DNA of 64,000 bases from Acidobacteriota bacterium (GTDB lineage Bacteria; Acidobacteriota; Terriglobia; Terriglobales; Acidobacteriaceae), in assembly GCA_021781495.1 (NCBI GenBank), contig JAJXWS010000003.1, positions 1 through 64,000 on the forward strand, in the 5' to 3' direction. Made by a program: the position numbers and the translations under genes. Positions 1 to 64,000 of this stretch are shown here, one piece after another (within the stretch, counting starts at the first letter, position 1; the number at the start of each line of letters is the position of its first letter). A model generated the notes under the pieces. The model ran no database searches and had not been told where the DNA came from. It saw only the letters and a program-made list of their open reading frames with translations.

Positions 1-792
1 CGGCTGCGCTGCCAGCAGCACCGCCGCCGCCGCGCCGTCTGAGGTCTGCGAGGCGTTCCCCGCCGTCACCGTCCCCTGCGCGTGAAACGCCGGCTTCAGT
101 GCCGCCAGCGCCGCCGCGGACGTGTCCGCCCTCGGCCCCTCGTCGGCCGCGAAGACCATCTCCGTCACCACTGGCCTGCCCGCCTTCGTCCCCGGAACGG
201 CGCTCGTCACCTTCACCGGCATCAGCTCCTCGTCGAACCGTCCCGCCGCCTGCGCGGCCAGTGCCTTCTGGTGGCTGCCCAGCGCAAAGGCATCCTGGTC
301 CTCGCGAGACACCCCATACCGCCGCGCCACCCGCTCCGCCGTCAGCCCCATGCTCAGCAGCGCCGCCGGATAGTTCTCCGCCAGCCACGGATTCGGGCTC
401 GGCTTCAGCCCGCCCATCGGGATAAGGCTCATCGACTCCGCGCCGCCCGCCACCACCACCCGGCAGCCCCCCGCGCGAATCCGCATGTCCGCCTGTGCAA
501 TCGCCTCCAGCCCCGAGGCGCACAGCCGGTTCACCGTCATTCCCGGCACCGCCACCGGCAACTGTGCCCGCAGCGCGGCAAACCGGGCGATATTCCAGCC
601 CGCCTCGCCCTCCGGCTGCGCACAGCCCAGAATCACGTCCTCCACCTCGGCCCGGTCCAGTCCCGGCACCCGGTCCAGGGCCGCGTTCAGCGCAACCGCC
701 GCCAGATCATCCGGACGGCTGGTGGACAGGGCGCCCTTCGGCGCGCGTCCCACCGGCGTGCGCACGGCGCTTACAAGTACGGCTTCCGGCAT
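1..792 (-). CDS. fadA: Acetyl-CoA acyltransferase (thiolase), C-terminus cut by the window edge
   Basis: This is the thiolase of fatty acid beta-oxidation, cleaving 3-ketoacyl-CoA to acetyl-CoA plus a shortened acyl-CoA in the cytoplasm. The frame is open from ATG at 792 to the left edge (264 codons), so the C-terminal third with the catalytic His/Cys is missing. It begins MPEAVLVSAVRTPVGRA. The nucleophile Cys91 lies in VNRLCASGLEAI, and GNASQTSDGAA near the window edge is the typical thiolase core. A good Shine-Dalgarno (GGGAGGAG) precedes the ATG. It is the third gene of a minus-strand operon after the fadN-like gene (1513-3966) and a small secreted protein. That order resembles Bacillus fadN-fadA, which supports a fatty acid degradation thiolase over a biosynthetic one. 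Confidence 0.93.
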   Translation of the reverse strand, partial: MPEAVLVSAVRTPVGRAPKGALSTSRPDDLAAVALNAALDRVPGLDRAEVEDVILGCAQPEGEAGWNIARFAALRAQLPVAVPGMTVNRLCASGLEAIAQADMRIRAGGCRVVVAGGAESMSLIPMGGLKPSPNPWLAENYPAALLSMGLTAERVARRYGVSREDQDAFALGSHQKALAAQAAGRFDEELMPVKVTSAVPGTKAGRPVVTEMVFAADEGPRADTSAAALAALKPAFHAQGTVTAGNASQTSDGAAAAVLLAAQP

Positions 793-870
793 CTTCCCTT
801 CTCCTCCCGGCCCCTCGCAGCCAACGCAATCCATCGCCGCCCGGGCCGGCATGTCTCACTCCGGCATGTC

Positions 871-1485
871 TTAATCCGGCATATCCAGCAGAATCCACGC
901 ATGGCGGGTGTAGTAGTGGAACACCTTGCGCCCATCAATCACGGCGTCCCGCAGCGCGTCGTGGTCGCCCATCGCCGGGCGACGCTCCATTCCCGCCTGC
1001 GCGTCATGCACCTGCTGCGGAGACGCCGGGTCAATCCCCCAGTTAAAGCCCAGAACTCCCGTGGGATCATGCGCCTGCAGCCGTTCCGTCTCCGGAGCCG
1101 ACGCCAGCACCACCGGCGCCCCCGGCGCGCTGCCAAAAAACACCAGCAGAGACACCGTTCCCTTCACCGCGCACAGCGCCGCCCAGTCCGAGCTGCCCGG
1201 CCGCTCCAGGCTGGCGTGAATCACGTTCTCCGGCCGGTGCGCCTGGTAGGTCTGTGGAATCATGCACCCCCGCTGCGTCAGCGCCTGGGCTACCGGCTCC
1301 GGCAGCTCCGGGTACGAGCTCACCGGCAGCCGGCGAATCAGGTACGGCGTCGCCTGGTCGCCCACCATGATCTGCCCCCGTTCCGTCAGTTGCTGCTCGT
1401 CCACCGGCGGCGCACTCTGGCCCCGCGCCGCCATGCCGCACAGGCACGCCGCCAGCAACACCCCGCCCTGCAACGCTCGCTTCAT
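871..1485 (-). CDS. Secreted protein of unknown function within the beta-oxidation operon
   Basis: A 204-residue protein that I do not recognise. It starts MKRALQGGVLLAACLCGMAARGQ, a clear signal peptide, so it is probably exported. The mature part has no repeats or membrane segments. Two cysteines in the middle (in RGCMIPQ and in ALCAVKG) could form a disulfide. It lies 27 bp after the fadN-like gene and 78 bp before the thiolase on the same strand, so it is probably co-transcribed with them. An exported protein between two cytoplasmic beta-oxidation enzymes is odd. A role in fatty acid binding or uptake would be a guess from position only. Confidence 0.75.
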   Translation of the reverse strand: MKRALQGGVLLAACLCGMAARGQSAPPVDEQQLTERGQIMVGDQATPYLIRRLPVSSYPELPEPVAQALTQRGCMIPQTYQAHRPENVIHASLERPGSSDWAALCAVKGTVSLLVFFGSAPGAPVVLASAPETERLQAHDPTGVLGFNWGIDPASPQQVHDAQAGMERRPAMGDHDALRDAVIDGRKVFHYYTRHAWILLDMPD

Positions 1486-1512
1486 CTCAGGAGAGCTCCT
1501 CCGGGCGAATCC

Positions 1513-3966
1513 CTAGTTGCGCAGCGGCTTACCCGTCTTCAGCGTAAACGCGATGCGCTCCTGCGTCTTGCGCTCGCCGCACAGCGAAAGAAAGGCCTCC
1601 CGCTCCAGGTCCAGCACATACTGCTCGCTTACCGGCGTTCCCGGCGTCACCCGTCCGCCGCACAAAACGTACGCCGCCCAGCGCGCCACCTTCTGGTCGT
1701 GCTCTGAGGCGTACCCCGCCTCGCCCATCAGGTAGATGCCCGTCTCCAGCATAGCCAGCGCCGCCGTGCCCGGAGCGGCCATCTGCGTCCTCGGCGCGGG
1801 AGCCGCGTACCCCGCCTGCGCCAGGGCCAGCGCCTGCTCCTTGGCGTCCAGCAGCAGCCGCTCGCGATTCAGCGTCACCCGGTCGGTCGTCGCCAGCAGC
1901 CCCAGCGTCCGCGCCTCCGCCGCCGACGTGGACACCTTCCCCATCGCAATCGTCTCCAGCGACCGCCGCAGCGCCGTCCCCATCTCCGCCGACTGCGCAA
2001 ACCGCGACGGCGGGTCCTTCGGGTCCGGCGGAGCCAGCGCCGCCGCCGCATCCACCGCCCGCAGCAGCATCTCCTTCGTTCCGCCGCCGCCCGGAATCAG
2101 CCCCACCCCGGCCTCCACCAGACCAAGATAGGTTTCCGCATGCGGCTGCCGCCGCGCCGAGTGCAGGCAGATCTCCGCGCCCCCGCCCAGCGTCATCCCA
2201 AACGGAGCCGCCACCACCGGCCGCGGGCAGAACTTGATCGCCGCCGTCATCTGCTGAAAGCCGCGAATCGCCCCATCCACCTCATCCCACTCGCCTTCCT
2301 GCGCCACCAGCAGCAGTTGCATCAGGTTGGCGCCTACGCTGAAGTGCTCGCGGTCGCCCGTAATCACAAAGCCCGCAAAGTTGCGCACCGCGTCGGAATC
2401 CGCCTTCAGCACCGACGACACCAGTGCCACCACGTCCCCGCCAATCGCGTTCTTCAGCGAGTGCAGCTCCACGCAGCCAATCCCGTCGCCCAGGTCCACC
2501 AGCGAGGCGCCCGCATTGCTCCGCACCACCCCATTCGACCTGCGGTAGTCCGCCACCCGCGCATGCCCCGGCTCGGTTCGGACCGGTTCCCAGTGCGTCG
2601 TCTTCGGGCTGTAGCACTGCGGCCCCACCGGCGAGTACCAGCTCACCGGCGTCGTCTCCGGCTCGCCCTTCAGCAGCTGCTCCACCGCCGGGCTCGCCGC
2701 CATCCCCATCGCCCGCATCCGCACCACCGTCTCGCGCACGCCAGCCGCATCCCACATCTCAAACGGGCCCAGCTCCCAGTTAAAGCCCGCCCGCATCGCC
2801 CGGTCGATCGAGACCGCGTCGTCGGCCGCCTCGCCAATCCGGTCCGCCGCAAAGCTCCACAGCATGCCCAGAAACGGCCACAGGAACCGCGCCGCCTTGT
2901 CCTTCCGCGCGTCGTTGGCCAGCAGCAGCCGCAGCCGCTCCGGCACCGTAGCCGCGTTCTTCGCCATCTCCAGCGACGGAATCGCGGGCTTCGCCACTGG
3001 CCGGTACTCCATCGTCTTCAGGTCCAGCACCAGCCGCACGTCTTTCCCATCGGCGCCCCGGACCTTTTTGTAGAAGCCCTGCCCGGCCTTGTCGCCCAGC
3101 CAGCCCCGCTTGACGACCTCCTCCAGCACCGTCAAGAAGCCCCCCGGCGTCACCCCGGCGGGAAAGTTCGCCGCCACATGCGCCAGAATGTCGATGCCCA
3201 CCATGTCCGCCAGCCGGAAGGTGCCCGTCCGAGGCCAGCCAATCGCCTGCCCCGTCAGCGCGTCCACCTCTTCCACCGTCAGTCCCTGCTCCAGCATCAG
3301 TGTGGCGGCGCTGAACATCACCGCAATCCCAATCCGGTTGGCGATAAAGTTCGGCGTGTCATGGGCAAACACCACCTGCTTGCCCAGAATGCGATCCGCA
3401 AACGCCGCAAACCGCGCCACCACCGCCGCATCGCTCTCCGCCGTCGGAATCACCTCCAGCAGCCGCATGTACCGGGGCGGATTGAAAAAGTGCGTCCCGA
3501 AGAAGCGCTCCCGCGCGCCGCCCAGCCCCGCGGCAATCCGGCCCACCGGCAGCCCAGACGTGTTCGTCGTCAGCACCGCCTGCGCAGCCAGATGCGGAAC
3601 CACGCGCCACAGCAGCGATTGCTTGATCTCCAGGTTCTCGGCCACCGCCTCGATCACCCAGTCGCACTGCGCCAGTTGCGGCAGGTCATCCTCAAAGTTG
3701 CCCGGCCGGATCAGCGCCGCCAGCCCCGCCTCGTAAAGGGCAGCAGGCTTGGCCTTGGCCAGCGCGGCCACGCCTGCCTCTGCCAGCCGGTTGCGCGATC
3801 CCTCGCCCGCCGGAACCATGTCCAGCAGCAGCACCGGAATCCCTGCGTTCGCCAGGTGCGCGGCAATCCGGGAACCCATCGTGCCCGCGCCCAGTACGGC
3901 CGCGCGCCGCACCAGCATCGGTTGAGCTGCCATGCCCATGCCGGCAGCCGCAGTGGTCGTGCTCAT
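1513..3966 (-). CDS. fadN: 3-hydroxyacyl-CoA dehydrogenase / enoyl-CoA hydratase, FadN type
   Basis: A multifunctional beta-oxidation enzyme that hydrates 2-enoyl-CoA and oxidises the resulting 3-hydroxyacyl-CoA with NAD. The start is ATG 3966 (MSTTTAAAG), with AAGGAG eight bases upstream; the frame is open further upstream but has no ribosome site there. The 817 residues follow the FadN order: NAD-binding dehydrogenase first (GAGTMG at residues 26-31, catalytic-site GTHFFNPPRY), the dehydrogenase C-terminal domain next, and the crotonase domain last, from about residue 490. The hydratase part shows SVGANL and TLGGGAEI (oxyanion hole and first glutamate, near 600) and VEAGVGLIPGGGG. This is the reverse of the E. 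coli FadB order. It heads the operon with a secreted protein and the thiolase. Confidence 0.95.
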   Translation of the reverse strand: MSTTTAAAGMGMAAQPMLVRRAAVLGAGTMGSRIAAHLANAGIPVLLLDMVPAGEGSRNRLAEAGVAALAKAKPAALYEAGLAALIRPGNFEDDLPQLAQCDWVIEAVAENLEIKQSLLWRVVPHLAAQAVLTTNTSGLPVGRIAAGLGGARERFFGTHFFNPPRYMRLLEVIPTAESDAAVVARFAAFADRILGKQVVFAHDTPNFIANRIGIAVMFSAATLMLEQGLTVEEVDALTGQAIGWPRTGTFRLADMVGIDILAHVAANFPAGVTPGGFLTVLEEVVKRGWLGDKAGQGFYKKVRGADGKDVRLVLDLKTMEYRPVAKPAIPSLEMAKNAATVPERLRLLLANDARKDKAARFLWPFLGMLWSFAADRIGEAADDAVSIDRAMRAGFNWELGPFEMWDAAGVRETVVRMRAMGMAASPAVEQLLKGEPETTPVSWYSPVGPQCYSPKTTHWEPVRTEPGHARVADYRRSNGVVRSNAGASLVDLGDGIGCVELHSLKNAIGGDVVALVSSVLKADSDAVRNFAGFVITGDREHFSVGANLMQLLLVAQEGEWDEVDGAIRGFQQMTAAIKFCPRPVVAAPFGMTLGGGAEICLHSARRQPHAETYLGLVEAGVGLIPGGGGTKEMLLRAVDAAAALAPPDPKDPPSRFAQSAEMGTALRRSLETIAMGKVSTSAAEARTLGLLATTDRVTLNRERLLLDAKEQALALAQAGYAAPAPRTQMAAPGTAALAMLETGIYLMGEAGYASEHDQKVARWAAYVLCGGRVTPGTPVSEQYVLDLEREAFLSLCGERKTQERIAFTLKTGKPLRN

Positions 3967-4274
3967 GCAAGTGCTCCTTGCGCGCGTTCCATCCCATCCC
4001 GGTCTCCGCGCCAAGACACATCCACTAGGATGCGGCAATCGCCTGCCGGGGCCACAGGCTCGCCGCCACCCAACCGCTGCCGCCGCTCCATGCACGCGCA
4101 CAGAACCACTCCACCCCGCGGCAGCGCTGGAACCGCTCCCGAGAATACGGAAGGCTGCTTCGCCGGGTCAAGGCGGCCACCCTCCGCCGCAATCCACACC
4201 CCGCGCCCGGCCCTCGCAGCCCGTGCGGTATTCTCTAGGTAGTCTGGAGCTCCGGGGGGAGCTTCGCCCTTTCG
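3967..4274. other. Intergenic region between divergent genes
   Basis: About 300 bp between the fadN-like operon (minus) and a small membrane-protein gene (plus). It should contain both promoters. I see no clear -35/-10 pair, no strong palindrome and no small gene with a ribosome site. The open frames here are arginine-rich shadows. Confidence 0.4.
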
Positions 4275-4748
4275 ATGAACCTCACCGCAACCACATGGGA
4301 GACTGCCGCCGGGTATTCACTGGTAGCCGGCATGGCCGCCGTAGCCATCTGGCTGCTCATCCGGCGCCGCGCCACGCCCGAGGAGATCGAGCGCGCACGC
4401 CGCCGCTTCCTCGCCCAGTCCGGCCGCCTCGTCGACGGCGTACTCCTCGACGTCTTCGAGATGGACGCCGAAGACGGCCGCACCCTCACCCTGCTCGCCT
4501 ACAACTACCGCATCGGCGGCGTGGACTACGAGTGCTCCCAGGACATCACCGCCATCCTCGATACCGTGGACCCCGCCCGCGTTCGCATCGGCTTTCCCTG
4601 CTCCGTGCGCTTCCAGCCCGGCACGCCCCACAACAGCATCGTGGTCGCGGAAGGCTGGAACGGCCTTCGCGAAAGCCTGCCCGTCTTTCCCCAGATGGAA
4701 GACCCCACCCAGTCCCGGCTCCCCCGTCTCGAGGCCGGCCGCGGCTGA
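4275..4748 (+). CDS. Membrane-anchored protein of unknown function
   Basis: A 157-residue protein without a recognised family. One hydrophobic segment (about residues 12-28, SLVAGMAAVAIWLLI) is followed by RRR, which suggests a single N-terminal membrane anchor with the rest in the cytoplasm. The soluble part (from about residue 35) is beta-rich and asks for no obvious cofactor. A G-rich stretch (4253-4262) lies about 12 bases before the ATG and is only a fair ribosome site. It is followed 92 bp later by a cation exporter gene on the same strand. No functional statement can be made beyond the membrane location. Confidence 0.7.
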   Translation: MNLTATTWETAAGYSLVAGMAAVAIWLLIRRRATPEEIERARRRFLAQSGRLVDGVLLDVFEMDAEDGRTLTLLAYNYRIGGVDYECSQDITAILDTVDPARVRIGFPCSVRFQPGTPHNSIVVAEGWNGLRESLPVFPQMEDPTQSRLPRLEAGRG

Positions 4749-4840
4749 TCCCGCCCCGCTCCGCACTCCCGGATTCCGCCGCCTGGCTCCCGCTCTGCCG
4801 CCCGTTGGCGCGCACTCCCGCCCGCATTTACACTGCCCCT

Positions 4841-5797
4841 ATGCACGTCCACGCCGCACCCACGGGACCCAGCGCCAAACGGACACAGTCCGTCCTGCGC
4901 TTCTCCCTGGTCGCCACGCTCGCCTATGTCGTGGTCACCTTCGTCGCCGGCCTGCGCGCGCACTCCCTGGCCCTGCTCTCTGAGGCGGGCCACAACGTCT
5001 CTGACTTCCTCGCGCTTCTGCTCAGCCTCGCGGCCGTCTACTTCCAGAACCGCCCTGCGGACAGCGCCCGCACCTTCGGCTATCAGCGCGCCGGCGTGCT
5101 GGCCGCCTTCCTCAACGCCGCCGCGCTCATCGTCATCTCCCTCTGGATCGCCGTCGAGGCCATCCACCGCCTCAGCCAGCCCGTCGCCGTCCATCCCAAA
5201 ATGATGATGTACGTCGCCGCCGCCGGCGTGCTCATGAACGGCGTCATCGCCGCCATGCTCTGGGGCGTCGCCCGCGACGTCAACCTGCGCTCGGCCTTCC
5301 TCCACATGGCCGGAGACACCCTCTCCACCGCCGCCGTCATCGCCGGCGGCATCGGCATCCTTTACACCGGCCAGAACTGGATCGATCCCGTCCTCTCCCT
5401 GATCATCGCCGCGCTCATCCTCTGGACCAGCCTTGAGATCGTCCGCGAAACCCTCAACATCCTGCTCGAGGGCACCCCGCGCGGCATCTCCCTCGGCGAA
5501 ATCCGCGCCGCCATGCAGGCCGTCGAAGGCGTCATCAACGTCCACGACCTCCACGTCTGGAGCCTCGGCTCCCACTCCAGCGCCCTGGCCTGCCACGTCA
5601 CCATCGCGGACATTCCGCCCTCCGCCAGCGCCTGCATCCTGGCCAACCTCAACCACGTGCTGCAGGATCACTACCACATCCGGCACACCACCATTCAGTT
5701 CGAGCACATCGGCTGCGGCGAGCTCGAGGGCTGCGTCGTCCCCATGGAGGAGATGGCCAGCGGACACGCCCACAGCCACCACGGACATGCGCACTAG
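4841..5797 (+). CDS. Cation diffusion facilitator (CzcD/ZitB-like) exporter
   Basis: A proton-driven exporter of divalent metal ions (Zn2+, Co2+ or Cd2+ in known relatives) in the inner membrane. I start it at ATG 4841 (MHVHAAPTGPSAKRTQ), giving 318 residues, the usual CDF length. Six hydrophobic segments are visible. The metal-site motifs HxxxD occur in segment 2 (EAGHNVSD) and segment 5 (HMAGD). The C-terminal cytoplasmic domain (about residues 215-300) is the usual ferredoxin-like dimer domain (VHDLHVWSLGSH), and the protein ends in a His-rich tail (GHAHSHHGHAH) likely to bind metal. The longer frame upstream is a shadow of the preceding gene. Confidence 0.95.
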   Translation: MHVHAAPTGPSAKRTQSVLRFSLVATLAYVVVTFVAGLRAHSLALLSEAGHNVSDFLALLLSLAAVYFQNRPADSARTFGYQRAGVLAAFLNAAALIVISLWIAVEAIHRLSQPVAVHPKMMMYVAAAGVLMNGVIAAMLWGVARDVNLRSAFLHMAGDTLSTAAVIAGGIGILYTGQNWIDPVLSLIIAALILWTSLEIVRETLNILLEGTPRGISLGEIRAAMQAVEGVINVHDLHVWSLGSHSSALACHVTIADIPPSASACILANLNHVLQDHYHIRHTTIQFEHIGCGELEGCVVPMEEMASGHAHSHHGHAH

Positions 5798-5827
5798 CAC
5801 GCTGCCCTGCACAGGAGGTCCATCCGT

Positions 5828-7969
5828 TTGATTCCCCGTCGCGCACTTCCCTTGCTGCTTTGCCTTGCCGTTCTCCCCGCACTCTCCCTCCAGGCCCAGA
5901 CCGCAACGCCCCAGCAGTTGCAGGCCCTCGCCGGCGAGTACACCAACCCCGACGAGCCCGACACCCCCATCAGCTTCTACGTGCAGAACGGCGAGCTCAC
6001 CGTCGAGGCCGACAACCGCGTGCCCACTCCGCTCAAGTCCGACTCGCCCACCACCTTTGACGTGCCCGGCTCCCGCGCCACCCTCACCTTCACCCTCGAC
6101 GCCGGCGGCCGCGGCGCCACCGTCGTCGCCTCCCCTGAGCCCGAGGCCGTCTACCACCGCACCGGCGAGCCCGTCCATCATGTCTTTCACGACTACCAGC
6201 GCTCTGAGGTCATGATCCCCATGCGCGACGGCGTCAAACTCCACGCCGTCCTCCTCAAGCCCGCAGATATCTCCGCCCCGCTGCCATTCCTGCTCACCCG
6301 CACTCCCTACGGCGTCGACAACACCAGCCGCGCCTCCTTCTTCGGCTACCGCCCCGAGCTCGCCCGCGACGGCTACATCTACGTCGCTGAAGACATCCGC
6401 GGCCGCTACAAGAGCCAGGGCGACTTCATCATGATGCGCCCCCTCGCCGACCACCATGACCCCAAGGCCATCGACGAAAGCACAGACACGTACGACACCG
6501 TCGAGTGGCTGCTTAAAAACGTCCCCGGCAACAACGGCCGCGTCGGCGTCGTCGGCACCAGCTACCCCGGATTCCTCGCCATGATGGCCGGCATCGACCC
6601 CCATCCCGCCGTCAAGGCCATCTCCCCGCAGGCGCCCATGATCGACGTCTGGATGGGCGACGACTTCTTCCACAACGGCGCCTTCCGCCAGAGCTACGGC
6701 TACGACTACGTCTTCGGCCTCGAATCCACCCGCGAGAGCACCGAGGTCAGCTACGGCAAGCAGAAAGACGGCAACCCCGTCGACGGATTCGACTACTTCC
6801 TCGAGCGCGGCTCCTTCGCGGAAGACGTCAAGAAGTCCGGCTCAAAGCTCCTGCCCACCTGGAAGATCTTCCTCGACCACCCCTCCTACGACACCGAGTG
6901 GTCCTCCCGCGCCGTGCAAAGCCACCTCAACTCCGTCGCCGTGCCCACCCTCACCGTCGGCGGCTACTACGACCAGGAAGACATGTTCGGCCCCGAGCAG
7001 GAGTACGCCAGCCTGGAGCCCCACGACGACCACCACCAGAACTTCCTCGTCCTCGGCCCCTGGCGCCACGGCTACTGGTCCTCCCCGCTGCGCCACCTCG
7101 GCAACCTCAACTACGGTGAGCCCATCGGCAAGGAGTTCCGCGCCAACATCGAAGCCAGATTCTTCGGCCACTACCTCAAGGACGAGCCCGGCTTCCACCT
7201 CGAAGACACCGCCAGCTTCCAGACCGGCTCCAACACCTGGCAGTACTACTCCCACTTCCCCCCGCTCAAGTCCGAGCCCACCAGCCTCTATCTGCTCGGC
7301 GACGGCCAGCTCAGCTGGAACGACCCCACCGCCCGCGCCACCACGACCTACGTCAGCGACCCCGCCAACCCCGTCCCCTATCGCCACCGGCCCATCCAGC
7401 CCACCTACGGCCCCGGCTCGCAGTGGTACAACTGGCTCACCGAGGACCAGCGCTTCGTCACCGATCGCAAGGATGTCGCCGTCTTCCGCCTGCCCGTGCT
7501 CAAAAAGGACATGATCCTCACCGGCGAAGTCCTCGCCGACATCTACGCCTCCACCACCGGCACAGACACCGACCTCGTCGTCAAGCTCATCGACCAGTAC
7601 CCCGACGACGACCCCGACCCGAAGATGCGCGGCTACCAGCTCATCACCAACGCTGAGATCTTCCGCGGCCGCTACCTCCAGTCCTTCGTCCGCCCCGAGC
7701 CCCTCCGCGCCAACTCCATCCACGAGTACCGCTTCAGCCTCCACGACGTCGATCACGTCTTCAAGGCCGGCCACACCGTCCTCGTCGAAATCCAGAGCAG
7801 CTGGTTCCCGCTCTACGACCGCAACCCGCAGACCTTCGTGCCCAGCATCATGGCCGCCAAACCCGAGGACTACAAACCGGCCACCATCACCCTCTACTCC
7901 GACCCCGACCACGAATCCAGCCTGCAGATGCCGCTCATGAACGCCTGCGACCAGATCGCCTGCTTCTGA
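5828..7969 (+). CDS. Secreted CocE/NonD-type serine hydrolase (peptidase S15 fold)
   Basis: An alpha/beta hydrolase of the CocE/X-Pro dipeptidyl-peptidase group; relatives cleave esters, beta-lactam amides or proline peptides, so the substrate is open. The start is TTG 5828: a near-perfect AGGAGGT lies eight bases upstream and the translation begins directly with a signal peptide ending LSLQAQ. The catalytic triad can be placed as Ser245 in GTSYPGF, Asp382 in GGYYDQED and His414 in GPWRHGYW. The C-terminal 200 residues form the jelly-roll domain of the family. A 130-residue extension precedes the hydrolase domain. The gene starts 30 bp after the cation exporter gene and may share its transcript. 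Confidence 0.92.
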   Translation: MIPRRALPLLLCLAVLPALSLQAQTATPQQLQALAGEYTNPDEPDTPISFYVQNGELTVEADNRVPTPLKSDSPTTFDVPGSRATLTFTLDAGGRGATVVASPEPEAVYHRTGEPVHHVFHDYQRSEVMIPMRDGVKLHAVLLKPADISAPLPFLLTRTPYGVDNTSRASFFGYRPELARDGYIYVAEDIRGRYKSQGDFIMMRPLADHHDPKAIDESTDTYDTVEWLLKNVPGNNGRVGVVGTSYPGFLAMMAGIDPHPAVKAISPQAPMIDVWMGDDFFHNGAFRQSYGYDYVFGLESTRESTEVSYGKQKDGNPVDGFDYFLERGSFAEDVKKSGSKLLPTWKIFLDHPSYDTEWSSRAVQSHLNSVAVPTLTVGGYYDQEDMFGPEQEYASLEPHDDHHQNFLVLGPWRHGYWSSPLRHLGNLNYGEPIGKEFRANIEARFFGHYLKDEPGFHLEDTASFQTGSNTWQYYSHFPPLKSEPTSLYLLGDGQLSWNDPTARATTTYVSDPANPVPYRHRPIQPTYGPGSQWYNWLTEDQRFVTDRKDVAVFRLPVLKKDMILTGEVLADIYASTTGTDTDLVVKLIDQYPDDDPDPKMRGYQLITNAEIFRGRYLQSFVRPEPLRANSIHEYRFSLHDVDHVFKAGHTVLVEIQSSWFPLYDRNPQTFVPSIMAAKPEDYKPATITLYSDPDHESSLQMPLMNACDQIACF

Positions 7970-8438
7970 GCCGCGCAGCATCAACACAATAGTCGCGGCA
8001 GCCGGGTGCCCCAGGTCTCGCTTCTGAGACCTGGGAATACGAGTGGGATTGGGCGGGTGGGCGGGTGGGCGGGTGGCCCAGGTGCCAACCAACCGTTCCA
8101 CCACGACCATGGCTGCCCCGGGTGCCTCGCATTTGGGCACCCGGGAAACCGCCAACCTCAATCTGCCTTCTCCCGGTAATCCCGGTTGCCCCACCCCTGT
8201 CCTTCGCCCCGGCGAAGGACAGGGTGGGAACCCAGCCCGTCCCCAACCACCGTCCTCTTGAGCAAGCGCAGCCGTCGAAAGATCCCCCCGCCCCTCCACC
8301 CGGCATTTCGCGCTAAAATAAAGAGCGAAGTGCTTCTCCACCAGCCCATCCCGGCTCTCCTCTAGCGGCTCCCGCCGCCAAGCACCTGTCTTTTTCTTTT
8401 CCCGGAATCCCTGCAAAACTCACCCCCGGAGGGGCCAC
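7970..8438. repeat. Intergenic cluster of palindromic repeats before prfA
   Basis: No gene is visible in these 469 bp. They hold several short inverted repeats. 8002-8036 is a 35-bp element (head CCGGGTGCCCCA, stem CAGGTCTC/GAGACCTG, tail TGGGA) identical to 11777-11811. 8117-8145 has stem CCCGGGTGCC/GGCACCCGGG. 8187-8230 has head TGCCCCA and a stem of about 18 bp around CTGTCCTTCGCC/GGCGAAGGACAG. 8248-8284 is a decayed copy of the TGTCATCTTGAGCGAGCGCA family found intact at 11861, 14564 and 14708. A G-rich tandem repeat (8051-8076) lies between them. The prfA ribosome site (GGAGGGG) is at 8428-8434. Confidence 0.85.
8051..8076 (+). repeat. Tandem GGGCGGGT x3, strong G-quadruplex motif
   Basis: Three perfect tandem copies of the 8-mer GGGCGGGT followed by GG give six or more G-triplets separated by single bases, on the plus strand. 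By the usual sequence rule (four G-runs with short loops) it can form a parallel G-quadruplex in DNA, or in the 3' part of the hydrolase transcript. It lies between two palindromic repeats, downstream of the CocE-type gene. Confidence 0.85.
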
Positions 8439-9512
<1,074 letters not shown>

Positions 9513-9522
9513 CCCGGCACGC

Positions 9523-10605
9523 ATGCCCTCCTTTCGTCACCAAATCCGGCAGGCCGAGACGCGCCTTCAGCAGGGGCCGCACCCCCAGCGCGCGCGTCTC
9601 GACGCCGAGACCCTGCTGCTCCACCTGCTCGGCAAAAACCGCGCCTGGCTCCTCGCCCATCTCGACGACGACTTCGCCGGCTGCTCTGCCCTTGGCTACG
9701 CCGCCCTGCTCAACCGCCGCCTCGCCGGCGAGCCCATCCAGTACATCACCGGCGCGTGCGAGTTCTACGGCCTGCCCTTCCACGTCACGCCCGCCGTCCT
9801 CATCCCCCGCCCTGAAACCGAACACCTCGTCGAAACAGCCCTGAAGATCGCGCGTGCCCCATCTTCCAACGCCGCCGTGGGTGCCGTGGGTGCCCCACGT
9901 CTCGCTTCTGAGACGTGGGAAAGCAATGAACCCCGGGTGCCCCAAGTCTCGCAGAGGCAGGGGCAACGAACCCCGGGTGCCCCATCCTTGGCCCGCTCTC
10001 TGGGTCAAGGGTGGGAAACCACATCCTCCAACCCATCCGTGGGTGCCCCACGTCTCGCCTTTGAGACGTGCGAAAGCAACGAACCCCACCCGGCTACCTG
10101 GCCCGGCTCCGTCCTCGACGTCGGCACCGGCTCCGGAGCCATCGCCATCGCCCTAGCGCATCACCTGCCCCGCGCTCGCGTCACGGCCATCGATCTCTCC
10201 GCCGCGGCCCTCGACCTCGCGCGCGAAAACGCCCTCCGCAACGGCGTGAATATCCGCTTCCTCCAGGGTGATCTCCTCGCCCCCGTCGCCGGCGAAGCCT
10301 TTAACCTCATCGTCTCCAACCCGCCCTACGTGGCCGCCGAAGACCGCGACACCCTCTCCGTCGAAGTCCGCGACCACGAGCCCCATCTCGCGCTCTTCGC
10401 CGGCGGCGACGGGCTCGACGTTTACCGCCGTCTCATCCCTGCCGCCCACGTTGCGCTCGCTCCCGGTGGCTGGCTCCTCCTTGAGATTGGCTACGGCCAG
10501 TCCGCCGCCGTGCAGGCCCTGCTCGCCCACGCCGGATTCCAGCAAATCCACGCCATTTCCGACCTGCAAGGCATTCCCCGCGTGCTCGCATCCTTGCGCC
10601 CCTGA
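9523..10605 (+). CDS. prmC: Release factor glutamine methyltransferase with a repeat-derived insert
   Basis: An S-adenosylmethionine-dependent methyltransferase that modifies the GGQ glutamine of release factors. The 360 residues compare with about 280 in E. coli. The N-terminal helical domain (residues 1-110, ending IPRPETEHLVETALKIA) and the catalytic domain (from about 192, with VLDVGTGSGAIAIALA and the substrate-binding NPPY in LIVSNPPYVAAEDR) are both intact. Between them lie about 80 extra residues (roughly 113-192). They are encoded by four copies of the palindromic repeat family seen in nearby intergenic DNA, all in frame and without stop. The insert falls at the linker between the two domains, so the enzyme is probably still active. 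Confidence 0.93.
   Translation: MPSFRHQIRQAETRLQQGPHPQRARLDAETLLLHLLGKNRAWLLAHLDDDFAGCSALGYAALLNRRLAGEPIQYITGACEFYGLPFHVTPAVLIPRPETEHLVETALKIARAPSSNAAVGAVGAPRLASETWESNEPRVPQVSQRQGQRTPGAPSLARSLGQGWETTSSNPSVGAPRLAFETCESNEPHPATWPGSVLDVGTGSGAIAIALAHHLPRARVTAIDLSAAALDLARENALRNGVNIRFLQGDLLAPVAGEAFNLIVSNPPYVAAEDRDTLSVEVRDHEPHLALFAGGDGLDVYRRLIPAAHVALAPGGWLLLEIGYGQSAAVQALLAHAGFQQIHAISDLQGIPRVLASLRP
9852..10092 (+). repeat. Four in-frame palindromic repeat units inside prmC
   Basis: Four units each open with (T/C)GGGTGCCCCA. Unit 1 (9888-9934) has stem CACGTCTC/GAGACGTG and ends AACCCC. Unit 2 (9934-9974) is degenerate. Unit 3 (9974-10022) has stem CCCATCCTTG/CAAGGGTGGG. Unit 4 (10040-10087) repeats unit 1 with changes. 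Units 1 and 4 are read in the same frame and give the near-identical peptides VGAPRLASETWESNEP and VGAPRLAFETCESNEP. The same head, stem type and tail occur between genes at 8002, 11777 and 14782, so the direction of spread was most likely from intergenic copies into the gene. Confidence 0.9.
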
Positions 10606-10719
10606 GCCTCATCGAAAACACCGGAAATTATTCACAGCAAAACGCGGCTTCGAGCGCGCTCCAAGCCGCTCAAAGCAAACTTCCGTGTTGTAGACTTCAC
10701 TCCGAAAGGATCGATTTAC

Positions 10720-11766
10720 ATGCCAGCATCCAAAGGCTACGCAGCCCTTGACGCCAAGTCCCCGCTCGCCCCCTACGGCTTTACCCGCCGTGAGCCTGGC
10801 GCAACGGAGATTGCCGTCGAAATCCTCTACTGTGGCGTCTGCCACTCTGACCTCCACATGGCCCGCAACGAGTGGGGTCAGTCCATCTATCCCCTCGTCC
10901 CCGGCCACGAGATCGTCGGCCGCGTCACCACCGCCGGCAGCGCCGTCACCAAGTTCAAGGTCGGCGACATCGCCGCCATCGGCGTCATCATCGACTCCTG
11001 CCGCCACTGCGAACCCTGCAACCGCGGCGAAGAGCACTTCTGCCACGAGGGCGCCACGCTCACCTACGCCGCCAAGGATCGCGTCGATGGATCCATCACC
11101 ATGGGCGGCTACTCCAGCAACTACGTCGTCGATGAGCGCTTTGCCCACACCGTGCCCGCCAACCTTGACCTCGCCGCGGTGGCTCCGCTGCTCTGCGCCG
11201 GCATCACCACCTACTCGCCGCTCCGCCACTGGAACGTCGGCCCCGGCAAAAAGGTCGGCATCGTCGGCCTTGGCGGACTCGGCCACATGGGCCTCAAGTT
11301 CGCACACAGCTTCGGCGCGCACACCGTCCAGCTCACCACCTCGCTCAAAAAGAAGGAAGACGCCCTCAAGCTCGGCGCCGATGAGGTCATCCTCTCCACC
11401 GACGCCGAAGCCATGAAGGCCCACGCCGGCACCTTCGACTTCATCCTCGATACCGCCTCCGCGCCCCACTCGCTCGATCCCTACCTCGCCCTCCTCAAGC
11501 AGGACGGCACTCTCACCATGGTCGGCCTCCCGGAGAAGCCCCCCACCGTCGCCCCCTTCGCCCTCATCGGCAAGCGACTCTCCGTCGCCGGCTCCATGAT
11601 CGGCGGCATGGAGGAGACCCAGCAGATGCTCGACTACTGCGGCCACCACAACATCACCTCTGAAGTCGAAGTCATCCCCATCCAGCAAATCAACGAAGCC
11701 TTCGAGCGCATGCTCAAACAGGACGTGAAATACCGCTTCGTAATCGACATGACCTCCCTCAAGTAG
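10720..11766 (+). CDS. Zinc-dependent alcohol dehydrogenase, YahK/cinnamyl-alcohol type
   Basis: A medium-chain dehydrogenase that oxidises alcohols or reduces aldehydes with NAD(P). The 348 residues are full length. Catalytic zinc ligands are in YCGVCHSD (Cys41) and GHEIVG. The structural zinc site is CRHCEPCNRGEEHFC. The Rossmann motif is GLGGLGHMGLKFA. The family is close to YahK and broad-range aldehyde reductases; the physiological substrate cannot be told. The start ATG 10720 has AAAGGA about nine bases upstream. It stands alone, flanked by repeat-bearing spacers. Confidence 0.93.
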   Translation: MPASKGYAALDAKSPLAPYGFTRREPGATEIAVEILYCGVCHSDLHMARNEWGQSIYPLVPGHEIVGRVTTAGSAVTKFKVGDIAAIGVIIDSCRHCEPCNRGEEHFCHEGATLTYAAKDRVDGSITMGGYSSNYVVDERFAHTVPANLDLAAVAPLLCAGITTYSPLRHWNVGPGKKVGIVGLGGLGHMGLKFAHSFGAHTVQLTTSLKKKEDALKLGADEVILSTDAEAMKAHAGTFDFILDTASAPHSLDPYLALLKQDGTLTMVGLPEKPPTVAPFALIGKRLSVAGSMIGGMEETQQMLDYCGHHNITSEVEVIPIQQINEAFERMLKQDVKYRFVIDMTSLK

Positions 11767-11776
11767 TCACAGACCA

Positions 11777-11893
11777 CCGGGTGCCCCAGGTCTCGCTTCT
11801 GAGACCTGGGATCAACCACTTCGAGCCATCATCACGGTCACCCCACAAATCCCCAACATCTGTCATCTTGAGCGAGCGCAGCGAGTCGAAAGA
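11777..11893 (+). repeat. Two dispersed repeats after the alcohol dehydrogenase
   Basis: 11777-11811 is a 35-bp palindromic element identical to 8002-8036 (stem CAGGTCTC/GAGACCTG). 11861-11893 is the 33-bp element beginning TGTCATCTTGAGCGAGCGCA and ending GTCGAAAGA, identical to 14564-14596 and 14708-14740. The first could also act as a hairpin at the 3' end of the dehydrogenase transcript, but there is no T-run. Confidence 0.92.
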
Positions 11894-11980
11894 CCCGCAG
11901 TTGTTTTTCTAGCCTCAGCGCCTCATCCTTGACACCCGCCCCACCCCGTCTTTACGGTTGTCCCAACCCATCCCTTACCG

Positions 11981-12085
11981 ATGAAGCTTCTTAACCAAAC
12001 CGGGTCGATCCTCACAGACAGCCACTTCCTCATTCCGCTTGCTGTCTTCTGCATCGGGCTGGCGCTCCTCATCACCCTCCACTGA
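11981..12085 (+). CDS. 34-residue single-pass membrane microprotein coupled to the transporter
   Basis: ATG 11981 opens a 35-codon frame, MKLLNQTGSILTDSHF followed by a hydrophobic stretch of about 18 residues (LIPLAVFCIGLALLITLH). Its TGA (12083-12085) overlaps the ATG of the next gene (TGATG), the usual sign of translational coupling. The composition (one membrane helix and a short polar start) is that of a real small membrane protein. It could be a subunit or regulator of the transporter, or a leader peptide that sets its translation. No clear Shine-Dalgarno precedes it, which lowers confidence. Confidence 0.6.
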   Translation: MKLLNQTGSILTDSHFLIPLAVFCIGLALLITLH

Positions 12086-13398
12086 TGCCCAACGCCAACG
12101 CGCCTCAACGCACCACAACCCGTACCGACGCGGCCTCCGGCTTCCGCTCCGTCCACGGCATCGGCGTGCTCTGCGGACTCGGCGCGGGCGTCTGGCTGGG
12201 CGCGGCAGAAGCCCCCACCAAGCTCGTCAACTCCGGCCTTTCGCCCTACGCCATCTCGCTCTGCATGGTAGCCGGCGTCTTCACCGCCCGCTGGACGCTC
12301 CCCACGCTCTTCCACGGCACCCGCCAGGTCTTCGCCGACCTCGGCCGCAACCGCCACCTCATCCCTACCGCCATCCTCGCCGGCATGCTCTGGGCCGTCG
12401 CCAACACCCTCACCGTCTTCGCCATCCGCGACGTCGGCCTGGCCATCGCCTTCCCCCTCTGGAACACCAACTCCCTCGTCGGCATCCTCTGGGGACGCCT
12501 CCTCTTCGGCGAGCTCAAAGGCGCCAGCTCCCGCAACATTGCCAAGGTCGTCCTCGGAGCCACCGCCATCGTCGCCGCCGCCGTCCTGCTCGGCTTCAGC
12601 ACCATCCACGCCAGCGGTCCGCACGCCAGCCGAGCCCTCGGCGGAATCCTCGCCGCCGCCGGTGCCAGCCTCCTCTGGGGAACCATGTACATCCCCTACC
12701 GCAAGGCCTACATCAGCGGCATGAATCCCCTCTCCTTCGTCACCGTCTTCACCATCGGCGAACTCGGCACCGTCCTCGCCCTCGTCTTCGCCCTCGATCC
12801 AGGCTCGGTGCACCTGCTGACGCACTCCTCCGCGACCAAAACAATCATCTTCTGGCTCTTCCTCGGCGGCTTCGTCTGGGTCATCGGAGACATCTTCCAG
12901 CAGTACGCCACCAAGTTCCTCGGCATCGGCCGCGGCATCCCGCTCTCCAACACCAATCAGCTCTGGGGCCTTGCCTGGGGCGCGCTCGTCTTCGGCGAGC
13001 TCGCCCACGCCGACGCCACCCACCGCCTCTTCGTCGTCCTCGGCTCCGCCGTCATGATCCTCGGCGCGCTCGCCGTCAGCACCGCCATCGCCACCGAGCG
13101 CGAACACGCCTCCACCAACCAGGCCCTGCTCCGCGAGTGCGACCGCTACGGCCTCGACTACACCGCCGCCCTCCAGGCCTTCGCCGGCATCGCGCCCGCA
13201 GACCAGCCCCAGCGCCGCCCCTGGTGGGACTACCTCATCCTCGCCTGCGCCTTCGGCATCTTCCTCTGGCTCGGCCTCCAAGCCCGCGTCCCCGCGCTCT
13301 CCATGAACCTCACCTGGACCGCCATCCTGGCCGCGCTCCTCGTAGTCTCCGCCACCATCTGCGCCCGCGCCCTCTGGTCCAAATCCCGCTTCGAGTAA
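12085..13398 (+). CDS. GRP/DMT-type sugar transporter
   Basis: A membrane transporter of 437 residues with about ten hydrophobic segments and an internal duplication typical of the drug/metabolite superfamily. Motifs such as FPLWNTNSLVGILWG in the first half and PLSNTNQLWGLAWG in the second are those of the glucose/ribose porter (GRP) and rhamnose (RhaT) branch, so a monosaccharide is the likely substrate. A soluble segment of about 50 residues before the last two helices is unusual. It overlaps the 34-codon ORF by one base. A PfkB-type kinase follows 107 bp later on the same strand, consistent with uptake then phosphorylation of one sugar. Confidence 0.85.
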   Translation: MPNANAPQRTTTRTDAASGFRSVHGIGVLCGLGAGVWLGAAEAPTKLVNSGLSPYAISLCMVAGVFTARWTLPTLFHGTRQVFADLGRNRHLIPTAILAGMLWAVANTLTVFAIRDVGLAIAFPLWNTNSLVGILWGRLLFGELKGASSRNIAKVVLGATAIVAAAVLLGFSTIHASGPHASRALGGILAAAGASLLWGTMYIPYRKAYISGMNPLSFVTVFTIGELGTVLALVFALDPGSVHLLTHSSATKTIIFWLFLGGFVWVIGDIFQQYATKFLGIGRGIPLSNTNQLWGLAWGALVFGELAHADATHRLFVVLGSAVMILGALAVSTAIATEREHASTNQALLRECDRYGLDYTAALQAFAGIAPADQPQRRPWWDYLILACAFGIFLWLGLQARVPALSMNLTWTAILAALLVVSATICARALWSKSRFE

Positions 13399-13415
13399 CT
13401 CCCTGCCATAAATCT

Positions 13416-13469
13416 GGGCGCCCCATTCATGACGTCCGCAGCATGCGGACGACATGGGTGGGAAACCAC
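13416..13469 (+). repeat. Palindromic repeat, 'ATGACG' stem type
   Basis: The element has head GGGCGCCCCA, a long interrupted stem (CCCATTCATG ... CATGGGTGGG with inner GTCCGCAGCATGCGGAC) and tail TGGGAAACCAC. Relatives with slightly different stems are at 14637-14692 and 14831-14879. It fills most of the spacer between transporter and kinase. Confidence 0.82.
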
Positions 13470-13505
13470 GAACCCCAACCCCGCTAACCCCATTACAATA
13501 AATCC

Positions 13506-14456
13506 ATGACCGAGCCGTCCCTGGTTGATCTTGTCGGCGTGGGCCTCAACGCCACCGACACCCTGATCCCCGTCTCCACCTACCCCGAGCGCGGCTCAAA
13601 GATCAAGTACACCGAGTTCTCCGTCCTCCCCGGCGGCCAGGCCGCCACCACCGTCATCGCCTGCCAAACCTGGGGACTTGCAACCCGCTACGTCGGCAAA
13701 ATCGGCGACGACGAGGCCGGCGCGCTCCACCGCCGCGAGTTCGCCCGCGCCGGCGTCGATGCCCGCCTCATCCTCGAGCCCAACGCCGCCAGCCCGCAGT
13801 CGCTCATCCTCGTCGACGCCGGCGGCGAGCGCACCGTCCTCAATCATCGCGACGACCGCCTCCTCCTCCAGCCCTCCGACCTCGAACGCGCCTGGATCAC
13901 CAACGCCCGCGCCGTCCACGTCGACGGCCTGGAGACCGCCGCCGCCACCCTCGCCACCAGCTGGGCACGCGCCGCCGGCATCCCCACCATCGCCGACCTC
14001 GACGAGCTCTACCCCGGCGTCGACGACCTCATCGCCAACATCGACTACCTCATCGTCAGCCGCGACTTTCCCGAGCGCCTCACCGGCGAGCGCCACCTCG
14101 AGCAGGCCCTCCAGCAGTTGATGCGCCGCTACGGATGCGCCGTCACCGCCGCCACCCTCGGCCGCGAGGGCGTCCTCGCCTGGGACGGCAGCAACTTCCA
14201 CCTCCGCCCCGCCTACCAGGTCCACGTAGCCGACACCACCGGCGCCGGCGACATCTTCCACGCCGGCTTCATCTACGGACTGCTGCAGGGCTGGCCCCTC
14301 TCGCGCTCCCTCGACTTCGCCTGCGCCGCCGCCGCCCTCAACTGCACCGCCCAGGGCGCGCGCGGAGACATCGGCGCCGTCGACAGCATCCTCGAGCTCA
14401 TGTCCAGCACGCCCCGCTACGCCGCCCCAGTACTGACTAGCCCATCCACCCGCTAA
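13506..14456 (+). CDS. PfkB-family carbohydrate kinase
   Basis: A ribokinase-type enzyme of 316 residues that phosphorylates a sugar or nucleoside with ATP. The N-terminal sugar-binding motif is visible as LPGGQAATTVIACQTWG (PfkB signature 1, GGxxxN-like but with Gln-Ala). Signature 2 is DTTGAGDIFHAGF at residues 243-255, with catalytic base Asp249. It follows the GRP-type transporter, suggesting a transporter-kinase pair, and the SIS-domain protein downstream could act next in the same pathway. The substrate cannot be read from the sequence. Confidence 0.88.
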   Translation: MTEPSLVDLVGVGLNATDTLIPVSTYPERGSKIKYTEFSVLPGGQAATTVIACQTWGLATRYVGKIGDDEAGALHRREFARAGVDARLILEPNAASPQSLILVDAGGERTVLNHRDDRLLLQPSDLERAWITNARAVHVDGLETAAATLATSWARAAGIPTIADLDELYPGVDDLIANIDYLIVSRDFPERLTGERHLEQALQQLMRRYGCAVTAATLGREGVLAWDGSNFHLRPAYQVHVADTTGAGDIFHAGFIYGLLQGWPLSRSLDFACAAAALNCTAQGARGDIGAVDSILELMSSTPRYAAPVLTSPSTR

Positions 14457-15307
14457 CCCGCCAGGCGCCGGCCACCCCACCAAAATCATGCACCGGTTGC
14501 CCCACCCTCGTGCTTCGCGCCAGCGAAGGATAGGGCGGGAAACCACAGCCCCACCCCAACCACTGTCATCTTGAGCGAGCGCAGCGAGTCGAAAGATCTG
14601 CGGTTGCTTTTCACACACTCCGCAGCACACCAAGTACCGGGTGCCCCATCCATGACGTTCGCGCAGCGGACGGCATGGGTGGAAATCCACAGCCCCACCC
14701 CAACCACTGTCATCTTGAGCGAGCGCAGCGAGTCGAAAGATCCGCGGTTGCCTTTCAAATCCTCCACCGGACATCCCAAACCGGGTGCCCCAGGTCTCGC
14801 TTTTGAGACCTGGGACCGTGCTCCACCCAGCCGGGTGCCCCATCCATGACGTTCGCGCAGCGGACGACATGGGTGGGAATCCACAGCCCCCACCCAGCCC
14901 ACTCCACCGGGAAGGGTACGGGGGCTTCAGCCCCCGAAGGAAACCCCTGTCAACACCTCAAATCCCCATCCACCCTCTAACCCACTCAAAATAAAGCGAA
15001 AATTCCCGCACCCCAACGTGCGAACCATTTCCACCCAATTCGCTAACCTTGAACTATGCCGAACCACGCACGCCAACCCGCAGCAAGCCGGAAACCAGGC
15101 GGTACCCCCCACCCCCCCCCTGAAAATTTTGTTTTCCACAGAAAATCGTGCGAAAAATTACGAGGTTCAACCCCGACCAATCCGGTCCGACTCCGACCCG
15201 CTCGCTGACCCGCTGACCCGCCGGCCAGCGACCTCACCGCCCTGCCCGGATACAATCATCCCGCAGGGCTTCACCCGCCATCCGAGCCGCTCAGAAAGGT
15301 CCGCACC
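14457..15307. repeat. Repeat-rich intergenic region, composite tandem array
   Basis: No gene is visible in 850 bp. In order there are: 14496-14546, head TGCCCCA with stem GCTTCGC/GCGAAGG; 14564-14596, the TGTCATCTTGAGCGAGCGCA element; 14637-14692, head CCGGGTGCCCCA with the ATGACGTTCG stem; 14708-14740, a second TGTCATC element; 14782-14816, the CAGGTCTC stem element (one base different from 8002 and 11777); and 14831-14879, a second ATGACGTTCG element. The two TGTCATC copies are each preceded by CCACCCCAACCACTG, so a unit of about 140 bp has been duplicated. 14890-15300 has no repeats, a C-run near 15110, and the AAAGG ribosome site of the next gene at 15295. Confidence 0.85.
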
Positions 15308-16423
15308 GTGAACGAGTTCCCTCACGCCATGCTTCGCGAAATCTACGAGCAGCCTGCCGCCATCCGCCGCACCCTCGACCTCTATCTCAGCGGCACGGCC
15401 TTCCGCGCAGACGCCCTCGCGCCGCTGGCCCAGTGGCTCAACCCCCGCGGAGAGGTTCTCATCGCCGCCAGCGGTTCCAGCCGCCACGCCGGCCTCGCTG
15501 CCGAAATCATCCTCGAAGACCTCTGCGGCCTCGCCGTCGATGTCGAATATTCCAGCGAGTACAGTTGCCGGCCCGCCGCCAATCCGCGCCAGCCCTCCGT
15601 CCTCGTCATCTCGCAGTCCGGCGAAACCAGCGACACGCTCGCCGCGCTCCGTTGCGCCCGCAGCGGCGGCCAGCAGACGCTCGCCATCGCCAACGTCAGC
15701 GGCAGCACCATGCTGCGCGAAGCCTCCGCCGCCATGCCGCTCGCCGCCGGCCCTGAGCTGGCCATCCCCGCCACCAAAAGCTTCTCCTGCCAGCTCACCG
15801 CGCTCTATCTGCTCGCGCTCTATATCGCGCAAAAACTCGGCACGCTCAGTCCCGCGGAGATCGACCGCCGCCTCGCCGAGTTACTCGCTCTGCCCAACCA
15901 CATTCAGCGCCATCTCGACGCCTGGCGCGCCCAGACCGCCGAGCTGGCCGGCCGCTACCGCAACGCCGGCAGCTTCCTCTACCTCGGCCGCGGCGTCCAC
16001 TACGCCATCGCCCGCGAGGGCGCGCTCAAAATGAAGGAGTCCTCTTACGTGCAGGCCGAGGGTTACCCTTCCGGCGAGCTCAAGCACGGGCCCAACGCCC
16101 TCGTCAGCGAGCAGGTCCCGCTCGTCGCTCTCGCCACCGTGGACCACTCTCTGCCCGACTCCGTCCTGCGCTATCAAAAATCCCTGCAGCTCCTCGAAGA
16201 CCTGCAAAAGCAGGGCGCGCGCGTCATCGCCGTCGCCAGCGCCGGAGACCGCGACGTAGCCGCGCTCACCGCCGACTGCATCTGGATCGACCCCGTCGGC
16301 GAGCACCTCATGCCCATCCCCGAGGTCATCCCCCTGCAGCTCTTCAGCTATCACATGGCCATCGAGCGCGGCGTCAACGTGGACCGTCCCCGCAATCTCT
16401 CCAAGGCTGTCATCGAGGCGTAA
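15308..16423 (+). CDS. SIS-domain sugar-phosphate isomerase/deaminase (GlmS isomerase-like, no glutaminase)
   Basis: A 371-residue cytoplasmic enzyme made of two SIS domains, corresponding to the isomerase half of GlmS. The first domain shows SGSSRHAGLAAE and SQSGETSDTL (phosphosugar loop). The second has ALKMKESSYVQAEG and the GlmS-type SGELKHGPNALV. The C-terminus PRNLSKAV matches the GlmS tail PRNLAKSV that closes the active site. The glutamine-hydrolysing domain is absent, so the protein should not use glutamine; glucosamine-6-phosphate deaminase (NagB-II type) or a fructosamine deglycase-type activity are the reasonable options. The start is GTG 15308 with AAAGG upstream. It converges with an MFS sugar porter gene. 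Confidence 0.88.
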   Translation: MNEFPHAMLREIYEQPAAIRRTLDLYLSGTAFRADALAPLAQWLNPRGEVLIAASGSSRHAGLAAEIILEDLCGLAVDVEYSSEYSCRPAANPRQPSVLVISQSGETSDTLAALRCARSGGQQTLAIANVSGSTMLREASAAMPLAAGPELAIPATKSFSCQLTALYLLALYIAQKLGTLSPAEIDRRLAELLALPNHIQRHLDAWRAQTAELAGRYRNAGSFLYLGRGVHYAIAREGALKMKESSYVQAEGYPSGELKHGPNALVSEQVPLVALATVDHSLPDSVLRYQKSLQLLEDLQKQGARVIAVASAGDRDVAALTADCIWIDPVGEHLMPIPEVIPLQLFSYHMAIERGVNVDRPRNLSKAVIEA

Positions 16424-16436
16424 TCCCGCTCCGGCG

Positions 16437-18257
16437 CTATTCTTCCTGCGCCTCGGGATTCTCAAAGTACGCTTCAATCTCTTCCAGCGTCTTGCCCTTC
16501 GTCTCCGGCAGATAGTACACCGCCGTCACAAAGTAGATCACCGTGAAGCCCGCGAACAGAAAGAACATCGGCGAGTAGCCGTACTTGCCCACAAACGGCA
16601 GAAAGATCGCCGCCAGCGTGGTGGAGACAAGCTGGTTGATCACCAGCGCAATGCTCATGCCGATCGATCGGATGCGTGTCGGCATCAGCTCTGACAACGC
16701 GAGCCACACCACCACGCCCGGCCCCAGCGCATAGAACGCCATAAAGGCGTACAGCCCCAGTGCTACGCGCCAGCCTTTCGCCTCGTCCGGCACCGGCGCC
16801 AGCACGGCCTTTTCAATCTTCAGCGGAGCCACCTGCGCCTCTGCCAGGTCGCCAAAGGGGTTCTTGAAGAACGCCTCCACCTTGCTGCCCGGCACGCAAC
16901 TGGCGCGACTGATCTTCAGCGGAGCCGCCGCCGGATCATCCGAGCGCACGTAGCTCGTGGCCGCCGTAAAGTCGCCATAGGAGTAGATGATGGCAAACGT
17001 TGCGTGTCCGCCGTCGATGCTGTTCTCTGCCGCGCCACGCGCCGCCAGCAACTTGCGCGCCTGCTCTGCGTCAAACCGCATCGTCAGGTCCTCTTGCGGC
17101 GTCACCATCATCTGCACCAGCGCGCTGCAGTCCACGCCCTGACTCTCGTTCTGCCGGAACAGGAATCCCACTACCGCCAGCGAAGCAATAATGCCGCCGG
17201 TGCCCAGAATCAGCAGAAACCGTCGTCCCTTGCGATCCACCAGCGCCATGCCCACCATGGTCATGCCAAAGTTCACCACCGTGAACAGCACGTAGCCCCA
17301 GTGCGACTGCAGGTCCGACAGCCCGCTCTGCAGCAGGATGCCCGTGTTGTAGCCAATGATCGAGTTGATCCCCGTGGCCGTATTGCAGAACAGAATCACG
17401 CACGCCAGCAGAAACGGCACCACGTACTTGCGGCTCAGCAGCGAGTCCCGCACCTTCTCGCCCGTTGCGCGGCGCCACTCCAGCACTCGGGCAGAGTCCA
17501 GCATCTCCGTCAGTTCCGTCTCGGCCTGCTCTGGCGTGCGCGAGCGCAGCAGCGCCGCCAGCGCCTGGTCCTTGCGCCCGTGCCGGAACAGCCAGCGCGG
17601 CGACTCGCTCACCCGGAACACCCCGGCCACAAACAACATGCCCGGCGGCAGAGATACCCAGAAGATGCTCCGCCACGCCTGGTCCTTGAACGCGAACAGC
17701 GCCGCCGCATTGGCTGCCTGCGCCACCGCCGCCACGCGATAGCTGAAGTAGATGCCCACCAGCGCCGCCGTCACAATCCCCAGCGTCAGCATCCACTGGA
17801 AGACCGCCGTGCCCTTGCCGCGGCTCGTTGCGGAAAGGCACTCCGCCAGGTACAGCGGCACCACCACGCCAATCAGCCCGCCGCTGATGCCCTGCAGCAG
17901 ACGCCCGTAAAACAGCGGCCCGTAGCCGTGCGACAGCGCAATCATGGGAATGCTCAGGATGAATGCCGCCCCGCTCAGAATCATCAGCGGCTTGCGTCCC
18001 ATCAGGTCGGCCAGCAGCCCCGCAAACAGCGTGGAGAACACGCTCCCCAGCAGCACCGCCGCCACAATCGCAGACAGTTCGCCCGGCGTCAGTCCCGACG
18101 TGGCCTCAAGATACGGCAAAGCACCGCCGATAATCCCGACATCGATGCCGTACAGCAGCCCGCCCAGTCCGGCCACGAAGATCAGGAAGCGGTTATAGCC
18201 GAGACGGGTCCGGTCGTCGGCCAGTGCGGTTACATCGGAGGAGTCACTGGCAGTCAT
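16437..18257 (-). CDS. MFS sugar porter with a large extracytoplasmic insert
   Basis: A 12-helix major facilitator of the sugar porter family, probably a proton symporter for a hexose or pentose. It shows GLLYGIDVGIIGGALPY in helix 1, DLMGRKP in loop 2-3, GRLLQGISGGLIGVVVPLYLAE in helix 4-5 and the family end signature PETKGKTLEEIE. At 606 residues it is about 130 longer than usual. The excess is one hydrophilic block (about residues 372-494) between helices 9 and 10, outside the membrane, with two cysteines that could pair. The gene converges with the SIS-domain gene and is divergent from a lipoprotein gene. Confidence 0.92.
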   Translation of the reverse strand: MTASDSSDVTALADDRTRLGYNRFLIFVAGLGGLLYGIDVGIIGGALPYLEATSGLTPGELSAIVAAVLLGSVFSTLFAGLLADLMGRKPLMILSGAAFILSIPMIALSHGYGPLFYGRLLQGISGGLIGVVVPLYLAECLSATSRGKGTAVFQWMLTLGIVTAALVGIYFSYRVAAVAQAANAAALFAFKDQAWRSIFWVSLPPGMLFVAGVFRVSESPRWLFRHGRKDQALAALLRSRTPEQAETELTEMLDSARVLEWRRATGEKVRDSLLSRKYVVPFLLACVILFCNTATGINSIIGYNTGILLQSGLSDLQSHWGYVLFTVVNFGMTMVGMALVDRKGRRFLLILGTGGIIASLAVVGFLFRQNESQGVDCSALVQMMVTPQEDLTMRFDAEQARKLLAARGAAENSIDGGHATFAIIYSYGDFTAATSYVRSDDPAAAPLKISRASCVPGSKVEAFFKNPFGDLAEAQVAPLKIEKAVLAPVPDEAKGWRVALGLYAFMAFYALGPGVVVWLALSELMPTRIRSIGMSIALVINQLVSTTLAAIFLPFVGKYGYSPMFFLFAGFTVIYFVTAVYYLPETKGKTLEEIEAYFENPEAQEE

Positions 18258-18408
18258 ATCCTGTCTTTCTTCCGCCCAGCCGGCCGCGATGCCGCCCGCA
18301 CGGCCAACGGTCTTCCGCGGCGCACGCGCCCATCCTGCCGGTTAAAAGTGAATCGTAGCAGATAGCCCGCCACGGCATCTCCGCGCCGCTCCGTTAGACT
18401 GGGAGGGC

Positions 18409-19494
18409 ATGAGTACGGCGCATCCACGCATATTGGCTTCGCTGGCTGTCGCGCTGGCCGCGGCGCTTTCCGGTTGCGGCACCCCCGGCGCACCGCAGCC
18501 GCCCTCGCTCAACCTGCCCGCGCGGGTCACGGATCTGGCCGCTGTGCGCACCGGCAACCGCGTCACGCTTACCTTTACCGTCCCTGCCCGCAACACCGAC
18601 AAGCTGCCCCTCAAAAGCGACGTCAGCGCAGGCATCTGCCGCCAGCAGGAAACGGGGCAGTGCGCGGCCGTCGCCAACCTGCAGCTCGCGCCCGGCAAAT
18701 CCGCCACGTTCGCAGAGCAGTTGCCCTCCGAACTCGCCACAGGCACACCGCGCCCGCTCCGCTACTTCGTGGAGCTGAAGAATGACAACGGCCGCTCCGC
18801 CGGCCCGTCGAATCCCTCCGTGGTCCTGGCCGGCCAGGCGCCCGCGCCCGTCACCGGCCTCTCCGCCGAGCTGCGCAAAAACGGTGTCGCTCTGCGCTGG
18901 ACACCCGACGGAACCACCACTGCCGTCCGTCTTCGCCGCACCCTTCTCAACCCCGCGCAGACTCCGCCCCGGCAGGGCCTGCTTGCCCAACCCGCCGAGC
19001 CGCTCCGGCAAAACCTGCTCGTAGACACCGGCCTGGCTGCCGCGGCGGCCATCGACACCACCGTACGCACCGGCCAGAGCTACGAGTATCAGGCCCAGCG
19101 CGTGGTGCGCCTCGCGGCCAACGGCCAGACCCTCGAGCTGGCGGGTGAGCCATCCCAGCCCGTGCGCATCGACGTGCGCGACATCTTTCCGCCCGCCGTG
19201 CCCCGCGATCTGGCCGCCGTGGCAACCGCCGCAGCTGACGGCCTCGCGCCCGCAATCGACCTGAACTGGCGCCCCGACACAGAGGCCGACCTCGCCGGCT
19301 ACATCGTCTACCGCCGCGAGGACGACGCCGCCTGGGAGCGCATCTCGCCGCCCGAGCCGCTGGTCGGCCCCGCTTTCCACGACGCCCGCGTGCAGCCCGG
19401 GCACACCTATCATTACGCCGTCAGCGCCATCGACCAGAGCGGGCATGAAAGCGCGCGCTCCGCCGAGGCTCAGGAGACCGTTCCGAGCCGCTGA
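18409..19494 (+). CDS. Lipoprotein with fibronectin type III-like domains
   Basis: A 361-residue envelope protein. The signal peptide ends in the lipobox LSGC (Cys at about 24), so it is lipid-anchored after export. Three beta-sandwich domains resembling FN3 follow: about residues 38-145 (RVTDLAAVRTGNRVTLTFTV), 147-245 and 260-358 (PRDLAAVAT ... GYIVYRRED ... YHYAVSAIDQSG). The last is the most typical FN3. No catalytic domain is present, so a binding or structural role in the cell envelope is likely. The next gene starts 28 bp downstream and may be co-transcribed, though it encodes an unrelated cytoplasmic enzyme. Confidence 0.85.
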   Translation: MSTAHPRILASLAVALAAALSGCGTPGAPQPPSLNLPARVTDLAAVRTGNRVTLTFTVPARNTDKLPLKSDVSAGICRQQETGQCAAVANLQLAPGKSATFAEQLPSELATGTPRPLRYFVELKNDNGRSAGPSNPSVVLAGQAPAPVTGLSAELRKNGVALRWTPDGTTTAVRLRRTLLNPAQTPPRQGLLAQPAEPLRQNLLVDTGLAAAAAIDTTVRTGQSYEYQAQRVVRLAANGQTLELAGEPSQPVRIDVRDIFPPAVPRDLAAVATAAADGLAPAIDLNWRPDTEADLAGYIVYRREDDAAWERISPPEPLVGPAFHDARVQPGHTYHYAVSAIDQSGHESARSAEAQETVPSR

Positions 19495-19522
19495 CACCTA
19501 TGCCGCAAGAAAGGGACCGCTG

Positions 19523-20332
19523 ATGAAGTATTGCCGCTTCTCGATCGAAAATCGCGTCTGCTACGGCGCCGTGGAGGACCGCAACGGCGAGCCGTGGATC
19601 GTCAGCCTCATCGATGCACCCGAGGAAGACCTGGCCTGCCGGCTTTCGTCCGCACCGGCCCCCGCCGGCTTCCAGCCCATGCCGCTCAGCGCCGCGCGCC
19701 TGCTGCCGCCCGTCACGCCCTCCAAGATCGTCTGCGTCGGCCGCAACTATCGCGACCACGCCAGGGAGTTGGGCAACGAGGTTCCCGCCGAGCCGCTGCT
19801 CTTCTTCAAACCACCGTCTTCCCTGCTGCCCCCCGGAGGCATCGTGCGCATGCCGCCAGCCTCAGCCCGCGTGGACTTCGAGGGCGAGCTCGCGCTGGTC
19901 ATCGGCCGCCGCGCCACCCGGCTCTCCGCCGACGACGACTGGCGCAGCTATGTCCGCGGCTGCACCATCGCCAACGACGTCACCGCCCGCGACCTGCAAA
20001 AGAAGGACGGCCAGTGGACGCGCGCCAAAGGCTTCGACACCTTCTGCCCCGTCGGTCCCCTCGTCAGTGACGAGGTTGACCCCGCATCCGGCCTCATCGT
20101 GGAGACCCGCGTCAACGGCGAGCTGCGCCAGCATGGCTCCACGCTGGACTTCCTCTTCTCCATCCCCGCCCTGCTCACCTACATCACCTCGGCCATCACG
20201 CTTGAGGTGGGCGACCTGCTGCTCACCGGCACGCCCGCCGGCGTGGGACCGCTGGCCGCGGGCGACCGCGTGGAGGTGTCCATCACCGGCCTCGGCGTCC
20301 TCGGCAACACCGTGGAGCACCAGTCACGCTGA
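19523..20332 (+). CDS. Fumarylacetoacetate hydrolase family protein
   Basis: A 269-residue metal-dependent enzyme of the FAH superfamily; members hydrolyse C-C bonds (fumarylpyruvate, acylpyruvates), isomerise 2-hydroxyhepta-dienedioate, or decarboxylate oxaloacetate. The metal site is visible as DFEGELALVI (two Glu) and NDVTARDLQ (Asp). KIVCVGRNYRDHARELG and DLLLTGTPAGVG are family signatures. The start ATG 19523 has AAAGGGA upstream. There is no neighbouring aromatic-degradation gene, so acylpyruvase-like housekeeping is as likely as a catabolic role. Confidence 0.92.
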   Translation: MKYCRFSIENRVCYGAVEDRNGEPWIVSLIDAPEEDLACRLSSAPAPAGFQPMPLSAARLLPPVTPSKIVCVGRNYRDHARELGNEVPAEPLLFFKPPSSLLPPGGIVRMPPASARVDFEGELALVIGRRATRLSADDDWRSYVRGCTIANDVTARDLQKKDGQWTRAKGFDTFCPVGPLVSDEVDPASGLIVETRVNGELRQHGSTLDFLFSIPALLTYITSAITLEVGDLLLTGTPAGVGPLAAGDRVEVSITGLGVLGNTVEHQSR

Positions 20333-20516
20333 AGCGATTGCGCGCCGCTTCGCCACCCTCAGTCGTTTCAGCAGCTTGCGCACGCGCATCCCGGCGCCGT
20401 CGCGCTCCCGCCGCGCCCCGCATGAAACTGGCGCCTTTCGGGACGCATCCAACTGTATGTACACTTGAAGTCGCACAGGCCGGGGAGCGTCGTTCCCCAT
20501 CCCCAAGGAGGAATCC

Positions 20517-21518
20517 ATGCCGCAGAATCTGCTGGAGCAGTTGCGCACCTTCACCGTTGTGGTTGCCGATACCGGCGACATTGAGGCGATGGAAAAGTTT
20601 CGCCCCCAGGATGCCACCACCAATCCATCCCTCATCACCGCCGCCGCGCAGATGCCGCAATACCAGCCCATCGTGGATGGCGTGCTCATCGCCGCGCGCA
20701 ACGATCTGGGAGAAGGCGCAACCGATCAGGCAGTAGCCAATCTCGCCTTCCAGCGCCTCGCCATCGCCTTCGGCAAAAAGATTCTGGACATCGTGCCCGG
20801 CCGCGTCTCCACGGAAGTAGACGCGCGCCTCTCCTATGACACCGAGGCCACCGTCGCCCAGGCCCGCAGCATCATCGCGCAATACGACGCAGCCGGCATC
20901 GGCCGCGATCACGTGCTCATCAAGATCGCCTCCACCTGGGAAGGCATCCGCGCCGCGGAGATCCTGGAGAAGGAAGGCATCCACTGCAACCTCACCCTCC
21001 TCTTCGGACTCCATCAGGCCATCGCCGCTGCTGAGGCCGGAGTCACTCTCATCTCGCCCTTCGTCGGCCGTATCCTCGACTGGTACAAGAAGGACACCGG
21101 CAAGGACTTCCATGGCGCGGACGATCCCGGCGTCCAGTCCGTTACGCGCATCTACCACTACTTCAAAAAATTCGGATACAAGACCGTCGTCATGGGCGCA
21201 AGCTTCCGCAATATCGGCGAGATTACAGAGCTGGCCGGCTGCGACCTGCTCACCATCTCGCCGCAGTTGCTCGCCGAGCTGGAGGCAACCGTGGCTGAGC
21301 TTCCGCGCAAGCTCGATCCCGATACCTCCCGCGCAGTGCCCCTCGAAAGAATCGTTGTAGACAAGGCCGCCTTTGATCGCATGCACGCCGCCGATCGCAT
21401 GGCTACCGACAAACTGAAGGAAGGCATCGAAGGCTTCTCCGCCGCGCTCGTCAAGCTTGAGTCCATGCTGGCCGCGCGCCTCGCCGAGTTGGAGTCGCGC
21501 ACGCCCGCAGCCGTGTAG
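20517..21518 (+). CDS. tal: Transaldolase
   Basis: The pentose phosphate pathway enzyme transferring a dihydroxyacetone unit between sugar phosphates via a Schiff base. The 333 residues match the long TalB-type subfamily. The N-terminal signature DATTNPSLI is present, and the Schiff-base Lys136 lies in [11 protein letters not shown]. The ribosome site AAGGAGGAA sits just before ATG 20517. It stands as a single gene; a GC-rich hairpin 24 bp after the stop codon probably ends the transcript. Confidence 0.97.
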
Positions 21519-21541
21519 TTCGCGCTGCAATCTCCTCAACA

Positions 21542-21562
21542 GGGCAGCCCGCGCGGCTGCCC
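21542..21562 (+). terminator. Probable terminator hairpin after transaldolase
   Basis: A perfect 8-bp stem GGGCAGCC/GGCTGCCC with loop CGCGC, followed by TTGCTGTTTCT. The T-tract is poor, so intrinsic termination is plausible but not certain. Confidence 0.6.
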
Positions 21563-21776
21563 TTGCTGTTTCTGCGCTCACCGCACATTCGCAATCGCCC
21601 CTGCGCTTTGCCAACAAACTTCTCCCGCACGCTTGGGACAACGCAACTTCTTCGATAAGCTCAGTGTCAACAAGAAGTAGTTAGGGGCAGTGGCTGGCGA
21701 TCCCGGCTGCACACAGCGCGTCGCCGGCCAGTGCCAAGCGGCAATCCGGCTGCGCATGCAGTCAGAGGAGGTGTGT

Positions 21777-22313
21777 ATGTCAACACAGGTCCACCCACTC
21801 GAACCCTTCTTCCAGCAGGCAGTTCGCAACAGTTATGAAGGTAAGCTGGGGCTGCACGATCCTGAGATGACCAGCTACGTTGCGCACCTGCTCTGCGAGT
21901 TCTCCCAGGCAGACAAGCTCTACGCCGTGCGCGATGAAAACGGCCAGCCCATCGAGGATCTCGAAGCCATGCTCCGCGCCTCCGATCCCGTCAACGGCAC
22001 CGCGCCGTCGTTTGATGCCGAGCGCTCCATGCGCAAGCACATCGGCGACTACGCGCTGTTCGTGGGCGGCATGTACCCTGAGGCCATGGTTCCCGGCAAC
22101 CGTCGTCGCGGCCCGCAGCCCAGCCTCGGAGATCTCATCCGCGCCGGCAAGGAGAGCTACTACATCGTGAGCCAGTTCAACCTCTTTGAGTACGAACAGG
22201 AGGCTCCGTTATTCGCTCGCCTCTCCGACGGATTCGAGCGCTGTGTCCTGGGCCTGTCGCTCGTACGCGAGGAGTTGAACAAGCGCAAAGCCTTGCTGCC
22301 GCCCATCAATTAA
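21777..22313 (+). CDS. Conserved-looking cytoplasmic protein of unknown function
   Basis: A 178-residue protein I cannot assign. The start ATG 21777 is set by the strong AGAGGAGG directly upstream; an open extension to 21690 has no such site. It has no signal peptide and no membrane segment. It is mostly helical and polar, with a possible fold built around FFQQAVRNSYEGKLG, EVTSYVAHLL-like and FDAERSMRKHIGDYALFVGGMYPE. The central GGMYPEAM and the tyrosine-rich KESYYIVSQF look like conserved core elements. It ends 13 bp from the convergent TonB receptor gene. Confidence 0.75.
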   Translation: MSTQVHPLEPFFQQAVRNSYEGKLGLHDPEMTSYVAHLLCEFSQADKLYAVRDENGQPIEDLEAMLRASDPVNGTAPSFDAERSMRKHIGDYALFVGGMYPEAMVPGNRRRGPQPSLGDLIRAGKESYYIVSQFNLFEYEQEAPLFARLSDGFERCVLGLSLVREELNKRKALLPPIN

Positions 22314-22326
22314 GCTCGCCGCTCCA

Positions 22327-24207
22327 TCACCGCCCCAGCGCCAGTTGTACGCCTGCGGTGATGGAGCGGCCCGGCATGGCCACTCCCGTAATCTCCTGGT
22401 ATCCCGTGTTGCTCAGGTTTTCCAGTCGAAGATACGGGCGAATACGCCCCGCGTCGTGTGCCACGGCCAGGTTCCAAACCGGATAAGCGGTCTGCTTGTA
22501 TCGCTGCGCAATCTGCACCATGTTGCTCATGGTCCAGTTGTGAAACGCCCGCGCCGTCCACGTGGCATGGATGTTTTGCACCGGATAATTGAACACATAC
22601 TCTGACTGTAGTCCGTGCAGCGCGCTCTGCGCTCCATGCAGCGCCGTCCATGCAATCCGCACCGTCTGCGACTTCACCGGAATCCAGGTCGCGGACGACT
22701 CCACCCCGCCAAAGCTCAGGCCGCTCAAATTCACCGCATGCCATTGCACCGCGGAAGAAGGCCGCACGTAGTCGATCGTGTCATGCTGCCGCGCGTAAAA
22801 GCCGGTGACGGAAAGCGTCAGCTTCGCGCCGGCAATCCAGTCCAGCCCGCCATCGCCAGACCAGGCCGACTCCGGCTTCAGATCGGGATTGCCAATCGTC
22901 GACGGGTCCGAGTAGTACAGGTCGGTGTAGGTCGGAATTCGGAACCCGTAACCGCCGCTGGCGCGCAGTTTCAATCCATTCATCACGCGCACGCTTCCGG
23001 CAAGCTGCGGAGACCACACCGCCGGCACTCCGCCGGAAAAGATCTCGTTGCGCAAGCCTGCTGAAAAATTCCACCGCCTGTGCGCCGGGCGCAGATCCAG
23101 ATCCGCGTAGCCCGCACCCCGATTGCGCGCATGCACGCCCAGATTGTTGCTCCGGATGCTGTCTCCGTCGGCCTCCAGCCCCAGCAGAAGTAGCGAGCTG
23201 CCAGCCACCGGAATGGTGTGGCGCAGCGACGCCTGCCACGATCCATCGATGTGGTTGTTCTCATACACAGCAGGATCATTGCGCAGCAGAATGAACTCAT
23301 CCGTGTGGCGCCGGAAGCCAAACGCCGCGTTCGTTCTCGTACCCAACTCCTGGCGCATCGAGGCAAACCACCCCTTCGTCCGCTCCCATGAGTTGAAGTT
23401 GCCATAAAACTGGTTTGCGCCGAATGCGCGATCACTCGCCGCAAACAGCAGGTCCGTAACACCCAGCCGCGATCCGGCCCAGCTCTCCGCCGAGGCATCC
23501 TCGTTGCGATAATCGCGGTCCGTCATAAAGCCCGTGGAAAAATTGCGCGTCGCCGTCATGCGCCCGCTCCACCGCCCGCGCACCGCGCCCGCCAGCAGCG
23601 ACTCCTCGTTCTCGCCAAAGCTGCCGCCCCCCGCGCGCAGATGCAGCGAAGCATGATCAGGCGCTGCGGTCAGGAAATCCACCACGCCGCTCAGCGCATC
23701 CACGCCGTGCAGCGTAGACCCCGCGCCCTCCAGAACCTGAATGGAGTCCATTGCCTCCAGCGGAATCGGCAGGTCAAGGTTGTGATGCGCCGACTGGCTG
23801 TCGTTGATGCGAAACCCGTTCACCATCACCAGCGTCTGCGCAAAGCTTCCGCCGCGCAGCACAAGGTCCGATTGCGCCCCGCCCGCACCCCGCTGCTCCA
23901 GAAACACAGACGAGTCCTCGCGCAGCAGGTCGAGCGGCGTACTCACCTGCAGCAATTGCTCCTTCACCGGCAGTACCAGCACAGACCGCGGCGACTCAGC
24001 CAGAGGCACAGGCGTCGCCGACCCCAGCACAACCATGGTCTCCGTCGCAGCCTGCAGGGGCTTCTTCCGGACGGGCTGCTTTCCAGTCTGCGCGGCATCT
24101 GCCTGCGGGTTCTGTGCAACGGACACCGGCGCGCAAAGCGCCAGCGCTATCAGGCTCAACAATGGGACGGAGAAAAGGATTCGCATGGAATAGCTCAAAG
24201 CCATCAT
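22327..24207 (-). CDS. TonB-dependent outer-membrane receptor (BtuB-like size)
   Basis: A 22-stranded outer-membrane transporter for a scarce ligand such as an iron chelate, cobalamin or sugar. The first Met gives 626 residues; a cleaner signal peptide would start at the Met at 24186 (MRILFSVPLLSLIALAL, cleaved after VSVAQ). The plug domain spans about residues 60-165 (REDSSVFLEQRGAGGAQSDL, VMVNGFRINDSQSAHH, VLEGAGSTLHGVDALSG). The rest is the beta barrel. It lacks the carboxypeptidase-regulatory-like N-domain of the giant receptor at 36405. It is divergent from a MarR regulator gene with two inverted repeats between them, so it is probably under that regulator's control. Confidence 0.93.
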   Translation of the reverse strand: MMALSYSMRILFSVPLLSLIALALCAPVSVAQNPQADAAQTGKQPVRKKPLQAATETMVVLGSATPVPLAESPRSVLVLPVKEQLLQVSTPLDLLREDSSVFLEQRGAGGAQSDLVLRGGSFAQTLVMVNGFRINDSQSAHHNLDLPIPLEAMDSIQVLEGAGSTLHGVDALSGVVDFLTAAPDHASLHLRAGGGSFGENEESLLAGAVRGRWSGRMTATRNFSTGFMTDRDYRNEDASAESWAGSRLGVTDLLFAASDRAFGANQFYGNFNSWERTKGWFASMRQELGTRTNAAFGFRRHTDEFILLRNDPAVYENNHIDGSWQASLRHTIPVAGSSLLLLGLEADGDSIRSNNLGVHARNRGAGYADLDLRPAHRRWNFSAGLRNEIFSGGVPAVWSPQLAGSVRVMNGLKLRASGGYGFRIPTYTDLYYSDPSTIGNPDLKPESAWSGDGGLDWIAGAKLTLSVTGFYARQHDTIDYVRPSSAVQWHAVNLSGLSFGGVESSATWIPVKSQTVRIAWTALHGAQSALHGLQSEYVFNYPVQNIHATWTARAFHNWTMSNMVQIAQRYKQTAYPVWNLAVAHDAGRIRPYLRLENLSNTGYQEITGVAMPGRSITAGVQLALGR

Positions 24208-24220
24208 GCTGGGCAGCCAA

Positions 24221-24236
24221 CTTCATTGCAATGAAG
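24221..24236. promoter_or_regulatory. Perfect 16-bp palindrome between TonB receptor and marR genes
   Basis: CTTCATTGCAATGAAG is a perfect palindrome located 14 bp before the first possible ATG of the TonB receptor gene. Its size and symmetry suit a MarR-family dimer. The divergent regulator gene starts 46 bp away. Confidence 0.6.
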
Positions 24237-24252
24237 ATTTGATAGCGACTCG

Positions 24253-24275
24253 AATAGTTTCAGCAGTAAACTATT
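24253..24275. promoter_or_regulatory. Second inverted repeat in the same divergent promoter region
   Basis: AATAGTTT, seven bases, AAACTATT: a perfect 8-bp inverted repeat ending six bases before the start codon of the MarR gene. It is A/T-rich and may cover promoter elements for one or both genes. Together with the palindrome at 24221 it suggests two operator sites. Confidence 0.5.
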
Positions 24276-24281
24276 TTACAA

Positions 24282-24725
24282 ATGCCCATGCGTATCGATG
24301 CCTTCCTGCGGGAAAGTCCCATGTTCGCCGTCAGCCGCGCGGCGCGCCGGTTTGAGGCGCTCAGCGCCCAGGCCCTGGCCGCCGACGATCTCACCTTTCT
24401 GGAAGGGCTTGTTCTGGCAACTCTGTTCTTTGAGGCTCCGCGCATGGTCAAGCCATCGCAGCTCTCCGCCACGTTCCACACCAGCCGCGGCAACATCAGC
24501 CACTGCATCTCATCCCTTGAGGCCAAGGGCCTGCTGCAACGAAAAATCGACCCTGAAGACGCGCGCGCCTATCAGCTCACCCTGAAGCCGCAGGGCCGCC
24601 GCTGTGCCCTGCGCGTTATCAGCGCCTTTGACAGCCTGCAAAAGGCTTTTGAAAAGCAGACCGGCAAAACCGCGCTCAGCGCCATGCTCGCCATCCTGCA
24701 AAAGCTGGAAGCGTTGTCGCAATAA
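24282..24725 (+). CDS. MarR-family transcriptional regulator
   Basis: A 147-residue winged-helix repressor. The recognition region is at about residues 55-100 (MVKPSQLSATFHTSRGNISHCISSLEAKGLLQRKIDPEDARAYQ, given in part: the wing is KIDPEDARAYQLTL). Helical dimerisation segments flank it at both ends (RRFEALSAQALAA, AFDSLQKAFEKQ). No ligand can be predicted. It is divergent from the TonB receptor gene, and the only 74 bp between them hold two inverted repeats, so autoregulation and control of the receptor are the natural inference. Confidence 0.85.
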   Translation: MPMRIDAFLRESPMFAVSRAARRFEALSAQALAADDLTFLEGLVLATLFFEAPRMVKPSQLSATFHTSRGNISHCISSLEAKGLLQRKIDPEDARAYQLTLKPQGRRCALRVISAFDSLQKAFEKQTGKTALSAMLAILQKLEALSQ

Positions 24726-24769
24726 GGCGACCGCGAGTATCGGCCACTTCACCTGCTGCAGGCCACGCG

Positions 24770-26269
24770 CTACAGAATATAGCGGCTCAGGTCCTGATCC
24801 TTCACGATGGTGGCAACCATCTGCTTCACATACTCCGGCGTGATGGTGAAGACCTTCTCCACCCCGGCATTTGACATGCGCTCCGAGTACGGCAGATCCG
24901 CCGTTGCCTCACTCCGTATCGCCTCCGACAAAGCCGCGGCCTGGCCGGATTCCGCAGCGCGGCGGGCAACATCCGGCGCCAGAAAGCTGACGTCTTCCAG
25001 CACGCGCTCCATGATGGTGTGCAGGCGGCGCGCGCCAATATTTTCCGTCGACTCATTCACGCGAAACGCAAACTCGGCAATCTCGCGCAGAGCCTCCGGC
25101 GCAAACTCCAGCCGCACGCCCTCCGTCTCCAGCAGCGCCGTGTACTGCTTGGTCAGCGAAGACTTGGGCTCGCTGAGAATGCGCAGGAAGTCCTCCACCG
25201 TAAGCGACTTCAACTCGACGCGAATCGGGAAGCGCCCCTGCAGCTCCGGTATCAGGTCACTGGGCTTGGACACATGAAAAGCACCGGCCGCAATAAAGAG
25301 GATGTGATCCGTGCGCACCATGCCGTAGCGCGTGTTCACGGTCGTGCCTTCCACGATCGGTAGAATGTCGCGCTGCACGCCCTCGCGCGAGACATCCGGT
25401 CCATGCCCGCCTTCGCGCCCGGCAATCTTGTCAATCTCGTCCAGAAACACGATGCCGCTCGACTCAACCCGCTCCACCGCCACGCGGTTCACCTGGTCCA
25501 TGTCGATCAGTCGGCTCTCTTCTTCCTGCACCAGGTAGTCGAAGGCATCCGTCACCTTCATCTTGCGCTTCTTGGTGCCCGCTCCAAAGATGTTCGGCAG
25601 CATGTCCTTGAGGTTCATCTCCATGTCCTCAAGGTTTTGGTTGCTGATGATGCCGAACTGCGGCCCGTTGCGCTCGCGCACGTCCATCTCTACCATGCGA
25701 TCGTCGAGCTTGCCCTCGCGGAACTGCTGGCGCAGCTTCTCGCGCGAGCGCTGATGGCTCTCCGCGCCCGGCAGCGTCAGTTGTCCCTCCTGTGCGGGCG
25801 TCGCCGGCGGAGGAGGCAGCAGCACATCCAGCAGGCGCTCTTCGGCGTTCATCTCCGCGCGGTCTTCCACTTCCTCCAGCCGCTCCTCGCGCACCATGTC
25901 GATGGCTATCTCCACCAGGTCGCGAATCATCGACTCCACGTCGCGGCCCACGTAGCCCACCTCAGTAAACTTCGAGGCCTCCACCTTTAGAAAAGGCGAG
26001 TTGGTCAGCTTGGCCAGCCTGCGCGCAATCTCCGTCTTGCCCACGCCCGTCGGCCCAATCATGATGATGTTCTTGGGCATGATGTCTTCGGCCAGGTCGG
26101 GCGGAAGCTTCTGGCGGCGCTGGCGGTTGCGCAGCGCAATGGCCACGGCGCGCTTGGCGGCGCGCTGGCCCACCACATGCTTGTCCAGTTCGGCGACAAT
26201 CTCGCGCGGCGTCAACTCGTCCAGCGCGAGTTCCTGTTCTTCAGCGGATGCGGGCAGGTAGATGGCCAT
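24770..26269 (-). CDS. hslU: HslU, ATPase subunit of the HslVU protease
   Basis: A AAA+ unfoldase that feeds substrates to the HslV peptidase. The 499 residues are longer than E. coli HslU (443) because of a larger intermediate domain (about residues 145-290). Walker A GPTGVGKT is at 72-79; the pore motif GYVGRDVES and Walker B ([13 protein letters not shown]) are present. The C-terminus DLSRYIL matches the conserved tail that inserts into HslV and activates it. It is the second gene of the hslV-hslU operon, with a 25-bp gap. Confidence 0.97.
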
Positions 26270-26294
26270 AATCGAAACGGGCAGACGAAGTCCG

Positions 26295-26867
26295 CTAGCC
26301 CTTCAACTCCTCAATCGTCACGTGGTCATTCGTGTAGATGCAGATATCGCCGGCGATCTTCATCGCCTTCTCTGCAATCTCGCGTGCGGTCAGGTTGGTG
26401 TTCTCCATCAGCGCGCGCGCCGCGGCCGTCGCGTAGCTTCCCCCGCTGCCGATGGCGGCAATCTGCTCGTCCGGATCGATCACGTCTCCCGAACCGGAGA
26501 TCAGGAAGGTCTGCGCCTGATCGGCCACCACCAGCAGCGCCTCCAGGTTGCGCAGCATCTTGTCTGTCCGCCAGTCCTTCGCCAGTTCCACGGCGGCGCG
26601 GTTCAGGTTGCCCGCATACTGTTCCAGCTTGCTCTCAAACCGCGCGAACAGCGAGAACGCATCCGCCGTCGAGCCGGCAAACCCGGCAAGAATCTTGTCC
26701 TGATAAAGCCGACGGATCTTTTTGGCCGAGTGCTTCAGCACATGGTCACCCAGGGTTACCTGGCCGTCCGCAGCCATCACCACCTGGTCGTTGCGACGCA
26801 CACATATCACGGTGGTGGAGCGAATCCGCGGGCGATTTGCCGATGTTGCACCTTTTTGCGAAGCCAA
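26295..26867 (-). CDS. hslV: HslV, peptidase subunit of the HslVU protease, with N-terminal extension
   Basis: A proteasome-like threonine peptidase forming a double hexamer capped by HslU. The 190 residues include the usual core ([22 protein letters not shown], given in part as [12 protein letters not shown]; Lys in [21 protein letters not shown]). In E. coli the catalytic Thr follows the initiator Met directly. Here 17 residues ([17 protein letters not shown]) precede TTV, and no alternative start codon lies nearer. The extension would have to be removed to free Thr18, implying a propeptide. Heading the hslVU operon, it is divergent from an M16 peptidase gene. Confidence 0.96.
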
Positions 26868-27097
26868 GGAAAACCTCCGGAAATCTGACGTCCGGCAGGC
26901 AGCAAACCATTCGAGACGCAGTCATCAGTATAGGGCAATCCACCCCAGCCGCCCTACTTCGCCGGCCCCGTTCCGGTTTCCGCCAGCGCCCCGCGCCGTT
27001 GCCCTTGCGCGGCCCATCAGTTTGACGCCCCCACTCCGGCAAACTAGCTTGGAAGAGTGCGGGGCAGCGGGTCTGCGCTTCGCACCAAGGAGCACCG

Positions 27098-28648
27098 ATG
27101 CAGAGCAGATTCTTTCCCTGGTCCTGGAAATGCTTTTTGGCCCTGATGCTGGCCGCCCTGGCCTGCCAGTATGCGCTGGCCCAGGACCTGAAGAGTTTTG
27201 AGCAGAGGATCACCACCAAGGTCCTGCCCAACGGGCTTACGCTGATCATCTGCGAGCGGCCGGAAGCGCCGGTCTTCAGCTACACAACGTTCGTGGACGC
27301 CGGAGATGTAGACGACCCCTCAGGCGAGAGCGGGCTGGCCCACATGTTTGAGCACCTGGCCTTCAAGGGCACCAGCCAGATCGGCACCAACGACTACGCG
27401 GATGAGAAGGTGGCCCTGGCCAAGGTGGAAGCCGCCAACAACGCCTACGAGGCCGAATATCTCAAGCCCGTCGGCCGCGATCCGCAAAAGCTTGCCGAGC
27501 TGCACAAAGCCTTTATGGATGCGCAGGCCAACGCCCACAAGTACGTCGTCCCCAACCAGTTCACTGAGGTGGCCGAGCGCAACGGAGCCACCGGGTTGAA
27601 CGCGCAGACCGGTCTCGACAGCACCATGTACTACTGGTCGATGCCAGAGAATCGCCTGGAGCTGTGGGCGTGGCTTGAGAGCGGCCGCCTTTCCGATGTG
27701 GTTCCCCGCGAGTTCTACAAGGAGCGCGACGTGGTGCTGGAAGAGCGCCGCATGCGCACGGACTCCAACCCCATCGGTCGCCTGGTGGAGCAGTTCCTCG
27801 CAACAGCCTACGTGGCCCACAACTACGGCCGCAGCGGCATTGGCTGGCCCAGCGAGGTAAGCCAGATTACCGCGACAGAGGCCATGGACTTCCACAGGAA
27901 GTACTACACGGGCTCCAACATCGTCGTCTCCGTGGTGGGCGACGTCAAGGCGCAGCAGATTCTGCCCATGCTGGAGCAGTACTTCAGCAAAGTGCCCGCC
28001 GGCCCCAAGCCCGAGGAGATGACCACCGTCGAGCCCAAGCAGTTTGCCGAGAAGTCCGTCGTCATTCGCGAGGCCACGCAGCCCTTCTACATCGAGGGCT
28101 ATCATCGCCCCAGCTATCGCAACCCCGATGACGCCGTGTTCGACGCCATTCAGGACATCATGTCGAACGGCCGCGTCTCGCGGCTCTATCGCAGCCTGGT
28201 GCGCGACCAGCAGATCGCTGCGGAGGCCGAAGGCTTCAGCCCGTTCCCCGGCGACAAGTACCCCAGCCTCTTCGCCTTTTATGCCGTGCCGCTGCCCGGC
28301 CACACGCCGGCGGAGATGCGCGCGGCCATTCACAAGGAGATCGACAAGCTGAAGACCACCGACGTGAGCGACGAGGAACTGGCCATGTACAAGACCCGCG
28401 CCCGCGCCGACCTGCTGCGCGGACTGGCAAACAATCAGGGACTGGCCAACGCCCTGGCCGAGTACCAGACACGCTACGGCGACTGGCGCCAGCTCTTTCT
28501 GCAGCTCGATCGCGTGGACAAGGTGACCAAGGCCGACATTCGTCGCGTGGCCAACAGCATCTTTGTGGATTCCAACCGCACCAGCGCCGAGATTGATTTT
28601 CAGGCCCCGGCCGCCAGCGCCAGCAAGAACGGAGGAGCGCACGAATGA
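27098..28648 (+). CDS. Exported M16 zinc peptidase, catalytic partner
   Basis: An insulinase-family metallopeptidase of 516 residues with an N-terminal signal peptide (cleavage after QYALAQ). The inverted zinc motif HxxEH is intact as His82-Met-Phe-Glu85-His86, with the third ligand Glu in VVLEERRMRTD. Two M16 lobes are present (about 35-260 and 265-490; the second with GRVSRLYRSLVR). Its stop overlaps the start of a second M16 gene that lacks the zinc motif, the usual catalytic/non-catalytic pair as in the mitochondrial processing peptidase. It probably acts in the periplasm. Confidence 0.94.
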   Translation: MQSRFFPWSWKCFLALMLAALACQYALAQDLKSFEQRITTKVLPNGLTLIICERPEAPVFSYTTFVDAGDVDDPSGESGLAHMFEHLAFKGTSQIGTNDYADEKVALAKVEAANNAYEAEYLKPVGRDPQKLAELHKAFMDAQANAHKYVVPNQFTEVAERNGATGLNAQTGLDSTMYYWSMPENRLELWAWLESGRLSDVVPREFYKERDVVLEERRMRTDSNPIGRLVEQFLATAYVAHNYGRSGIGWPSEVSQITATEAMDFHRKYYTGSNIVVSVVGDVKAQQILPMLEQYFSKVPAGPKPEEMTTVEPKQFAEKSVVIREATQPFYIEGYHRPSYRNPDDAVFDAIQDIMSNGRVSRLYRSLVRDQQIAAEAEGFSPFPGDKYPSLFAFYAVPLPGHTPAEMRAAIHKEIDKLKTTDVSDEELAMYKTRARADLLRGLANNQGLANALAEYQTRYGDWRQLFLQLDRVDKVTKADIRRVANSIFVDSNRTSAEIDFQAPAASASKNGGAHE

Positions 28649-30129
28649 GAAAGGCTTCCATCCCATCCATATTCATGGTGCTCGTCACGGGCGCTGTCCT
28701 CACCGCCACATTCGCTCCCGGCGCTCTGCTGGCCCAGCAGAGCAAGCCGTGGGACAAAATCCCCATTCCTCCGCTGCACGAGTTCAAACCCCACCAGCCC
28801 AGGCGCATTGAGCTGAAGAACGGCATCGTGATCTTCCTGCAGGAGGATCACGAACTGCCCTTTATCAGCGGCTCGGTTCTCATTCCCGGCGGTTCGCGCG
28901 ATGAGGACCCCGCCAAGACCGGCCTCGTGGACCTCTACGGCGAGGCGTGGCGCACCAGCGGCACGGAGAAGATGAGCGGCGACGCCATGGATGACCTGCT
29001 CGAGTCAAAGGCCGCACACATTGAGACCGGCGGCGACATCGACTCCACTGCCCTCTCCTGGGATTCGTTGAAGGGCGACTCCGACCAGGTGTACGCGCTG
29101 GCCATGGACCTGCTCTTTCATCCAAAATTCAGCGCGGAGAAGCTCGCCCTGGCCAAGCAGCAGGAGGCCACCGGCATCGTCCGGCGCAACGATGACGAGT
29201 CCGCCATTGCCGGCCGCGAGGCCGCAAAGCTCGTGTATGGCGCAAACAGTCCTTACACGCGCCAGCCGGAGCTTGCCACCATCGGAGCCGTCACACTCGA
29301 CGACCTGAAGGCATGGCATGACCGCACGCTGACAGGCAAGCTCATCATCAGCATCGGCGGCGACTTTGACCCTGCGGCCATGGAAGCCAAGCTGCGCGCC
29401 ACCTTCGAAGGCCTGCCCACGGTCAAGCCTCTGCCTGCTCGTCATGACGTCTTCCACGATCCCAATCCCGGCGTCTTCTTTATCAGCAAGAGCGACGTCA
29501 ACCAGTCCAACGTGCAGATCGTGGGCCTCGGCACAGACCGCCACAATCCCGACGTGCCCGCTCTCGCCGTGATGAACGACATCCTCGGCGGCGGCTTCGG
29601 CAGCCGGCTCTTCCAGAAGGTGCGCACCGAGCTCGGCCTGGCTTACGCCGTGGGCGGCGGCTATGGCTACTCCTACGACCACCCCGCCACGTTCCGCGTG
29701 GTTGTGCTCACCAAGAGCACCAGCACCGTGGACGCCACCAAGGCAGCGCTGTCTGAGATCTCCGGCCTCACCACCCGCCCGTTTGCTGAGGACGAGCTGA
29801 AACGCGCCAAGGAGGACATCCTCAACTCGTTCCTCTTCCTCTATGACACGCGCGGCAAGGTGCTGGCCGAGCGCGTTCGGCTTGAGTTCTACGGCTACCC
29901 GGCCGACTACCTGGAGACCTACAAGGCTGCGCTGGAAAAGGTCACCGTGGCCGACCTGAACCGCGTCGCCAAAAAATACATCCACGCGGACAAGCTGGCC
30001 ATCCTCGTCGTCGGCAACGAGCCGGAGATCAAGCCCGGCCTCGATACGCTCAACATGGGTCCCATTCACCCCGTCGACATCACCATCCCCATGCCAAAGC
30101 AGGCATCTGCCATGGAGAAGATGCAGTGA
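28645..30129 (+). CDS. Exported M16 family protein, non-catalytic partner
   Basis: The 494-residue partner of the preceding peptidase. It has its own signal peptide (about residues 1-32, ending ALLAQQ). At the position of HxxEH it has DLYGE, so zinc cannot be bound and catalysis is not expected. The C-terminal lobe keeps the glycine-rich GGGFGSRLFQKVRTELGLAY (substrate-binding R/Y region) typical of inactive partners. Its ATG overlaps the upstream stop (ATGA) and its own stop overlaps the GTG start of glmU, so the three genes are translationally linked. Confidence 0.93.
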   Translation: MRKASIPSIFMVLVTGAVLTATFAPGALLAQQSKPWDKIPIPPLHEFKPHQPRRIELKNGIVIFLQEDHELPFISGSVLIPGGSRDEDPAKTGLVDLYGEAWRTSGTEKMSGDAMDDLLESKAAHIETGGDIDSTALSWDSLKGDSDQVYALAMDLLFHPKFSAEKLALAKQQEATGIVRRNDDESAIAGREAAKLVYGANSPYTRQPELATIGAVTLDDLKAWHDRTLTGKLIISIGGDFDPAAMEAKLRATFEGLPTVKPLPARHDVFHDPNPGVFFISKSDVNQSNVQIVGLGTDRHNPDVPALAVMNDILGGGFGSRLFQKVRTELGLAYAVGGGYGYSYDHPATFRVVVLTKSTSTVDATKAALSEISGLTTRPFAEDELKRAKEDILNSFLFLYDTRGKVLAERVRLEFYGYPADYLETYKAALEKVTVADLNRVAKKYIHADKLAILVVGNEPEIKPGLDTLNMGPIHPVDITIPMPKQASAMEKMQ

Positions 30130-31562
30130 GCACTCAGTCAAGTCCAACTCAGCCCGGACACGCGAAGCTGGCCGTCGTCATCATGGCGGCCGGCAAGGGC
30201 ACGCGCCTCAAGTCGCGCCGACCCAAGGTGCTGCATGAGATCGGTGGCAAGCCGCTGCTCGGCCACGTCATCGCGGCGGCAAGCCGCATTGTGCCACCTG
30301 GGGACATCTACACGGTCATCGGCCACCAGGCTGAGCACGTGCGCGAGGCCGTCGCCTCCACCGGCGTGCGCTTCGTGGAGCAGGTGGAACAGCGCGGCAC
30401 AGGCCACGCCATCCAGTGTGCGCAGGCGGCCATCGCCGGGTACGACAACATCCTCGTGCTCTCCGGCGACGTGCCGCTCATCCGGCCTGAGACCATCCAG
30501 GCCGTCTGGAGCTTTCATCAGGCCGAGCAGGCGGCCATGACCATCCTCACCGCCGCGCCAGAGAACCCCACCGGCTATGGACGCATCGTGCGCAAGGCTG
30601 CCGGTTCTGCCGACGTGGAGGCTATCGTCGAGCAAAAAGCGCTCGCGCCGCAACAGCAATCCATCCGCGAAATCAACTCCGGCATCTACGCCTTCCAGAC
30701 CGCGCCGCTGCTCGCCCATCTGGCCCGGCTCACCACCGATAACGCCCACGGCGAGCTGTACCTTACCGATATGGCCGGACTGCTGCGCGCCGCCGGCGAG
30801 CGCGTGGTGGCCATTCAGGCCGCCGAGGCAGCCGAGGTTCTGGGCGCCAACACCATTGCGGAACTCGTCGCGCTGGATGCCACCATGCGCGCCGCCACCG
30901 CCAGCCGTCTCATGGCCTCAGGCGTCACCATCTTTCGTCCTGAGACCTGCGTCATCGATGCTGAAGTGGAGATCGCGCCTGACACCATCATCGAGCCCTT
31001 CGTGCAGCTGCTGGGCCGCACCCGCATCGGCGGCGATTGCCGCATCCGCTCCTACTCCGTGATTGAAAACTGCGCGCTCGGCAACGACGTTCTGGTGCGC
31101 CAATCCTGCGTGCTGGCAGACAGCACCGTGGACAACGGCGCGCGCATCGGCCCCTTCGCCCACGTGCGCCCCGGCAGCGAGATCGGCGAGGACGTCCACA
31201 TCGGCAACTTTGTTGAGACCAAGAAGGCAAAGCTCGGTAAAGGTGCCAAGGCCAACCACCTCACCTATCTGGGCGATGCCGTCATTGGCTCCCGCACCAA
31301 TGTGGGAGCGGGTGTCATCACCTGCAACTACGACGGCGTGCACAAACACACCACGCACATCGGCGAAGGCGTCTTCGTCGGCAGTGACTCCACGCTGGTA
31401 GCGCCCGTCTCCATCGCCGATGGCGCATACATCGGCGCCGGTTCCTGCATCACCAGGGATGTCCCGGCCGGAGCGCTCGCCGTGGGCCGGGCACGCCAGG
31501 TTACCAAGGAAGGCTGGGCTGAGGCGCGACGCGCAAAGCAGCAGGCACAGAAAGCGAAGTAG
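30126..31562 (+). CDS. glmU: GlmU, bifunctional UDP-GlcNAc synthesis enzyme
   Basis: It acetylates glucosamine-1-phosphate and then uridylylates it to UDP-N-acetylglucosamine, the precursor of peptidoglycan and LPS. The N-terminal pyrophosphorylase domain (about 12-240) starts with VVIMAAGKGTRLKSRRPK. The left-handed beta-helix acetyltransferase domain (about 265-465) shows repeated hexapeptides and KANHLTYLGD, GVITCNYDG. 478 residues is the normal length. The start is GTG 30126, overlapping the stop of the M16 gene (GTGA); a short unconserved leader of about 13 residues precedes the domain. Confidence 0.97.
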   Translation: MSTQSSPTQPGHAKLAVVIMAAGKGTRLKSRRPKVLHEIGGKPLLGHVIAAASRIVPPGDIYTVIGHQAEHVREAVASTGVRFVEQVEQRGTGHAIQCAQAAIAGYDNILVLSGDVPLIRPETIQAVWSFHQAEQAAMTILTAAPENPTGYGRIVRKAAGSADVEAIVEQKALAPQQQSIREINSGIYAFQTAPLLAHLARLTTDNAHGELYLTDMAGLLRAAGERVVAIQAAEAAEVLGANTIAELVALDATMRAATASRLMASGVTIFRPETCVIDAEVEIAPDTIIEPFVQLLGRTRIGGDCRIRSYSVIENCALGNDVLVRQSCVLADSTVDNGARIGPFAHVRPGSEIGEDVHIGNFVETKKAKLGKGAKANHLTYLGDAVIGSRTNVGAGVITCNYDGVHKHTTHIGEGVFVGSDSTLVAPVSIADGAYIGAGSCITRDVPAGALAVGRARQVTKEGWAEARRAKQQAQKAK

Positions 31563-31717
31563 CCGCGCCACCCCATCACCACAGGCCGCGACAGCGCAAG
31601 CACCCGCGATGGATGGGCGTTGTCGCGGTAAACATGACAAACGCGCGGCATGGTTTCTGGCTTCGTTGCCGTGCAATTCGAACCGCCTCTTTCCCAAATC
31701 GGATAGCTGGTTCCGTT

Positions 31718-31762
31718 GCATTTAGCACTTTGGTACTAGCCCTGTAAGGGCTTGATAAATGC
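31718..31762 (+). promoter_or_regulatory. Structured element in the leader of the HD-GYP regulator gene
   Basis: An outer inverted repeat GCATTTA/TAAATGC (31718-31724, 31756-31762) encloses a perfect hairpin AGCCCT-GTA-AGGGCT (31738-31752). A second nested structure lies downstream: GTTCTA/TAGAAC enclosing ACGCC/GGCGT (about 31824-31863). The motif TTTGGTAC followed by CCTGT occurs twice (31728 and 31781). The 450 bp between glmU and the regulator hold no other gene, so this may be a structured 5' leader. It does not match the c-di-GMP (GEMM) riboswitch core as far as I can see. Confidence 0.4.
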
Positions 31763-32013
31763 CTTCCACTGGCGTAGTTTTTTGGTACGTCCTGTGGGAA
31801 TCCGCGCTGAGTTTTCGTCCGGGTTCTAGGAACGCCGTCCCGTATGGCGTGTACTCGTAGAACGGGAAGGTGTGCTTCATTCACGGTTGCTCGTCGCTGG
31901 CATCTCCCCTCTTCTGGAACCGCGACCAGAGGAACGGGCAATTGTGGTTTGGTAAGAATGCGGCGACTCTGTCTGAATACCCTCTAGGCAGACGGAGCGT
32001 TCAGGAGGATGGG

Positions 32014-33207
32014 TTGGCATCAAGGCTGGCAGAGCTGGGAGCACGCGATCCCATGGCGCCTCAGGCTGCGGAAGTTGGAGGTCGCCCTGACCTTTCGCCA
32101 CGAAAGTCACCCCGCGTCCTCGTCGTGGACGATGAAGCTCCAGTACGATCCATGATCGGCGCAACACTCGAACGCCAGGGATACGACGTAGAACTGGCCG
32201 TCAGCGGCTATCAGGCACTCGAAAACCTTGAAAAGAGTACGTTTGACCTGGTGCTGACCGACATCGTCATGCAGGATGGCAACGGCATCGCACTGCTGGA
32301 ACGCATCCACGCGCGTCACCCGCATCTGCCCGTCGTCATGGTCAGCGCAATTCACGACATCAGCGTGGCCATCGATTCCATGCGCCGCGGGGCGTATGAC
32401 TACCTGCTCAAACCCTTCGAGCGCGACCATCTGCTGGCAACAGTGCAGCGCGCCCTCGACCATCGCCGCGCCCTGCAGGAGAGCCACAACTACCAGCAGA
32501 ATCTGGAGCAGATCGTCCGTGCGCGCACTGAGATGTTGCGCCAGGCCATGGAAGACCTGGAGCACTCCTATGACGTTACGCTCGAGGCGCTCGGCGATGC
32601 GCTGGACCTCAAGGACTCGGAGACGGAAGGCCACTCCAAGCGCGTCACCGCATATACAATCGCTCTGGCGCGTGCCATCGGCATTCCGCCTGCAGAGATG
32701 AAGGTCATCGCCCGCGGAGCCTTTCTGCACGACATCGGCAAGATGGCCATCCCGGATGAAATCCTCCGCAAGCCCGGCAAGCTGACGCCCGAAGAGCAGG
32801 AGATCATGCGCGAACATTGCGCACGCGGCTACCACATGCTGCGCAAGATCCCATACCTCAGTGAGGCGGCCGTCATCGTGTTCACGCATCAGGAACACTT
32901 CGATGGCTCAGGCTATCCCAGCGGCCTGCGCGGCAACGAGATCCCCATCGGTTCCCGCATCTTCGCCGTGGCCGACACGCTGGACGCCATCACCAGCGAC
33001 CGCCCGTATCGTAAAGCCAGCAGCTTCGACACCGCCCGCGAGGAGATACTGCGCTGCTCCGGCACGCAGTTTGACCCGGCGATCGTCGAGACATTCCTGA
33101 AGATTCCCAATGAGCTCTGGCATGAGTTGCGCAGCGAAATCAATGGCCAGGGCAAGCAGTACTCGGCCTTTGACCTGCAGGCTCCCGCCAGTCAGCCATC
33201 CAATTAA
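32014..33207 (+). CDS. Response regulator with HD-GYP phosphodiesterase domain
   Basis: A two-component output protein predicted to hydrolyse cyclic di-GMP. I choose TTG 32014 (AGGAGG five bases upstream), giving 397 residues; ATG 32053 is the alternative, and the open frame continues to 31870 without a ribosome site. The receiver domain (about 28-145) has the acidic pair in VVDDEAPVRS and the phosphoacceptor Asp83 in LVLTDIVMQDG. A coiled linker (about 150-195) follows. The HD-GYP domain (about 200-375) has HD at 239-240 in FLHDIGKMAIPD and HFDGSGYPSGLRG. No histidine kinase gene is adjacent. Confidence 0.93.
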   Translation: MASRLAELGARDPMAPQAAEVGGRPDLSPRKSPRVLVVDDEAPVRSMIGATLERQGYDVELAVSGYQALENLEKSTFDLVLTDIVMQDGNGIALLERIHARHPHLPVVMVSAIHDISVAIDSMRRGAYDYLLKPFERDHLLATVQRALDHRRALQESHNYQQNLEQIVRARTEMLRQAMEDLEHSYDVTLEALGDALDLKDSETEGHSKRVTAYTIALARAIGIPPAEMKVIARGAFLHDIGKMAIPDEILRKPGKLTPEEQEIMREHCARGYHMLRKIPYLSEAAVIVFTHQEHFDGSGYPSGLRGNEIPIGSRIFAVADTLDAITSDRPYRKASSFDTAREEILRCSGTQFDPAIVETFLKIPNELWHELRSEINGQGKQYSAFDLQAPASQPSN

Positions 33208-33270
33208 GAAGCCCCGAAATTACCGCATCGCCGAAAGCACATCGAGAAAAGCGGCGAGCCCTCCACGGTG

Positions 33271-35142
33271 CTATTTCTGCCTGCTGCACGCCGTGCATAG
33301 TTCAGCGGTAACGCCCTTGCCCTCTTCCACGGTGAGGATGCGATCCACGGCGGGCAGTTGCAGCTTCTCCACCTTGCCGCCCGGCCAATGAATCTCCACT
33401 TCATCCACCTTCGTGGTGTCGCCCAGTCCGAAGTGCACGCGCAGATCGTTGGATGACAGGTAGCTGCCACCGCTCAGCACATCGCCGCGTTGCCGCATGC
33501 CGCCTGCCGTCAGATAGACCGTTGCGCCTACGGCATCACGCGGGCTTCCCGCGCCGCCCACCAGCTGCAACTCCACCCAGTGGTGATGATCCGGATTCAC
33601 ATTGCGCAAAAGCACGGGCGGTCCATCCAGGTTATTCATCACCGCATCCATCTTGCCATCGTTGAACAGGTCGCCGAAGGCAACGCCACGGCCCACGGCC
33701 AGCTGTGCCAGCCCTGTTCCCTCCACGGCAGGCACCAGTTCAAATGTTCCGTTGCGCATGTTGTGGAAGAGCAGCGCCCGCTGCGCGTAGCTCATGCCCC
33801 AGTCGGCGTTGTCATCCACGTGCGGATAGACATGCCCATTGACGATCAGCAGATCCTTCCAGCCGTCATTGTCGTAGTCCAGAAAGCCATCTCCGAAGCC
33901 CACAAACGGCACTGTTGTCGCGGCAATACCTGCTCGATAGCTGTAGTCCTCAAACGTGCCGTCGCCGTTGTTCCGGTAGAGCACATCGTAATCGTCTGAG
34001 AAGTCCGTATTCACCAGGTCGATGCGGCCATTGTTTTCATAGTCGCCCGCCGCAATGCCCATGTTGGAGATCTCGCGTCCGGCCTGATTGAATGCATAGC
34101 CGCTCAGATAGCTCTGATCGTCGAAGGTGCCGTCGCCCTTGTTGATGTACAGATAGTTCGGCGTCGAGTCATCCGCCACGGCCAGGTCCAGCTTGCCGTC
34201 ATTGTTCACATCCACAAACAGCGCGCCCAGCCCATAGTAGCCGTTGGGATCGCTCACGCCTGCCTTCACGCTCACGTCTGTAAAGGTTCCGTCGCCGTTA
34301 TTGTGGAAGAGGTGATCCGGCGCGCCATCCAGGCCGCGTGGGCCGCACATCACATTCACCGCGCGATACTGGCACGTATGCGTGTGCACGCTCGGCGAGC
34401 CCGCCACCGGCGGATTCTTGAAGTCATACTTCACGTAACCCGCGACAAACAGATCCAGACGTCCGTCGCCGTCGTAGTCTCCCCACGTAGCGCCAGTGTA
34501 GTCGATTGCCACATCCGGCGATGTGCTCTTCAGGGCAACGTTCGCCTTCTGCGCAACGTCGGTGAACGTCCCGTCATGATTGTTATGGTATAGCCTGTTC
34601 TGGCCCAGGTTCGTTACATACAGATCCGGCCAGCCGTCGTTGTCATAATCGCCCACGGCGCAGCCCAGTCCCCACAGGCCGTTGGCAACGCCCGCCTTCT
34701 CGGCCACGTTGGTGAATGTGCCGTCGTGATTGTTGCGAAACAGCGCCGCATGCGGGGGCTCTGTCTTGCCGGCCAGCGCGTCCAGCGTGGAGCCGTTAAC
34801 GAGGTAGATATCCAGCCAGCCGTCATGATCAAAGTCCAGCAGACAGACGCCTGAGCCCTTGGCCTCAATAATCACGCGCTTTTCCGGTGTTCCGGTCGTG
34901 TTGTGCCAAGTGGCCAGCCCGGCCTGCGCGGCCACATCCTGGAAGACAATCGGCCCTGTCTTTACAAAGCCGCCCGCCGTGATGGGGCGATGCTGCTCAT
35001 CCAGCGTGGCCTTCTGCGCGGCGCCTGTGGCCATGCTGCCCGGTGCCTGCTGCGCCTGCAATCCGCTCATGCACGCGAGCGCAGCTATGGCCACTCCGCA
35101 CATGGCGTTCCTTCGCATCCCCCACATCCGATTGAAGGCCAA
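33271..35142 (-). CDS. CRTAC1 family exported FG-GAP/UnbV protein (copy A)
   Basis: An exported beta-propeller protein. FG-GAP/VCBS-type calcium-binding repeats occur six or more times (DFDHDGWLDIYLVNGS, DYDNDGWPDLYVTN, DYDGDGRLDLFVAGY, DVNNDGKLDLAVADD). The C-terminus has the ASPIC/UnbV domain (last about 90 residues, ending near WPGGKVEKLQLPAVD). The family is very common in Acidobacteriota, but its function is unproven. The start is uncertain: TTG 35142 lies right after a strong GGAGGGAAGGAA, while ATG 35127 and 35118 give cleaner signal peptides (MRRNAMCGVAIAALACMSG). It is 52 bp downstream of a TPR gene on the same strand and probably in one operon with it. Confidence 0.9.
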   Translation of the reverse strand: MAFNRMWGMRRNAMCGVAIAALACMSGLQAQQAPGSMATGAAQKATLDEQHRPITAGGFVKTGPIVFQDVAAQAGLATWHNTTGTPEKRVIIEAKGSGVCLLDFDHDGWLDIYLVNGSTLDALAGKTEPPHAALFRNNHDGTFTNVAEKAGVANGLWGLGCAVGDYDNDGWPDLYVTNLGQNRLYHNNHDGTFTDVAQKANVALKSTSPDVAIDYTGATWGDYDGDGRLDLFVAGYVKYDFKNPPVAGSPSVHTHTCQYRAVNVMCGPRGLDGAPDHLFHNNGDGTFTDVSVKAGVSDPNGYYGLGALFVDVNNDGKLDLAVADDSTPNYLYINKGDGTFDDQSYLSGYAFNQAGREISNMGIAAGDYENNGRIDLVNTDFSDDYDVLYRNNGDGTFEDYSYRAGIAATTVPFVGFGDGFLDYDNDGWKDLLIVNGHVYPHVDDNADWGMSYAQRALLFHNMRNGTFELVPAVEGTGLAQLAVGRGVAFGDLFNDGKMDAVMNNLDGPPVLLRNVNPDHHHWVELQLVGGAGSPRDAVGATVYLTAGGMRQRGDVLSGGSYLSSNDLRVHFGLGDTTKVDEVEIHWPGGKVEKLQLPAVDRILTVEEGKGVTAELCTACSRQK

Positions 35143-35194
35143 ATTCCTTCCCTCCGCCCGCTGCAACTGTGTTGCACGCGCCTTCTATGCACGA

Positions 35195-36145
35195 TTAAGG
35201 CTTGGTAGCCGGCGTTGCCAGTTGCATGTGCGTCGCCGATCGCTTGTTTTCCGCATTGGCCAGTTTGCCGGCAGTGGCCAGTTCGCGTTCCGAATCCTCT
35301 TTGCGGCCCAGTCGCGCCAGCGTCAGCCCCAGGTAATAGTGGCATGGGGCATAGTCCGGAGCAGCGGCCACAGCACGTTCCAGAAACGTCTCCGCCGTTG
35401 CGTAGTCCTTCTTCTTGAAGTACGCCTCGCCCGTGCCTTCCAGCGCGCCTCCGTGCTTCGGGTCGCGCTCCAGCGCCTTGGCATACTGCTTGATCGCCTC
35501 GTCGAACTCGCCCTGCTTCAGAGCCAGGTCGCCCATCTCAAAATAGGACTCAGTCTGCACCGGCTTCAGTTCTGCCGATCGCATGAACTCCGCCTGCGCC
35601 TTATCGAACTGTAAACCGATCTGATAAATACGCCCCAGGCCAAAGTGCGCGCTCGCATCGTCCGGCCTCAATTTCAGATACGCCTGCATCTTCTCTTCCG
35701 CCGCGGCAAGCTGGCCCAGGTCCATCTTCACCCGCGCCTGCCCATACAGAATCAGCGGCTCGTTGGGATTGAGTTGAGCCGCCGCGGCCAGCGTCTTGTC
35801 CGCATCCGTATACAGGCTCATCTCTTCTTCCACAATGCCCAGATCAAATAAGAGCCGCACGTTCTCCGGAACCAGTTGCTGTGCGCGCAGCAGCGTTTGC
35901 AGCGCATCGCTCATGCGTCCCTGCGCACGCGCCTCCAGCGCCAGCCGCTCACTGGCGGCCACCTCGCCCGCCTGCGCCTCGCGGTTGCCGGGGTTCGCCT
36001 GCAACTGGGCTTCAAATGCATCGCGCGCCGCGGCTGCATTGCCTGCCTTCAGCAGCGCCGCGCCATCGGCCTGCGCATCCTGCGCCACTGCGGACTGCAG
36101 CGCGCAGGCCAGCGCAAGGGTCACACACATGGATGTAATCCGCAT
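35195..36145 (-). CDS. Exported TPR protein (paired with CRTAC1 copy A)
   Basis: A 316-residue protein with a signal peptide (MRITSMCVTLALACALQS, cleaved after AVAQ) and about seven tandem tetratricopeptide repeats covering residues 30-300 (for example PLILYGQARVKMDLGQ, SYFEMGDLALKQGEFD, YAPCHYYLGLTLARLG). TPRs are protein-binding scaffolds, and no enzyme domain is present. I start at ATG 36145 with GGAGG about 12 bases upstream rather than at the far-upstream frame opening. It precedes the CRTAC1 gene, and TPR-CRTAC1 neighbours recur at 40.8-43.7 kb. Confidence 0.88.
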   Translation of the reverse strand: MRITSMCVTLALACALQSAVAQDAQADGAALLKAGNAAAARDAFEAQLQANPGNREAQAGEVAASERLALEARAQGRMSDALQTLLRAQQLVPENVRLLFDLGIVEEEMSLYTDADKTLAAAAQLNPNEPLILYGQARVKMDLGQLAAAEEKMQAYLKLRPDDASAHFGLGRIYQIGLQFDKAQAEFMRSAELKPVQTESYFEMGDLALKQGEFDEAIKQYAKALERDPKHGGALEGTGEAYFKKKDYATAETFLERAVAAAPDYAPCHYYLGLTLARLGRKEDSERELATAGKLANAENKRSATHMQLATPATKP

Positions 36146-36264
36146 GATAGGTATGCGCCTCCACTGCACACAGGCGCTCCGCATGTATTTTATCAACCGC
36201 GGCAATGCAAGCGCCCGCTCCGGGCACGCAGCGCACGTGGGACTGCGCCCGATGCCCTGCGCAC

Positions 36265-36294
36265 AAAAAAAGAGGTCAAGCAATGCTTGACCTC
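36265..36294 (-). terminator. Rho-independent terminator of the large TonB receptor gene
   Basis: Read on the minus strand: a perfect 9-bp stem GAGGTCAAG/CTTGACCTC with a 5-base loop followed by seven T. It lies 110 bp after the receptor stop codon. Confidence 0.9.
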
Positions 36295-36404
36295 AGGAGA
36301 CTCAATTGTGCTCTCCGCGCTATGGCAGGCTACCGGAACGCGAGAAAAACTGTTTGCAACGCGGAGCGCTCAGGCACTTTGCCCAGGCGCCCCGCGCTGG
36401 CGGG

Positions 36405-39400
36405 TTAGAAGTTGATGCGGCCCGTCACCTGCAGATTACGCGGACCGTAATCCACGTACATCGGGATGCCAAAGCCCGTGGAAGGCAGTGGCGCACCCGC
36501 CGCGCTGTACGACGGCGAGTCACCCGGCTCCATGTCCGGCATGCCCATGCGGTGACGATTGAAGGCGTCGATGGCCTCCAGTTTCAACTGGAACTTCACG
36601 CCTTCCGTGACGTTGAAGTTCTTCAGCAGGCTGAAGTCTTCGCTGAGCCACATCGGCCCGGTAATCGCTTCCGTAACGCGCGGAATGCCCGTACCGAACA
36701 CATACGGATCGTAGGAGCAACCGTCTGCGCAGTCCGGTGAAGGCGTGCGCAGCCAGTACTGGCCTGTGCTGGTTACACCCTCGCGGTTCATGTCCACAAA
36801 GGCCGCGTTGGCCATCGGCACACCCGGGTCTCCCGGGCCACCCTGGCCCTGGGGCCGATATGCCGGCTTGAACCACGACTGCTGGTTAAAGAAGCTCGCC
36901 TTGTTCTTGTTCTTCCTGAAGTTGTCGCTGGCGAAGTTGTTGTTGCCCGCCGCGGCCGGCCCCAGGGTGAACCGGAAGCAGTTCTGGTAGTAAGGGGTAC
37001 CCGACGCGCAGCCGAAGTCCACCGGCTGGCCGCTCTGGTACCGCTGAATTGCACCCAGTTCCCATCCGCCAACCAGGTAATCGAGTACCCGGCTCTGGTT
37101 CAGGTATCGCTTACCCTTGCCGAACGGAAGCTCATACAGGTAGCTGATGGAGAGCTGCTGCGGAATGTTCTGCACGCTGACTGCCTTTTCCAGATGCAGA
37201 TTGTTCGAGTTCTGCGTCTGGGAGCGGTAGCCCACGTATGCGAACGGAATCGACGAATCAGCATCCGTCAGGTTCTTGGACCACGTGTAGGAGATCTGCA
37301 GGTTCAGGCCCTGACGGAAGCGGCGGTTCAACGATGCAACCATCGCCTCGTAGGACGAGTGACCCACGTTCTCAAGGCAGCAGTCGCCTGCAATGTAGTC
37401 GTACTGCGGGTAAGGACGCAGAGCCTGGCCCAGGTTGCCCATGAACGTGGAGTACGGCGCATTCACGCCCATCGACGAGCCGCCCTGCGTGGTGATTGCC
37501 GAGCCGATGTCGTTCAGGTGATCGCCCAGCGTGAAGTACTTGGGATCGATGTTGTTGGAGTTGGTCAGGAAGCCCGAGTGCAGGTTCTGCGAGGCCTGTC
37601 CCATGTAGCCCAGCGTAAAGATCAGGTCCTGCGCGATCTCGTCCTGCAGTTGCAGACCCCAGCTCGTGGTCATGGAAGGCCGACCGAATTCAGGCTTGAT
37701 GACTTCGCCGCCCACCGGAATGAACTGGCCCGGAACGCCGGTAAGCTGTCCCGGATCCGTGCTCGGCGCAAAGAACGACTTGGTCCACTGCGACTCGCCC
37801 GAATCCAGGTAGAACGCCGGCGTAAAGCCTGCCGCCGTGCCCGGTCCCGAATAGAAGCTGCCTGTGGAGCGCGACTGCGTATAGCCCAGCGTCATGGAGC
37901 TGCCGAAGTCGCTGTACTGCAGCGGGCCGTAGATGATGCCGGCGCCACCGCGGATCACAGCCTTTTCGTTCGTGTTCGGCAACACATAGGCAAAGCCCAC
38001 GCGCGGACCAAAATCCTTCTTCCACGTTTCGGCCCAGGCCGGATTGCAGCCTTTGCAGGTCTTGGCAAACATCAGAGCGCCTGGGATATTGCCCGCCGCC
38101 GGGTCAGGTGCCGTGAAGCTGAACGCCGAGGTGTCGTTATGCGCTTCCTTGCGGGGAATGTCCAGGTCGTAACGAAGACCCAGGTTCAACGTCAGGTGCG
38201 GCGTAAGCTTGATGTCGTCCTCAATGAATCCGCCGAAGTACTGCGAGTTCCACCGCGGGTTGTTGTTGTAAACCGTCTGCCCAGAGTTGTCCACCGCGCC
38301 CACCAGGAAGCTGGCGAAGCTGTTGCCGCTCTGGAACTGCGGAATGTTGGCCAGCGCGGCCACGTCCGTCTCGCTGCGCAGGAAGTTGATGGTGGGGATG
38401 TTGACCTGGATCACCGAGTACTGCTGGTGGCGATAGTCAAAACCCACCTTGAAGCTGTTGCGGCCCCGCTGCCAGCTCAGGATTTCGTTCAAGCGCAGGC
38501 CGTTATCGATGTTGTCACCGTTGTTGCCCACGCCCCAGCTCGAAAATCCGTCAAGCCCGTCCCAGTGAACCAGCGGGAACGAGTTCGAGTAGAAGTTGGG
38601 CGCACCGGCGGCGCTCATGTTGTTCGCGTTGCCGATCTGATAGGCAAAGTTCTTGCTGTTCGTGCGGTTGTAGCCGACGTTCAGGTGGTTCAGCATGTTC
38701 GGCGTCAGCGCATAGTCCCATCCAACGCGGGTATAGTGCGTCTCGAAGTCCTGCGGGTAGCCGGCATTGTTGAAGGGGATCGGCAGGTTGACCGGATCGT
38801 GCACGGAGAAGTTGTCACGCGAGCTGTAAGAACCGAACACCTTGCTCTTGTCGCTGAACGTGTGGTCAATGCGGACCGTGTACGTCGTGTTCTCCCACGG
38901 AGCAACGTAGGACTGCACGTAGTTGTTGATGAATCCGAAGAGCGTCGGCGTCGCCGTCTGGTTCGGGTGCGGGAAGCCCTTTAGCAGCGCGGCGGCCACA
39001 GTGCTCTTGCCTGAGCTGATCTTGTTACCCGCGAACGGATAACGGCAGGGAATGCCCGCCGGATTGGTCGCGGATACATTTGCATTGGTGGTCGAAGGAT
39101 CAAATATCTGGTTCTGCAGAACCGGCTCACCGGTGCAGGGATTGATGACCGAGGTCGGCCCGCCCAGAACCGCGGAAAAGTCGCCGTTGACCTCATCCTG
39201 CGTGGGCACCGTCGACTGAACGGTCGTTCCCCGCTTCAGCTTGTACTGCTCCCAGGCAAAGAAGAAGAAGGTATTCTGGGTTCCGTTGAAGAGCTTGGGA
39301 ATCCGGACCGGGCCGCCCAGCGTGCCGCCGTAGTCAAACTTGCTGTCTGTGGGACGGCTGTAGCTGCAGGCCTGACCCGCAGTGCAGTTCAGCGCCTTGT

Positions 39401-40259
39401 AGCCGTTATTGAACCAGTTGTTGGCATCGAACACGGCATTCTTCACAATCGTGAAGGCAGTGCCGTGATACTGATTCGTGCCCGACTTCGTGGCAAAGCT
39501 CTCAAAGCCTGCTGTCGTGCGTCCGTACTCGGCAGCGGGAATCGAGGTCGTAACCTTGAACTCCTGCAGCGCTTCAATCGAAGGTGCGGTCTCGTCAAAG
39601 GACGAGCCATTCTCACTGCGGGTAATGCTGGAGCCGTCCAGCAGGACCTCAGCGCCGTAGCTCTGGCCGCCGGACAGCTTGGCAAAGAAGACGCCGTTGG
39701 AGTTCAGCCCTGTGGGGCCACCGCTGCCGGGGCCCGTCGTGCCGGGCACCAGGAAGGCAAAAGTCTCAGGCGAACGGAGACCGCCAACGCCCGTGGCCAG
39801 CGAAAGCGGCAGCTCATCAATCTGACGTTCAGAAATGGTGCCGCCAATTTCGGAAGATTCAGTCTGGATCGACGGCGCGCTTGCATCTACCGTCACCGTC
39901 TCGTTTGCTGCGCCCGGCTTCAACACAACGCTCAGTGGTGAAACCGAATTGATGGTAATCAACACACCCTTGCTTTCGGATGTGGCAAAACCAGCCGCCG
40001 ATACACTTACGTTGTAGCGGCCAATTGCTAGTTCGGGAATGCGGAACGCGCCAGCGGAGGTCGACACCGTCTGGCTCACCGCCCCCGTGTCGATCTGTGT
40101 TGCCACGACCTGCGCCCCTGCAATGACAGCGCCCGACGTATCCTTCACGGTTCCGGCGAGTTCACCGCGCGTGGACTGCGCGATACCGGCCAGAGGAAGT
40201 GCGAGCAACGTCAGCAGAACGACACAGAGCCATCGGCCCCGTAGTAAAACTCGTCTCAT
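36405..40259 (-). CDS. Giant Oar-like TonB-dependent receptor with carboxypeptidase-regulatory-like domain
   Basis: An outer-membrane protein of 1284 residues, typical of Acidobacteriota. A signal peptide (LALPLAGIAQ) is followed by a carboxypeptidase-regulatory-like beta-sandwich (about 30-118: GELAGTVKDTSGAVIAGAQV ... GAANETVTV), then a plug domain (about 140-260: GGTISERQIDELPL, VLLDGSSITRSENG, EYGRTTAGFESFATKSGTN in part) and a long barrel ending in phenylalanine (LQVTGRINF). Relatives import glycans or peptides; no substrate can be named, but GH43 enzymes and TPR/CRTAC1 proteins lie on both sides. CAGGAGAG precedes the ATG; its own promoter and terminator are visible, so it is monocistronic. 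Confidence 0.95.
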   Translation of the reverse strand: MRRVLLRGRWLCVVLLTLLALPLAGIAQSTRGELAGTVKDTSGAVIAGAQVVATQIDTGAVSQTVSTSAGAFRIPELAIGRYNVSVSAAGFATSESKGVLITINSVSPLSVVLKPGAANETVTVDASAPSIQTESSEIGGTISERQIDELPLSLATGVGGLRSPETFAFLVPGTTGPGSGGPTGLNSNGVFFAKLSGGQSYGAEVLLDGSSITRSENGSSFDETAPSIEALQEFKVTTSIPAAEYGRTTAGFESFATKSGTNQYHGTAFTIVKNAVFDANNWFNNGYKALNCTAGQACSYSRPTDSKFDYGGTLGGPVRIPKLFNGTQNTFFFFAWEQYKLKRGTTVQSTVPTQDEVNGDFSAVLGGPTSVINPCTGEPVLQNQIFDPSTTNANVSATNPAGIPCRYPFAGNKISSGKSTVAAALLKGFPHPNQTATPTLFGFINNYVQSYVAPWENTTYTVRIDHTFSDKSKVFGSYSSRDNFSVHDPVNLPIPFNNAGYPQDFETHYTRVGWDYALTPNMLNHLNVGYNRTNSKNFAYQIGNANNMSAAGAPNFYSNSFPLVHWDGLDGFSSWGVGNNGDNIDNGLRLNEILSWQRGRNSFKVGFDYRHQQYSVIQVNIPTINFLRSETDVAALANIPQFQSGNSFASFLVGAVDNSGQTVYNNNPRWNSQYFGGFIEDDIKLTPHLTLNLGLRYDLDIPRKEAHNDTSAFSFTAPDPAAGNIPGALMFAKTCKGCNPAWAETWKKDFGPRVGFAYVLPNTNEKAVIRGGAGIIYGPLQYSDFGSSMTLGYTQSRSTGSFYSGPGTAAGFTPAFYLDSGESQWTKSFFAPSTDPGQLTGVPGQFIPVGGEVIKPEFGRPSMTTSWGLQLQDEIAQDLIFTLGYMGQASQNLHSGFLTNSNNIDPKYFTLGDHLNDIGSAITTQGGSSMGVNAPYSTFMGNLGQALRPYPQYDYIAGDCCLENVGHSSYEAMVASLNRRFRQGLNLQISYTWSKNLTDADSSIPFAYVGYRSQTQNSNNLHLEKAVSVQNIPQQLSISYLYELPFGKGKRYLNQSRVLDYLVGGWELGAIQRYQSGQPVDFGCASGTPYYQNCFRFTLGPAAAGNNNFASDNFRKNKNKASFFNQQSWFKPAYRPQGQGGPGDPGVPMANAAFVDMNREGVTSTGQYWLRTPSPDCADGCSYDPYVFGTGIPRVTEAITGPMWLSEDFSLLKNFNVTEGVKFQLKLEAIDAFNRHRMGMPDMEPGDSPSYSAAGAPLPSTGFGIPMYVDYGPRNLQVTGRINF

Positions 40260-40374
40260 GTTGCCTCTCCTGAATTGGAAACTGAATCAGTGTTCTTGCT
40301 TGTTTGTTCAGCAATCGTTTTCTTGAATTCGCTCACTACGGCACCTGAAAAGGTCACGAAATGAACGCCTGAAG
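40260..40374. other. 5' leader of the large TonB receptor gene
   Basis: About 110 bp between the predicted promoter (40375-40404) and the start codon at 40259. No gene is present and no stable hairpin is obvious; the ribosome site CAGGAGAG is at its end on the minus strand. Confidence 0.4.
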
Positions 40375-40404
40375 AGCATAGCGATTACCCGAAATCCCTG
40401 TCAA
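40375..40404 (-). promoter_or_regulatory. Sigma-70-type promoter of the large TonB receptor
   Basis: On the minus strand: a perfect -35 TTGACA (40404-40399), an 18-bp spacer and a -10 TATGCT (40380-40375). The start codon is about 115 bases downstream of the -10. Confidence 0.75.
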
Positions 40405-40439
40405 GCGGAAATGCGGGAGGTCGGCTCGTCCTTTCACGA

Positions 40440-40514
40440 GATAAATCAATTTATCAAGACAGCATTGAACATATAATTCCTTTATTTTCAATGCATTGTG
40501 GAGATATACTCCAC
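40440..40514. promoter_or_regulatory. Two inverted repeats in the A/T-rich region upstream of the receptor promoter
   Basis: GATAAATCAATTTATC (40440-40455; 7-bp arms) lies 35 bp upstream of the -35 box. GTGGAGATATACTCCAC (40498-40514; 6-bp arms) lies further up. The region 40440-40750 is much richer in A/T than its surroundings and has no gene; short frames here lack ribosome sites. The sites may bind an activator or repressor of the receptor or of the divergent TPR gene. Confidence 0.5.
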
Positions 40515-40805
40515 GACGTCATCCGGCTGTGACCGCTGGGGCCTGCATGGTCTACAGCTGTTATTGCCCATTTTGCCGACAAGAAAAGCTTAATATGCTG
40601 ATTTTAAATTCATATACGTCTAACTTCCCCACGCACATTCCGCTATTTTTCCCTCCTGGCACAAGGCTTTTCCCTCCCTGCGATCAGCCCATTTCCCGCA
40701 TTAGCGAAAACCTTTACTTGCCAAAATTTCGCTTCGGAAACCGTTTGCCCTTGTCATACAATGTCCGAAGTATCGCGTCGCCGACGCCAGGGGAAGGGCA
40801 GCCGT

Positions 40806-41960
40806 ATGAACCGGATTCATCGTGAGCTTCTGACAGCAGTTGCCGTCGGCGCGCTGGCGTCGTGCCTGCTGGCAGCCCAGGCCCCGCCCACCGGTTCCGC
40901 GTCCGGCTCGCAGGTGCTGCAACTCCTCCGCAGCGGGGCGCAGGCCATCCACGAGGGGCGCGTCGCCGACGCGGAACAGGACTTCCGCGCGGCCATTGCC
41001 GCCGACCCGCAGTTACCCGACGGCTACCTCGGCCTGGGCATGCTCGCCCTGCGCGAAGGAAAAGCTGCCGACGCAGTACAGGCGCTTTCCACAGCCATCC
41101 AGCTCAATCCCCAGACGCCCGGCGCGCACATGTTCCTCGGCATCGCGCAGTACCGCATCAGCAGGCTTGACGACGCCATCACGTCGCTGAATCAGGAAGT
41201 CGCATTGCAACCGGCAAACGCCGAGGCCCTTACCTGGCTTGGCATGGTGCAGCTGGCTGCCGGACACCCCGAGCTGGCCACCGGCCCGCTCGACCGCGCC
41301 TATGCGCTCAGCCCCAAAAACGCCAACATCCTCGACTATCGCGCCCGCGCCCACACCCAGGTGGCGCAGCAGTGCTTCCAGCAGCTCTATGCGCTCGATC
41401 CCAAATCCTGGCATGTCCACCGCCTGCTCGCGGAGACCTTCTCCGCGTCCAAGCAGCCGGACCAGGCCATCGTGGAATACAAGGCCGCACTCGACGAGCA
41501 GCCCAACAATCCTGATATCTATGAAGCGCTCGGCAACGAGTACATGCGCATCGGCTACACCGCGGATGCGCTGAAGGCCTATGAGCAGCAGCTCGCGCTT
41601 GACCCGCACAATCCCGTAGCACTGTTCAACTGCGGCAAGATTCACATTGACAGCGACGAGCCTGCGCTGGGCATTCCGCTGCTGCAGCAGGCCGTGGACG
41701 CACACGCCAGCCCTGCGCCCGCGTACTACTACCTCGGCCTCGGTTATTCCAAGTCCGGCCAGTACGAGCAGTCTGCCAAGGCGCTGGAGCAGAGCCTCGC
41801 CAGCCAGCCCTCCCCCTTCATCGAGCAGAACGACTGGTACGCGCTGGTGCGCGTCTACCAGCGGCTGAACCGCCCGGCAGACTCACAGCATGCTCTGGAT
41901 GAGTTCAAGCGGCTGAAAGCCGCCTCTGCAGCGCAGGCTCCAAACCCCGCGCACAACTGA
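40806..41960 (+). CDS. Exported TPR protein (paired with CRTAC1 copy B)
   Basis: A 384-residue protein with a signal peptide (MNRIHRELLTAVAVGALASCLLAAQ in part: AVGALASCLLAAQ) and at least eight TPR motifs (DGYLGLGMLALREGKAAD, AEALTWLGMVQLAAGH, PAYYYLGLGYSKSGQYE). The start ATG 40806 is chosen for GGGGAAGGG eight bases upstream; an open frame from 40761 lacks a site. It converges with CRTAC1 copy B, five bp apart, unlike copy A where both genes point the same way. It probably acts as a binding scaffold outside the cytoplasm. Confidence 0.88.
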   Translation: MNRIHRELLTAVAVGALASCLLAAQAPPTGSASGSQVLQLLRSGAQAIHEGRVADAEQDFRAAIAADPQLPDGYLGLGMLALREGKAADAVQALSTAIQLNPQTPGAHMFLGIAQYRISRLDDAITSLNQEVALQPANAEALTWLGMVQLAAGHPELATGPLDRAYALSPKNANILDYRARAHTQVAQQCFQQLYALDPKSWHVHRLLAETFSASKQPDQAIVEYKAALDEQPNNPDIYEALGNEYMRIGYTADALKAYEQQLALDPHNPVALFNCGKIHIDSDEPALGIPLLQQAVDAHASPAPAYYYLGLGYSKSGQYEQSAKALEQSLASQPSPFIEQNDWYALVRVYQRLNRPADSQHALDEFKRLKAASAAQAPNPAHN

Positions 41961-41965
41961 TCCGC

Positions 41966-43681
41966 TTATTGCTGCGGCTCGTCCACGGTCACCATTCGGT
42001 CGCCGGTGACGTTCTTCAGCTCCTGCACAATTCCGCTCGGCCAGCGAATCTCCACGCTCTGCGCGCTTGACTCGGCACCCAACCCGAAGTGCGCACGCGG
42101 ATCGCTTGACGACAGGTAGCCGCTCGCCGTCGTCACCGTCCACCACTGCGAACCTTTCGCGGTCGTCACCTTCACCAAAGCCCCAATGCCGTCGCGATTG
42201 CTCTTGTGTCCCACGAGTTTCAGCGTCAGCCAGTGATTGCTTGTCTGCGTCAGGTTATGCAACACGTGCACCGGGCCGCCGTTGGTCGTCACCACCGCAT
42301 CGATGCGGCCGTCATTGTCGATATCGCCGATGGCCATGCCGCGGCCCACCCACGCCTCGTGGAAGATCTGCCCTGACATCGACGACACATCCACAAAGTG
42401 CGTTCCCATGTTGCGCAGCAGCATCATCGGCTCGCGATAGTGCAGTTGCGGATAGCTCTTCTCCACCGTATCCAGATCGTGCCCCTGCGCAATCAGCAGA
42501 TCCTTCCAGCCGTCGTTGTCATAGTCCACAAAGCGCAGGCTCCAGCCCGAGTGCAACAGCGTCATGCGCCCCACGCCGGTCGAGTAGCTTGCGTAGTCAA
42601 ACGTGCCGTCATGCGCGTTGTGGTAGAGCGCATACTTCTGGTTGGCCAGGTTCGTCACCACCAGGTCCGGCCATCCGTCGTTGTCATAGTCGCTGAAGTC
42701 CACGCCCATGCCGGCATACGTGCGCCCGTCGCCATCCACGGCCACGGCAGACTCCAGCCCGACCTCCTCAAACGTCCCGTCCTTCTTCTGGTGAAACAGG
42801 AACTCGGGCATCGAGTCATTGGAGACAAAGATGTCCATGCGCCCGTCGCGGTCATAGTCGGCAATCGCAATGCCCAGCGCCTTCGCAGGCTTGTCCAGCC
42901 CCAGCTTGTGCGCCTCCTCGGTAAAGTGCCCGTTGCCGTCGTTGTGGTAGACCAGCATCGTAATCGGCGGAAACACGTCCGGATGGCAGTAGCCGCGATT
43001 GTCCGGCTGCCCGCAGAACTTGTCATTCCAGTCCCACGTCACGTAGCGGTCCACCACCAGGTCCAGCCGCCCGTCGTTATCCAGGTCCACCCAGGCCGCG
43101 CTCGACGACCACCCGCCACCGCCCACGCCAGCCTTATCCGTCACATCGGTAAACGTGCAGTTGCCATTGTTGTGGTACAGGTGGTTGCTTCCGTAGCCGG
43201 TCACATACAGGTCTTCGTAGCCGTCGTTGTCATAGTCGCCCACGGCCACGCCCATGCCATAGCCCACACCCTGCAGGCCAGCTTTTTCCGTAATGTCCTC
43301 AAAGGTCCCATCCTTCTTCTGGTGGAACATCCGGTTCCAGTACTCCGGTCCCGTCTTTTGCGGAATGAAGCCGACCGGGGTCGGGTCAGGATATGGCGCT
43401 CCGTTCACCAGAAAAAGATCCAGCCGCCCGTCGTTATCGCAGTCAAACAGTGCCACGCCTGAGCCCATTGTCTCGATCAGATATTTGCGCGAGGTATGCG
43501 GCGCCTGGTGCTGAAACTGAATGCCGGTCTGCGGCGTAATATCCACAAACCTGCCCGGCGTCACGCCAGCGGGATCGGCCATCCGGCCCGCCTCCTGCGC
43601 CTGCAATCCGGCTCCGCACCCGAGCAGCGCGCCAATCCACAGCGCCGCCCACCACTCACCTCTAATGCCTCTCCACTTCAC
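41966..43681 (-). CDS. CRTAC1 family exported FG-GAP/UnbV protein (copy B)
   Basis: A 571-residue relative of the protein at 33271. The frame is open far upstream, but that part is a shadow of the neighbouring GH43 gene. GTG 43681 gives a plausible signal peptide (WWAALWIGALLGCGAGLQAQ). Repeats with DxDxDG calcium loops are frequent (DCDNDGRLDLFLVNG, DYDNDGYEDLYVTG, DLDNDGRLDLVVDRY, DYDRDGRMDIFVSND, DIDNDGRIDAVVTTNG). The UnbV/ASPIC domain ends the protein. It follows the GH43 gene on the same strand after 77 bp and may share its transcript. The start is only moderately certain. Confidence 0.88.
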   Translation of the reverse strand: MKWRGIRGEWWAALWIGALLGCGAGLQAQEAGRMADPAGVTPGRFVDITPQTGIQFQHQAPHTSRKYLIETMGSGVALFDCDNDGRLDLFLVNGAPYPDPTPVGFIPQKTGPEYWNRMFHQKKDGTFEDITEKAGLQGVGYGMGVAVGDYDNDGYEDLYVTGYGSNHLYHNNGNCTFTDVTDKAGVGGGGWSSSAAWVDLDNDGRLDLVVDRYVTWDWNDKFCGQPDNRGYCHPDVFPPITMLVYHNDGNGHFTEEAHKLGLDKPAKALGIAIADYDRDGRMDIFVSNDSMPEFLFHQKKDGTFEEVGLESAVAVDGDGRTYAGMGVDFSDYDNDGWPDLVVTNLANQKYALYHNAHDGTFDYASYSTGVGRMTLLHSGWSLRFVDYDNDGWKDLLIAQGHDLDTVEKSYPQLHYREPMMLLRNMGTHFVDVSSMSGQIFHEAWVGRGMAIGDIDNDGRIDAVVTTNGGPVHVLHNLTQTSNHWLTLKLVGHKSNRDGIGALVKVTTAKGSQWWTVTTASGYLSSSDPRAHFGLGAESSAQSVEIRWPSGIVQELKNVTGDRMVTVDEPQQ

Positions 43682-43758
43682 TGCCGGCTCAATGCTCCCG
43701 TCTGCTCTGCTTGCGCGTCTGCAATCAGTCTCCCACACAGCCCCCACCCGCGGCAGCC

Positions 43759-44805
43759 TTACTTCGACTCGCCGGTGGTGCCCAGTGCCGCGTGCGGCCA
43801 GCCGCCCTGCCACGTCAGCGTTGATATCTGCAGCGCAGGCTTGCCCGTCGCTGCATCGTAGGCATGGAAGACGATGATGTCGCCCTCCGGCCTCTGCAGC
43901 ACTGACTCGCCGCCGGGCCCCAGCCACCGGCTGCTGGCGCCCAGCAGTTGCGTGCCGCCGCCCTGCATCATCGGCTTGCCGGTCGCATCCACATAGGGGC
44001 CGGTCACGTTGCTCGATCGTCCCACCATCGTGCGATACGTGCTGTGCGTTCCCCGGCAGCAAAGATCCCAAGAGACAAACAGGTAGAAAAAGTCCCCATG
44101 CCGCACAACAAACGGAGCCTCCACCGCCTCCCAGTCAGGCGGCAGTCCCGGCTTGGCCGGAGTTGCGTCCGGCGGGTGTGCCCGCGTCGCCAGCGAATAA
44201 AGCTTCGTATCGCTTGCGGACAACTTGCCCGTCGCCGCGTCGAGCTTGCGCATCTTGATCCCGCTCCAGAAGCTGCCGAAGCTCATCCAAGGTTGCCCCT
44301 GCGCGTCCAGCACAATGTTGGGATCAATCGCATTAAAGTTGTCCGCATCCACGGACTTCAGCACCAGGCCCTCATCCTTCCAGTGATACTTCGGGCTCTT
44401 CGGGTCAAGCGTCTCATTCGTGGCCAGCGCAATGCCCGAGGTGTTCCGTCCAAACAGCGAGTAGGCATAGTACAGGTGATACCGGCCCGCAAAATACGAA
44501 ACATCCGGCGCCCACAGCTCGCGCGTTCCGGGGCTCGTCTCGCGGATCCACGCCGGAATCGCGTCAAACACCTGGCCGCACAGCTTCCACTCCGTCAAGT
44601 TCGTCGAGCAGCGAATGGCAAACTGGCCGCCACCCGGCGCCTTCCCCGTAGCGAACACATAGTAGGCATTGCCTTCCCGCGCAATGGAGGGGTCATGCAT
44701 CATGGGATAGTCGCCGCTTAGTTGCAGGGCTTTGGGCTCCTGCGCCATCAGTGCGGGTACGCAAACCAGCGCAAGCGCTGCAATCAACAGATGGTTCATA
44801 CGCAT
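43759..44805 (-). CDS. Secreted GH43 glycosidase (arabinan endo-1,5-alpha-arabinanase-like)
   Basis: A five-bladed propeller hydrolase acting on arabinan or arabinoxylan side chains. ATG 44805 (GGAGAAG seven bases upstream) gives 348 residues beginning with a signal peptide ending ALMAQ. The catalytic trio is visible: base Asp38 in MMHDPSI, pKa-modulating Asp near 160 in AIDPNIV, and acid Glu near 229 in EAPFVV. Other family marks are TRELWAPDVSYFAGRYHLYY and SFGSFWSGI. A second GH43 lies divergently at 45274. A PurR/LacI-type palindrome overlaps the promoter region upstream. Confidence 0.93.
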   Translation of the reverse strand: MRMNHLLIAALALVCVPALMAQEPKALQLSGDYPMMHDPSIAREGNAYYVFATGKAPGGGQFAIRCSTNLTEWKLCGQVFDAIPAWIRETSPGTRELWAPDVSYFAGRYHLYYAYSLFGRNTSGIALATNETLDPKSPKYHWKDEGLVLKSVDADNFNAIDPNIVLDAQGQPWMSFGSFWSGIKMRKLDAATGKLSASDTKLYSLATRAHPPDATPAKPGLPPDWEAVEAPFVVRHGDFFYLFVSWDLCCRGTHSTYRTMVGRSSNVTGPYVDATGKPMMQGGGTQLLGASSRWLGPGGESVLQRPEGDIIVFHAYDAATGKPALQISTLTWQGGWPHAALGTTGESK

Positions 44806-44848
44806 GGGAGACTTCTCCGAGCAGGCGGGCAAGCAGTGCCAGCCATGG

Positions 44849-44899
44849 GCAAACGTTTCCTAGCGGAAAATCCTATACTCTCGCCCCGGGCCATTGCAA
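44849..44899 (-). promoter_or_regulatory. Promoter with LacI-type operator for GH43 gene 1
   Basis: On the minus strand TTGCAA (44899-44894), a 16-bp spacer and TATAGG (44877-44872) form a plausible promoter. GCAAACGTTTCC (44849-44860), with the central palindrome AAACGTTT, lies just downstream of the -10, where a repressor would block transcription. The palindrome resembles LacI/PurR-family operators with their central CG. Confidence 0.5.
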
Positions 44900-45092
44900 T
44901 CGGCCATCTTACCTATGCCCAAAACCGCGACGAGCATTGGCCGCTGCCGCGCCGTGCACCATGGCCTCCAGGTCGCAGTTGTGCAGGCAGCCCTCCAGAG
45001 CGGCCCTTCGACCGGCGCATCCGCGCACCAAGCTACTGATATGCATAGTCTTGCATTGCATTCCTGCCCGGCATTGAGCTGTCGCAGACCTC

Positions 45093-45142
45093 CGGTAACC
45101 GCTTACCGTAGTTGACAGTCTCACGCCAACTCGGGGTATACT
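45093..45142 (+). promoter_or_regulatory. Promoter with LacI-type operator for GH43 gene 2
   Basis: TTGACA (45112-45117), a 19-bp spacer and TATACT (45137-45142) make a good promoter. CGGTAACCGCTTACCG (45093-45108; perfect 6-bp arms) abuts the -35 box. Its AACCG centre is like LacI-family sites. The remaining 130 bp to the GTG start form a leader without evident structure. Confidence 0.6.
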
Positions 45143-45273
45143 TTGGCTCGCGCTGCCAGCTTGACCCATCCAGAACTCTGCAAGTTGAGACAGGGAATGC
45201 TCTATAGGGTCAGTGCCTCGGCCCGTGCGGTAAACGATTTCTACGCCGCATATCCACTTTTCGGAGGAATCCA

Positions 45274-46857
45274 GTGAAGCTTCGACTTCTTTCTCTTACC
45301 GCACTTACAGCCGCCTTCCTCATCGTAGGATGCGGCGGCGGTGGCACCACCTCGACAACCGGCACCGGCTCTGGCGGCGTCTCCGGGCCCGACATGGGCA
45401 CAGTCACCGGCGTCAACGACAGCTACGACCTCAAGCTCAAGAATGCCTCCACCGGCCTCGTTCTCGGCATCTCCGGCCAAAGCCAGATCGCGGGCACCAA
45501 CGTCGCGCAGGAGTCCGACAGCGGCTCCACCGATGCCCTGTGGCACGCCATGCCAATGAACAACGCCCAATACAACATTGAAAACATGCTCACCCATCAG
45601 GTGATGGGCGTCCAGAACGCCTCCACCAACAGCGGTGCCCAGGTGCTGCAATGGGCTGACAACGGCACCGCCGACCATCTCTGGCAGTTCTACATCCTCT
45701 CAGACGGCAACTACCTCATCAAGAACGTGAACAGCGGGATGTACCTCGAGGTCGCCGGCGGCGGCACCTCCACCAGCGCCACCATTGACCAGGCACCCCG
45801 CGCCAGCAGCGGCAAATACCAGGAGTGGACCGTCGCGCAGACCACCACGGCCGCTTATCCGGCGCCCCGCACCGTCAACGGCACAGGCGTTTACGTGCAT
45901 GACCCCTACATGCTCAGGGATGCCAATGGCACCTACTGGCTCTACGGAACCCACCAGACACTGGCCTCGTCCACGGACCTGACCACCTTTACCTACAACC
46001 AGAGCTGCACCACAGCGCAGCGCAGCGGATACACCAGCTACTGCCCCATCATCGGCCCTGACTTTGCCTCGTGGGCAGGCCTGCAGACCCCGCCTTCGTG
46101 GAACAACGGCGCCAATACGGACCTGTGGGCACCCAGCCTGATGGTCTCCAACGGCATTTACTACCTCTACTACGCCATTCCCTACGAGCCCAGCACAGGG
46201 GCTGAAGCCCTCATCGGCCTTGCCACCAGCACCTCACCCACCGGCCCGTGGACAGACAACGGCTGGGTCATCAAGTCCTGGACCAGTTCCACCACGCCGC
46301 CCGCCGGCTTTACCGCCACCGCCTACAACGCCATTGACCCCGCGCCGTTCGTCGACACCGCCGGCAACTGGTGGATGGTCTTCGGCTCGTGGTTCGACGG
46401 CATTCATCTCATACAGCTCGACCCCACCACCGGCCTGCGGTCCACCACCAACACCACGCTCTACACCATTGCCCGGCGCGGCTCACCCTCCGCTGGGGAA
46501 GAAGGACCGTTCATCTACTACTGGAACGGCTACTACTATTACTTCGCGCCCATCAACGTCTGCTGCAACGGCGATGCCAGCACCTACCGCATCATCGTGG
46601 GCCGCTCGCAAACCGTCACCGGACCCTATCTTGACCGCGGCGGCATGGATCTTATGCAGGGCGGCGGCACCATCCTGCTCAGCGCCCATGCCAACATCAA
46701 CGGTCCCGGCGGCCAAAGCGTCTTTACCGACACCGTGAACGGCACGCCCACGCCCACATTGGTCTACCATTATTACGACGGCAACACCAACGGCCTGCCT
46801 ACACTGGGCATCAACCGGCTCGGCTTCGACGCTGACGGTTGGCCCTACGTGCAGTAG
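45274..46857 (+). CDS. GH43 lipoprotein with ricin-type carbohydrate-binding domain
   Basis: A 527-residue lipid-anchored arabinanase-like enzyme. The start is GTG 45274, fixed by GGAGG just upstream. The lipobox IVGC (Cys20) is followed by a Gly/Thr/Ser-rich linker. Residues about 48-190 form a ricin-B-like/CBM13 domain with repeated QxW-type marks (ALWHAM, HLWQFY, YQEWTV). The GH43 propeller (about 200-527) has base Asp210 in VHDPYML, Asp355 in AIDPAPF and acid Glu410 in EEGPFIYY. It probably displays the enzyme on the cell surface or periplasmic side, while the divergent GH43 is freely secreted. A TPR gene follows after 24 bp. Confidence 0.93.
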   Translation: MKLRLLSLTALTAAFLIVGCGGGGTTSTTGTGSGGVSGPDMGTVTGVNDSYDLKLKNASTGLVLGISGQSQIAGTNVAQESDSGSTDALWHAMPMNNAQYNIENMLTHQVMGVQNASTNSGAQVLQWADNGTADHLWQFYILSDGNYLIKNVNSGMYLEVAGGGTSTSATIDQAPRASSGKYQEWTVAQTTTAAYPAPRTVNGTGVYVHDPYMLRDANGTYWLYGTHQTLASSTDLTTFTYNQSCTTAQRSGYTSYCPIIGPDFASWAGLQTPPSWNNGANTDLWAPSLMVSNGIYYLYYAIPYEPSTGAEALIGLATSTSPTGPWTDNGWVIKSWTSSTTPPAGFTATAYNAIDPAPFVDTAGNWWMVFGSWFDGIHLIQLDPTTGLRSTTNTTLYTIARRGSPSAGEEGPFIYYWNGYYYYFAPINVCCNGDASTYRIIVGRSQTVTGPYLDRGGMDLMQGGGTILLSAHANINGPGGQSVFTDTVNGTPTPTLVYHYYDGNTNGLPTLGINRLGFDADGWPYVQ

Positions 46858-46881
46858 CCGCGGTCTGCCTGACGATAGACC

Positions 46882-47823
46882 ATGATCAAGCCGTATTCCA
46901 TACTCCTCACCGCCGGAGCAGCAGCCCTCATCGCCTGCTCCGGCCTCTGCTCCGCACAGCAGATTCCCGACAAGACCGTGCCCCGCCCCAGCCGGCCCAT
47001 CCTGCAGGATGAGCCACCCGCGCCATCCTCGGCCGCGGCCCTGGAGGCAAAGTTGCGCAGCGAGGTGCAGGCCAATCCCAACTCCGCCGATCTGCTCTAT
47101 CGACTCGCGCTGCTGCTGCAGCAGGAAAACAAACCGCGCGAATCGCTCCAGGTCTTCACGCAGGCGGCCGGGCTGCAAAAGCCCACCGCTGACCAGCTAC
47201 GCTCCGTCGCACTCAACTACGTACTGCTCAACGACTACGACGACGCCGTTCACTGGCTGCGCGTGGCTCTTGGCTTCGAACCGAACAACGTGAGTGTTCT
47301 CTACAGTCTGGGCCGATGCTTCTACACGCAGAACAACTTTCCCCAGGCCGAGGTCGCATTCCTCCGCATCCTGCAGTTGCAGCCGCGCAACATCAAGGCC
47401 ATGGAGAACCTGGGCCTCACTTACGATGGCGAGAACAAGCCCGATCTGGCCGAGAAGGCGCTCCGCACCGCCGCCACCTGGGATGCCGCGCAACCCTCAG
47501 CCGACCCCTGGCCCGCGCTCGATCTGGGAGTCTTTCTCCTCGACCAGAGCCGCACTGCAGAGGCTGTGCCGTTCCTCACCCGCGCCGCCTCGCTTGCGCC
47601 CTCGCTCCCGCTGGCCCGCCTCACTCTGGGCCGCGCGCTGGTGCTCACAGGCCAGTCCGCCACCGGCATCAAGGAGCTCGAAGCCGCCGCGCAGCTCGAC
47701 CCCCAGAACCCCAAGATCCACTTTGAACTGGGCCACGCCTATCGCGATGCCGGCCAGCTCGACAAAGCCCGCACCGAGTTCGCGCTCAGCAAGTCCTTAT
47801 ACGGCTCCCACAACCAGAACTAG
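46882..47823 (+). CDS. Exported TPR protein downstream of GH43
   Basis: A 313-residue TPR protein with a signal peptide (about residues 1-26, ending SGLCSAQ; LIACSG nearby could alternatively be read as a lipobox). Six or more TPR motifs run from residue 50 to the end (DLLYRLALLLQQENKPRE, VSVLYSLGRCFYTQNNFPQ, KIHFELGHAYRDAGQLD). It is 24 bp after the GH43 lipoprotein gene and very likely co-transcribed. It may assemble or scaffold the surface enzyme, which is an inference from position. Confidence 0.85.
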   Translation: MIKPYSILLTAGAAALIACSGLCSAQQIPDKTVPRPSRPILQDEPPAPSSAAALEAKLRSEVQANPNSADLLYRLALLLQQENKPRESLQVFTQAAGLQKPTADQLRSVALNYVLLNDYDDAVHWLRVALGFEPNNVSVLYSLGRCFYTQNNFPQAEVAFLRILQLQPRNIKAMENLGLTYDGENKPDLAEKALRTAATWDAAQPSADPWPALDLGVFLLDQSRTAEAVPFLTRAASLAPSLPLARLTLGRALVLTGQSATGIKELEAAAQLDPQNPKIHFELGHAYRDAGQLDKARTEFALSKSLYGSHNQN

Positions 47824-47943
47824 GCCGCCGCAAAGCGAAGAAACGGCTGCCGTCCAGCGCCCAGCATCAGACCTAGCGCGGTCAGGTCACGCACAGCAAT
47901 GTCGCGTCATTGCTGATCTCTACTCATGATGTGTTGAAAATAT

Positions 47944-48295
47944 TGGTGGAGGCGGCGGGAGTCGAACCCGCGTCCGAAATCGCTGTCAGCCAGGAGAGTC
48001 CATGCTCAGTCCGGTTCCGCATGTTTCGCCGGCGGCGCTCAGAACGGACAAGATGCGCCGAAAGCTAGTCCGATGATCTTGCGCAAGTAACACGGACCGA
48101 GCTACTTACGCCAGCCTGCTGTGCGACGCCCGCTCGCGGCCCACAGGCAAAGCCGCGGAGGACGGCTGCTTAGTTAATTAAGCAGCAAGTGCCAGATTGT
48201 CGTTGGCAACTTTTGTTTTGCGAGCGATTACGGGTGCCCACACCCCGACATGCCTCCCATGCCGCAATCGATCCCGTCGAAACCGTGACGCCCCC
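47944..48295 (-). ncRNA. ssrA: tmRNA
   Basis: Transfer-messenger RNA of 352 nt that rescues stalled ribosomes. The 5' end GGGGGCG pairs with CGCCTCC just before the 3' CCA, giving the seven-pair acceptor stem. The T-arm reads CGGGTTCGACTCCCG. The tag frame (48207-48178 on the minus strand) reads ANDNLALAA followed by TAA TTAA, the usual degradation tag ending LALAA. The conserved 5' segment GTTTCGACGGGAT is present. Confidence 0.96.
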
Positions 48296-48373
48296 AAAAA
48301 GGAAGGTGCCAGCCGGGCCAACTGGCTCGTGCTGCTACCTCTATTCTACGCCGAATCGGGATTTGCCGCCGGA

Positions 48374-48826
48374 CTACTGCTCGTTCAGGTCGATGCTCTC
48401 GTACTCGTGCCGGTTGATGGCTGCGCGAATCTGCGCAGGCGTCTTGCCCAGCTTGGTCTGCTGGTACGCGAAGGCACCCTCTTTGGCGCAGGTGGAGCAC
48501 TCCGTGCCGTGCAGCCCCTCAAAGCAGCTGCGCAGGCTGGTGTGGCCCAGCGCCCGGTCACAGCGGCAATAGCAGGGCAACTGATACAGCACGTTCCCGA
48601 TGCGCGCAGCCTTCTGGTAAACATGCACCTGCCACGGGTACTGGAAGTTCTCGCCCGTCAGCTTGCTGCCCGCCAGAATCGGCGGTAAAGCCTTGATATG
48701 CAACGGCGCTGAGGGGTGATAGGCCGGAATTTCATCAGCCGGATTGGTCCATTGCGCATAGCTCGCCGCAGTCACCGCAAAAACAGCAAGAGCCAAACTC
48801 CAGCGGTACATCTTCCAGTGCAGCAT
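48374..48826 (-). CDS. CYCXC family cysteine-rich exported protein
   Basis: A 150-residue protein of the PCYCGC/CYCXC family, some of whose members are selenoproteins. ATG 48826 is chosen because GGGGAGAG is eight bases upstream. A signal peptide or membrane anchor follows (WSLALAVFAVTAASYAQ). The core is LPCYCRCDRALGHTSLRSCF with a later CSTCAKEG, giving six cysteines in a pattern suited to metal or thiol chemistry; all are ordinary TGC/TGT codons, so no selenocysteine is needed. Function in the family is unknown. It lies just upstream of ssrA on the same strand. Confidence 0.85.
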   Translation of the reverse strand: MLHWKMYRWSLALAVFAVTAASYAQWTNPADEIPAYHPSAPLHIKALPPILAGSKLTGENFQYPWQVHVYQKAARIGNVLYQLPCYCRCDRALGHTSLRSCFEGLHGTECSTCAKEGAFAYQQTKLGKTPAQIRAAINRHEYESIDLNEQ

Positions 48827-48930
48827 CCACATCTCTCCCCGCAACATTCTAGCCGCGCGCATGCTGAAAACCAAACCCGAACGCTCCTGTCGCTCTTCCC
48901 CAGGGAGCCCGCGGATTCACCCCCTGCCAT

Positions 48931-49044
48931 ACAAAAAAAGACGGCACGAACGGTCTAGCTGTTCGTGCCGGGAGGCCAGTGACGCAAACTACTTCCGGGA
49001 CCGAAGCGGGCAGCTCACCCGCCTCCATCACCGGAATATCTACA
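48931..49044 (-). ncRNA. Candidate small RNA with own promoter and terminator
   Basis: A minus-strand transcript of about 110 nt is predicted. It starts just after a promoter at 49049-49077 and ends in a strong terminator: a 9-bp stem GGCACGAAC/GTTCGTGCC (48943-48951, 48961-48969) followed on the minus strand by TC and seven T. The body can form hairpins GCGGG/CCCGC and CTTC/GAAG. CCGGTGA can pair with TCACTGG and GGAGG with CCTCC in an interleaved (pseudoknot-like) order. It contains no start codon with a ribosome site and reasonable frame. It does not show the SRP RNA signature. Confidence 0.5.
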
Positions 49045-49048
49045 CCTT

Positions 49049-49077
49049 ACTATAGATTCGCGAGGAAGCCAATACAA
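49049..49077 (-). promoter_or_regulatory. Promoter of the candidate small RNA
   Basis: On the minus strand: TTGTAT (49077-49072), a 17-bp spacer and TATAGT (49054-49049). The spacing is ideal, the -10 is good, the -35 is moderate. Confidence 0.55.
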
Positions 49078-49199
49078 AATTTGAGATTTTCTCACAATGC
49101 GGTATTTAGAACTTAATCGCCCTCTCCGCATCTAAAATAAGTCAGGGCAAGCAGGCTTGCCGGCAAGGCTGCCTTTTGCATGTAACCGGTACCGAACGC

Positions 49200-49427
49200 A
49201 TGAAAGATCCTTTAGAATCTGTTGATTTCGCGCAGAACATCTCGCCTGAACCCCGCCCGGCGGACTGGCTGAAGGTGGGCATGGTCGCTGCGGCCTCGGC
49301 TCTGGCGGGGGGCATGGCAGCAGCCTGGTTCTACCGAAAGACGATTACGCGCCTCCGTCAGGCGGAGATTTCCGACACAAATACGGAATTCGGAATTTCT
49401 GACGACGACCTCAACGAGGACTTCTAA
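49200..49427 (+). CDS. Small single-pass membrane protein of unknown function
   Basis: A 75-residue protein, MKDPLESVDFAQNISP, with one hydrophobic segment (about residues 25-45, LKVGMVAAASALAGGMAAAWFY) and an acidic tail (SDDDLNEDF). I start at ATG 49200; the frame is open to 49176. A near-perfect inverted repeat GCAGGCTTGCC/GGCAAGGCTGC (49151-49172) followed by CTTTT sits in the leader and may attenuate transcription. No family is recognised. The topology (single helix, charged cytoplasmic tail) fits a small stress or envelope protein, but this is not evidence of function. Confidence 0.65.
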   Translation: MKDPLESVDFAQNISPEPRPADWLKVGMVAAASALAGGMAAAWFYRKTITRLRQAEISDTNTEFGISDDDLNEDF

Positions 49428-49524
49428 GCCGCTGCGCCCACTTCCGCCTTTGCCGTGAAAAGCATTGAGCGGCCCCTGCAGGCAGAGGCCGCCCAATACG
49501 CCTTTACTTCTGGATCGATTCGTC

Positions 49525-51324
49525 TTACTTCCCCACTTCTCCCACGTACACTCCGAACGACCCAAGCTGGATGGTGCTCAGCGAAGCCGGGTCGGCGGCT
49601 CCCGGGGTCTTCAGCAGCGTGGTCAGCTTGCCGCCGGCTCCGGGAATGGACAGGCTTACCGTCTGCGGCTCAGCCGTAAAGTTGAGCGAAACCACCACGG
49701 TTGGCGATCCCGCAACCTGCCGCATCCAGCTCAGCACCTTCGTATTGTCCGTATCGAGCATCGTGTTGCTGCCGTGGGCAAACGCAGGATTCGTCTTTTT
49801 CAGTTGAATCAGGCCCCGGTACCAGGCCAGCAGCGAAGCCGGATCCGCCTCCTCCGCCTTCACGTTGATCGTGGCGGCATTGGGAGGAACCGGCAGCCAC
49901 GTCTTCACGCCTGCCGCGGAAAAGCCTGCATTCGGCATGGCATTCCACTGCATCGGAGTACGCTCGCCGTCGCGGCCCTTCTCCTTCGGCCATCCCGTCA
50001 CGCCCACCGGATCCTTCACATCCTCCTTGCGCGTGGGCGGCGTGGTCTTCATGCCGATCTCATCGCCGTAGTAGAAGAGAGAGGTCCCGCGGCTCGCAAA
50101 CAGGACCGTCGAAAGCACCCGCTCAATATCGGTATCGTGGACACCGTCGCCATAGCGGGCATCGATGCGCGGGTTGTCGTGGTTATCGAAGAGCAAGAGC
50201 GGTAGATGGCCGTCCAGATGCTCTTCAGCATCCGTCAGCTTGGCGCGGAATACGGCAACGTCGAGCTTATTGATAAAAGCCAGCTGGGTATCCATCGGCA
50301 GTTCGAACTCCGGCTTTCCCGGAGGTCCGTACTGCTTGGCCAGCTCGGCAATGTTGGGCAGATAGGTCTCGCCGATCAGCACGCGGCTGCCGGGGAACTT
50401 ATCCGAATCGAAGCGCTGGGCCTCGGCGTGCATCTCCTGCATCACCGCGTGAACGCCCGGCAGGTTGTCCGTCTTGGAATTATCCAGCTCGGGCTCGCCA
50501 AACGCATCCAGGATCGGCTCTCCATTCGCATCCTTGACGACGCCCTCATCGGCCAGCGAGGGATCCTCGAATAGCGTGGTAATCGCATCAAAGCGGAATC
50601 CGCCCACCCCGCGCTTCATCCAGAAGGCCATGATGTCGCGAAAGGCCTCATGCACCTTGGGATTGTCCCAGTTCAGATCCGGCTGCTGGATGTAGAACTT
50701 GTGATAGTAGTACTGCCGCGTCGTTGGATCCCACTGCCACGCGGAGCCGCCAAAACCCGACTGCCAGTTGTTCGGTGGCTCACCCTTGGATGTAGCAGTT
50801 TCCCCCTTGCCGTCGCGCCACACATACCAGTCACGGTACGGATTCGTGCGCGAGGACTTCGATTCCAGGAACCACTTGTGCTTGTCGGATGTGTGGTTCA
50901 TCACCATATCCATCAGCACGCGGATGTGGCGCTTGCCGGCCTCGGCAACCAGACGGTCGAAGTCGGCCAGCGTGCCGTACTGCGGATCGATGTTCTCGTA
51001 GTCCGAGATGTCGTAGCCAAAGTCGACCTGCGGAGAGGGGTAAATCGGCGTCAGCCAGATGGCATCCACGCCCAGCTTCTGCAGGTAGTCCAGTCGCTGC
51101 GTAATTCCATTCAAATCGCCGATACCATCTCCGTTGGAGTCTTGAAAACTCCGCGGATAAATCTCATAGATGACGGCGTTCTTCCACCAGTTTTCTTCTC
51201 GGTTCTGTTGTGCGGCTGCCTGTGGGGTATGGCCTGCGGGTGCGCTTTGCGCTCCTGCGGACAGGGTCACAGCTCCCAAAAGCAGAGTTGTGACGCAGCC
51301 CGCGATGGTCTTGGTCCAGTGCAT
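49525..51324 (-). CDS. Exported GH13 alpha-glucosidase
   Basis: An alpha-amylase-superfamily enzyme of the oligo-1,6-glucosidase/alpha-glucosidase branch, hydrolysing alpha-glucosidic bonds of malto- or isomalto-oligosaccharides. ATG 51324 (AAGGAG upstream) gives 599 residues starting with a signal peptide (TTLLLGAVTLSAGAQ). Conserved regions: DMVMNHTSDKHKWF (I), GFRFDAITTLFEDP (II, nucleophile Asp), IGETYL (III, acid Glu), FDNHDNPR (IV). The domain starts NAVIYEIYPRSFQDSNGDGIGDL. The substrate-related VMNHTS fits alpha-glucosidases. It stands alone, with a 169-bp gap to the SPFH gene upstream. Confidence 0.95.
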   Translation of the reverse strand: MHWTKTIAGCVTTLLLGAVTLSAGAQSAPAGHTPQAAAQQNREENWWKNAVIYEIYPRSFQDSNGDGIGDLNGITQRLDYLQKLGVDAIWLTPIYPSPQVDFGYDISDYENIDPQYGTLADFDRLVAEAGKRHIRVLMDMVMNHTSDKHKWFLESKSSRTNPYRDWYVWRDGKGETATSKGEPPNNWQSGFGGSAWQWDPTTRQYYYHKFYIQQPDLNWDNPKVHEAFRDIMAFWMKRGVGGFRFDAITTLFEDPSLADEGVVKDANGEPILDAFGEPELDNSKTDNLPGVHAVMQEMHAEAQRFDSDKFPGSRVLIGETYLPNIAELAKQYGPPGKPEFELPMDTQLAFINKLDVAVFRAKLTDAEEHLDGHLPLLLFDNHDNPRIDARYGDGVHDTDIERVLSTVLFASRGTSLFYYGDEIGMKTTPPTRKEDVKDPVGVTGWPKEKGRDGERTPMQWNAMPNAGFSAAGVKTWLPVPPNAATINVKAEEADPASLLAWYRGLIQLKKTNPAFAHGSNTMLDTDNTKVLSWMRQVAGSPTVVVSLNFTAEPQTVSLSIPGAGGKLTTLLKTPGAADPASLSTIQLGSFGVYVGEVGK

Positions 51325-51493
51325 TGCGGTCTCCTTCTGTTTTTTCCGCTGCTCGTAGATGCGGCAACGGTGCAATGCAAGCCAAACTATCACATTTGCG
51401 GGTACGCAGGGGAGCCACAACCTGCTAGCAGAAGTGCGCGCAACGCTGCCGTGCCCGGCAACGCTCAAGTCCTCGCCTGTTTGGCACGACTTA

Positions 51494-52402
51494 TCAGCCG
51501 TTTGCCTTCTGCGACGCCAGCATCGCCTCCAGAATCTGCTCCGAGACATCCCGGATTGATCCGGGCGAGTGCGACAGAAACAGCGTATTCGTCTTATCAC
51601 TCTCGCCAATCGCCTTCAGCGTATCGAAGTACTGCGTGACAAGCACAAGCTGCATCACTTCCTTTGCCGAGGCGCCTTCCACCACCTTCTGAAACTGCTC
51701 GATGGATACCTGCAGCCCCTCCACAATCGCCTTGCGCTGGTTTGCAATGCCCTGCCCCTGCAGTGCCTTGCTCTCGGCCTCTGCCTCGGCCTTCTTCACC
51801 ACCAGGATTTTTTCGGCTTCTCCGCGCGCATTGGCGGCCACCTGTTCGCGCTGTGCGGCGTTGATGTCGTTCATGGCAGACTTCACCTTGGCGTCAGGAA
51901 CGATATCCGTCACCAGCACGTTCACAATCTCATATCCGAAGGCGGCCATGTCGGCATCCAGTTCCTGCTTCACTGCCGCGGCAATGCTCGACTGCGTCGC
52001 AAACACCTCGTCCAGCGTCATGCCCGGAACATGCCCCAGAATCACCTGCTCCACATACGACTTGATCTGCGCCACCGGATCTGAAAGCTTGTAGAACGCA
52101 TCGAACACCTTCTCCGGCCGCACGCGATTTTGCACCGAGATCGGAATCGTGACAAACACGTTGTCCTTCGTCTTTGTCTCCATCGTCAGCGTGATCTGAT
52201 TCACGCGCAGGCTCACCACTCCGGCAACCGCGTCAAAGTAAGGAACCTTCCAGTTCAGCCCCGGGTCCGCCACGCGCAGAAACTTGCCAAACCGCGTAAT
52301 CACGGCCACCTGCGCCGTGCTCACTGTAAAGAAGCTGCCCAGCACCAGAGAAAGAAAGATAATCAGGCCAATCGCCAGCGGGATTAGAAACAGTACGTCC
52401 AT
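51494..52402 (-). CDS. SPFH/Band 7 membrane protein (stomatin or HIR-like)
   Basis: A 302-residue membrane-anchored oligomeric scaffold protein. ATG 52402 follows GGAGGG. One N-terminal helix (IPLAIGLIIFLSLVLGSFF) is followed by the SPFH domain (about 25-205: VAVITRFGKFLRVADPGLNWKVP in part; RVNQITLTMETKTKDNVFV in part) and a long Ala/Glu-rich coiled coil (NARGEAEKILVVKKAEAEAE). The ending VTQYFDTLKAIGES resembles the HIR/QmcA type. It probably organises membrane domains or regulates an AAA protease. No NfeD-type partner gene is adjacent. Confidence 0.92.
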   Translation of the reverse strand: MDVLFLIPLAIGLIIFLSLVLGSFFTVSTAQVAVITRFGKFLRVADPGLNWKVPYFDAVAGVVSLRVNQITLTMETKTKDNVFVTIPISVQNRVRPEKVFDAFYKLSDPVAQIKSYVEQVILGHVPGMTLDEVFATQSSIAAAVKQELDADMAAFGYEIVNVLVTDIVPDAKVKSAMNDINAAQREQVAANARGEAEKILVVKKAEAEAESKALQGQGIANQRKAIVEGLQVSIEQFQKVVEGASAKEVMQLVLVTQYFDTLKAIGESDKTNTLFLSHSPGSIRDVSEQILEAMLASQKANG

Positions 52403-52512
52403 GCGCGCCCTCCGACCCACAGTCTTACAGCACGAGCGAATTGTACAGGATTGCTATCGCGCGCAAGTTATCGCGGTATAACTCGGATCGCGGCCGGTCA
52501 GCACATCGCCGG

Positions 52513-54195
52513 CTACTGCGGCCCGCTCTGCGGACTCTGCGGCGAAGTCGTCTTCAGCCTGTTCAGGTCCACGGCAAACTCCGGGCTATCCCGTGTTCCG
52601 CCGATGCGGATGGGAATCTCGGCTCCGGCGCTGCCGCGCTTGAAGAAGCGGTCAGCCGGCTTGAGCAACATGCCCTTCCAGCCGCCCACCATCTGCGATA
52701 CGGTCGCCTGCATCCTTGCTGCGCCCAGAAAATCCAGCTTGCCGCCCTCCAGCGTATAGCTCCCTCGCAGCCGAATATCGGCTCCAGGCACGGTGTACTC
52801 AAGATTTGGCAGCGCGAGCACGCCGCCCGCCAGCGAAAAATCGCCGTGCATCGCCGACTGCACATCCTCAGGATTCGGCGACTTCAAATCATCCGGCCGT
52901 CCCTGTCCTCGCAGACTCAACTCTCGAATGCGATTCTGTACGCTGGCGTTCGTGAACCGCGTTCCCGTCAGCGCAAACCGCCCGTCCATCCGCATCCGCT
53001 CCTGTACAGGCAGCGGCCCCGGAGGCACATGCAGCGTCGCGGTCAGCGCCAGATCGCCCAACAGCATCGGCGTATTGCTGCGGCTGACAAGCAGCAGAAA
53101 ATCCTCCACGCGCCCGTGCTCCGCCTGCACCGCAAGAGCGATATCGTGACCGATGCTGCGCGGCCTTCCGTCCACCTGCGCCAGCACGCGCACTACTTCG
53201 CCACGCACTTGCAGGTTGGAGTGGCCCAGCCTCGCCTCCACCGCCTCCAGCTTTGTATCGCCGTTCGTGCCGTCCACCTGCGCGCGAAAGCGTGTGTGCA
53301 GCGGGACTGTATTCGAAAAGCGCGTCAGGCGAAAATCCGGTGTGTCCGTCTCGCCCTCCACATCCATGTCATGCAACGTTCCCGCATAGCGCCCCGTGGA
53401 GTTCAGCGTGCCCGCGATGCCGCGCAGCGTCGACAGATCCGCATGCTCAAAGCGATACACTCCGGCCAACGCCGACGCCCCGGGATCGCTCACCACCCAA
53501 GGCCCAAAACTGCCCTGCGTCTGTATCGTGCCGCGCGGCCTTGGATTCGTAAGCTCCGCATCAAAGTTCACCGCGCCCTCCGGCAAAATGTGGCTCAGGA
53601 TCAAATGCGAAATCGCGAACTCCAGCGGCAGCTTCGCCGGATTGCCAGTCTCCATCACCAGCCGTGCACCGACACACGCAACGCTGTCCACACGGAAGGC
53701 GACCAGCCCTGCCTGCGATCCCGGCATCGCTGGCCCGGTACTTTGGGGTGCATGCGCAAGGTGGGAGCGCGGAGGCACGCGAATCGTAAGCCCCTGCAGC
53801 CGTACCTGCGCAATGTGAACGGGCACGCCCGGCTTGTAACGCAGCGGCGCATGAAAGCGAAACTCCTCCAGTGCAATCATCGGCTCGTTCGCGCCTGCCG
53901 TACCCAGCTGCGCGGCACTCGTCCATCCGGCAGGCCGCCAGATGCGCAGCCCGCTTCCATGCGCCCAAACGCCCCACTCCCCGTGCAGGCCGCTGCCCAG
54001 CGCAAGGTGAAACTCATCGAGCTCCACCCGGGCGTGAAAGTGCGTGGAGATAGCGTCCACTATGCGGGCGCGCAGAAACGGCTCAACCCGGCGGGCCAGC
54101 ACGCTGAGCGTAACGCCAAGCGCCACCGCTGCCGCCAGCAGGCTGCCCAGCGTCCACCGTACCCACCGTTTCCCAAGCCACCTCGCCACGCGCAT
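52513..54195 (-). CDS. AsmA-like inner-membrane protein
   Basis: A 560-residue protein anchored by one N-terminal helix ([21 protein letters not shown] in part) with a large beta-rich periplasmic part. The segments [20 protein letters not shown] and [13 protein letters not shown], and the end near [18 protein letters not shown], are typical of AsmA/DUF748 (TamB-like) proteins that bridge the envelope for phospholipid transport or outer-membrane assembly. ATG 54195 is chosen (a G-rich site about 13 bases upstream); the frame opens at 54309 over unlikely protein. It is divergent from the zinc-ribbon gene, with starts about 100 bp apart. Confidence 0.85.
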
Positions 54196-54295
54196 GCGAT
54201 TCTGCGTTCTCCACCTCTTTGGATGCTCCCATGCCGTCCGGGCTGCATCGCCATTTTCCCTTTGCCGGTCGCATGCCGTAGACTTGCAGGCACGG

Positions 54296-55081
54296 ATGCA
54301 AGCGCACATTGAAAGTCTCGTAAAGCTGCAAAACGTCGAGCTGGAGCGTACCCGGCTGACACAGGCCGCCCGCGCTCTTCCTGCGGAAGTTGCGCAGGCA
54401 GAGGCGGCACTGGCTCAGGCGCAGCGTCAGGTGGCAGAAGCCTCCGATGCGCTTGTCCGCGAGGACTCCCTGCGCAACCGCATGGAGCGCGAGATCAACG
54501 GACATCGCCAGAAGGCTGGCCGTTACCGAGCACAGCAGGACTCCATCACCACGCCCGCCCAGGCGGAGGCCATCGAGCACGAGATCCGCTTTGCTGAAAG
54601 TGAAATCGAGCGGCTGGAAAATGAAGAGTTTGCCAGCCTGGAGCGGACGGAAACACAGGAGTCCGCACTTGCCGCCGCCCGCGCGCAGGTGGAGTTGATG
54701 GCCGGGGCTCTCGACAAGACCCGCGAGCGCATTGCGCTGCGCCAGCAGGAGATCAGCCGCGAGCAAGCATCGCTGCTGGCCGAACGCGACACCCTGCGCA
54801 AGGCCATTGAGCCAGAGTGGCTCACGCGCTTTGACCGCCTGGCGGCAACTCGCGGCACCGGCCTGGCTCGCGCGGAAAACCAGCAATGCACCGGTTGCCG
54901 CATGGGCGTACGACCGCAGGTGTGGAACCAGCTGCGCGAGGGCGAACTGCTCACCTGCGACAGTTGCGGACGCCTGCTCTACTGGGACTCTGCCATGACG
55001 CCCGCGCCCAAGTCGCCCTTGCCCGAGCCAGCAGGCAGTGACGGCCGTGCCATACGCCGCCCGCAGCAGGCCGGCGACTAG
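54296..55081 (+). CDS. Zinc-ribbon coiled-coil protein (CT398-like)
   Basis: A 261-residue cytoplasmic protein: a long antiparallel coiled coil (about 1-190, for example [20 protein letters not shown] and [19 protein letters not shown]) and a C-terminal C4 zinc ribbon with Cys198-x2-Cys201 (CTGC) and Cys221-x2-Cys224 (CDSC). The family (formerly DUF164) is widespread; its role is uncertain, possibly nucleic acid or envelope-associated. ATG 54296 is preceded by a weak GCAGG. The frame is open upstream over the AsmA-like shadow. The tail of about 25 residues after the ribbon is Pro/Ala-rich and disordered. A nucleotidase-like gene follows 76 bp later. Confidence 0.88.
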
Positions 55082-55157
55082 AATCTGCCCCAGCTTCCCT
55101 GCTAGGCTTTTCTCAGGACATTTGAGACGGTTTTGTCTCACGAACCGGGAGCAGGCA

Positions 55158-55688
55158 GTGCAGCGGATTTGCGTCGATATGGATGAGGTGATGGCGGATA
55201 CGCTCGCCGAGCACCTTCGCCGCTACAACCAGACATTTGACGAGGACGTAACCCCCGAAGACCTGGCCGGCAAAGGGCTGTGGGAGGTTACGCCGATCGA
55301 CCGCCAGGCCCAGCTGCGCGCCTTCCTCGATGCGGAAGACTTCTTTGAAGATCTGGCCCTCATGCCCGACGCACAGGCCGTGCTCAAAGACCTCTCCGCC
55401 CGCTTTGAGATCTTCATCGCCACCCAGGCCATGACCGTGCCCAACTCCCTGGGCCCCAAGTATCGCTGGCTGCAACGGCACTTCGCCTTCATTCCGCCTA
55501 CGCACTACGTCTTCTGCGGCAACAAGAGCATTCTGCGGGCTGACTTCCTCATCGACGACCTGCCGCGCAACCTGCAGCGCTTTGAGGGCACGGGCCTGCT
55601 CTACACCGCCCCGCACAACCTCACCGCCACCGGCTTTACCCGCGTGAACAACTGGCAGGAAGTCGCCATGTATTTCGCCGCCAGCTGA
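55158..55688 (+). CDS. 5'(3')-deoxyribonucleotidase-like HAD protein
   Basis: A 176-residue HAD-superfamily phosphatase of the NT5C/YorS type, expected to dephosphorylate (deoxy)nucleoside monophosphates. The start GTG 55158 has GGGAG six bases upstream and places the nucleophile motif at the very N-terminus: ICVDMDEVMADT with Asp7 and Asp9. Later motifs are FIATQAM (motif II Thr), KSILRADFLIDDLPRNL (motif III Lys region and motif IV acidic pair). The small helical cap lies between (residues 20-75). Housekeeping nucleotide pool control is the likely role. Confidence 0.88.
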   Translation: MQRICVDMDEVMADTLAEHLRRYNQTFDEDVTPEDLAGKGLWEVTPIDRQAQLRAFLDAEDFFEDLALMPDAQAVLKDLSARFEIFIATQAMTVPNSLGPKYRWLQRHFAFIPPTHYVFCGNKSILRADFLIDDLPRNLQRFEGTGLLYTAPHNLTATGFTRVNNWQEVAMYFAAS

Positions 55689-55757
55689 GATACGGCGCTG
55701 TAGATCAAGCGTCCGTTTGCAATCGACTGCGAGCCGGTATCTGGCGCTGAGCCGAAC

Positions 55758-56486
55758 TCAGCGCTCAGCCGTCCCGGTTCCGCGCGTGGAAACCGGCCTC
55801 TGCAACATTGCCGTACCGGCCGTGCGCAGCAGCGTAACCGGTTGCGGCGCCGGCGCCTGGTGCATTGTCACAATCAGCGCATCGGCAGGCTTCTTGCCCG
55901 CACACACATACGAGTGCGGCGTACTCGCATCAAAGTAAACCGCATCGCCGGGCTCCAGCGTGCAGTGGTTCTCGCCGTGATGCAGGTCCAGCATACCGTC
56001 CAGCACATACAGGAACTCGTAACCCGGATGCATGTGCGCACGCGGCTCCTGGCTCTTCTCCTGCGGAATGAACTCGGCAAAGTATGGATCCATGCTGCGA
56101 TCCGGAACCATGTAGCCAAGGCTCTCAAAGAAGTACGTCGGCTCCTCCACCCCGGTCTGGGGCAGCCTTACGCGCTCCTTGCGCCGATGCACACGAAACA
56201 GGGCCTGCGGTTCACTTTCAAAAAAATAGGAGAGATCCTTTGAAAAGACCATGGCAATACGCGCCAGGTTCCGCAGCGTAGGCACCACTCGGCCCGTCTC
56301 CAGCTGCGACAGAAAGCTCGCCGAAAGCCCCGTGTGTCTCCCCAGCTCCACCAGGCCCATCGACTTCTTCAGCCGGAGCCGCTTGATGCGCTCGCCGATG
56401 CGCTTCTCCGCGATAAATCTTTCCGTCGTCTCCGGGTCCACCTGCGACTTCTGTGTTTCCTCGTTGCGAACTGCCGCCAGATCCAT
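55758..56486 (-). CDS. XRE-cupin transcriptional regulator
   Basis: A 242-residue regulator. The N-terminal helix-turn-helix (about 35-92) reads GERIKRLRLKKSMGLVELG, HTGLSASFLSQLETGRVVPT. The C-terminal cupin domain (about 150-230; PRAHMHPGYEFLYVLDG, LEPGDAVYFDASTPHSYVC) binds a small effector. ATG 56486 is selected for GGGGGAGGGG upstream. Family members regulate amino acid, polyamine or small-molecule catabolism. It is divergent from the epimerase gene (130 bp between starts), the most likely local target apart from itself. Confidence 0.92.
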   Translation of the reverse strand: MDLAAVRNEETQKSQVDPETTERFIAEKRIGERIKRLRLKKSMGLVELGRHTGLSASFLSQLETGRVVPTLRNLARIAMVFSKDLSYFFESEPQALFRVHRRKERVRLPQTGVEEPTYFFESLGYMVPDRSMDPYFAEFIPQEKSQEPRAHMHPGYEFLYVLDGMLDLHHGENHCTLEPGDAVYFDASTPHSYVCAGKKPADALIVTMHQAPAPQPVTLLRTAGTAMLQRPVSTRGTGTAER

Positions 56487-56617
56487 CGTTGTGCCCCTCC
56501 CCCAGGGTACGTACCAGACAGCTGTTGCCTTAATCAAAAATAATTCTCATGATACTAAAGTCAACTCTTTCGGGCAAACGGTATCCAATTCATCCGAAGG
56601 AAAGAGGCATTCATCCT

Positions 56618-57544
56618 GTGGATATGGATACAGTTCAGGCCCCAATGCGTTGCCTCGTCAGCGGATCTTCCGGCATGCTGGGCACCGCTCTGCGCGGCGC
56701 GCTGGCGGCGCAGTCCATCCCCATGCTGCAACTCGTCCGTCGCCCACCCTCCGGCAAGGATGAGCTCCAGTGGAATCCCGCAGCCAGTCCGCCGGTCGCC
56801 GATATCGCGGCCCTCGAGGGGTGTGCAGCAGCCATCCATCTCTCTGGAGCCAATGTCGCCAGCCGGCGCTGGACCCGATCCTGGCGCCGGGAGATGACCC
56901 GCAGCCGCGTCGATTCCACGCTCGCCCTTGCAACGTCGCTGGCCTCGCTGCACACGCCGCCCCAAGTGCTGCTCGTTGCCTCCGCTATCGGCATCTACGG
57001 AAACCGTGGCGAGGAACTGCTCGACGAGGACTCTTCGCCGGGCGTGGGCTTTCTTGCAGATCTGTGCACCCGCTGGGAGGCCGCCGCGCAGCCCGCCGTG
57101 GACGCCGGCATTCGCGTCGTGCATCTCCGCTTCGGCGTTGTGCTGGGCCCCGGCAAGGGAGCGCTGGCGCAGATGCTGCCGCTGTTTCGTCTCGGCCTGG
57201 GCGGTACGCTCGGCAATGGGCGCCAATGGATGAGTTGGATCAGCCTCGCCGACGCCATCTCGGCCATTCTCTTCGCGCTCCAGACGCCGCAGCTTACCGG
57301 CGCGATCAACCTGACTGCGCCGCATCCGGTCACCAACGCGCAATTCACCAGTGCGCTTGCGCGCCAGCTGCACCGCCCCGCCATTCTGCCGGCACCCGCA
57401 TTTGCCCTTCGGCTGGCGCTGGGACAGATGGCCGACGAAGCCCTGCTGGCCAGCGCGCGTGTGCTTCCCGCGCGGCTGCTGCATGCGGGCTTTCACTTCC
57501 AGCACAACACCGTGGAAGAAGCACTGGCCGCCGCTCTCGGCTAA
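56618..57544 (+). CDS. TIGR01777 family NAD-dependent epimerase (YfcH/SulA-like)
   Basis: An extended short-chain dehydrogenase of about 308 residues. The Rossmann signature is CLVSGSSGMLGTALRGAL (Gly-x2-Gly-x2-Gly). The family motif IHLSGANVASRRWT, the active-site-like SAIGIYGNRGEE (Tyr-x3-Arg) and RFGVVLGPGKGALAQMLP follow. GTG 56618 has AGAGG ten bases upstream; ATG 56624 is the alternative. The physiological reaction in the family is unknown; YfcH-type proteins are linked to cell division or sugar nucleotides. It converges with yidC. Confidence 0.88.
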   Translation: MDMDTVQAPMRCLVSGSSGMLGTALRGALAAQSIPMLQLVRRPPSGKDELQWNPAASPPVADIAALEGCAAAIHLSGANVASRRWTRSWRREMTRSRVDSTLALATSLASLHTPPQVLLVASAIGIYGNRGEELLDEDSSPGVGFLADLCTRWEAAAQPAVDAGIRVVHLRFGVVLGPGKGALAQMLPLFRLGLGGTLGNGRQWMSWISLADAISAILFALQTPQLTGAINLTAPHPVTNAQFTSALARQLHRPAILPAPAFALRLALGQMADEALLASARVLPARLLHAGFHFQHNTVEEALAAALG

Positions 57545-57604
57545 CACCGCCTCTTCTGCTGCCAAAGAAAACGGGCGCCCTTCGTCTTCCACTTGCCAGT
57601 CTGC

Positions 57605-59416
57605 TTATCGGCGGCCTTGGATCACTCGCGGGCCGGGAGCTTTCTTCGCCGCTCGTCTGGCGGCAATCGCGTGCATCTCCTTGCCGATGCTGGACTGATT
57701 GATGCCCACCTGGATGGCCAGGTTGATCAGATTGCTCGTGCCCCAGTAGAGCGCCAGCCCCGACGCATAGTGCCACAGCATAAAGCCGAAGAACACCGGC
57801 ATCACGATCGCCATCATGCGGCGCTGGGTCGGATCCATACCCGGCGAAGGCGTAATGTACTGCGTCAGGAACATCGTCACGATAATCAGAATCGGCAGAA
57901 CGTGCGACGGATCCGGCGCAGACAGATCCGGCAGCCACAGCCAGTGCGCCTGGCGCAGTTCCACCGCATTCAGCAACACCTTGTAGTAGGCAAAGAACAG
58001 CGGCATCTGCAGCAGCAGCGGCAGGCAGCCGCCGTACATGTTCACGCCCTCGGTCTTGTAGAGCGCCATCATCTCGGCGTTCATCTCAGACCGCTTGGGG
58101 TCGTTGATCTTCAGATGAGCGTACTTCCTCTTGATCGCATCCACCTTGGGCTGGATGCGCATCATCTTCAACGAGGACTTCATCATCATGAAGCGCGTGG
58201 GCAGCAGAATCAGGCTGAACACCACGGTAAAGAGAATGATGGCCCAGCCCCAGTCTCCAATGCCGTGCTCCACCATCAGGCGAAGCACAAGATAGAGGGG
58301 CTTGGCGATAATCGTCAGCCAGCCGAACTGGATCAGGTGCTCCAGCGACGGCCCGGTCTGCTTGCCATTGGCGCTCATCGCGTGGACGGAGGACAGGATA
58401 TCGGTCGCCTTCGGCCCGGCATACAGGCGCAGACGCGTATAGCCGCTCTGGTCGCCCATGGCCAAACCCAGCACATCATCCGGACGCTTCTGGCTGTTCG
58501 GATTCGTGGGATCGCTCAGCACCTCGATGCTGTGGTGCAGTGTCATCAGCGTGGTGCTTGCAGGCACGTCCGGCAAAAAGGCCGCCGTAAAGTACAAATC
58601 CATCACCGCGGCGTACTCGTACGGCTGCTCCAGCGTGGCTCCGCCGCTCACCTTCGGCGCCGCCATGGAGTCCTGCTTGCCGTCGATGGACCACGCAAAC
58701 TGCGTGGGCGTGCGCACGGATGTCGCGCGCGATACCCCCGTCAGCAGCTCCTCCATATCGCCCAGGCCAGCCGGCCACTCCACCAGCGCCCGCACCGGCG
58801 CGCCGTTCCGCAGCACCTGCGTCTCCACGTGGATTACATAGCTCGCATCAAAGCGGAAGGTCTTCACCACGTCCAAGCCGTTCTGCGCGTAGTGGAAGCT
58901 AAGCGAGGCAGGCGCGGTCAGCTGGCCCGTTGCCGATGCCTGATAAAGCGCCGAGTTCAGCTGCGTCGTCAGCGTCGGATCGTACGTGTACAGCGAGAGC
59001 GGAAGCCCAAAGCGTTCCGCGGTCTTCGGCTGTACCATGTCCAGCGGCTTGCCGTTGTCGTCCAGATACTTCTTCAGAATCCAGTGCTTCACCTGCGCGC
59101 CGCGATTCGTAAAGACGATCCGGTACATCGCGTTCTCAACGGCCGTCTCTGTCTCGTCTGCAGCGCCGACCGCCGGCGTAGCCGTGGGCATGGCCGCCGT
59201 GGCTGTCGCGGCTGCGGATGGCTGGCTTGCCTGCGTCTGCTGCTGCGTGGTCTGCGTTGCGGGCGGAGTTGCATCCTGCTTCGGCTTGAAGAACTGGAAG
59301 CCCAGCAGCACGGCCAGCGCCAGAAACACAAACGTGGTCAGGCTGCGGAAATCACCGCCGCTGTTGCCGCCGCCGGGGCTCTGCGACTCAAGATTGGGAT
59401 TGCGAAATTCGGGCAA
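57605..59416 (-). CDS. yidC: YidC membrane protein insertase
   Basis: It inserts and folds inner-membrane proteins alone or with SecYEG. The 603 residues begin at TTG 59416 (AGGAAG six bases upstream), with no useful ATG nearby. Helix 1 is FVFLALAVLLGFQFF; a Gln/Ala/Thr-rich linker leads to the periplasmic P1 domain (about 95-360). The conserved C-terminal insertase core shows ILFTVVFSLILLPTRFMMMKS in part and KRSEMNAEMMALYKTEGVN in part, and ends in a basic tail (RRAAKKAPGPR). It follows yidD and rnpA on the same strand. Confidence 0.97.
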   Translation of the reverse strand: MPEFRNPNLESQSPGGGNSGGDFRSLTTFVFLALAVLLGFQFFKPKQDATPPATQTTQQQTQASQPSAAATATAAMPTATPAVGAADETETAVENAMYRIVFTNRGAQVKHWILKKYLDDNGKPLDMVQPKTAERFGLPLSLYTYDPTLTTQLNSALYQASATGQLTAPASLSFHYAQNGLDVVKTFRFDASYVIHVETQVLRNGAPVRALVEWPAGLGDMEELLTGVSRATSVRTPTQFAWSIDGKQDSMAAPKVSGGATLEQPYEYAAVMDLYFTAAFLPDVPASTTLMTLHHSIEVLSDPTNPNSQKRPDDVLGLAMGDQSGYTRLRLYAGPKATDILSSVHAMSANGKQTGPSLEHLIQFGWLTIIAKPLYLVLRLMVEHGIGDWGWAIILFTVVFSLILLPTRFMMMKSSLKMMRIQPKVDAIKRKYAHLKINDPKRSEMNAEMMALYKTEGVNMYGGCLPLLLQMPLFFAYYKVLLNAVELRQAHWLWLPDLSAPDPSHVLPILIIVTMFLTQYITPSPGMDPTQRRMMAIVMPVFFGFMLWHYASGLALYWGTSNLINLAIQVGINQSSIGKEMHAIAARRAAKKAPGPRVIQGRR

Positions 59417-59466
59417 AGGAGACTTCCTGTCGTAGTGAGAAAAGGCACCATAGGGCGCCGCTCTTC

Positions 59467-59730
59467 TTATGGTAATGGTTTGTGCGGAAAATGGCTTGTC
59501 CGCGTCACCGGAGGCACCGGGTCCAGCCCGCCGCGGCTGAAGGGATGGCATCGCAGCAGCCGCCACACCGCCAGCCCGACTCCGCGCAAAGGCCCATGCG
59601 TTGCAATCGCCACCGCCGCATACTCTGAGCACGTGGGCAGATAGCGGCAGCCTCCCGGACCAAGCGAGTGCAGCGCCGGAGAAAGCCACCGGCGATAAAA
59701 CTCGATCATGGCAAGCAGAATGCGCGTCAT
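59467..59730 (-). CDS. yidD: YidD membrane insertion efficiency factor
   Basis: An 87-residue peripheral protein helping YidC-dependent insertion. It has the family core [20 protein letters not shown] and [15 protein letters not shown], with the conserved Cys residues, and [18 protein letters not shown]. Its ATG overlaps the stop of rnpA (ATGA), so translation is coupled. It is the normal neighbour between rnpA and yidC. Confidence 0.95.
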
Positions 59731-60200
59731 ACCTTGGCCCCGGCAGCACGGCCATCCGGACGGCTGCTCTCGCAGGACTGCTCCTGCTGCATCATCCGTT
59801 CCGCCTCCGCCTGCGCCTGCCCCAGAATACGCACAACCTCCGCGTCCAGTTTCCCGAACTCCAGGGTGAGCACCGAGCGGCGCGGATGCAGAATCAGATC
59901 GAAGCCCACCGGCAGCAGGTCCACATGCCGGCGCAACACCTCGCGCATGCGACGCTTGATGCGGTTGCGCTCATGCGCCTTGCCCAGCACCTTGCCCGCC
60001 GTCAGCCCCACCCGGGGGCCGTCCGGCTCTGCCTGCGGAGCCAGAAACCAGCTCATTGAAGCCGACTGGCGCTTGCGGCTCGCCGCGTAGGCGCGCTGAT
60101 AATCCGCGTGCCTGCACAGGCGCACACCCACCAGCGATTGGCGGCGGGGCGTTGCAACCTGGGCAGTCTGACGCGGATCAGCGATGCTTGGGGTTCTCAT
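59727..60200 (-). CDS. rnpA: Ribonuclease P protein component
   Basis: The protein subunit of RNase P, which matures tRNA 5' ends (and the tmRNA of this window). The 157 residues include the signature [17 protein letters not shown]. The N-terminus is about 25 residues longer than in E. coli and the C-terminal tail (after [14 protein letters not shown]) is also longer, Gln/Glu-rich. It is 81 bp downstream of rpmH, as in most bacteria. Confidence 0.95.
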
Positions 60201-60281
60201 GGCAGTGCCGGAAAGGTCTCTCTGTCAGATCGGCAGCGTGGCCAACCTCTTCCGGCCGAAATAACCCGGCGGGAGTTGGGG

Positions 60282-60437
60282 TTAGTCGCGGTAACCGGCG
60301 CTGACAGAAACACGCTTGCGGCCGGCCGCACGACGGCGGCTCAGCACGGCGGCGCCGCTCTTGGTCTTCATACGCGCGCGAAAACCGTGCGTCTTCACGC
60401 GGCTGCGGCGATTGGGCTGAAATGTGCGCTTGGGCAT
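60282..60437 (-). CDS. rpmH: Ribosomal protein L34
   Basis: A 51-residue, very basic protein: [19 protein letters not shown], then [19 protein letters not shown] and RKRVSVS. These are the classic L34 signatures. AGGAG lies ten bases before the ATG. It is the first gene of the minus-strand rpmH-rnpA-yidD-yidC set, divergent from dnaA. Confidence 0.97.
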
Positions 60438-60945
60438 GGAAATGCGCTCCTGTTTCCTGATGAAAATCTGAGCCTTGACGGCAAGTATTAAGTGTATCGC
60501 AGGTTAGCCCAGGAATCCAGCCCCATGCACTTCCGCTGCCTCAAATCGCGAGCCTGCCCGGTGCACAAATTGCCTCCGCACGCACCTCACTCGTCGCGCC
60601 GGCAAGGCCGGCAAGTGACTCTGGTAACTCGTTTCAACAGGAATCACCATCCGTGGTGCATCCCGAAACAGGTTTGTCCAAAGTTATGTGAAAGGGGGAT
60701 TGCATCGACCGTCAAATGTGCTACCATCGGGACCGTTCAAGAAAGTTTCCAAGCGTCCCACGGACTGAGTTTCATCCGAGCCCCAGTTAGTTTCAGGGGC
60801 ATGTCAGCGGCTATCAGACAGTTTTTTTCTGAGCGACTTTCGAGCGGTGAAGGGATAACTTCACCCCGTCAGAGGCCTATTGTCTAAACCGCAGCGGATA
60901 AACTCGGCCGGCTGTACACAGGTGACGCAGGCAAGGATTCGCTCA
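60438..60945. other. rpmH-dnaA intergenic region, candidate origin neighbourhood
   Basis: In many bacteria the replication origin lies between rpmH and dnaA. These 508 bp hold no gene. I searched for TTATCCACA boxes on both strands and saw only weak two-mismatch forms (AGCGGATAA at 60893; AAGGGATAA near 60850), so a DnaA-box cluster is not evident here. TTGCAT (60700-60705), a 16-bp spacer and TACCAT (60722-60727) may be a dnaA promoter. The dnaA ribosome site AAGGA is at 60933. Confidence 0.4.
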
Positions 60946-62355
60946 ATGGCTTTTGCAATTTCGCCGGCTTCGGCACTAAATCCGTGGCTCCAAATACTCG
61001 CAGCCTTAGAAAAAAAGGTGATCCGCCAGTCCTTCGAAACCTGGCTGAAACCAACACGCTACAGTCATGCCGCGGGCCGCACCCTCTACGTTCGCGTACC
61101 GTCCCCGGAGTTCCAGCACATCGGCGAAAAGTACGGTGATCTGATTCAGGAAGCGATCGACCTGCAGGCGCTTGAGTTTGACGACGTCGTCTTCGTCACC
61201 GCCAATGAGGACCCATCCGTTCCCCCGCAGCGCAAGGATGGGGGCTTTGGTCCGCTGCCCGCACACGCGCCCACCGCACCGCAGCAGGCGGCTGGCGGCC
61301 GCGCGCCAGAGCAGGCACGCTTCGACTGGTCCTCGGCAGCGCAGCTCAACCCGCGCTACACCTTCGATGCGTTTGTTATCGGCAACGGCAACCAGTTTGC
61401 CCGCGCCGCCTCGCTCGCCGTGGCAGAGCGTCCCTCGCGCGCCTACAATCCGCTCTTCCTCTACGGCGGCGTGGGCATGGGCAAAACCCATCTGATGCAC
61501 GCCATCGGTCATGAGGTAAAGCGCCGCCAGCCCGTGGCGAATATCTGCTATGTCTCGGCGGAGAAGTTCACCAACGAGATGATCACCTCGCTGCGCAATG
61601 ACCGCATGACCAGCTTCCGCGACCGCTTCCGCTCGGTCGACGTGCTGCTCATCGACGACATTCAGTTCATTGCGCAGAAAGAGCGCACGCAGGAAGAGTT
61701 CTTCCACACCTTCAACGCGCTGCATGAGAGCATGCGCCAGATCGTCATCGCCTCAGACCGTCCGCCCAAGGAGCTGGCCGAGATTGAAGATCGTCTGCGC
61801 TCGCGCTTTGAGTGGGGCCTGATCGCAGACATTCAGCCGCCGGACCTTGAAACCAAGGTCGCCATTCTGCAGAAAAAGGCAGAGAGCGAGCAGGTGGTTC
61901 TGCCCACCGACGTGGCGCTGTTCATCGCATCCAACGTCCGCACCAACGTGCGCGAGCTGGAGGGCGCGCTGGTCCGCCTCATCGCATGGTGCGGCCTCAA
62001 TCACATGGAGATTACGCTGCCCTCCACGCAGCAGTGCCTCAAGCAGTTCATCGACATGCAGGTGCGCAAGGTCACCATCGAGGCCATTCAGCGCGCCGTG
62101 GCCGAGCAGTTCGGCATGAAGGTCAGTGACCTGAAGCAGAAGAACAACTCGCGCAACGTTGTGGTGCCGCGCCAGATTGCCATGTACCTTGCCAAGCAGA
62201 TGACCGAGGCCAGCCTGCCTGAGATCGGCCGCCAGTTCGGCAACAAGCACCACACCACCGTCATGCACTCCATCGCCAAGGTGGACGAGCAGCGCCGCAC
62301 GGACAAGGACCTGCACCGCACGCTGAACAAGCTGCAGGATATCCTTAACGGATAG
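60946..62355 (+). CDS. dnaA: Chromosomal replication initiator DnaA
   Basis: An AAA+ protein that opens the origin. ATG 60946 follows AAGGA; an open frame from TTG 60880 has no such site. The 469 residues have domain I (about 1-80; NPWLQILAALEKK, FETWLKPTRY), a linker of Pro/Ala/Gln, the AAA+ core with Walker A GGVGMGKTH (about 174) and Walker B LLIDDIQFIAQK, and the C-terminal DNA-binding domain with GNKHHTTVMHSIAKV, the usual signature (commonly RDHTTVMHA). It is divergent from rpmH and followed by a strong terminator. Confidence 0.98.
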   Translation: MAFAISPASALNPWLQILAALEKKVIRQSFETWLKPTRYSHAAGRTLYVRVPSPEFQHIGEKYGDLIQEAIDLQALEFDDVVFVTANEDPSVPPQRKDGGFGPLPAHAPTAPQQAAGGRAPEQARFDWSSAAQLNPRYTFDAFVIGNGNQFARAASLAVAERPSRAYNPLFLYGGVGMGKTHLMHAIGHEVKRRQPVANICYVSAEKFTNEMITSLRNDRMTSFRDRFRSVDVLLIDDIQFIAQKERTQEEFFHTFNALHESMRQIVIASDRPPKELAEIEDRLRSRFEWGLIADIQPPDLETKVAILQKKAESEQVVLPTDVALFIASNVRTNVRELEGALVRLIAWCGLNHMEITLPSTQQCLKQFIDMQVRKVTIEAIQRAVAEQFGMKVSDLKQKNNSRNVVVPRQIAMYLAKQMTEASLPEIGRQFGNKHHTTVMHSIAKVDEQRRTDKDLHRTLNKLQDILNG

Positions 62356-62378
62356 CGCCTCGCAGCGCCGCAATAAGC

Positions 62379-62403
62379 AAAGGCCGCTTCCAGAGCGGCC
62401 TTT
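62379..62403. terminator. Bidirectional terminator between dnaA and jag-like gene
   Basis: The symmetric hairpin AAAGGCCGCT-TCCAG-AGCGGCCTTT lies between convergent genes. A-run and T-run flank the stem, so it can serve both strands. Confidence 0.88.
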
Positions 62404-62448
62404 CTAGTTCTCGACTGTTTCGCCGATCATCCGGCGCGAATGCTCTTC

Positions 62449-63000
62449 TCAGCGTCGCCCAAAGCCCCGGGGCTTCGTCGGCTGTGCCACCTGCAGATGC
62501 GTCTTGCCCGCCGGATACACGGCAAGGAAGCGCTCCTGGCCCTCGCCGGAGCTGGCCGTCTCCACGCCTTCCATGTCGCGCAGCGCCAGGTGCAGCAGCC
62601 GGCGCTCGCGGCTGTTCATCGGCGGAAAGGCAAACGGAATCCCCGTCTTCCGCACCTTCTCCGCGGCGGTCTCCGCGGCCATGCGCAGCTCCTGCGCGCG
62701 CAGGGCCTTAAAGTTCCCCGCGTCAAAGCTGACCAGGTCGTGCTCGCGCTGCTCCAGACGCAGCATCTGCGCCGCCAGAGTCTCCAACGCGCGCAGCACT
62801 TCTCCGTTGTGCTGGGTCAACAGCGGCACATCGGGCCCGCCCAGTTCCACATAAATCAAGCGGGCCTCAAGCCCATCCGGATCGTGTGCGCCGTCGCCGG
62901 CGGTGATGCGGTACTTGAGGCGCATGCCGCCCAGTTTGTTCAGGGAGGCCAGGAATCCAGCAATCGTTTGTGCAGCCTGTTGCAGATCAGCAATTGGCAT
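62449..63000 (-). CDS. Jag/KhpB-like RNA-binding protein (KH-R3H)
   Basis: A 183-residue protein whose C-terminal half has the R3H-type core PPMNSRERRLLHLALRDMEG followed by ETASSGEGQERFLAVYP (arginine and spaced histidine). The preceding part (about 25-80; RLKYRITAGDGAH, LLTQHNGEVLRALETLAAQML in part) fits a KH-like fold. Jag/KhpB proteins bind RNA and affect cell elongation. In most genomes jag is directly next to yidC; here it is on the far side of dnaA. The N-terminal Jag domain appears to be missing, so it is a short form. Confidence 0.82.
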   Translation of the reverse strand: MPIADLQQAAQTIAGFLASLNKLGGMRLKYRITAGDGAHDPDGLEARLIYVELGGPDVPLLTQHNGEVLRALETLAAQMLRLEQREHDLVSFDAGNFKALRAQELRMAAETAAEKVRKTGIPFAFPPMNSRERRLLHLALRDMEGVETASSGEGQERFLAVYPAGKTHLQVAQPTKPRGFGRR

Positions 63001-63117
63001 AACGGATTAGTATCGCAGAACTAGGCCACCTCGCGGGCGCGAATTCCATTTCCCGGCCCCGGTTACGCCCGGCCGACTCCTGCTTCGGCCACGCGGACAT
63101 GAATCGAACCCGCACCG

Positions 63118-64000
63118 TTACTGGCTTCCGCGCACCTTCGGCGTCAGATACCCCGGCCCCACCGGGTCCGTCACGTACTCAGCCACGATCCGGTCCATCT
63201 CCGCCATCGCGTCCGCGTCCAGATGCCAGTCCAGCACGCCGGCCACCGCGTCCAATTGCTCCGGACTCTTGGCACCCCACAGGGCCACCGTCACGCCCGG
63301 CCGGTCCAGCACCCAGCGCACCGACAGTTCCAGCACGGTCTTCCCGTAGCGCAACCGCGCAAACTCCGTCAGCCGCTCCACCGCACTCATATACTGGCTG
63401 AAGCGCGGCTCCTGGAACTTCGGATCCACCCGGCGAATGTCTCCCGCATCGAACCGCATGCCCCGATGCACTCGCCCGCCCAGCAGGCTGCGGCATAACG
63501 AGCTGTACGCGATCACGGCCACCCGGCTCTCTCGGCACCACGGCAGAACCGCCGCATCCATCTCGCGCTCGAAAAGGTTGTACGGCAACTGATGCGCAGC
63601 CAGCGGCGCCATCGTGCGGAACTCCTCCATCTGCGCCACGCTGAAGTTGCTCACGCCCGCCGCGCGCACCTTGCCTTCTCGCTGAAACTCCGCAATCAAC
63701 GCGGCCACCTCCGCCACCGGAACACGCGGATCGGGCCAATGAACCTGGTAGAGATCGACCGTGTCCACGCCCAGCCTGCGCAGGCTATCCTCCAGTTCGC
63801 GGCGCAGCCGTATCGCGCTGGAGTTCACATACACGCCCTCGTCATCCCACTCCAGCCCAGCCTTCGTCGCAATGTAAAAGTCCTCGCGCCGGCCATGTGC
63901 GCGAATCGCCTTGCCGACAATCTCCTCCGCCCGTCCATGGCCGTAGATCGGAGCCGTATCGATCAGGCGAATGCCGCGCTCCACCGCACTCAGGCAAGTG
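63118..64000 (-). CDS. Aldo/keto reductase, N-terminus cut by the window edge
   Basis: An NADP-dependent TIM-barrel oxidoreductase; at least 294 residues are inside the window and the 5' end lies beyond 64000. The catalytic residues are visible: Asp and Tyr in LIDTAPIYGHGRAEE, Lys in YIATKAGLEW and His in DLYQVHWPDP. SAYSSLCRSLLGGR-like (VIAYSSLCRSLLGG) and the C-terminal AGVLDWHLDADAMAEMD belong to the AKR11/YdhF/general stress protein 69 group. The GTG at 63984 could open a frame but would remove conserved residues, so it is not the start. No operon partner is seen. Confidence 0.92.
   Translation of the reverse strand, partial: TCLSAVERGIRLIDTAPIYGHGRAEEIVGKAIRAHGRREDFYIATKAGLEWDDEGVYVNSSAIRLRRELEDSLRRLGVDTVDLYQVHWPDPRVPVAEVAALIAEFQREGKVRAAGVSNFSVAQMEEFRTMAPLAAHQLPYNLFEREMDAAVLPWCRESRVAVIAYSSLCRSLLGGRVHRGMRFDAGDIRRVDPKFQEPRFSQYMSAVERLTEFARLRYGKTVLELSVRWVLDRPGVTVALWGAKSPEQLDAVAGVLDWHLDADAMAEMDRIVAEYVTDPVGPGYLTPKVRGSQ

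Follow-up and report, generated by a model that had tools for sequence, protein, structure and literature searches.

In Bacillus subtilis, the C-rich small RNA (sRNA) RoxS is titrated by RosA, a stand-alone sRNA carrying two G-rich regions (PMC8216469). In the Hfq-containing host Caulobacter crescentus, one sRNA of the CrfA/SisA-D system acts as a sponge and inactivates base-pairing sRNAs in connection with a nutrient signal (PMC12559287). The cuckoo RNAs of rhizobia, including alpha-r14 (NfeR1), contain ultraconserved unpaired anti-Shine-Dalgarno motifs together with stems of strongly diverging sequence and have a link to NtrBC nitrogen control (PMC10746234). From the Acidobacteria, comparative genomics has yielded noncoding RNA candidates such as Acido-1 (RF01686) and Acido-Lenti-1 (RF01687) (PMC2864571). 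Our literature search found no characterised trans-acting sRNA in this phylum. Here, we report on a small RNA gene encoded in a 64,000-nt stretch of an Acidobacteriaceae genome (the window), which is almost certainly a real, independent gene and represents a new RNA family of the Acidobacteriaceae. The sequence comparisons presented below make it reasonably likely that its product is a trans-acting base-pairing sRNA, which would repress mRNAs and would itself be titrated by a partner RNA under sigma-54 control.

The small RNA unit spans 48933-49077 on the minus strand and occurs as a single copy in its own genome, a 3.6-Mb draft. A preliminary description had read this region as a candidate small RNA, missing from the annotation and made up of a promoter, a folded body and a terminator, and the comparative data back this reading. 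The -35 element TTGTAT (49072-49077, minus strand) and the -10 element TATAGT (49049-49054, minus strand) are separated by a 17-bp spacer exactly as described there, and both are conserved in the 59 aligned relatives, the -10 element reading TATRNT in 59/59 and the -35 region showing 86-98% identity per position. The hairpin and T7 terminator of that description are likewise found, with the hairpin CGGCACGAAC-loop-GUUCGUGCCG at 48942-48970 of the minus strand (arms CGGCACGAAC/GTTCGTGCCG, spanning 48970-48942) followed by a run of seven T at 48939-48933. A generic consensus scan listed neither the promoter nor the terminator, because TTGTAT fits the -35 consensus in 3/6 positions and the terminator loop comprises 9 nt; it is the conservation among relatives that lifts both elements above chance. 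The predicted transcript comprises ~109 nt (48933-49041, minus strand), its putative start being placed from the promoter. With its own promoter, a Rho-independent terminator, an intergenic position, no coding capacity and a length within 50-300 nt, the gene shows the features of a trans-encoded sRNA. A coding small ORF was considered and rejected: the copy in the window is open by chance, and the lengths of the relatives differ by non-multiples of three, so that no reading frame is maintained.

The nearest upstream gene on the minus strand encodes a GH13 protein and ends at 49525, ~450 bp from the -35 element. The GH13 gene is on the same strand here and in some relatives, and the hairpin could in principle terminate its read-through transcription with no RNA gene present at all. 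This is hardly credible: a conserved promoter sits between GH13 and the terminator, stem 1 and the core described below are conserved upstream of the terminator, and in most relatives that keep the small RNA no GH13 was detected in the upstream flank. A GH13 read-through terminator, which had been named beforehand as the case against an RNA gene, was rejected since GH13 is mostly not adjacent and the RNA is conserved together with its promoter. On the plus strand, 49209-49427 encodes a divergent small protein (start ATGAAAGATCCTTTAG) with one apparent membrane segment and no Pfam match, which is found at ~45-65% identity upstream of the small RNA in most loci of the genus.

The genus of the window genome was represented by 71 genomes, Terracidiphilus gabretensis among them, and the small RNA including its promoter is present in 60 of these, its own genome included (BLASTN, E <= 2e-17; the search covered 119 relatives and the resulting alignment contains 59 copies). 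Of 249 genomes in the order, a covariance model matched 143, distributed over 17 genera which all belong to the family of the window genome, with one copy per genome barring a few weak extra matches. In a phylum sample of 396 genomes the core was confined to this family except for a single match with one mismatch, and the control gave one match. The matches listed include the named carriers Terracidiphilus gabretensis S55, Edaphobacter aggregans, E. modestus and E. lichenicola as well as Granulicella spp., Silvibacterium bohemicum and an Acidipila. Also among the matches listed, the exact core occurs in two records titled Rhodanobacteraceae and Verrucomicrobia (L256, L278), which may reflect contamination or chance. 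In Rfam 15, no family matches the small RNA at the gathering score or at E <= 10, the best chance match being isrG, whose 9.5 bits fall far short of its gathering score of 100; the suggestion that the RNA could belong to Acido-1 thus fails in the covariance-model search even at this permissive threshold. An exact literature search for the core sequence found no paper.

The 111-nt body folds at -53.9 kcal/mol compared to -36.4 kcal/mol for shuffled sequences (z = -5.3). Comparison among relatives supports a fold composed of a 5' stem-loop and the terminator hairpin. Stem 1 is formed by the strands UUCCGG (49031-49036, minus strand) and CCGGAA (48993-48998, minus strand), both marked by covariation, and it is kept as AUUCCRG/CYGGAA in the 59 aligned copies with exchange between G-C and A-U. 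It encloses a variable apical arm (48999-49030, minus strand) that is conserved neither in sequence nor in length and is nearly gone in locus L059. Over stem 1 (TTCCGG/CCGGAA) and the terminator, 98.3% of the alignment cells are paired and 31 are compensatory, a number equalled by 0/500 shuffles and a signal that collapses upon sliding by a single column. These 31 cells supply the covariation in relatives that had been proposed as a check. The terminator stem shows compensated changes within the genus and also across genera, for example from GGCACGAAC/GUUCGUGCC to CCGUAUGGG/CCCAUACGG. The preliminary description had further pointed to the interleaved pairings CCGGTGA/TCACTGG and GGAGG/CCTCC; the letters are indeed present, while the fold drawn from them is unsupported, with no two-sided change in 59 sequences. 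A pseudoknot formed by these pairings was rejected for lack of covariation, and they are probably a by-product of a chance match of the 5' strand CCRGUGA..GGAGG to the core.

The 18-nt core UUGCGUCACUGGCCUCCC (48970-48987, minus strand) is nearly invariant in the alignments within the genus and across genera. It forms a mostly single-stranded linker between the two stems, its final C entering the terminator stem, and it is on average only ~50-70% unpaired in isolated folds. The core contains CCUCC, an anti-Shine-Dalgarno motif. A 24-nt block, UUGCGUCACUGGCCUCCCGGCACG, is identical in 59/59 aligned copies of the genus. In other genera (40 copies), no 5' body can be recognised, while AAGUUGCGUCACUGGCCUCCC and a terminator persist. 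The sole core variant seen is that of G209, which reads GGCAUCCC. Locus L122 (G266) carries a tandem duplication of the 5' core part (AAGTTGCGTCACTGGAGTTTATAAGTTGCGTCACTGGCCTCCC) near positions 2001-2060.

Downstream of the small RNA on the minus strand lie a gene for a secreted protein of unknown function with a PCYCGC motif (PF13798; 48374-48832) and the tmRNA gene (47944-48295; RF00023, 190.7 bits). Across the family, small RNA, PCYCGC gene and tmRNA recur in this order, the PCYCGC gene being well conserved beside the small RNA in many genera, and in locus L037 the tmRNA directly follows the small RNA. This recurring gene order, together with the shared strand and a distance of 42-126 bp in 32 of the 46 loci having the gene, is what would be expected if the RNA were a 5' leader of the PCYCGC gene, an attenuator or riboswitch with the hairpin as a regulated terminator. 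We consider this improbable. The full range of distances is 42-1151 bp, and no PCYCGC gene lies within ~1.5 kb of an intact small RNA in more than ten loci of the same genus and in several loci of other genera, so that the fixed position typical for a leader is not found. Moreover, the 5' body is free to vary and contains no conserved aptamer, and the 5' strand of the terminator has no antiterminator partner and itself changes with compensation. In the family genomes that do not contain the small RNA (17 genomes checked), nothing similar lies upstream of the PCYCGC gene in 16/16 having it. Because the spacing varies or the gene is missing nearby, the small RNA is not a leader, and the arrangement is one of synteny.

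Searching 60 genomes with the reverse complement of the core returned the small RNA gene itself and, in G018, G025 and G032, a second site, GGGAGGCCAGTGAC, which in all three genomes belongs to one conserved intergenic locus downstream of mutM. This locus appears from sequence comparison to encode a second undescribed and unannotated RNA, referred to as the partner RNA. In the genome of the window it is located at positions 46763-47006 of G000:C196 (loci L138 and L145), with site A near 46787 and site B near 46946; its relatives are found in loci L131-L133, L146-L174, L175-L201 and L385-L397. Within the genus, a BLASTN search with the whole partner sequence, and not with its sites, identified it in 56/65 genomes (E <= 0.01). 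Its promoter is a -24/-12 element of the sigma-54 type, TGGCAC-N5-TTGCT, with conserved GG and TGC, followed by a structured body of ~220 nt with compensatory pairs and a terminator. Rfam gave no credible match to the RNA itself (L131-L133, L138, L184, L200, L178). In G209, the partner RNA has an Acido-Lenti-1 RNA as a neighbour at a distance of a few hundred bases (RF01687, 49.5 bits; L178:317-362, minus strand). The longest conserved runs of the partner are site A GCCAGTGATGT, a third block CCGGCAAGAG and site B TGGGAGGCCAGTGACC, and two of these three are complementary to the core of the small RNA. Conservation within the partner is highest in the blocks GCCAGUGAUGU and UGGGAGGCCAGUGACC, the latter of which pairs with the core along 14 bp.

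Both conserved sites of the partner have their complement in the core. Its 3' half CACUGGCCUCCC, which includes the anti-Shine-Dalgarno motif, is the perfect complement of site B GGGAGGCCAGUGAC, giving 14 bp without mismatch, and its 5' half GCGUCACUGGC pairs with site A GCCAGUGAUG, using G-U pairs. For 45 pairs of core and partner, the core-site B duplex was calculated at -28 to -37 kcal/mol, energies attained by 0-1/200 dinucleotide shuffles in each, and site A is the second-best core site in most of these pairs. Estimated from genome size, an exact 14-mer is expected to occur by chance ~0.03 times per genome. The duplex energy of the full-length RNAs is uninformative, with 82/1000 shuffles being as good, because it takes no account of internal structure, and the comparison confined to the core is the one that carries meaning. 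No compensatory change between core and partner was observed: in G209 the core reads GGCAUCCC and site B is unchanged, and apart from G209 core and partner sites are too invariant to inform on compensation. Three g47 genomes have a site B ending in GCC, cutting the match to 12 bp, and in most genera outside g1 and g47 site B lies inside a self-complementary hairpin, GGCCAGUGAYUGGCC, which must open to pair. Genera g36, g39 and g41 lack site A. A conserved, largely single-stranded core complementary to a trans-encoded RNA corresponds to what is expected of an sRNA seed.

That 18 nt should be almost unchanged in 17 genera is more than a seed alone would usually show, and CCUCC resembles the anti-Shine-Dalgarno sequence of 16S rRNA, which raises the idea that the core binds a protein or the ribosome in a protein-sequestering or protein-guided RNA, its match to the partner reflecting a shared ligand. 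This we regard as very improbable indeed, given that the two RNAs bear mutual complements and not the same sequence, contrary to what a shared protein ligand predicts.

The partner is, by the author's reading, present in ~34/40 small RNA carriers examined, and in most genera bearing the small RNA it is located downstream of mutM or elsewhere. In many genera it was recognised by pattern, a procedure biased toward site B; in G157, G206 and G166 it was found free of this bias by its place after mutM. The g36 partner is encoded elsewhere in the genome, with a similar promoter and the sequence AGGAGGCCAGYGACUGGCC. In the 17 family genomes without the small RNA, no exact site B was found, and the region after mutM contains no such element. 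Some drafts of the genus have the partner without the small RNA, e.g., G007, G023 and G024 (69-91% complete), which may be due to genome incompleteness. The partner is thus encoded elsewhere, complementary to the seed and co-inherited, as is typical for an sRNA and its sponge. On the basis of this comparison we consider it quite probable that small RNA and partner, as a co-inherited complementary pair, bind each other.

In the mechanism that we favour, the constitutive-type promoter would drive synthesis of the ~109-nt transcript ending at the Rho-independent terminator. The 5' stem-loop would act as spacer and stabiliser, its sequence being free to drift, and the 18-nt core held between the two stems would be the working part. 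The core halves would pair with the partner, the 3' half with site B and the 5' half with site A. The small RNA would most likely repress mRNAs at their ribosome-binding sites, possibly together with Hfq, which is encoded in 8/8 genomes tested including its own. A search of the genus genomes for near-full mRNA targets of the core (18 nt, <= 2 mismatches) returned as recurring matches only the small RNA itself and the partner, and the mRNA-repression step is for this reason deduced from the CCUCC motif and from precedent. The sigma-54-type promoter suggests that the partner is probably made only upon a specific signal, and as a two-site sponge it would lift repression by titrating the small RNA. 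We favour titration of the small RNA by the partner with even confidence, the direction of regulation being a guess.

The absence of any other recurring near-full complement of the core from the genus genomes also fits a reversal of roles within a dedicated pair, in which the sigma-54-controlled RNA would be the effector or a protein binder and the small RNA, with hardly any mRNA targets or none, its antisense regulator or sponge. The two sites of the partner account for the whole core, and the partner, being larger (~220 nt), structured and equipped with the third block CCGGCAAGAG, may do more than titrate. However, CCUCC is consistent with targeting of Shine-Dalgarno sequences, and g36, g39 and g41 keep only site B, yet the 5' half of the core is invariant there. 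We consider this reversal unlikely. It is rather unlikely that the two RNAs form a dedicated family-wide switch, whose main or only purpose would be mutual two-site binding with the larger RNA as effector; such a switch would join an RNA with a housekeeping promoter to a structured RNA under sigma-54 control and would be a conserved regulatory module of two RNAs, unlike an ordinary sRNA and its sponge.

For the Acidobacteria, a dominant soil phylum, the small RNA adds an RNA that is found throughout one family, has an almost unchanging core and comes with a specific, testable partner. Since carriers such as Terracidiphilus gabretensis, Edaphobacter, Granulicella and Silvibacterium bohemicum are cultured, expression and pairing are directly testable, and the sigma-54-type promoter of the partner would place the two RNAs within the nutrient or stress signalling of these slow-growing bacteria. 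Among the described systems, the pair resembles RoxS/RosA in consisting of a C-rich sRNA and a separately encoded two-site partner under separate transcriptional control; however, the sequences are unrelated and derive from another phylum, RosA is under control of CcpA whereas the partner described here has a sigma-54-type promoter, and pairing is proven for RoxS/RosA while here it is predicted (PMC8216469). With CrfA/SisA-D the pair would share a sponge-type partner in an Hfq-containing bacterium, one sponge facing four sibling sRNAs there and one small RNA having one partner here, and we claim no relation in sequence (PMC12559287). The small RNA matches the model of neither Acido-1 nor Acido-Lenti-1, even at E <= 10. 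We claim no descent from RoxS/RosA, CrfA/SisA-D or the cuckoo RNAs. The anti-Shine-Dalgarno motif combined with drifting stems is a feature in common with the cuckoo RNAs and alpha-r14, in which CCUCCUCCC is displayed in three hairpins, whereas in the small RNA of the Acidobacteriaceae two stems flank one 18-nt linker core (PMC10746234).
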